From Gordonia sp. UBA7599 (lineage in GTDB: Bacteria > Actinomycetota > Actinomycetes > Mycobacteriales > Mycobacteriaceae), in contig DLKD01000069.1 of NCBI GenBank assembly GCA_002477755.1, positions 525 to 34,448 on the forward strand: a stretch of 33,924 nucleotides of DNA, read 5' to 3'. How positions within the stretch are numbered: the first letter of the stretch is position 1; every line of letters starts with the position of its first letter. Both the position numbers and the translations under genes were made by a program. Under the pieces are notes generated by a model. It was given only the letters and a program-made list of their open reading frames with translations. It was not told the origin of the DNA and did no database searches. Shown here one piece after another: positions 1-33,924 of the stretch.

Positions 1-185
1 GCTCGTTCGGCGGGCGGCAGCGCCGCCTCGGTCAGGGCCGTCAGCAACTCTCGGTTGCCGTCGAGGAGCCGCGACACCTCCAGCAACTCATCGCCGGTGG
101 TGTCGCCGGCCTGTGCCGACCCGGTGGCCGACTCCAGTACGGCGCGCGCCTCGGCGAGGGCCTCGCGTGACGATGCTGCGTACAT
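1..185 (-). CDS. atpH: ATP synthase subunit delta, N-terminal fragment (window edge)
   Basis: This is the first ~61 codons of the F1 delta subunit, the stalk protein that links the F1 head to the b subunits in the membrane-bound ATP synthase. Reading from ATG at 185 the protein begins MYAASSREALAEARAVLES, which matches delta subunits of Rhodococcus and Gordonia type. It lacks the N-terminal b-like membrane segment found in the mycobacterial b-delta fusion protein, so this organism has an unfused delta subunit. The gene follows atpF by 62 nt and has a purine-rich AGAGG just before the start. The 3' part lies outside the window. Identification rests on the N-terminus plus position in the atp operon. 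Confidence 0.85.
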   Translation of the reverse strand, partial: MYAASSREALAEARAVLESATGSAQAGDTTGDELLEVSRLLDGNRELLTALTEAALPPAER

Positions 186-247
186 CTACCTCTTCGTTCC
201 TGTTCTCGATTGCCGACCGGCCGATTCCCCGGCAGGGCGCCTTCCGG

Positions 248-799
248 CTATTTGACGGGGTCGATCTCGGCGAGGAATCGGTCAACGGTGGCCGACTGCT
301 TCGCGGGGTCGCCCAGCGACTGCCCGACCAGCTTCTCGGCCAGGTCGATCGACATCTTGCCGACGTCGCTGCGCAGCTCGGAGACAACCTGCTGTCGAGA
401 TGCCTCGAGCTGCTGGTTGCCGGCTGCGACGATCCGATCGCTCTCCGCCTGCGCGGTCGCGGTCGCATCGGCAATGATCTGCTGACCCTGCGCACGAGCC
501 TCGTCGCGGATGGCCGCGCCCTCTTCGCGGGCACCGGCCAGCTTCTCGCGGTAGGCCGCGAGCTCGGCGTCGGCCTGTGCCTGCGTCGCCTCGGCGCGCT
601 CGATACCGCCCTCGATCGCCTCGCGTCGCTCGTCGAGCACCTGCTGGTAGCGGGGGACGACGTACTTCCAGAAGACGAAGAAGACGAAGGCGAACGCGAC
701 CAGCGACCAGACGATGTCGTAGGTGTGCGGGAGGAGCGGGTTGTGCTTCTCCCCGCCCTCGGCTGCCAGGAGCAGCGTCAGTTCGGTTGCGTTAGTCAT
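248..799 (-). CDS. atpF: ATP synthase F0 subunit b
   Basis: A 183-residue b subunit of the F0 sector, forming the peripheral stalk. A hydrophobic membrane segment spans about residues 29-46 ([17 protein letters not shown]), followed by the typical [16 protein letters not shown] and a long charged, alanine-rich helix to about residue 150 that would dimerise as the stalk. The length fits the family. The ATG at 799 lies 13 nt downstream of the atpE stop, so the two genes are co-transcribed. No unusual features were seen. Confidence 0.95.
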
Positions 800-812
800 G
801 TCGGATCGTCGA

Positions 813-1073
<261 letters not shown>

Positions 1074-1138
1074 CTAAATGGCTCCCCATCCGGATGGATG
1101 AGTAGTCAGGTTCTGTTGTTGTTGTCGATGGTCGGTGG

Positions 1139-1936
1139 TCAGTGTGCGTCTGCGTGGATCGACTGGTCGATGTAGACCGCGGTCAGCAGGGCGAAGATGT
1201 ATGCCTGCAGCGCGATCACCAGCAGTTCGAAGAAGGTGAACGCGACGCCGACGAGCAGGGCCGGGAGTCCGAAGACGGCCATCCAATTCTTCGATTCGAA
1301 GAAGAAGAACTGCGTGGCCGAGAAGAACAGGACCAGCATGATGTGGCCGGCGAGCATGTTGGCCATAAGACGGACGGTGAGCGTGAACGGCCGCAGGACG
1401 AACGTCGAGATGAACTCGATCGGGATCAACAGGAAGTGGATCGGCAGCGGCACGCCGGGCAGGACCGTCGAGGACTTGATGAATCCGAAGAACCCGAACT
1501 TGCGGAACCCGACGGTCAGGTAGGTGAGGTAGGCGGCGCCGGCCATCACCATCGGGAACCCGATGCGCGCGTTCGACGAGATGTTCAGGAACGGGATCAC
1601 CGAGGTGAGGTTCAGGAAGATCGTCGCGAAGAAGATCGTCGCGATGATCGCGAAGTACTTGCGCCCGTTCTCCTTGCCGAGGATCTCCTCCGCGATCTGG
1701 ACGCGGACGAAGTCCAGCATGCTCTCGGCGACGTTCTGGATGCCCCGCGGGATGATCTTCGGACTGCGCATGGCGACCATGAAAAAGACGCCCAGCAGGA
1801 ACACGACGCCCAGGCGGATGATCATCAACCTGTCGAGGGCGAACCACGTGTCTTCGAACAGCACCTGCGGGGGAAAGAAATCGTCCAGCGTCGGCGCTTG
1901 GAATTCAGCGGACTCGGCCAAGAAGACGGTGTTCAG
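1139..1936 (-). CDS. atpB: ATP synthase F0 subunit a
   Basis: A polytopic subunit a, which forms the proton half-channels next to the c-ring. The protein reads NTVFLAESAEFQAPTLDD at its start, then LDRLMIIRLGVVFLLGVFF, and holds the conserved channel region RPFTLTVRLMANMLAGHI with the essential arginine. The start is uncertain. The open frame reaches an ATG at 2038, but the extra N-terminus is an arginine-rich string unlike any subunit a. The family homology begins near a CTG at 1936, preceded by GGGAGAG, with a TTG at 1921 as the next option. I chose 1936 (265 residues). Either way the start codon is non-standard. It is transcribed from a promoter about 220 nt upstream and by read-through from atpI. 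Confidence 0.93.
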   Translation of the reverse strand: MNTVFLAESAEFQAPTLDDFFPPQVLFEDTWFALDRLMIIRLGVVFLLGVFFMVAMRSPKIIPRGIQNVAESMLDFVRVQIAEEILGKENGRKYFAIIATIFFATIFLNLTSVIPFLNISSNARIGFPMVMAGAAYLTYLTVGFRKFGFFGFIKSSTVLPGVPLPIHFLLIPIEFISTFVLRPFTLTVRLMANMLAGHIMLVLFFSATQFFFFESKNWMAVFGLPALLVGVAFTFFELLVIALQAYIFALLTAVYIDQSIHADAH

Positions 1937-2153
1937 CGTTCTCTCCCGTGCTCGGGCCCCGCGCTCGCGGCTGCGGGTGCGGGTTCGATCGGACAATCCC
2001 GCAGATGCGGGAAACAGACAGGTATGGCGCTTCCGCATGCTATCGGCATTCGGGGCGCGGCCAGTCCTGTTTGGTGTGATCAGAACCCTATCAAGTCCGG
2101 ATCATCAACCCGATCACCGGGGTCTGATTTGTCCCGGCGACCATCTACGACAC

Positions 2154-2183
2154 AGTGTAGTAGCCATTCCGGGGAGGAGCCAA
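2154..2183 (-). promoter_or_regulatory. Candidate promoter for atpBEFH
   Basis: Reading the minus strand, TTGGCT (2178-2183) is followed after 18 nt by TACACT (2154-2159). This is a good actinobacterial sigma-A type promoter at the start of the 279-nt gap between atpI and atpB. It would give a leader of about 210 nt before atpB. The leader contains a small perfect hairpin, CCCGCA-TC-TGCGGG (1996-2009), and no clear riboswitch. This is inference from motif and position. Confidence 0.5.
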
Positions 2184-2215
2184 TCGGTACGACGGCTGCA
2201 CGGCGTGGCTCGGGG

Positions 2216-2662
2216 CTACTCCCCCGCCACCTCGTCGACGTAGGGCACGCGCGTGCGCAGCACTCCGTAGAACTCCGCGCCCAGCACGATCACGATCGCG
2301 CCGATGAGCATGCTCACCAGGGCGCCCCGATCGTAGAAATCCATGTTCTTGACGATCCCCATCACCACGATGACGGCGACCATCTTCAGGAACCAGGAGC
2401 CCATGATGATGTACAGCGAGGTCGTCGGCTCCAGGTGCGCCGTGGCCAGCACCACGATGATCGTGACCAGGATGAATCCGCCGCCGACGGCAGCGCCGAC
2501 CACCACTCCCCACAGGCCCCGGGTCCCTGCCAGCGGCACCCAGACGGCCAGGCCGAGCAGGGTGAGCGCCACCAGGCCGACCGAGCCGTAGCGCAGCCCG
2601 GCCTTCAGCGCGCCCAGCGGGTCGGTCGTCGCGCGCAGGATGTCGGGGGTGTCGTCAGCCAT
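2216..2662 (-). CDS. atpI: ATP synthase protein I-like membrane protein
   Basis: A 148-residue membrane protein with four hydrophobic segments (about residues 28-46, 51-72, 83-102 and 114-132). It sits directly upstream of atpB, where mycobacteria carry the AtpI/Rv1303-type gene. In other bacteria AtpI helps assemble the c-ring, and that role is inferred here from position and topology. The ATG at 2662 is preceded by a -10-like TAGCCT seven nt upstream and by no ribosome binding site, which suggests a leaderless transcript. wecA ends 51 nt upstream. Confidence 0.85.
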   Translation of the reverse strand: MADDTPDILRATTDPLGALKAGLRYGSVGLVALTLLGLAVWVPLAGTRGLWGVVVGAAVGGGFILVTIIVVLATAHLEPTTSLYIIMGSWFLKMVAVIVVMGIVKNMDFYDRGALVSMLIGAIVIVLGAEFYGVLRTRVPYVDEVAGE

Positions 2663-2669
2663 GGCTGAC

Positions 2670-2700
2670 AGGCTAGCGCCCGCGCGGCGGGCACAGCCAA
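2670..2700 (-). promoter_or_regulatory. Candidate leaderless promoter for atpI
   Basis: On the minus strand TTGGCT (2695-2700) and TAGCCT (2670-2675) are separated by 19 nt. The -10 ends 7 nt before the atpI ATG, so transcription would begin at or next to the start codon. The -35 hexamer is identical to the one proposed for atpB. Confidence 0.45.
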
Positions 2701-2713
2701 TCCCGCCGTCGAG

Positions 2714-3880
2714 TCAGCTGCGGAAGGCCCGGGCGATGCGCGGTGAGAATGTGAATGCGAGCGCCACCACGACGCCGACGAGGAACACCGGCCCGACGAC
2801 CCGCAGCGGTGCGACCGTGCTCGCCGACACCGACAGCGCCAGCACACCGACCCACAGGTAGATCAGCAGCGCGACGCGCGACTGCGAGTGTCCGAGTTCG
2901 AGCAGCCGGTGGTGCAGGTGCATCTTGTCGGGCGTGTAGAAACCGACTCCGGCCCTCGTCCGCCGCACGACCGCCATCAGCATGTCGAGCATCGGGATGA
3001 ACATGATCGCCGCGACGAGGATGAGCGGTGAGAGCAGGGTGAAGACGTCGGCGGTGCCGTAGGCGTTGGGCGAGATGCGACCCGACGCGCTCGTCGACGC
3101 CGCGGCGAGCATCAGGCCGATCAGCATCGCGCCCGAATCGCCCATGAAGATCCGCGCCGGGCTGAAGTTGTGGGGCAGGAAGCCCAGGCAGGCGCCGGCC
3201 AGCGCGACGGTGATCAGCGCGGGCGGGTAGTAGCTGGAGTCGCCGCCGAGTTCGCGGAGCTGCCCGAGGGAGAACAGGCAGATCGCCAGGGCGGCGATCA
3301 GCCCCAGCCCCGCGGCGAGGCCGTCGAGGCCGTCGATGAAGTTGACGGCATTGATGGTCGCGACGGTGATCACGACGGTCAGCAGCCCGGCCTGTAGCGG
3401 GTCGAGTGACAGCGTCCCGATGTTGCCGACCGGGACGTTGAAGACGTTCCAGCTCACGCCCATGATCACGAGCACCCCGGCCGCGGTCAGCTGGCCCACG
3501 AACTTGGTCAGCGCGTCGAGGCCCCACCGGTCGTCGATGACACCGACCAGCACGATCACCAACCCGGCGGTGATCACCGCCATCATGTCCGGGGAGTACG
3601 CGAACCCCCGGTTGAGCGCGGGCAACTGGGCCGCCAGCGCAATCGCCGAGACGAGGCCGATGAACATGCCGACCCCGCCCAGCCGAGGCGTCGGGATCAC
3701 GTGTACGTCGCGGGCGCGGGGCACCGCGACGGCGCCGACGCGGATCGCGAACACTCGGACCAGCGAGGTCAGCAGGTATGTCACGGCCGCGGCAGTGGCC
3801 CCGACCAGCACGAGCTCCCGCAGCGGGACGCCGGCCCCCGGGGAACCGATCCCCGACGGCACCGCCAACTGCTCGATCAC
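2714..3880 (-). CDS. wecA: Undecaprenyl/decaprenyl-phosphate GlcNAc-1-phosphate transferase
   Basis: A 388-residue polytopic enzyme of the MraY/WecA family. In mycolata it transfers GlcNAc-1-phosphate from UDP-GlcNAc to decaprenyl phosphate, the first step in building the linker that joins arabinogalactan to peptidoglycan. Family motifs seen: PTPRLGGVGMF near residue 63, the aspartate pair in GVIDDRWGLD, the catalytic block NFIDGLDGLAAG, FMGDSG, and the C-terminal histidine motif MHLHHRLLELG. About ten hydrophobic segments are visible. The GTG start at 3880 overlaps the stop of the preceding glyA-like gene as GTGA, implying translational coupling. Position upstream of the atp operon matches rfe/wecA of M. 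tuberculosis. Confidence 0.93.
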   Translation of the reverse strand: MIEQLAVPSGIGSPGAGVPLRELVLVGATAAAVTYLLTSLVRVFAIRVGAVAVPRARDVHVIPTPRLGGVGMFIGLVSAIALAAQLPALNRGFAYSPDMMAVITAGLVIVLVGVIDDRWGLDALTKFVGQLTAAGVLVIMGVSWNVFNVPVGNIGTLSLDPLQAGLLTVVITVATINAVNFIDGLDGLAAGLGLIAALAICLFSLGQLRELGGDSSYYPPALITVALAGACLGFLPHNFSPARIFMGDSGAMLIGLMLAAASTSASGRISPNAYGTADVFTLLSPLILVAAIMFIPMLDMLMAVVRRTRAGVGFYTPDKMHLHHRLLELGHSQSRVALLIYLWVGVLALSVSASTVAPLRVVGPVFLVGVVVALAFTFSPRIARAFRS

Positions 3881-5052
3881 CTCGCCGCACCCGCCAGCAC
3901 GTCGAGGATCCGCGCGGCCAGCACGGCCATGTCCGACACCGTCTGTCCGGCCGAGGTCACCGTCGGAGTGCCCACCCGGAACGCCGAGCCCAGCGCCACC
4001 GGGGCCGGATCGAACGGCAGAACCGCTTTGTCGACGACGATGCCCGCGGCACCGAGCGCATCGGCGGCGGCGCGCCCGGTCAGCCCCAACTCGGTCACGT
4101 CGATGACGGCCAGATGGTTATCGGTACCTCCGGAGACCACCCGCAGTCCGCCGTCGACGAGGGCGCTGGCCAGTGCCGCGGCGTTCTCGACGACACGGCG
4201 CGCGTAGTCGCGGTACTCGGAGGTGGCCGATTCGGCGAACGCCACGGCCTTTGCCGCGATCGCCGCCATGTTGGGCCCGCCCTGTACGAAGGGGTAGACC
4301 GCCCGGCGCAGCGCGTCGGCGTGCTCGGCGCGCCCAAGGATGACCCCGCCGCGCGGTCCACGCATGATCTTCTGGGTGGAGACGGTGACGACGTCGGCGT
4401 ACTCGACCGGCGACGGTCCGATGCCGGCGATGGCGAGCCCGGCGATGTGGGCCGCGTCGACCCACAGGATGCAGCCCGCCTCGTCGGCGATCGAACGCAT
4501 CGCGGCGAAGTCGATGTGCCGCGAGTATCCCGAGGCCCCGGCCACCAGGATCCGTGGCTTGTAGAACATCGCCGTGTCGCGCAGCTTGTCGTAGTCGATG
4601 CGCTCGTCGGACATGTCCAGCTCGTAGGAGACCGGCGTGAACCACCGCCCGGAGAAGTTTGCACGCGAGCCGTGTGTCTGGTGGCCGCCGTGCCGAAGCG
4701 ACAGCGCCAGCACCGCGTCGTCGGGCTGGGCAAACGCCGCGTAGACCGCCAAGTTCGCCACGGACCCGGACACCGGCTGGACGTCGGCGTACTCCGCACC
4801 GAACAGCTCGCGGGCGCGCGCGACCGCCAGCTCCTCCAGTTCGTCGACCACTTCGCAGCCGCCGTGGTAGCGGTGACCGGGATGTCCCTCGGCATACTTG
4901 TCGCCGAACTCCGACCCCAGTGCGGCGCGCACCCCCGGCGTCGACACCGACTCGCTGGCGATCAGCGACACGGTCGTCGCACGGCGGGCCACCTCCGCGT
5001 CGACGAGTCCGGCGACGGCGGGATCGGCATCTCGCAACGGTGCGCCGCTCAC
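3877..5052 (-). CDS. glyA: Divergent serine hydroxymethyltransferase-like PLP enzyme
   Basis: A 391-residue fold-type I PLP enzyme, clearly of the SHMT family. It shows DKYAEGHPGHRYHGGCE, QPVSGSVANLAVYAAF, HGGHQTHGS, WVDAAHIAGLAIAG, VSTQKIMRGPRGG, DNHLAVID and AFRVGTPTVTS. K228 is the expected PLP lysine and D203/H206 of the DAAH motif are kept. The near-invariant histidine just before the lysine (H228 in E. coli, motif THK) is Q227 here, and the usual SENF near the N-terminus is SESV. The protein is also ~30 residues shorter than typical GlyA. It may be a specialised or altered-specificity paralogue rather than the housekeeping enzyme. It overlaps both neighbours by GTGA (sua5 upstream, wecA downstream). 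M. tuberculosis has no glyA at this place. Confidence 0.8.
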   Translation of the reverse strand: MSGAPLRDADPAVAGLVDAEVARRATTVSLIASESVSTPGVRAALGSEFGDKYAEGHPGHRYHGGCEVVDELEELAVARARELFGAEYADVQPVSGSVANLAVYAAFAQPDDAVLALSLRHGGHQTHGSRANFSGRWFTPVSYELDMSDERIDYDKLRDTAMFYKPRILVAGASGYSRHIDFAAMRSIADEAGCILWVDAAHIAGLAIAGIGPSPVEYADVVTVSTQKIMRGPRGGVILGRAEHADALRRAVYPFVQGGPNMAAIAAKAVAFAESATSEYRDYARRVVENAAALASALVDGGLRVVSGGTDNHLAVIDVTELGLTGRAAADALGAAGIVVDKAVLPFDPAPVALGSAFRVGTPTVTSAGQTVSDMAVLAARILDVLAGAAR

Positions 5053-5708
5053 GATGCACCCCGCAGTTCGGCGACCTCCAGGTCGAGGACCTCACCGATC
5101 CGCTCGGCACTGATCGCACCCTCGCGCAGGATCACCGGCACTTCGCCGGTCACGTCCACGATCGTCGAGGCCGTCGCAGCCGCGCACGGGCCGCCGTCGA
5201 GGTACACCTCGACGGCGTCGCCGAGCTGGTCCCGGGCCTGCCCCACAGTGGTGGCGGGCGGTTGACCGGACACATTGGCACTGGACACCGCCATCGGACC
5301 GACCTCGCGCAGCAGCTCGATCGCGACGGGGTGCAGCGGCATGCGCAGCATGACTGTCCCATCGGTGTCGCCGAGGTCCCACGCCAATGACGGCGCCTGT
5401 GTGACGACGATCGAGAGACCACCGGGCCAGAACGCACGGGTGAGCTCACGGGCCGCCAGCGGCACCGACAGCACCAGGCCGTCGATGGTGTTCCAGGAAC
5501 CGACCAGCACCGGGACCGGCATGGACCGTCCCCGCCCCTTGGCGGCCAGCAGATCCGCGACGGCCTCGGAGTCGAAGGCGTCGCAGCCGAGGCCGTAGAG
5601 GGTGTCCGTGGGAAGCACGACCAGCCGCGACGAGCGCGCCGCCGCGACCGCGGCACGCATGCCCGCCGAGCGCGTCTGCGGGTCGGTGCAGTCGTAGACG
5701 GTGCTCAC
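5049..5708 (-). CDS. tsaC: L-threonylcarbamoyladenylate synthase (Sua5/YrdC family)
   Basis: A 219-residue YrdC-domain protein that makes threonylcarbamoyl-AMP from threonine, bicarbonate and ATP for the t6A modification at position 37 of ANN-decoding tRNAs. The motifs RLVVLPTDTLYGLGCDAF, AAKGRGRSMPVPVLVG, FWPGGLSIVV, RMPLHP and VSSANVSGQPPA are all present. The open frame extends upstream to 5762, but the GTG at 5708 is preceded by AAGGATGA at a good distance and lies just after the prmC stop at 5713, so it is the better start. It is coupled to the glyA-like gene by a GTGA overlap. The prfA-prmC-sua5 order is conserved in actinobacteria. Confidence 0.92.
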   Translation of the reverse strand: MSTVYDCTDPQTRSAGMRAAVAAARSSRLVVLPTDTLYGLGCDAFDSEAVADLLAAKGRGRSMPVPVLVGSWNTIDGLVLSVPLAARELTRAFWPGGLSIVVTQAPSLAWDLGDTDGTVMLRMPLHPVAIELLREVGPMAVSSANVSGQPPATTVGQARDQLGDAVEVYLDGGPCAAATASTIVDVTGEVPVILREGAISAERIGEVLDLEVAELRGAS

Positions 5709-5712
5709 CGCT

Positions 5713-6614
5713 TCATCCTTGCACAGCGGTGGTGAATCGCTGCGCTCCGGCGAGGTCGTCATGGGGCTCGATCGCAGCGAACCCCGCCGCGTCCATCGCG
5801 GCGGCGACGGCCGGGCCGGTGGCGTCGTCGTGCTCGACGCCCAAAGCGGTGCCCGGCCGTCCCAGTGCCCGCACGGATTGGAGCATCGGCGTGATCACCG
5901 CCATGCCGTCGGCGCCGGCGAATACCGCCCGGTGCGGATCGGCGGCGACCTCCGGCGAAATCGGCGTCGGGGTGCCGTCGGTGAGTTCGGGAACGTACGG
6001 CGGGTTGGCCACGACGAGGTCCAGGGCCGCGTCCACCGGCCAACCGGTCGGACCCGCCTGCGCGGCAATCGCCGCCGCCAACCCGCCCGGATCGGTGACA
6101 TCGGCGGCGACGACGGCCACCCGCGTGGCCACCGGCACGGGCTGAGCGGCGGCGTTGCGCCGCAACCAGGTGCGGGCATCGTCGAACAGTTCGACGGCAA
6201 GCACGCGGACATCGGGGCGCGCGGTGGCCAAACCGAGGGCCAACGCACCCGACCCGGAACACAGATCGGCGACGAGCGCGCCACGGGGCGCGGTGGCCAC
6301 AGCCCACTGCAGGAGCAGCTCGGTCTCGGGCCGCGGGACGAACACTCCGGGACCGACCCGCAGGTCGATCGCGGCAGTGTCGGCACCGAACCCGACCCGG
6401 CCCAGGATGTGTTGCAGCGGTTCACGGGCGGCGCGGCGCGCCACGTCGTCGCGAAACCGGCGCAGCGCCGTCTCATCGACCTCGTCGACGAGGATCAGCC
6501 GACCGACGTCGACGCGCAGCGCGTGCGCGAGCAGCCATCGGGCGTCGGGCTGCGGTGAGTCCACCCCGGCCGCGGTCAGCGCCTCGACCGCGTCGGCGAG
6601 CACACGCGCTGTTC

Positions 6615-6618
<4 letters not shown>
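5713..6618 (-). CDS. prmC: Peptide chain release factor N5-glutamine methyltransferase
   Basis: A 301-residue SAM-dependent methyltransferase (HemK/PrmC) that methylates the glutamine of the GGQ motif in release factors. The N-terminal helical domain (about 1-85) is followed by the [13 protein letters not shown] motif, the SAM-binding glycine loop [16 protein letters not shown], and the catalytic NPPY in [12 protein letters not shown], which holds the substrate glutamine. The GTG start overlaps the prfA stop as GTGA (6615-6618), so the enzyme is coupled to its own substrate RF1. Confidence 0.95.
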
Positions 6619-7691
<1,073 letters not shown>

Positions 7692-7727
7692 CGCCTGCCT
7701 CCTGTTCTGTCTGCCCTGCACAAACAC

Positions 7728-7771
7728 CACGGCGCCCGTGCGTGCGATCAAGTCGCACGCCGGGCGCCGTG
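7728..7771 (-). terminator. Strong 19-bp hairpin between rpmE and prfA
   Basis: A near-perfect inverted repeat: arm CACGGCGCCCG plus GCGTGCGA pairs with TCGCACGC plus CGGGCGCCGTG, with one bulged T and a 5-nt loop (TCAAG). It begins only 7 nt after the rpmE stop and ends 36 nt before the prfA start. No U-run follows on the minus strand, so it may be a U-less actinobacterial terminator, a partial attenuator, or an RNA-stability element separating ribosomal protein from release factor expression. What is seen is the pairing; the function is inference. Confidence 0.6.
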
Positions 7772-7778
7772 ACGGAAG

Positions 7779-8009
7779 CTAGCTGTCGGCGGTGGCCTTC
7801 TTCTCGCGCTTGCCGTAGCGCTTCTCGAAGCGCGCGACGCGGCCGCCGGTGTCGAGAATCTTCTGCTTGCCCGTGTAGAACGGGTGGCACTGCGAGCAGA
7901 CTTCGACGTTGATCCGGCCGTCTTTCTTGGTGCTGCGGGTCTCGAACGTGTTGCCGCAACCACACACGACGGTGGTGGCCACGTACTCCGGGTGGATGTC
8001 CTTCTTCAT
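7779..8009 (-). CDS. rpmE: 50S ribosomal protein L31 (zinc-binding form)
   Basis: A 76-residue bL31. The four zinc cysteines are kept: C16 and C18 (VCGCGN) and C38 and C41 ([13 protein letters not shown]). This is the C+ form, which the cell normally uses under zinc sufficiency. ATG at 8009 is preceded by GAAAGGGA. The order rpmE-prfA-prmC is the usual one, but the gene that normally lies immediately upstream, rho, is displaced 8.6 kb away by the gltB-like operon. Confidence 0.97.
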
Positions 8010-8167
8010 GGTGTCCCTTTCGTGGTCGCCGGGTCACCCGCGCGGATTGCCTCGGGTGTGAACCGGAACCGGACTTGATTCGACGCTCCATTGTGCCACG
8101 ACCGGGCCACCGGCCCGAAATCGTGGCTGCCGCCGCCTGCCCCCGACCTGGTAGTTAGGGACACCTT

Positions 8168-8196
8168 TTTAAAGTTAGCATTGGCTAAGCTACGCT
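8168..8196 (+). promoter_or_regulatory. Candidate core promoter of the gltB-like operon
   Basis: TTTAAA (8168-8173) and TACGCT (8191-8196) are separated by 17 nt, a plausible sigma-A promoter. Transcription would start near 8203, giving a leader of about 70 nt with AGGAG (8263-8267) before the TTG start. The spacer is filled by the iron-box-like sequence, so a bound repressor would block polymerase directly. Confidence 0.5.
8175..8193 (+). promoter_or_regulatory. IdeR/DtxR-like iron box
   Basis: TTAGCATTGGCTAAGCTAC matches the IdeR/DtxR consensus TTAGGTTAGGCTAACCTAA at 14 of 19 positions by eye, including the central GGCTAA. It contains the inverted repeat TTAGC-ATTG-GCTAA minus one base of overlap. 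A second, weaker match (about 10 of 19) begins with TTAGG at 8155, twenty bases upstream, so two repressor dimers could bind in tandem. IdeR-type regulators bind such boxes with ferrous iron and repress; binding here is inference. Confidence 0.5.
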
Positions 8197-8273
8197 GTTT
8201 TCAGTGTCGCTCCACCGTCGTAGCGCTACCGGTGTCAGAGATATTCCCGGAGGACGACGGACAGGAGACGGGG

Positions 8274-13637
<5,364 letters not shown>

Positions 13638-13641
13638 ACCG

Positions 13642-15558
13642 ATGGAATTGCCCCACATCCCCTCCGACGTGCCGTTCACCGGCGAGCAGAAGGCCTGGCT
13701 GGCCGGATTCCTCGCCGGGTTGAACACGCGCATAGCCATGCCTGCCGGGCTGGCCCCCGCGACCACGGCACCGGCTGCCCCGCAGGCTGCCGAGCAGCCC
13801 GAGGCCGATGCACCCCCGGCGGGTCCGGGAAAGCTCCTCATCCTCTACGGCACCCAGACGGGCAATGCAGAGTGGATCGCCGACCAGGCCAAGGACAAGG
13901 CCGCCGAACTCGGTTTCGACGTCACTCTGACCGACATGGGCGAGGCGACCACCGACCTGTTGACCGCCGCGCAGAACCTGCTCGTCGTCGTCTCCACCTA
14001 CGGCGAGGGCGAGATGCCCGACGACGCCGAGGACTTCTGGCTCGAGGTCGCCGGCGACTCCGCACCCCGCCTCGAGGACTTGCGGTACGCGGTGTGCGGA
14101 CTGGGCGACTCGATCTACGACGGCTTCTGCCAGGCGGCCAAGAACTTCGACGGCCGCCTCCACGAACTAGGCGCGACGCGGGTCGTCGAGCGGGTCGAGT
14201 GCGACGTCGACTTCCAGAAGCCCGCCGATGACTGGATCCCCGGCGCACTCGAGGCGCTGACCACCTCGCCCGCCTCCCCGGCGGTCGCCGAGACCGCCGT
14301 CGACGAGATCGCCGCCGAACCCGTGGTCATCGACGAACCCGTGGTCATCGACGAGCCGCTAGTCGCCGAAGAACCGGTCATCGCCGAACCCGTCGTCGAA
14401 CCCGTGCCGGCGGTCGAGCCGAAGCCGGAGAAGGCGGTCGCGTGGGGCCGCAAGAACCCCTACCCGGCCACCGTCGTCGCCAACACCGTCCTGTCCGGCC
14501 CGACGTCGGCCAAAGAGGTGCGCCACTGCGTGATCTCCCTCGGCGACAGCGGGATCGCCTATGAGCCCGGCGACGGGCTCTCGATCCAGCCCATCAACGA
14601 CACGGTGTTGGTGGATCGCGTGCTGGCGCGCCTCGGTGCGACCGGCGAGGAGATGATCACCGACCGGAAGACCCAACGCACCCTGCGCGACGCGCTCACC
14701 CACCACTACGAGATAGCCATGCCGTCGAAGTACCTGGTCGACTACGTCGCGGCCCGCACCGGCGACGCCGAGTTGACCCACCTCGCGGCGACCGGGGACC
14801 ACGAATCCCTCGATGCCTGGCTGTGGGGGCGCGACGTGCTCGACGTCCTCGACGTCGACCCGTCGCTGACGATCACACCCGAGGAGCTCCTCGGGGAGCT
14901 GCGGCCGTTGGCCCACCGGGTGTACTCGATCTCCTCGTCGCCGAACACCCATGCGGGAACCGTCCATATCACGATGGCCGTGGTCCGCTACCGTGCCTTC
15001 GACCGCGACCGCGGCGGCGTGTGTTCCACCTACCTCGCCGACCGGGTCGACGACGGGACCAAGGTTTCGGTGTTCATCACGCCCAACCGGTCCTTCCGTC
15101 TCCCCGACGACGACGCGCCGGTCATCATGATCGGACCTGGCACCGGTGTGGCACCGTTCCGGAGCTTCCTGCACGAGCGGGCCCACCGCGGCGCGACCGG
15201 CGACAACTGGCTGTTCTTCGGTGACCAGCACCGCGAATCGGACTATGCCTACGCCGACGAGCTCGAGCAGTTCCAAACCGACGGACTGCTGACACGCCTG
15301 GACCTCGCGTTCTCACGCGACCAGGCGCACAAGGTTTACGTCCAGGACCGGATGCGCGAACAGGGCGCGGCGCTGTACGAATGGCTGCAGCGGGGCGCGT
15401 ACGTCTACGTGTGCGGCGACGCCACGCGGATGGCGCACGACGTGAATACCGCCCTGCTGGAGATCATCGCCAAGGAGGGCGGCCTCGACGACGCCGCGGC
15501 CACGCACTACCTCGAGGAACTCAAGAGCAACAAGCGCTACCTGCGGGACGTGTACTGA
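13642..15558 (+). CDS. CysJ-like NADPH diflavin reductase
   Basis: A 638-residue flavoprotein built like the sulfite reductase alpha subunit and cytochrome P450 reductase. It takes hydride from NADPH to FAD, passes it to FMN, and donates single electrons. An N-terminal FTGEQKAWLAGFLAGLN segment is typical of CysJ relatives. The flavodoxin domain (about 55-205) has LYGTQTGNAEWIADQ and VVVSTYGEGEMPDDA. A Pro/Glu/Val-rich linker with repeated VVIDEP (about 215-265) precedes the FAD domain (RVYSISSSP, GVCSTYLADR) and NADPH domain (IGPGTGVAPFRSF, VYVCGDATRMAHDV). It ends RYLRDVY, like CysJ, with the C-terminal aromatic that stacks on FAD. No sulfite reductase heme subunit is nearby. Its 4-nt spacing after the gltB-like gene and 1-nt spacing before the HemS-like gene point to one or both as its electron acceptor. 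Confidence 0.9.
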   Translation: MELPHIPSDVPFTGEQKAWLAGFLAGLNTRIAMPAGLAPATTAPAAPQAAEQPEADAPPAGPGKLLILYGTQTGNAEWIADQAKDKAAELGFDVTLTDMGEATTDLLTAAQNLLVVVSTYGEGEMPDDAEDFWLEVAGDSAPRLEDLRYAVCGLGDSIYDGFCQAAKNFDGRLHELGATRVVERVECDVDFQKPADDWIPGALEALTTSPASPAVAETAVDEIAAEPVVIDEPVVIDEPLVAEEPVIAEPVVEPVPAVEPKPEKAVAWGRKNPYPATVVANTVLSGPTSAKEVRHCVISLGDSGIAYEPGDGLSIQPINDTVLVDRVLARLGATGEEMITDRKTQRTLRDALTHHYEIAMPSKYLVDYVAARTGDAELTHLAATGDHESLDAWLWGRDVLDVLDVDPSLTITPEELLGELRPLAHRVYSISSSPNTHAGTVHITMAVVRYRAFDRDRGGVCSTYLADRVDDGTKVSVFITPNRSFRLPDDDAPVIMIGPGTGVAPFRSFLHERAHRGATGDNWLFFGDQHRESDYAYADELEQFQTDGLLTRLDLAFSRDQAHKVYVQDRMREQGAALYEWLQRGAYVYVCGDATRMAHDVNTALLEIIAKEGGLDDAAATHYLEELKSNKRYLRDVY

Positions 15559-15559
15559 G

Positions 15560-16552
15560 ATGACCGAGCGCAATCCCAACCCCACCGCCGGCGACGACCG
15601 CTGCCCGTGCCGCCGATGCCCGCGCAACCGCCGCGGTGTCAGCGATCTCGAAGCCTTCCTACGCGCCCCCGGGTTCTCCGGATCGGTCGTGGACGGCCCG
15701 ATCGACACGGTCATGGCCGCACTGCCCCAGCTCGCCAACGTCGTCGGTGTCACCGCGGCCGGACCCGTCATCACCAATGACGTCGGGACCCACCACCCTC
15801 CCGAAACCATCGACGGGCCACTGCGCAGCGTCGGCGACGGACTGGTCCTGCGGATCAACCCGGCCGCACTGGGCACCGTCCTAGTGACCGATCCATCCGC
15901 GTCGGCCCCGCCGACTGTCCGGGTCTTCGACACCGAGGGCAACTCGGTGCACGTCACCTACCTCATCGAGGGTTCGGACCGGCTGGCGTTCGAGTCGCTG
16001 AGCCTCTCGCGCTCGGCGGACGTGGACATCCTCGACGACCTGGCCCTACAGCGCCAGCAGGCGCAGCCGACCGCCGCACCGGAGCCCACACCGGAGTTCG
16101 CCGACGATCAGATCGGCCTGATCGACTCGATCCTCGTCGACGGCGGTGTCGCACGCGGCGCCGCGCTCGCCGCGACGGCCCGATCAGGGTTTTCACGCGT
16201 ATCGGCGCGGCGGGTGATCGACGCACTCTCGTACGCGTCCACGATCGCCTTGCCGATGACGACCGCCACGGCCGCGCCCGGGTGCCTGCAGATCCACCAC
16301 GACGTCCTCACCGGGGCGCGCGAACATCACGGCTCGATGGTGATCGCCTCGGATGCGGCACGCACGATGATCAACTTCAACTCGGTCGCACAATGCTGGG
16401 TGACCACGGTCGACGGCGCATGGGGGCCGACGAGTGCGATCGAGGTCTACGACCGGCACGGACGGTGCAGCTTCGTGGCATCGCAGACGGGCCCGGTGAA
16501 CCGCTGGATCTACGACGCGTGGGAGCAACTGATCGCCGACCTCGTCGACTGA
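15560..16552 (+). CDS. Divergent HemS/ChuS/HmuS-like heme utilisation protein
   Basis: A 330-residue protein with two halves that both align by eye to the HemS/ChuS family of cytoplasmic heme carriers and degraders. In the first half, DGLVLRINPAALGTVLV, then VRVFDTEGNSVHVTYL and SDRLAFESL, mirror the HemS blocks LDLRLFL, IQFFDHQGDALHKVYV and the following aromatic helix. In the second half, APGCLQIHHDVLTGA, AQCWVTTVDG, TSAIEVYDRHGR and the closing AWEQLIADL mirror GCVQIFTG, AESWITRKP, TSLELFAADG and the end of HemS. A cysteine cluster CPCRRCP (C15, C17, C20) at the N-terminus is not typical of the family and might bind metal. The ATG is 1 nt after the diflavin reductase stop, so the reductase could supply electrons for heme opening. 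Assignment is by remote similarity; the heme ligand is not identified with certainty. Confidence 0.65.
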   Translation: MTERNPNPTAGDDRCPCRRCPRNRRGVSDLEAFLRAPGFSGSVVDGPIDTVMAALPQLANVVGVTAAGPVITNDVGTHHPPETIDGPLRSVGDGLVLRINPAALGTVLVTDPSASAPPTVRVFDTEGNSVHVTYLIEGSDRLAFESLSLSRSADVDILDDLALQRQQAQPTAAPEPTPEFADDQIGLIDSILVDGGVARGAALAATARSGFSRVSARRVIDALSYASTIALPMTTATAAPGCLQIHHDVLTGAREHHGSMVIASDAARTMINFNSVAQCWVTTVDGAWGPTSAIEVYDRHGRCSFVASQTGPVNRWIYDAWEQLIADLVD

Positions 16553-16564
16553 TCTTCCGGTGAA

Positions 16565-16595
16565 CCCCGGCCCACTCCGATCGGACCGGCCGGGG
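16565..16595. terminator. Bidirectional hairpin between convergent genes
   Basis: CCCCGGCC (16565-16572) pairs with GGCCGGGG (16588-16595), with a small palindrome TCCGATCGGA inside the loop. It lies in the 54-base gap between the 3' end of the HemS-like gene and the 3' end of rho, where a shared terminator is expected. No T-run follows on either side. Confidence 0.55.
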
Positions 16596-16606
16596 ATCCG
16601 CGACGA

Positions 16607-18475
16607 CTAGTCGTCGTCGTTCATCGCCCCCGGGGTGTTCTTCTGCACCTGCATCAGGAACTCGATGTTGTTCCGGGTCTTCTTCAGCTGGCTGATGAGC
16701 AGGTCGATCGCCTGGTGGCTGTCGAGTCCGGAAAGGACGCGGCGCAGCTTGTGCACGATCGAGAACTCCTCCGGGGACAGCAGCAGCTCGTCCTTGCGGG
16801 TGCTCGACAGGTTGACATCGACGGCGGGGAAGACACGGCGCTCGGCGATCTTGCGGTCGAGCTTGAGCTCGGCGTTGCCGGTGCCCTTGAACTCCTCGAA
16901 GATCACGGTGTCACCGGTGGACCCGGTCTCGACCAGAGCCGAGGCGATGATCGTCAGCGAGCCGCCGTTCTCAATGTTGCGGGCCGCGCCGAGGAAGCGC
17001 TTCGGCGGGTACAGCGCGGTCGAGTCGACACCACCGGACAGGATGCGGCCCGACGCCGGCGAGGCGTTGTTGTAGGCGCGACCCAGTCGCGTGATCGAGT
17101 CGAGCAGAACCACGACGTCCTTACCCTGCTCCACCAGGCGCTTGGCACGCTCGATGGCCAGCTCGGACACGCTGGTGTGGTCTGACGGCGGACGGTCGAA
17201 GGTCGAGGCGATGACCTCGCCCTTGACGCTGCGCTGCATGTCGGTGACCTCTTCGGGCCGCTCGTCGACCAGCACGACCATCAGGTGGCACTCGGGATTG
17301 TTGGTGGCGATCGCGTTCGCGATGTCCTGCAGGATCGTCGTCTTACCCGCCTTGGGAGGCGAGACGATGAGGGCGCGCTGCCCCTTGCCGATCGGCATGA
17401 TCAGGTCGATCACGCGGGTGTCGAGGCGCTCGGGAGTGGTCTCCAGGCGCAGACGCTGGTTCGGGTACAGCGGGGTCAGCTTGTTGAAATCCGGGCGCTT
17501 GCGCGACGCCTCGGGGTCACCGCCGTTGACGGTGTCCAAACGCACCAGCGGGTTGAACTTCTGGCGGTTGTTGCCCTGGTTGCCGCCGCCGCTCTGCTCC
17601 CCCTCGCGCGGAACCTTGACGGCACCGGTGATGGCGTCGCCGCGGCGCAGGCCGTAGCGGCGCACGAGGTTCATCGACACGTAGACGTCGTTGGGTCCGG
17701 CCAGGTAGCCCGACGTACGGACGAACGCGTAGTTGTCCAGGACGTCGAGGATGCCCGCGACCGGTGCCACGACATCATCCTCGGACAGCTGCGGCTCGCC
17801 GTCGCGGTCACGGCCGCCGCCGCCACGGCGGTTGCGCTCGCGGAAGCGACGGTTGCGGCGATTCCGGCCACCACCTTCACCGTCCTCGTCACGGTTGCGG
17901 TTCTGGCCGCCCTGGTTGTCCTTGCCCTGCTCGCCGGAGCCCTGCTCCTTGCCGTCGGACTTCTTGTCCTGGTTGTTCTGGTTGTTCTGGGTGCTCTGTT
18001 CGGCCTGCTCGCCACCGTCGCGGTCCCGGTTACGGTTCCGATTGCGGTTGCGGGTGCCCTGGCCGTCACCCTGTTCCTGCCCGTTCACCCGCTCCGCAGC
18101 GGCCTCCGGGGCCTGATCGGCCCTGGTCGCGTTGCCGGACTCCTGCGAGTCGTCAGCCGTGGCGGGCGCAGCGGTCGCGCCATTGCCCGTCGGCGCGGAC
18201 GAGGTCTCGGCGGGTGCCGGCGCCGCGGTGCCGTTGGTCCCGCCGGATGCCGAACCGCCGCCCGACTGGCGCTCCTTGATCGCTCCGATCAGGTCGCCCT
18301 TGCGCATGCCCGAGGCGCCCTTGATGCCGAGTTTGCCGGCGAGCGCGCGGAGTTCGGGGAGCACCATGGAAGTCAGGCCGCCCGATGCGGACCCGGCGGG
18401 CGCGACGGCCACGGCCGAGGACTCGGCGGGCGTCGTCAGCGCGACAGGTGCAGTGGTGAGATCCGTTTCAGTCAC
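16607..18475 (-). CDS. rho: Transcription termination factor Rho
   Basis: A 622-residue hexameric RNA helicase that ends transcription at Rho-dependent sites. The N-terminal Rho-N helix region (LPELRALAGKLGIKGASG, about 39-70) is followed by a ~160-residue low-complexity insertion rich in Asn, Arg, Gly, Gln and Asp (about 72-235), as in other high-GC Gram-positive Rho proteins. The RNA-binding cold-shock-like domain includes LDNYAFVRTSGYLAG. The ATPase has Walker A SPPKAGKTTILQ, Walker B VVVLLDSITRLGRAYN, and the Q-loop and R-loop region near GGVDSTALYPPKRF. Starts at GTG 18475 behind GAAAGGA. Usually rpmE follows directly; here the gltB-like operon intervenes, in convergent orientation. Confidence 0.97.
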   Translation of the reverse strand: MTETDLTTAPVALTTPAESSAVAVAPAGSASGGLTSMVLPELRALAGKLGIKGASGMRKGDLIGAIKERQSGGGSASGGTNGTAAPAPAETSSAPTGNGATAAPATADDSQESGNATRADQAPEAAAERVNGQEQGDGQGTRNRNRNRNRDRDGGEQAEQSTQNNQNNQDKKSDGKEQGSGEQGKDNQGGQNRNRDEDGEGGGRNRRNRRFRERNRRGGGGRDRDGEPQLSEDDVVAPVAGILDVLDNYAFVRTSGYLAGPNDVYVSMNLVRRYGLRRGDAITGAVKVPREGEQSGGGNQGNNRQKFNPLVRLDTVNGGDPEASRKRPDFNKLTPLYPNQRLRLETTPERLDTRVIDLIMPIGKGQRALIVSPPKAGKTTILQDIANAIATNNPECHLMVVLVDERPEEVTDMQRSVKGEVIASTFDRPPSDHTSVSELAIERAKRLVEQGKDVVVLLDSITRLGRAYNNASPASGRILSGGVDSTALYPPKRFLGAARNIENGGSLTIIASALVETGSTGDTVIFEEFKGTGNAELKLDRKIAERRVFPAVDVNLSSTRKDELLLSPEEFSIVHKLRRVLSGLDSHQAIDLLISQLKKTRNNIEFLMQVQKNTPGAMNDDD

Positions 18476-18649
18476 GGAAGTCCTTTCGTTCCCTCGACGC
18501 GTTGCAGTGCGCGAAGGTGGGTGAAATCCCTACGCGGGAAAACTGTGGGTCTGCTGGCGGCGGACGTCATACGCCGGTGCCCGGTGTCAAACCGGAAGAT
18601 CGGGGGGACGTCCGCAATCGGGTATTCACGATCGCTCAGAGACTTTTAC

Positions 18650-18678
18650 ATCGTAGCGCGCCGCGCTGACCTGGGCAA
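18650..18678 (-). promoter_or_regulatory. Candidate rho promoter with long leader
   Basis: On the minus strand TTGCCC (18673-18678) and TACGAT (18650-18655) are spaced by 17 nt, placing a start site near 18643 and a leader of about 168 nt before rho. Rho is autoregulated in many bacteria through its leader, and the length allows for it. The gap between thrB and rho (18476-18700) holds no gene. Confidence 0.5.
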
Positions 18679-18700
18679 CAACCCCCCACCCGCGCGCCGA

Positions 18701-19648
18701 TCAGCGAGCATCGACCACCGTCGGGCCGTCGCTGATCGCCGTCTCCACCATCGTGAAGCCCCGATGCTGCGCGGCCGACGCGGGCAGGTCTGCGGTGTGC
18801 AACACCAGCACGGTGGGCCCGGCACCGGAGATGGTGGCCGCGTAGCCCGCGGCGCGCAGTTGTGCGACCAGGTCGGCCGAGGGGCGCAGGGCCTGCGCCC
18901 GATACCCCTGGTGCAGCCGGTCCTCGGTGGCGGCCAGGAGTAGATCGGGCTCCGACGTGAGCGCGTGGACCGCGACGGCGGTCCGACTGACGTTAAACAC
19001 GGCGTCGCAGCGCGGAACCGAGTCGGGCAGCAAGCCGCGCGTGTGCGACGTGGCCGACTCGGTGTGCGAGATGAAGGCCGTGGCGCGGATCCGCGGATCC
19101 ACCTTCAGGCGACGCGCCGAGTACCGCGCCTGCTCCCCTTCACCCTCGGTCCAGGTGACGACGGCGCCACCGAGGACGCTGGCCGCCGCATTGTCCGGGT
19201 GGCCTTCGAACTCGCCGGACAGCTGCACCAGCTCGGCGTCGGAAAGCGATTGCGCCCCAAGGTGTTCCGGCGCCATGCCGAGCAACCCCGAGGCAGCGAG
19301 GAGCCCAGAGACCACGGCTGCCGCCGACGATCCGACGCCGCGCGAGTGCGGGATCGCGTTGACGCAGTCGATCTGCAGGCCGACGGCTGCCGCACCCGCG
19401 TGCGACAACCCGCGGGCGACCGCCCGCGCGACGAGATGCGTGTCGTCGAACGGCACCGAGTCGGCACCTTCGCCGGTCACGCTCAACCGCACGCCCGGCT
19501 CATCGATCGTCGTCACGGTCAGGTCGTCGTAAATCCCCAGCGCGAGGCCGAGGCAGTCGAACCCGGGCCCCAGGTTGGCACTGGACGCCGGAACGCGCAC
19601 GCCGACGCGGAGTCCGGCCGGAAGGAGGGTCGTCATGACATCGGTCAC
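18701..19648 (-). CDS. thrB: Homoserine kinase
   Basis: A 315-residue GHMP kinase that phosphorylates homoserine for threonine synthesis. Motif 1 is VPASSANLGPGFDCLGLAL, the ATP loop is PHSRGVGSSAAAVVSGLLA (about residues 101-119), and motif 3 is ATISGAGPTVLVL near the C-terminus. The GTG at 19648 begins 3 nt after the thrC stop; an in-frame ATG at 19636 is an alternative that would shorten the protein by four residues. It is the last gene of the hom-thrC-thrB run. Confidence 0.95.
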   Translation of the reverse strand: MTDVMTTLLPAGLRVGVRVPASSANLGPGFDCLGLALGIYDDLTVTTIDEPGVRLSVTGEGADSVPFDDTHLVARAVARGLSHAGAAAVGLQIDCVNAIPHSRGVGSSAAAVVSGLLAASGLLGMAPEHLGAQSLSDAELVQLSGEFEGHPDNAAASVLGGAVVTWTEGEGEQARYSARRLKVDPRIRATAFISHTESATSHTRGLLPDSVPRCDAVFNVSRTAVAVHALTSEPDLLLAATEDRLHQGYRAQALRPSADLVAQLRAAGYAATISGAGPTVLVLHTADLPASAAQHRGFTMVETAISDGPTVVDAR

Positions 19649-19651
19649 CGG

Positions 19652-20719
19652 CTACCCGACCCCCAGCGCCTGCGCGACGGCACCCGGATCGACCGGGATC
19701 GCCGCCACCTCGGGCATGCCGAGCAGTGCGGTGTCGGGATCTTTGAGGCCATTGCCGGTCACGGTGCACACCACCGTGGAACCCGGCTCGATCCACCCGT
19801 CGGCCCGGGCGGCGAGTAGGCCGGCGACCGAGGCCGCCGAGGCGGGCTCGACGAACACACCGTCGCGGCCCGCGACCAGGCGGTAAGCCTCCAACAGCTT
19901 CTCGTCGGTGGCTGCACGGAACATGCCGCCGGACTCCTCCTTCGCCGCAACGGCCTGGTTCCAGCTCGCCGGCGAGCCGATGCGGATCGCGGTCGCGATC
20001 GTCTCGGGCTCCGCGACGGGGGCGCCATTGACCAGCGGTGCGGCGCCGGCCGCCTGCACACCGAGCATTCGCGGCAACGAATCACAGCGTCCGTCGGCGC
20101 GGTACTCGGTGTACCCCTTCCAATACGCGGTGATGTTGCCGGCGTTGCCGACCGGCAGCGCGTGCACGTCGGGGGCGCGGCCCAAGACGTCGACGATCTC
20201 GAACGCGGCGGTCTTCTGACCTTCGATCCGCGCGGGGTTCACCGAGTTCACCAGTTCGATCTCCGGGAAATCGGCCGTGACCTTGCGCGCCAGCTCGAGA
20301 CAGTCGTCGAAATTACCCTGGACCTGGACGATCGTCGCACCCGCCATGACGGCCTGGGCGAGCTTGCCCATCGCGATCTTCCCCTCCGGGATCAGCACCG
20401 CGCACGTCATCCCCGCGCGTGTGGCGTACGCCGCCGCCGACGCCGAGGTGTTGCCCGTCGACGCGCACAGGACCGCGCGCTTGCCGTTGTTGAGGGCGGT
20501 GGTGACCGCCATCGTCATGCCGCGGTCTTTGAACGACCCGGTCGGGTTGAGCCCCTCGACCTTCAGAAACACCTCACACCCGGTGACTTCCGACAGGTGG
20601 TTGGCCCGCACCAGCGGCGTCGCCCCCTCCAGCAATGTGACGATGGTCCAGTCGTCCCCGACCGGCATTCGATCCCGGTACGCCTCGATCAAGCCGGGCC
20701 AGGCCTTGTACTCAGTCAT
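19652..20719 (-). CDS. thrC: Threonine synthase
   Basis: A 355-residue PLP enzyme that converts O-phosphohomoserine to threonine. The PLP lysine lies in [15 protein letters not shown], and the phosphate-binding loop and substrate region include [15 protein letters not shown] and [19 protein letters not shown] at 20719 overlaps the end of hom by 8 bases (ATGACTGA), indicating coupled translation. Length and motifs are normal for the short bacterial form. Confidence 0.96.
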
Positions 20720-22031
20720 CGGTTCCCTCCATCCGCAGCACCGACGACACCGCGGTCACCGCTTCCATGCTTTCCAACGCCGCCACCGTCTGCGCGAGCG
20801 CACCGTCGGGCGCGCGATGGGTGATGACGACCAGTCGCGTCTGCTCGCCGTCGCCCTCCTGACGCACCGCCGCGATGCTGACGTCGTGCTTGGCGAACTC
20901 CCCCGCGACTCCCTCGAGCACGCCTGGCCGGTCGAGAACGTTCATCGCCACGTAGTAGCGCGTGGGCACGTCCTTGATCGCGATCACGGGCAGCGACGCG
21001 TAGGTCGACTCCAACGGCCCCCGACCGGCGTGCACCTTGTTTCGCGCCGCCATCACGACGTCGCCCATTACCGCCGACGCGGTGGGTGCCCCACCGGCGC
21101 CCTGGCCGTAGAACATCAAGCGCCCGGCGTTCTCCGCCTCGACGACGACGGCGTTGTAGGCGCCGTTCACTGTCGCCAGTGGGTGCGACAGCGGTATCAG
21201 CGCCGGGTAGACGCGGGCCGAGACCGACTCGGCACCGTCGGGCCCGGCCACGCGCTCGCAGATCGAAAGCAGCTTGATCGTGCAGTCGAACTTGCGCGCC
21301 GCGGCGAGATCGGCCGCGGTTACCTTCGTGATGCCCTCGCGGTATACGTCGGCGGCGGTGACGCGGGTGTGGAAAGCGATCGACGCGAGGATCGCGGCCT
21401 TGGACGCTGCGTCGTAGCCCTCGACGTCGGCCGTCGGATCGGCCTCGGCGTATCCGAGTCGCCCGGCCTCGGCCAGCACGGTGTCGTAGTCGTCGCCGTC
21501 GGCGTCCATCGCCGAGAGGATGAAGTTGGTCGTGCCGTTGACGATGCCCGCGACGCGTTGCACCTTGTCACCGGCCAACGACTGCATGAGCGGCCGCACC
21601 ACCGGGATCGCCCCGGCGACGGCGGCCTCGAAGTACAGGTCGACGTTGGCCTCCGCCGCCGCCTTGGCGAGCTCGCCGGTGTACTCGGCCAGCAACGCCT
21701 TGTTCGCCGTGACAACTGATTTGCCCTGTTCGAGCGCGGTACGGATGAGCTCGCGCGGCGGTTCGATCCCGCCGAGGACCTCGATGATGATGTCGACGTC
21801 GTCGCGACGCACCAGCGCCCCCGGATCCGTGGTGAGCAGCTCGCGCGGCACACCCCGGTCACGGGAAGCGTCGCGCACGGCGATGCCGCGAATCACCAAG
21901 GACGCGCCGATCCGCTCGCGCAGGTCGTCGGCGTTCTCGGTGATGATCCGAACGACTTCAGCACCCACGTTGCCCATGCCGAGCAGGGCGACACCCAATT
22001 CGCGCGGTGCACCGTTGTTGGCCTCGGTCAC
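20712..22031 (-). CDS. hom: Homoserine dehydrogenase with ACT domain
   Basis: A 439-residue monofunctional enzyme that reduces aspartate semialdehyde to homoserine. The NAD(P)-binding glycine loop is [17 protein letters not shown] (about 14-30). Conserved catalytic blocks include [36 protein letters not shown] and [22 protein letters not shown]. The C-terminal ~80 residues ([18 protein letters not shown] onward) form an ACT domain, the usual site of threonine feedback inhibition. The GTG start overlaps the lysA stop as GTGA (22028-22031). Confidence 0.97.
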
Positions 22032-23398
22032 TGCGTTACCTCCAGACTCAGCAGGTCGGCGACGGTCTCCCGGCGCAGGATCTCACGCGACTGTCCGTCG
22101 CGCACGGCGACGACGGCCGGCCGCATCACCATGTTGTACCGCGACGACATCGAATAGCAGTAGGCGCCGGTCGCCCCGACGATCAGCAGGTCACCGGTCT
22201 TCAGGTCGCCGGGCAACCAGCAGTCCCGGATGACGATATCGCCCGTCTCGCAGTGCTTGCCCACGACGCGACTGAGGACACCGTCGACCGTCGAGACGCG
22301 AGAGGCCAGCCGGACGTCGTACTCCGCGTCGTACAACGCGCCGCGGATGTTGTCACTCATCCCGCCGTCGACTGACACGTAGCGCCGGACCCCGCCACCG
22401 TCGAGCTCGACGTCCTTGATGGTGCCGACGCGGTAGAGGGTGATGCCGGGCGGTCCGGCGATTGCCCGCCCCGGTTCGACAGCCAACGTAGGCACCGGCA
22501 GTCCCAGCGCCGCCGACTCGCGCGCCACGATGTCGGCCAGCGCATCCGCCAGCGCCGACACCGGAAGCGGGTCGTCGCCGGGGACGTAGGAGATGCCCAG
22601 CCCGCCGCCGAGGTCGATGATCGATAACTGTTCGGCACGGCGACCGAACTCCGCCACCACGTCGCCGAGCAGTCCGATGACCCGGTGCGCGGCAATCTCG
22701 AACCCGTCGAGGTCGAAGATCTGGGAACCGATGTGGCTGTGCAGACCGACCAGGCGCAGGTGCTGCGTCGCGAAGACCGCGCGCACCGCCTCGATAGCCT
22801 TCCCACCGCTGATCGAAAACCCGAACTTCTGGTCCTCGTGCGCGGTGGAGATGAACTCGTGGGTGTGCGCGTTCACCCCCGGGGTGACACGGACCAACAC
22901 GTCGACGACCCGACCGTGCTGCTCCGCGACGGCGTTGAGGCGCTCGATCTCCACCAGCGAGTCCAGCACGACGTGTCCGACGCCGGCCGTGACTGCCGCG
23001 GCCAACTCGTCGGCGCTCTTGTTGTTGCCGTGCATGGCGATGCGCGCCGGTGGGAACCCGGCGTGCAGCGCGATGGCCAGCTCACCACCGGTACAGACGT
23101 CGAGGCTCAGCCCCTCCTGCTCCACCCAGCGGGCGACCTCGACGGACAGGAACGCCTTCGACGCGTAGTGGACCTTGCCGTAGCGTCCGAACGCCTGCGC
23201 CATCGCCGTGCACCGCGCACGGAAGTCGGCCTCGTCGTACACGAACAGCGGGGTGCCGTGGCGCTGCGCCAACTCGTCGACGCCCACGCCCCCGATCGTG
23301 ACGACGCCCTCAGCGGTGCGGGAGGTGGTGCCGGGGTACACGTTGGCGGGGATGATGGCGAGTTCCTCAGCCCTTCCGGTTGTGGCGGTCATCGTCAC
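22028..23398 (-). CDS. lysA: Diaminopimelate decarboxylase
   Basis: A PLP enzyme of the alanine racemase-like fold that decarboxylates meso-diaminopimelate to lysine. The PLP lysine is in [17 protein letters not shown]. Other family blocks are [46 protein letters not shown], and CETGDI with [15 protein letters not shown], which closes the partner active site in the dimer. The open frame reaches 23467. I chose GTG at 23398 (456 residues) because it overlaps the argS stop as GTGA, a pattern seen four other times here; ATG at 23392 is nearly as good. Confidence 0.95.
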
Positions 23399-25047
23399 AT
23401 CCGCTCCGGCGCCGACACGCCGACCATCGCCAAGCCGTTGGCCAGCACTTGGCGGGCCGCCGCGCACAGTGCCAGCCGGGCGCGGTTCACATCCGTGGCC
23501 TCTTCATCCCCGATGGGAAGCACGCGGCACTGCGTGTAGAAGCGGTGGTACGCACCGGCCAGCGTCTCCAGGTACCGGCAGATCCGGTGCGGTTCGCGCA
23601 GGTCGGCGGCCGTCGCGACGACGGCCGGGAAATCGCCGAGGGTCCGGATCAGATCTCCCTCGGTGGGCTCGGTCAGCAGTGCGATCACCGACGGGTCCGC
23701 CTCCAGACCTAGGTCCGCGGCGTTGCGTGCCAGCGCCGCGAGACGCGCGTGGGCGTACTGCACGTAATACACCGGGTTCTCGTTGGACTGCTTGCGGAGC
23801 AGGTCCAGGTCGATGTCGATGTTGACGTCCACCGACGAGCGGATCAGCGAGTAGCGGGCGGCGTCGACGCCCACCATCTCGACCAGGTCGTCGAGGGTGA
23901 CCACCGTCCCGGCACGCTTGCTCATCCGCACCGGCTGACCGTCCTGCACCAGGTTGACCATCTGCCCGATCAGCACCTCGACCGAGGCCGGGTCGTGGCC
24001 GAGGGCTGCCGCGGCCGCTTTCAACCGCACGACGTAGCCGTGGTGGTCGGCGCCGAGCATGTAAATGAGGTGGTTGAACCCGCGGTCGAACTTGTCCTTG
24101 AGGTATGCGATATCGCCGGCGATGTACGCCGCCGCACCGTCACTCTTGAGGACGACGCGGTCCTTGTCGTCGCCGTAGTCGGTGGAGCGCAGCCACCACG
24201 CGCCGTCGGCCTCGTACAGGGTGCCGTTGGCCTTGAGCTCGGTAATGCAGACCTCCACCAGGCCACGTTCGAACATGGAGTTCTCGTGGGTGTAGACGTC
24301 GAAATCCGTGCCGAACTCATGCAGCGTCGACTTGATGTGGTCGAACATGATCGCCACGCCGCGCGCCCGGAACGCCTCGACGCGATCGTCGTCGGGGAGG
24401 TCGGCGATCCCCGGGACGTCCGCGACGACCGTCGCGGCGATCTCGTCGATGTAGCTGCCGGCGTAGCCGTCCTCGGGGGTGGGCTTGCCCTGCGCGGCCG
24501 CGTCCAGGGACCGGGCGAACCGGTCGATCTGCCCGCCGTGGTCGTTGAAGTAGTACTCGCGGGTGACGGCTGCGCCGCGTGCCGCCAACACCCGGCCCAG
24601 CGCGTCACCGACTGCGGCCCAGCGCGTACCACCGAGGTGGATCGGTCCGGTCGGGTTGGCCGAGACGAACTCGAGGTTGACCACCGCGTCGCCGAGTTCA
24701 TCACCGCTGCCGTACCGCTCACCCGCGTCCAGGATCGTCGCGACGACGCTGTTCTGCGCGGCAGCGGCCAGGCGCAGGTTGACGAAGCCGGGGCCCGCGA
24801 TGTCGGCGGACTCGACGCCCTCGTGGGCGGCGAACGCCTCGGCGAGCCATTGGGCCAGGTCACGGGGTGCTACACCGGCGCGCTTGCCGATCTGTAGGGC
24901 GATGTTCGTGGCGTAATCACCGTGCTCGGGGTTGCGCGGGCGCTCGACCGTCACCGTCTCGGGCAGCACGGCGACGTCCAGACCGCGCTCGGTCAGGACG
25001 GTCTGGGTCAGCGCGCGCAGCAGCGCGGCGAGGTCGGCGGGAGTCAC
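23395..25047 (-). CDS. argS: Arginyl-tRNA synthetase
   Basis: A 550-residue class I aminoacyl-tRNA synthetase that charges tRNA-Arg. It has the N-terminal additional domain (about 1-110), the HIGH-type signature [20 protein letters not shown], the KMSKS-equivalent [16 protein letters not shown], and the C-terminal DALR anticodon-binding domain ([17 protein letters not shown] onward). The open frame extends upstream to 25542 over unrelated sequence, so the GTG at 25047, where family similarity begins, is chosen. It has no ribosome binding site but a -10-like TAGAAT 8 nt upstream, which suggests a leaderless mRNA. It heads the argS-lysA-hom-thrC-thrB run. Confidence 0.95.
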
Positions 25048-25055
25048 GGGAGACC

Positions 25056-25061
25056 ATTCTA
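25056..25061 (-). promoter_or_regulatory. -10 element of a probable leaderless argS promoter
   Basis: TAGAAT on the minus strand ends 8 nt before the argS GTG start. No convincing -35 hexamer was seen. Position relative to the start codon implies transcription beginning at or next to the GTG. Confidence 0.45.
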
Positions 25062-25149
25062 TGGAACCGCCCCCGTCCGGGGATAACGGGTATCGGCGCC
25101 GGCGGGCGACCATCCGGCTCATCGTCGCCGCGAGGGCCGTCGAGTTCGC

Positions 25150-25155
25150 TAGCGT
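25150..25155 (+). promoter_or_regulatory. -10 element of a probable leaderless DUF305-gene promoter
   Basis: TAGCGT lies exactly 7 nt before the ATG at 25163, the spacing typical of leaderless actinobacterial genes. It is back to back with the argS promoter in the 115-base divergent gap. No ribosome binding site precedes the ATG. Confidence 0.4.
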
Positions 25156-25162
25156 GGTGATC

Positions 25163-25975
25163 ATGTCCGAGGATGACACCGACCCCGCCCCCACCGCAGT
25201 CGAGGACCACGGCGGTCGGCCGCCCTGGCTGGGCCCCGCTCTCATCGCGATCGCCGCACTGCTCATCGGCCTCGGCGGCGGGCTGGCGATCGGGTCGGCG
25301 AAGTCGGGCTCCGACGGTGAGCATCCGCATGGCAATGCGACGGCGATCGGCTTCTCGCAGGACATGATCGTCCACCACGGCCAAGCCGTGGAGATGACGC
25401 AGATCGTGATCAAGCGCGGCAGCGATCCCGCGGTGCGTGACCTGGCGGTGACGATGCTGACCGACCAGAACCGGGAGATCGGGCAGATGACGGGCTGGCT
25501 GCAGGCGTGGGGCGCGCCGCTGACCAATCCTGGTGCGCCCATGTCGTGGATGGGCCAGATGGGTCACGGCAGCGGCGACCACTGCGCCGACGGCCACGTC
25601 GACGAGCACTGCCCCGCGGCCAAGGCCGACGGCCATGGCGGACACGACGGGACCGGCGGGCACGCTGGCCACGGCGCACCGACCGCGGCCTCCCCCGCCG
25701 CCGATGACGGCGCGACGATGGAGGGCATGGCGACCAAGGCCGAGATGGCGCGGCTCTCCTCGCTGAACGGGCCCGACGCCGACACCTACTTCCTGCAGCT
25801 GATGCTTCGCCACCACCAGGGCGGGCATCACATGATGTCGATGGTGATCGATCCGGCCAACGGCGCGCCGGAATACGTCCGGGCACTCGCCGAGCAGATG
25901 GACAAGGCGCAGACCGCCGAGGAGTCGACGATGAAGCAGATGCTCGCGCAGCGCCACGCCCAACCGCTGGGTTAG
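25163..25975 (+). CDS. DUF305 (ferritin-like, CopM-type) membrane-anchored protein
   Basis: A 270-residue protein with one N-terminal membrane segment (about residues 22-45, [19 protein letters not shown]) and an extracytoplasmic domain of the DUF305 family. Both family signature repeats are present: [19 protein letters not shown] and [19 protein letters not shown], His/Met-rich helices that suggest metal binding. Between them is a His/Gly/Asp-rich linker (about 145-185, with GHGG, HAGHG and two cysteines). In cyanobacteria a DUF305 protein (CopM) binds copper; a role in copper or other metal handling is inference. It is divergent from argS. The frame continues upstream to 24932, but the ATG at 25163 fits the membrane anchor and the -10 element. 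Confidence 0.85.
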
Positions 25976-26078
25976 CCGCGAGTGGCAGTGACGACCGCCC
26001 GCTCGCCATCCCCACCCCGTTTCGGCAAACCCACATCGATCGAGACGGGATCGACGGAACCGTGTTGGTCTGACGACC

Positions 26079-27302
26079 CTAGAGGTCAGGTTGTGCAGGC
26101 GGTGTGGGCAGTGGTGTACGTCCCCGGGTCTCGCGGGTGACCACCCAGATGAGTGCGACGACGGCCGACAGCGCCGCGGTCAACCAGAACGCAGGTCCAA
26201 AGCCGAACCGGTCGGCGATGACACCGGCGATCACCGGACCCGCGATCGTGCCGCTGTCCTGCGCCATCTGATACGTCGACAGCGCTGTTCCCCCGCGACC
26301 GCCGTAGAGGACATCGGCGACGGTCGCCTGGATGACCGGCGCCACCAGCCCGGTGCCCGCGCCGGCGATCGCCGTCGCGATGAATGCGACCACCACCGAG
26401 TCACTCATGCCCAGCACCGCGGTGGAGGCCGCCAGCACCACCATTCCGGAGATCAGGAACGGCCGCCGTCCCAATCGGTCGGACGCGCGGCCGGCCGGAA
26501 TCATGACCGCGACGTCACCGGCGGCGTAGGCGGCCAGGGCGAATCCCGCCATCGACACGGACTGGTCGAGCACATCGGTGAAGAACAGCGGAACCAGGGT
26601 GATCCGCATCGCGAACAGCCACCCGTATACGACCGAGGTGACGAGGACCGCCCGATAGGCGCCGTCGGCCAACGCCTCGCGTACGCCGGGTCCGGAGCGC
26701 TCATCGGCCGCGTCACCCACTGCCTCGGTGTGGCGAAGGGCAACGGCCACAACGATCGTCGCGACGACGAGAGCGGCCGCATAGACGACAAAGGGCGCCC
26801 GGTATCCGAGCCCCGCCAATGCGCCGCCGATGAGCGGCCCGACGATGCCGCCCAGCACGAAGCTCGACGAGTACACCCCCGACACCCGGCCGCGGATCGC
26901 CGGCGGGCTGATTCGGATCACGAGGCTCATCGCCGACACGGTGAACATCACCGACCCGACCCCGCCCAGCGCGCGTAGCACCAACAGCTGCCAATAACTC
27001 TGGGCGAATGCACACGCCAGCATCGACGCCGCGACGATCAGCAGTCCGGCGAGATAGACGGGCCGCTCCCCAAGCCGGCGCAGCAGCGGCGCCGTCGCCG
27101 GGGCAAAGGCCAGGCGCATGACCGCAAACGCGCTCACGACCATCGTCGCCGCCGCGATCGACACGTCGAAGCTGCGGGCGAAGGCCGGAAGGACCGGTGC
27201 CACCAATCCGTACCCGACCGCGATGACGAAGGCGGCGCAGACCAAGACCCAGATGGTCGGGGGAATGCGACCGGGCGCCCCCTGCCCGGGTGAAGCGTCC
27301 AC
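26079..27302 (-). CDS. Major facilitator superfamily transporter
   Basis: A 407-residue MFS protein with about 12 membrane segments. The first begins at TIWVLVCAAFVIAVGYGLV. The mid-protein motif GRASDRLGRRPFLISGMVV repeats the cytoplasmic MFS motif A, and the first half carries RLAFAPATAPLLRRLGERPVY in the equivalent place. The look is that of the drug/proton antiporter DHA1 branch, but the substrate is unknown. GTG at 27302, 6 nt after AGGAGG, is the start. It follows the GH31 gene by 10 nt, so export or uptake linked to sugar released by that enzyme is possible. Confidence 0.88.
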   Translation of the reverse strand: MDASPGQGAPGRIPPTIWVLVCAAFVIAVGYGLVAPVLPAFARSFDVSIAAATMVVSAFAVMRLAFAPATAPLLRRLGERPVYLAGLLIVAASMLACAFAQSYWQLLVLRALGGVGSVMFTVSAMSLVIRISPPAIRGRVSGVYSSSFVLGGIVGPLIGGALAGLGYRAPFVVYAAALVVATIVVAVALRHTEAVGDAADERSGPGVREALADGAYRAVLVTSVVYGWLFAMRITLVPLFFTDVLDQSVSMAGFALAAYAAGDVAVMIPAGRASDRLGRRPFLISGMVVLAASTAVLGMSDSVVVAFIATAIAGAGTGLVAPVIQATVADVLYGGRGGTALSTYQMAQDSGTIAGPVIAGVIADRFGFGPAFWLTAALSAVVALIWVVTRETRGRTPLPTPPAQPDL

Positions 27303-27312
27303 CGATCGCCTC

Positions 27313-29703
27313 CTACACTGCCCGTTCGGCTGAACCAGCCGACCGGTGTTCGAGGTCGGCGCTCGCAGTACGGGTACGGCGGTCGAAGGTCCACGCGCTG
27401 TCGGGCACTTCGCGCCCGTCGATGCTGACCCCGGTGGGTGCCGCATCGATCCCGACGAGCTCGATCCGCTCGATCGGCGGTCGCCCGTATCCGGTCGCTG
27501 ATTCGGTGTTCGTCGTCAACGACATCTCGGCGTCGTTCCAGGTCATCGTCGTCCACGAGTACGCGCCGCAGCGGTGGTCGTGCGAATGGCCGTCGTCGTG
27601 GTAGAGCCGCGACCGACCGTCGGTGCCGACGTGGATGCGCAGCGCTATCGGTACGACCGCGACCGCGGCGGGCGCGACGGCGGCCAGCATCGGAACCGTG
27701 GAGCCGGCCCGTGCGTACACCGGGATGTCGCGCAGGCGTACGCGCACCGTCTGCACCGTCGGGCCGACGATGGTCGTGCCGTCGAACACCCCGACCCACC
27801 GCCCCGGCGGGAACCAGATCCGGACGGTCCCACCCCGGGTGACGACGGGGGCGACGAGTAGGTCGTCGCCGAGCAGGTACTGGTGTTTGAACCCGTAGGC
27901 CTCCGACGCGTGCGGCCAGTGGAGGTACATCGACCGCGCCATGGGGAGACCGGTCTCGTGCGCGACGCGTGCCGCGGAGTAGAGGTATGGGACCAGCCGC
28001 GACCGGACGCGCAGCGTCGCCGCGGCGGCCTCGCGGTAGGGCGACGCGAATTCCCACGGCAGCCGCCTGGTCTGCAGGTTCTGCGAGTGGATCCGCATGA
28101 TCGGCGAGAAGGCCCCGAACTGCATCCACCGTACGTAGCGCTCGGGGTCGGTCTCCCCCTTGAAGCCGCCGATGTCGTGTGAGACATGGGGCTGGCCGAT
28201 ACTGCCTTCGGCGTGGGTGAACTCCACTTCCATGGCCAGCGTCTCCCACGTCGCATAGGTGTCACCGGTGAAGTGGATGGTGTACCGGTGTCCGCCCCAC
28301 GGGCCCGGCCGGGTGCCCACCATGTCCCAATACGAGGCCCCGCTGCGCGCCAGCAGCGGCCAGCGGGTCTGTCGCATGCGCGAGCGTCGGGTGTAAGCGC
28401 GGGCGACCCACACATCGGCGGCGAGCTCGTTGAGGGGTACTCCGGCATAGGACTCGTCGATGATCCAGTCCAACCACCACAGGTCCACACCCGCGGCCTC
28501 GAGCTCGTCGTGCGCTGCCATGAAAGATTGCAGATGTGCGGGGTTGGTGAAATCCCAGACGAAGGCCGGTCCGATCGCGCCCTGCACGTGTTTGCCCAAA
28601 GCTGAGAAGAAACGGGCCGCGGGGGTGAGCGCCGGTTGCATCGTGCCGCCGGCCAAACGCTGCACGCGCGGGAACTGAGTGTCGTCACCAGAGATGCTCG
28701 GGTGGATGTTCAGTGCGACCGCCATGTTCTCGCGATGCGCCCAGTCGACGAATCCGGCCGGGTTTCCGAAGAGCTGCCGATTCCAGTTCCACCCGTTCCA
28801 CGAATTGGGCGATTTGAAATCGGTGTCGACGACGAGGACGTCCAACGACGCGCCGGCCGCTCGATAGTGCGGCAGGAGGGTCGTGCGGTAATACGAGTCC
28901 GGGTACGGGGCATAGCGGGAGAACCAATTCCCGAAGGCCTGTCGGGGCAGCATCGGCGCCGCGCCCGACAGGGCCCGGAAATCTGCCAGTGCCTGCTTGT
29001 AGTCGCGGCCGTAGGCGAAGATGTAGCCGTCCCGGTACTGCAGGTCTAGGCCTCGGCGGGTCACCGCGTCATCGCCGACGAGGGCCGCCTGCGAATCGTC
29101 GATGAAGAACCACCCCTGCTTGGAGAGCAGGCCGGGCTGCAGATTCACCTGACCGCGCACCGAGTCGAGGGCGCGCAGCCAGCCCCCGAGGTTGCCGGCC
29201 GGCAACGGCGGAATCTGCGACGGCCAGATCTCGAGATTGGTCGCGAAGGCGATGCCGGTCACCGCGGGGACGTACTCGCGCGGTTGCCAGGCCGGATTCA
29301 CCCGGGCTCCGGAGTGCTTGAGGGTGATATTCGGCGCCATCGGGTCGAAGCGGTCGACCGGGCAGGTCAGTGTGAGCGCGTCTGTCTCCAGGTGCAGGGT
29401 ATCGCCGAATCGCGCCACCCGATACGACCCCGACCTCGCCCGACGGTCATGCCCGAGCATCGTCGGACGGTTCTCGAACCGGCGGCGCCCGGAGTACTCA
29501 TAGCGCACCAGACGTGGTGTGACGACGGTCAGCCGCACATTCCCGACGACGATGAGCCCATTGCCGTCGTCGTCGATGCCCGGCCGGGCTTCAGCGTCGG
29601 CGGAGCCCAACGCGGTGAGGCCGACGGCCGCCACGCCCATCGAGGTGATGGCTTGCCGACGCGTGAGGCCTATCGGGCGCGAATCGCTCACGTGCTCGAC
29701 CAT
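27313..29703 (-). CDS. Tat-exported GH31 family alpha-glycosidase
   Basis: A 796-residue glycoside hydrolase family 31 protein. The N-terminus GLTRRQAITSMGVAAVGLTA followed by a small-residue stretch is a twin-arginine signal, so the enzyme acts outside the cytoplasm. A beta-sandwich domain (about 40-260) precedes the catalytic barrel. The likely nucleophile is D412 in DLWWLDWIID and the likely acid/base is D481 in HFTGDTYATW. Downstream GH31 blocks are VSHDIGGFKGETDPERYVRW, QFGAFSPIMRIHSQ and RLPWEF. Specificity (glucosidase, xylosidase or other) cannot be read. ATG at 29703 is chosen to include the signal; the open frame continues to 30054 over the divergent ClC gene. Operonic with the MFS gene. 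Confidence 0.92.
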   Translation of the reverse strand: MVEHVSDSRPIGLTRRQAITSMGVAAVGLTALGSADAEARPGIDDDGNGLIVVGNVRLTVVTPRLVRYEYSGRRRFENRPTMLGHDRRARSGSYRVARFGDTLHLETDALTLTCPVDRFDPMAPNITLKHSGARVNPAWQPREYVPAVTGIAFATNLEIWPSQIPPLPAGNLGGWLRALDSVRGQVNLQPGLLSKQGWFFIDDSQAALVGDDAVTRRGLDLQYRDGYIFAYGRDYKQALADFRALSGAAPMLPRQAFGNWFSRYAPYPDSYYRTTLLPHYRAAGASLDVLVVDTDFKSPNSWNGWNWNRQLFGNPAGFVDWAHRENMAVALNIHPSISGDDTQFPRVQRLAGGTMQPALTPAARFFSALGKHVQGAIGPAFVWDFTNPAHLQSFMAAHDELEAAGVDLWWLDWIIDESYAGVPLNELAADVWVARAYTRRSRMRQTRWPLLARSGASYWDMVGTRPGPWGGHRYTIHFTGDTYATWETLAMEVEFTHAEGSIGQPHVSHDIGGFKGETDPERYVRWMQFGAFSPIMRIHSQNLQTRRLPWEFASPYREAAAATLRVRSRLVPYLYSAARVAHETGLPMARSMYLHWPHASEAYGFKHQYLLGDDLLVAPVVTRGGTVRIWFPPGRWVGVFDGTTIVGPTVQTVRVRLRDIPVYARAGSTVPMLAAVAPAAVAVVPIALRIHVGTDGRSRLYHDDGHSHDHRCGAYSWTTMTWNDAEMSLTTNTESATGYGRPPIERIELVGIDAAPTGVSIDGREVPDSAWTFDRRTRTASADLEHRSAGSAERAV

Positions 29704-29799
29704 AGCGGCCCCGCCCGATCTGCTCGGAGGCATATGCCCGGCGGGAATCGGTATCGGCGGTGCGCTCAAATCCGCATCTCCCGTGGCATGCTGTCGCAA
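29704..29799. other. Divergent intergenic region GH31 / ClC
   Basis: A 96-base gap between divergently transcribed genes. No strong promoter or operator was recognised. GGCATATGCC (29731-29740, within CGGAGGCATATGCCCGG) is a 10-base palindrome that could be an operator half, but it is too short to interpret. Confidence 0.35.
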
Positions 29800-31167
29800 A
29801 TGGAGAACCACACCGGTGACCCCGTCGAAACAACTCCCGTCCCCGATCGCTCGCCGACGACACTGGCGGACCTTCGCGACGCACTCGTCGGTGGCGTCAT
29901 CGGTGGAATCCTGGCCACGGTGTTCGTCGTCGCGGTGACGTCGCTGATCAAGGAAGTCCTCGACTGGGTCACGGGCGCCGACCGCTGGGTGATGTTCACC
30001 GCGCCGTTCGTCGGCATCGTCGGCGCGGTGTTGATCCTGCACTTCATCGCTCACGGCACCGCCGTCATCCGCGTCACCGACGACGCCCCACCGCCGAAAC
30101 GCTTCTCCACCTGGCTGCGCTTCCCCGCCAACGCCGTACGGGCCGATCTCACCGCCGATGTGGTCCGCAGCGCCGGATGCGAGGAGCGCTTCCCGTCACG
30201 TCTGATGCCGGTGCGCGCACTCGCCATCCTGACCACCGTCGGCTTGGGCGCTCCGATGGGCACCGAATCCCCGGCCGCGCACATGGGCGTTGCCACGGGC
30301 GCCGCGATTCGCGCTGGCGGCGGGTGGTGGGTTCGACTGGCCCGGCCGGCCGGATTGGCCGGTGGCGCGGCCGGCATCGCCGCACTCATGGGTCTGCCCC
30401 TGGTCGGGGTCGCGTTCATGCTGGAACTCGGCCGGCGCAACGACGCGCGCATCACCCCGGCGCGGGTTGTGGCAGCGACGATCGGCGCGCTCGTCGGGTG
30501 GGGCGTCAACCGGTGGCTCGACCTCAACCTGATTCGCCTGATCGTGCCCGAGGTCGCGCCCCACGACCTCGCCGAGGCCCTCGCCGTCGCCTGTCTGGTG
30601 GGTGCCTTGTCCGGCGCATTGTGCTCGGTCACCGGAACGCTGATTTACCGAGTGCGGGCGTGGAACGCCGGGACGACGACCAAGCTGCTCATCGGTGGTG
30701 CCTCGCTGGCGGCCTGCTTCGCCGCGATCAGCGCCCTGGCCTCCCCATCGGCCGCCGTCGGTCCCGGTGCAGGTGCGGTGACGTGGGCCGAAGGCGCTAC
30801 CACTTCCGGTTGGACGCTGCTGCTGGTGGCCGCACTGCGCGCCGCCGCCACCACTGCGGCTGTTGCCGCCGGCGGCTGCGGCGGGCTGTTCGTTCCATTC
30901 CTCGCCGTCGGCGACCTTTGCGGCCGTGCACTCGCTCCGGGTTTGGGGACGTCGGCCGACCTGGCCGCGGCCTCGGGCTCAGCCGGTGCGATTGCCGGCG
31001 GCTACCGACTGCCGATCACCGCTTTCGCCATGGTGATCGCGATCGGTGGCCCAGCCGGAGCCCGGCTGACCTGCCTGCTCGCCGTCGCAGTCGCCGCAGG
31101 CGCGGGTGTTCTCGCCGCCTATGCCCTCGATCGGCTCGTGGCCGCCCGGACAAAAAACGCCGACTGA
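29800..31167 (+). CDS. ClC-family chloride channel/antiporter
   Basis: A 455-residue polytopic protein of the ClC family. The filter-like segment GLGAPMGTESPAAHMGVATG (148-167) is the equivalent of the GREGP motif and keeps the gating glutamate (E156), which points to proton-coupled antiport. GGCGGLFVPFLAVG (357-370) is the GxFxP motif, and AGAIAGGYRLPITAF is the following conserved block. No CBS domains are present. The filter-like motif has Ser in place of Gly (GTESP for GREGP), so it belongs to a divergent bacterial branch. The ion is not certain. An upstream ATG at 29788 would add four residues; neither start has a clear ribosome binding site. Confidence 0.88.
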   Translation: MENHTGDPVETTPVPDRSPTTLADLRDALVGGVIGGILATVFVVAVTSLIKEVLDWVTGADRWVMFTAPFVGIVGAVLILHFIAHGTAVIRVTDDAPPPKRFSTWLRFPANAVRADLTADVVRSAGCEERFPSRLMPVRALAILTTVGLGAPMGTESPAAHMGVATGAAIRAGGGWWVRLARPAGLAGGAAGIAALMGLPLVGVAFMLELGRRNDARITPARVVAATIGALVGWGVNRWLDLNLIRLIVPEVAPHDLAEALAVACLVGALSGALCSVTGTLIYRVRAWNAGTTTKLLIGGASLAACFAAISALASPSAAVGPGAGAVTWAEGATTSGWTLLLVAALRAAATTAAVAAGGCGGLFVPFLAVGDLCGRALAPGLGTSADLAAASGSAGAIAGGYRLPITAFAMVIAIGGPAGARLTCLLAVAVAAGAGVLAAYALDRLVAARTKNAD

Positions 31168-31200
31168 TGACAGTCGGCGGAGTCGGCAACGATTTATCTG

Positions 31201-31273
31201 TGCCCCCGGCAGGATTCGAACCTGCGACCTTCTGCTCCGGAGGCAGACGCTCTATCCCCTGAGCTACGGGGGC
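31201..31273 (-). tRNA. tRNA-Arg (anticodon CCG)
   Basis: A 73-base tRNA on the minus strand folds as a full cloverleaf. The acceptor stem is GCCCCCG with CGGGGGC and discriminator A. The D arm is GCTC/GAGC, the anticodon stem TCTGC/GCAGA with loop CTCCGGA (anticodon CCG), and the T arm GCAGG-TTCGAAT-CCTGC. CCA is not encoded. It reads CGG codons, frequent in this GC-rich genome. Confidence 0.97.
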
Positions 31274-31287
31274 TCGGGACGCAGCAC

Positions 31288-31317
31288 AGCCTATCCCACC
31301 GTCTGCCGTGGCCACAA
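31288..31317 (-). promoter_or_regulatory. Candidate tRNA-Arg promoter
   Basis: On the minus strand TTGTGG (31312-31317) and TAGGCT (31288-31293) are spaced by 18 nt; transcription would start about 7 bases before the mature tRNA 5' end at 31273. Confidence 0.5.
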
Positions 31318-31369
31318 AGCAGATGTGCGAGCGGCGTTCTGGACCCTCCCGGACCGCGCTCGGCGCGTG

Positions 31370-31375
31370 TAGATT
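31370..31375 (+). promoter_or_regulatory. -10 element of a probable leaderless promoter
   Basis: TAGATT ends 7 nt before the ATG at 31383 of the MazF-DivIVA gene, with no ribosome binding site between. The spacing matches other leaderless candidates in the window. Confidence 0.45.
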
Positions 31376-31382
31376 CCTTGCC

Positions 31383-32108
31383 ATGAACCCGCGTCCGACC
31401 CCGTCGACGGGCACCAACCCGACCGGCTGGATCGTGTCCGCACCCGGATCCGCGGTTGAGTTGCGACCCGATGACGGGCCGACCGTCGTCCGCGCTGCGC
31501 GGGACCGACAGATCCGCCGAACCGAGGGCGTCCCGACCATCCACGTGCACCGCGGCCAGGTTTTCGCGGTCGATCTCGGATACGGCCGCAAGCCGTGGGT
31601 CGTCGTGAGCAACAACGACCGCAACCGCGACCGGGACAGCGTGATCGCCGCGCGGATCAGCGGTGAACCGCACGCCGCCTCGTCGACCGTCGTCGCGCTC
31701 GGCCCACAGGACCCGGTGGTCGGGTTCGCGGTCGTCGACGACCTCGTGCAGTTGTTCCGCGAGGACCTCGACGAAGCGGTGGGCACGCTCTCGCCCTCGT
31801 CGATGGGGGCGGTCGACGTGGCGCTGCGCGTGGCCCTCGCCGTCGACGACCAAGCAGACAACGTCCAAGTAGACACCGGGGTCCAGACGACCGCGATCGT
31901 GGCGGCACCGTTCACCATGCGCGCATTGACCGACAGGACGGGATCCATGCAGCTCACGCCAGAAGACGTCCACAACGTGGCCTTCAACAAGCCGCCCATC
32001 GGCCGGCGCGGCTACAACGAGGACGAGGTCGACGACTTCCTCGACATCGTCGAGGCGGAGATCACCCGGTTGCACCGCATCATCGCCGATCTGGGCGGAC
32101 GGCCCTGA
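31383..32108 (+). CDS. MazF/PemK-like domain fused to DivIVA/Wag31 N-terminal domain
   Basis: A 241-residue protein with two recognisable parts in one uninterrupted frame. Residues ~56-160 resemble the MazF/PemK endoribonuclease fold: [40 protein letters not shown] and the C-terminal [19 protein letters not shown]. Residues 189-236 are a near-consensus DivIVA N-terminal domain: [40 protein letters not shown]. That domain normally binds curved membrane and directs polar growth (Wag31). The long coiled coil of DivIVA is absent. The first ~55 residues are unrecognised. An internal ATG at 31947 (M189), with AGGA 8 nt upstream, could make the DivIVA part alone. No antitoxin gene is adjacent. The function of the fusion is unknown. 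Confidence 0.82.
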
Positions 32109-32127
32109 GCAAGCGGAGAAGTCGGAG

Positions 32128-33603
32128 TCAGAGCGCGACTGTCTGCGCCGACTCGACGTCCCGGTAGCGCTCGGGGCTGCACGTCAGCACGATGACCTGC
32201 GCATTCTCACCGGCCCGCGTGAGGACTCGATTCATCTTCGCTGTCCGGTCCGGGTCGGAGTGACCCAGGGCGTCGTCGATGATCACCGGCACGCCGTCAT
32301 GCTCGTCGACCAGCATCGCGCAGGCCAGCCGGGCGATGATGCCGATCTGCTCACGGGTGCCCATCGACAGCTCGTCGAAGGACACGGTCGTCCCATCCAG
32401 GGTGCGGGAGGCGACGCGCAGGCCCCCATCGACGTCGAATCGCACGCCGGTGCCGAACAACGGCTGGGCCAGATCTTCCAGATGACGTCGCAGCGGTTCG
32501 CTGAACCGTGCGTGCGCCGCGTCGCGGCGCTCGTTCACCACCGTCCGCAACAGCCGTGCCGCGCGGGCCCGGGCATCCACGCGCGCCAGTTCAGCCTGCG
32601 CCGCAACGTGGGTGGCAGCGGCCTCGTCGCGACGGTCACGTCTCGCATCCTCCCGACACACCTCGATTCGCGCACGCGCCTGCGCGAGCCGCTGGTCGAG
32701 TTCCGCACGGTCGGAGTCCAGTGCTGCGAGCCGGGCGTCGAGTACTGCAACTTGCTGCTCAGCATCGGTCGGGTTCGCCTCCTCAAGCTCGGAGCGCAAC
32801 ACCTTCTCCGCGGCGCAGGCACTGACCAGTGCCTGCACGCCATCAGCGATCCGGGCCTCCACGTCGGCATCGGGGACCTCCCGCCGCGATTGCTCCAGCG
32901 CTTGCGCCAGGTCCGCCATCTGGTTGTCGATGCGCGCCACGTCGTCGGCCGCCCGTTGCTCGGCGGCAGCGAGCTCGACGGTACGCCGGCAGGATGCCGC
33001 AACGGCGCGCTCCGCGGCGAGAAGGGAAGCGGCGCACTCGCGTTCGGCCGACCGCCGGGTGGTCAGGTCGGACTCGGTGCCCGCACTGGCGGCAGCCTCC
33101 TCCGACTCGGCTGTGCCCGCCCCGGCGTCGGCCCCGCCGGCTTGATCGGCCAGCCGAGCGACAACGCCGCGCAGCTCGTCGATATCGGCATCTCCACAGA
33201 CCCGGTCGGCTTCGGATCGCGCCACCATCACCTGCGGCTCGATCACCAACCGCGCCTCACCCAGGCCGATGGTCTCGTCCAAGTCGGTGGCTCCGTGGGC
33301 AGCGCACAGCCGAGACGCTTGCTGCACGAGGGCGTCGCGCTGTTGTGCAAGGTTGGCGGCGTTCACGGCGGGGGCCAATTCAACGCGGACCGCACCGGGC
33401 ACCTCGACGACGGTCTCCCCGACGATGCTCAGGTCCTCACCGCGGGCACCGATGTCGGCCCCGTCGACGAGTACGGGCAGGTCCCCGAGCGCGACGATCC
33501 GCACACTCGTGGCCAGCGCTTCGACGCGCGCCGACGTCGCCCGCAGTTGTTCGCGCAAGTCCCGCGCCTGCGCAAGCACCTCGCCGTCGACGGTGTTCGC
33601 GGC
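32128..33603 (-). CDS. YhaN-like coiled-coil AAA ATPase, C-terminal part (cut by join)
   Basis: About 490 residues of the C-terminal half of a large SMC/Rad50-like ATPase. A long Ala/Glu/Arg-rich coiled coil (about the first 330 residues read here) leads to a C-terminal ATPase lobe with the signature-like [15 protein letters not shown], Walker [17 protein letters not shown] and a final [11 protein letters not shown], as in YhaN-type proteins that usually pair with an SbcD-like nuclease. The frame is open up to a TAG at 33604-33606, but the residues just before it are where foreign sequence starts, so the gene is truncated by the contig join rather than complete. GTG at 33579 is only the first possible start, not the real one. 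The N-terminal Walker A lobe and partner are missing. Confidence 0.8.
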
Positions 33604-33721
33604 CTATAACCACTACGCCGGGCCGAAAGATATCACGATCTGGCGCTACAACCACCACGAGGGCGGCGGCACCTACCAGAAGCAGGCCCAGATCAGCTTT
33701 CTGCGCACGCTCTGGGGCTGA
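33584..33721 (+). pseudogene. C-terminal fragment of an acetyl-xylan esterase (foreign, at join)
   Basis: The plus strand reads [20 protein letters not shown] followed by [20 protein letters not shown] and ends RTLWG with TGA at 33719. This is the C-terminus of a family 7 carbohydrate esterase / cephalosporin C deacetylase: Thermotoga acetyl-xylan esterase ends with the same [15 protein letters not shown] and NNHEGGG blocks. The HHEGGG histidine is the catalytic histidine. Only ~45 residues are present; before 33584 the same frame is nonsense that overlaps the opposite-strand ATPase. It is therefore a fragment joined to this contig, not a functional gene here. Confidence 0.85.
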
Positions 33722-33729
33722 GACGCAAG

Positions 33730-33791
33730 GCCGGGAGGCAAAGAGACGCCGTATTCGGCCGCCCGCCTCTGCGTCTCCCTGCCTCCCCGGC
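33730..33791 (+). terminator. Long imperfect hairpin after the esterase fragment
   Basis: GCCGGGAGGCA and GAGACGC (33730-33749) pair with GCGTCTC and TGCCTCCCCGGC (33771-33791), allowing one extra C, around a ~20-base loop. It starts 9 bases after the esterase stop, so it is a plausible terminator of that gene in its source genome. Confidence 0.5.
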
Positions 33792-33862
33792 ACGCCCGCC
33801 CGAAGCCTGGTACAATACGAGCTTGGCTAGCAGAGAGCCAGGGCTCGTGCAGCGTCTTTCGA

Positions 33863-33898
33863 CCCCTCCCCCTACCCCCTCCCCTGACAGGGGAGGGG
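33863..33898. repeat. C-rich repeat with hairpin and quadruplex potential
   Basis: CCCCTCCCCT (33876-33885) pairs perfectly with AGGGGAGGGG (33889-33898) around a 3-base loop. The preceding CCCCTCCCCCTACCCC adds further C runs, so the minus strand has four consecutive runs of four or more G. Such elements are common dispersed repeats in some Chloroflexota genomes; nothing similar occurs in the rest of the window. The flanking 33792-33862 and 33899-33924 hold no recognised gene; TACAAT at 33811 is -10-like. Confidence 0.5.
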
Positions 33899-33924
33899 AA
33901 ATACATCTGGCTTTGTGGTGCGGT

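Follow-up and report, generated by a model that had tools for sequence, protein, structure and literature searches.

Nitrogen assimilation that continues in low iron is usually ascribed to glutamate dehydrogenase or to a lower demand. An operon of Gordonia sp. UBA7599, in which genes for a glutamate synthase large subunit, a diflavin reductase and a HemS-like protein follow a putative iron box, raises the question of whether a glutamate synthase with another electron donor could serve under these conditions. According to PMC8097209, each protomer of glutamate synthase holds three iron-sulfur clusters, and two further papers place the enzyme among those that cells reduce when iron is short: canonical GltB drops in Caulobacter under iron limitation (PMC3751524) and, when metals induce iron starvation, in strain CPTF (PMC9938188).

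We analyzed the operon within a 33.9-kb stretch of DNA, referred to as the window. All three genes lie on the plus strand with gaps of 4 and 1 nt, an arrangement that a sequence-only reading of this DNA had described and that is borne out by the open reading frames and their Pfam domains. The large subunit belongs to a GltB-like clade of divergent glutamate synthase large subunits, which we name GltB*. The relevant features are:

8175..8193, no strand assigned: IdeR/DtxR-like box, 14/19 matches (overlapping register 8170-8188, 13/19)
8263..8267, plus strand: Shine-Dalgarno-like AGGAG upstream of the likely TTG start, read from the sequence
8274..13637, plus strand: GltB* (longest ORF 8091-13637, stop at 13637; catalytic Cys codon 8334-8336)
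11802..11834, plus strand: altered iron-sulfur loop C-x5-C-x3-C (residues 1238, 1244 and 1248 of P0001)
12876..13508, plus strand: conserved C-terminal stretch of GltB*, mostly an extension beyond the canonical GltB match
13642..15558, plus strand: CysJ-type diflavin reductase (flavodoxin ~13840-14214, FAD 14449-15033, NADPH 15127-15447)
15560..16552, plus strand: HemS-like protein without the heme-ligand histidine
15602..15619, plus strand: three-cysteine motif near the N terminus of the HemS-like protein, here CPCRRC

Judging from the sequence, the TTG at 8274 behind the AGGAG is most likely the start of the GltB-like gene. A similarly short leader precedes the catalytic cysteine in most relatives. 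The operon is flanked by rpmE and rho in the window and in most Gordonia loci, and iron genes are not adjacent.

The box matches 14 of the 19 positions of TTAGGTTAGSCTAACCTAA, which we take to be the IdeR/DtxR 19-bp consensus. This score is the highest in the window, and when the 250 nt upstream were shuffled 200 times, it was reached only once (p 0.005). The box proposed earlier stands; the promoter proposed with it is only putative, as a scan of 7950-8400 gave no sigma-70-type promoter matching the consensus. Scored with the same presumed consensus, the promoter box appears to be conserved in relatives: it gives the top score within its locus in 44/46 actinobacterial loci versus 3/36 proteobacterial controls, and also in 12/12 further loci. 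Against shuffles, p was ≤0.01 in 25 of 28 loci, with L085 not being significant. In some relatives the box reaches just 12/19. The window genome also holds two matches to PF01325, the iron-dependent repressor family.

In Rhizobiales, a RirA-type motif (TGA-N9-TCA) was found in 22 of 26 promoters, compared to a shuffle mean of 1.6; the motif is loose and also occurs upstream in 4/9 other proteobacterial loci. No convincing signal was obtained for Fur or Irr boxes, and the Fur scores of Methylobacillus were not outstanding. On a Ketogulonicigenium vulgare plasmid, the trio is followed by an AraC regulator, a siderophore receptor, an iron-siderophore transporter and a siderophore-interacting protein. 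The Methylobacillus locus lies in a Sigma-70-r2/FecR/TonB-receptor context, and a TonB receptor is found downstream in a Rhodobacterales MAG. Plasmid copies in Shinella, Neorhizobium and Tsukamurella have no annotated iron-uptake neighbors. These comparisons across two phyla support the earlier proposal of an iron-limitation module and suggest that the operon is under predicted iron-responsive repression, through IdeR-type boxes in Actinobacteria and RirA-type motifs in Rhizobiales.

The GltB* clade spans Gordonia, Rhodococcus, Tsukamurella, mycobacteria, Rhizobiales, Rhodobacterales and Methylobacillus. Among the 255 genome stretches reported by our scan, 80 named loci were fetched, and in all 80, from both phyla, the reductase gene lies directly 3' of GltB*. 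The tree distances of the two proteins correlate with an r of 0.89 (76 of 86 loci; 0/999 permutations). A search for gltD returned no match at E 1e-3 in 101 loci, 98 of which were matched by a gltB query used as control. By comparison, gltD is present at all 19 complete canonical gltB loci fetched and beside the partial gltB of the window genome itself. Canonical GltB was found in 24/24 genomes searched, 22 of which also carry GltB*. With the reductase gene next to GltB* in 80/80 loci and no gltD match there, the comparison supports the earlier suggestion that the reductase replaces GltD. The expectation that the trio would be conserved together held for this pair and in part failed for the HemS-like gene: 50 of the 80 loci gave no HemS-like match, one of which (L071) ends within the reductase. 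Besides these two genes, no neighbor cluster is common to more than 23 of 81 loci.

GltB* combines the Pfam domains GATase_2, Glu_syn_central, Glu_synthase and GXGXG in one large subunit. It retains the glutaminase and 2-oxoglutarate motifs: the catalytic N-terminal cysteine, HRG, HNGE and SD-D are present, as are the 2-oxoglutarate segment QGAKPGEGGQLP, the next arginine and SPPPHHD-YSIEDLAQLI, these last three presumably contributing 2-oxoglutarate ligands. A clear difference is seen in the iron-sulfur loop, which reads C-x5-C-x3-C in 86/86 GltB* rows versus C-x5-C-x4-C, the GltBD-type cluster motif, in 20/20 ordinary GltB rows. Because all three cluster cysteines stay and only their spacing is changed, GltB* is probably not iron-free and may still require an iron-sulfur cluster. 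In the earlier notion of an iron-sparing synthase, sparing therefore probably does not amount to an enzyme free of iron. The canonical GltB match stops at residue 1615, and the C-terminal stretch contains 45 invariant columns among 16 sequences. Furthermore, 83 positions are conserved within each group yet differ between GltB* and canonical GltB. In the FMN and cluster domain, residues conserved in canonical GltB are replaced (D by T in GGTGA; D by S and K by Q in VDG-KTG), substitutions that could indicate an altered chemistry. The stem of the GltB* clade is long, at 1.67 substitutions per site.

The reductase consists of Flavodoxin_1, FAD_binding_1 and NAD_binding_1 domains and matches a sulfite reductase flavoprotein of solved structure with 425 bits. 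Its score lies below the NCBIfam cysJ cut-off (599.2 versus 668.15), whereas the cut-off of PRK06214, a looser model, is passed. The cut-off for NADPH-type CysI was reached in none of 12 genomes, Methylobacillus being closest with 636 of 756.55 bits. Because CysI scores did not exceed 150 bits in the other 11 genomes, no sulfite reductase partner for the CysJ-like protein is evident there, and a role in sulfite reduction was dropped. In three Gordonia genomes, FNR-only paralogues lie close to the operon, and two Gordonia genomes (L028 and L029) hold a flavodoxin-less reductase and a HemS-like gene without GltB*.

The third protein matches the Pfam families HemS (46.8 bits, cut-off 24) and ChuX_HutX (30.2 bits, cut-off 25), and its 97.0-bit match to a HemS profile spans nearly its whole length. 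An AlphaFold2 model was predicted with a mean pLDDT of 81.7. After alignment to HemS, the position where the C-terminal half begins, which we take to be that of the heme-ligand histidine, is occupied by histidine in only 1/50 HemS-like rows. Conserved cysteines are found, with Cys303 in 50/50 rows, Cys279 in 43/50 and three closely spaced N-terminal cysteines in 45/50. We considered a four-cysteine metal site; the cysteine spacing varies, and no cluster type is claimed. Joint loss of the N-terminal motif and GltB*, as in L028 and L029, does not form a rule, as L057 and L058 lack the motif yet keep GltB*.

Taken together, we propose, at a probability of about 0.6, that the operon encodes an NADPH-dependent glutamate synthase for iron limitation, in which a diflavin reductase takes the place of GltD. 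With iron present, Fe-IdeR would repress the operon and glutamate would come from the ordinary GltBD with its 11 Fe per protomer; with iron absent, the operon would be derepressed. Within the reductase, electrons would pass from NADPH to FAD and on to the flavodoxin-type FMN, from where they may enter GltB* via the altered iron-sulfur loop, with the reductase possibly docking on the changed GltB* surface or the C-terminal extension. GltB* would then hydrolyze glutamine, deliver the ammonia to 2-oxoglutarate and reduce the iminoglutarate to glutamate, at an iron cost of at most one cluster versus three. The HemS-like protein would be a lineage-specific accessory without heme oxygenase activity, perhaps an adaptor, an assembly factor or a heme- or metal-responsive modulator.

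Several properties of GltB* would also fit an enzyme that has left glutamate synthesis, i.e., a glutamine-dependent FMN enzyme that uses electrons from the diflavin reductase to reductively aminate a different keto acid required when iron is limiting, such as a siderophore precursor. The group-specific substitutions, several of them in the FMN and cluster domain, the long stem, the conserved C-terminal extension, the siderophore uptake genes adjoining the trio in Ketogulonicigenium and the canonical GltB in 22/22 GltB* genomes sampled are all consistent with this alternative. However, the presumed 2-oxoglutarate ligands are retained, and the neighborhoods, in which no cluster other than the reductase and the HemS-like gene is common to more than 23 of the 81 loci, offer no constant biosynthetic partner; we thus regard it as unlikely.

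The sequence-only reading had also considered an electron supply for heme ring opening, in which GltB* would draw on the same reductant alongside the HemS-like protein. The HemS and ChuX_HutX matches and the two Gordonia loci lacking GltB* speak for such a release of heme iron, whereas the near-absence of the heme-ligand histidine and the many GltB*-reductase loci without a HemS-like match speak against it. Because the HemS-like protein lacks this histidine and is only optional in the operon, heme ring opening is unlikely, and the heme oxygenase reading was discarded as the main explanation; heme iron release as a whole appears very improbable to us. Like sulfite reductase flavoproteins, which act as reductases of free flavins as well as ferric complexes, the reductase could mobilize iron as a ferric or flavin reductase, with GltB* kept for another reason and the genes only co-regulated. 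The FNR-only paralogues and the siderophore uptake neighbors would agree with this. Yet a free reductase would not need the strict pairing with GltB* and the matched trees seen in two phyla, and we give this explanation hardly any weight.

The proposed GltB*-reductase enzyme resembles NADPH-dependent GltBD in the domain order of its large subunit, its glutaminase residues and its 2-oxoglutarate segment. It differs in the absence of an adjacent GltD, the diflavin reductase partner, the predicted iron repression, an iron-sulfur loop shorter by one residue and a C-terminal extension of ~200 residues. The ferredoxin-dependent glutamate synthase of cyanobacteria and plastids likewise has a large subunit without GltD, receiving electrons from a small carrier; unlike this enzyme, GltB* has its own NADPH diflavin reductase. 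Moreover, GltB* has no insertion between GEGGE and KQ-ASGRFG, where we presume the ferredoxin loop to lie, and is shorter rather than longer there than most canonical GltB. It also scores 700.7 bits to the ferredoxin-dependent enzyme versus 735-787 bits to GltB structures. A ferredoxin-type assignment was dropped, given the missing loop and the dedicated reductase. The reductase shares the flavodoxin-FAD-NADPH architecture of CysJ, from which it is set apart by its score below the equivalog cut-off and by NADPH-type CysI not being evident in 11 of 12 genomes. Similarly, the HemS-like protein resembles the heme-handling HemS/ChuS/PhuS proteins in its near full-length profile match, and departs from them in the missing ligand histidine, the invariant Cys303, the N-terminal cysteine motif and its place in a GltB* operon. 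Replacement of ferredoxin by flavodoxin, in which a flavin carrier substitutes for iron-sulfur clusters under iron limitation, follows the same logic; here, in contrast, a whole NADPH entry subunit would be exchanged, along with a dedicated acceptor subunit.

The public records we opened list the pair as 'glutamate synthase-related protein' and 'sulfite reductase (flavoprotein) subunit alpha', or as gltB and cysJ, and such gene names conceal the system. Among the open PMC papers searched, we recognized none that describes the GltB*-reductase pair or the trio, and the passages seen in PMC9409073 and PMC2559838 contain nothing on it. In a wider view, to which we give about even odds, these operons represent a further class of glutamate synthase besides the GltD-, ferredoxin- and fused NADH-dependent ones: a starvation spare driven by an NADPH diflavin reductase, which moved between Actinobacteria and Proteobacteria, came independently under IdeR, RirA or siderophore-locus control and recruited an accessory HemS-fold protein from heme. 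If true, a dedicated flavin-fed spare enzyme under unrelated iron controls would directly answer how nitrogen assimilation continues in low iron, and would offer enzymologists a natural large subunit with a rebuilt electron entry route.

Re-examination of the window sequence bore out the three genes, their spacing (4 and 1 nt) and the upstream IdeR/DtxR-like box described in the sequence-only reading. The genes encode a divergent glutamate synthase large subunit (GltB*; P0001 in the window), a CysJ-type diflavin reductase and a HemS-like protein, in a Gordonia assembly of 3.8 Mb. The local features are:

Upstream of the operon, minus strand: gene read as rpmE, preceded by the L31 leader
8024-8072, 5' of minus-strand rpmE and divergent from the operon: L31-Actinobacteria ribosomal protein leader (Rfam RF03158)
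8274, plus strand: TTG, most likely start of P0001 (GltB-like)
8334-8336, plus strand: catalytic cysteine codon of P0001
Downstream of the operon, minus strand: rho

We compared 86 GltB* rows, in which four or more genomes appear twice, with 20 canonical large subunits, broken and truncated copies being excluded. In the resulting tree, GltB* forms a single clade with a support of 0.944 and a stem of 1.67. Canonical GltB has 521 columns conserved at 95%, and GltB* shares 302 of these. At 83 columns each group is conserved, but with a different residue. The glutaminase cysteine and the HRG, HNGE and SD-D motifs are retained in GltB*, as are the QGAKPGEGGQLP and SPPPHHD-YSIEDLAQLI segments. GGTGA and VDG-KTG are altered, and the cluster loop reads C-x5-C-x3-C in 86/86 GltB* against C-x5-C-x4-C in 20/20 canonical sequences. 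Residues are also altered next to the loop, positioned in GltB* by alignment, of the putative electron-relay methionine (Met479 of Azospirillum), which is named as a possible electron relay in a section of a review (PMC8097209). The remaining changes are scattered over all domains. The strongest rival to a GltD-independent glutamate synthase is a GltB* with a changed substrate.

An additional GltB-GltD pair occurs in certain genomes of Gordonia and Rhodococcus (L174, L175, L176), its GltD being 33-34% identical to that of E. coli; several of these genomes thus have three GltB-type genes.

Judged by sequence, the reductase of the operon is CysJ-like. None of 12 genomes reached the NADPH-CysI cut-off of 756.55 bits, the best score being 636 bits in Methylobacillus and at most 150 in the other 11. 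GltB* and reductase distances correlate with an r of 0.89 over 76 of 86 loci (ten were lost in trimming), a value that shared ancestry alone also raises. Gordonia asplenii, G. effusa and one more Gordonia genome each have a shorter, flavodoxin-less reductase paralogue close to the operon:

L057, 3949-5223
L058, 264-1490
L027, 3732-4916

A scan with the GltB* C-terminal alignment against genome contigs of 84,980 species revealed relatives in 255 stretches, the best 80 of which were retained. The trio proposed in the sequence-only reading stood in part: the reductase directly follows GltB* on the same strand in 80/80 of these best loci, but a HemS-like match occurs at only 30/80, one locus stopping inside the reductase. 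In Rhodococcus jostii, opacus, koreensis and tibetensis the third gene is short and flavodoxin-like (Pfam check for R. jostii). In the jostii/opacus group (L067 12395-12922; also L074, L075, L080, L121) it looks like a free flavodoxin rather than HemS-like, which would fit flavin-fed electron transfer. Broader genome draws, which counted the centre genomes too, show the system to be patchy, with 4/396 genomes in the phylum draw (three from the genus Gordonia, the fourth a 50-residue match), 4/369 in the class of Methylobacillus and 4/151 in the family of Agrobacterium. Nine plasmid records carry it, including four from Ketogulonicigenium, of which the one examined was typed conjugative.

Among 201 same-family genomes, sequence search placed the GltB* C-terminal stretch in 36, and the HemS-like profile gave 22 matches. 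GltB* is also present in 18 of these 22 genomes, counting G111, whose match (19.9 bits, on a separate contig from the HemS-like gene) is probably due to chance. All three genes are open and adjacent in 15/20 fetched loci. The four HemS-like genomes without GltB* look like operon derivatives or remnants. Two Gordonia loci (L028 10703-12957, L029 5054-7352) retain a flavodoxin-less FAD/NADPH reductase and the HemS-like gene adjoining rho, without GltB* and with only weak box-like sites nearby (11 and 12 of 19). Decayed or interrupted copies, L043 and L033 being the other two of these four, suggest repeated loss:

L043, 8522-9664: only fragments of the operon
L033, 4713-6408: reductase end and HemS-like gene
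L030, 5571-10167: GltB* split over two frames

The HemS-like protein aligns with HemS over nearly its full length, and its predicted model has a mean pLDDT of 81.7. Across 50 rows, which include five or more genomes in duplicate, the HemS heme-ligand position is His in 1/50; Cys303 and His131 occur in 50/50, Cys279 in 43/50 and an N-terminal three-cysteine motif in 45/50.

At 44/46 actinobacterial loci, the exceptions being L064 and L068, the locus-best IdeR-box match, ties allowed, lies within 250 nt 5' of the catalytic cysteine codon, compared with 3/36 proteobacterial controls. This count excluded the truncated loci L083 and L121 as well as L024-L033 and L038-L042; those of the latter two ranges with GltB* passed later (12/12, several duplicating loci already in the set). 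Against dinucleotide shuffles, 25/28 loci gave p<=0.01 and 27/28 p<=0.05, L085 showing no significance. The Tsukamurella plasmid copy has a 14/19 box.

TGA-N9-TCA, a motif proposed for RirA and reported in 5/10 RirA ChIP peaks in a passage of PMC8822346, occurs within 400 nt in 22/26 Rhizobiales loci (Rhizobium, Agrobacterium, Shinella and relatives; mean 1.6 and maximum 6 in 200 shuffles). It is found in 10/12 representative loci, equalled in 0/500 shuffles, and in 4/9 other proteobacterial loci. The neighbours of the Methylobacillus pair include a sigma-70 region-2 factor (FecI-like, judged by the FecR next to it), FecR, an efflux system and a TonB receptor. A weak, below-cut-off DUF4198 match lies 3' of the pair (L109 12636-13280); two DUF4198 genes are described as strongly up under iron limitation in Caulobacter in a passage of PMC3751524. 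Agrobacterium has a Fur-family gene ~4 kb 3' of the operon. Downstream of the trio in Ketogulonicigenium come an AraC regulator, a siderophore receptor, an iron-siderophore transporter and a siderophore-interacting protein; the third gene of that trio scores 99.3 bits against the HemS-like profile (hhalign probability 99.1) and 14.8 against Pfam HemS, below the cut-off of 24. The Tsukamurella, Shinella and Neorhizobium plasmid copies have no annotated iron-uptake neighbours.

Canonical glutamate synthase is described as lowered under iron limitation in portions of two studies (PMC3751524, PMC9938188). A section of PMC9410917 lists it as a predicted target of a staphylococcal iron-sparing RNA, whose effect on the stability of its mRNA was not significant there. 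As summarized in one part of the review, GltBD contains one [3Fe-4S] and two [4Fe-4S] clusters (PMC8097209), and hence 11 Fe. Taken together, the best-supported reading of the operon is an iron-regulated, GltD-independent glutamate synthase fed by the diflavin reductase.
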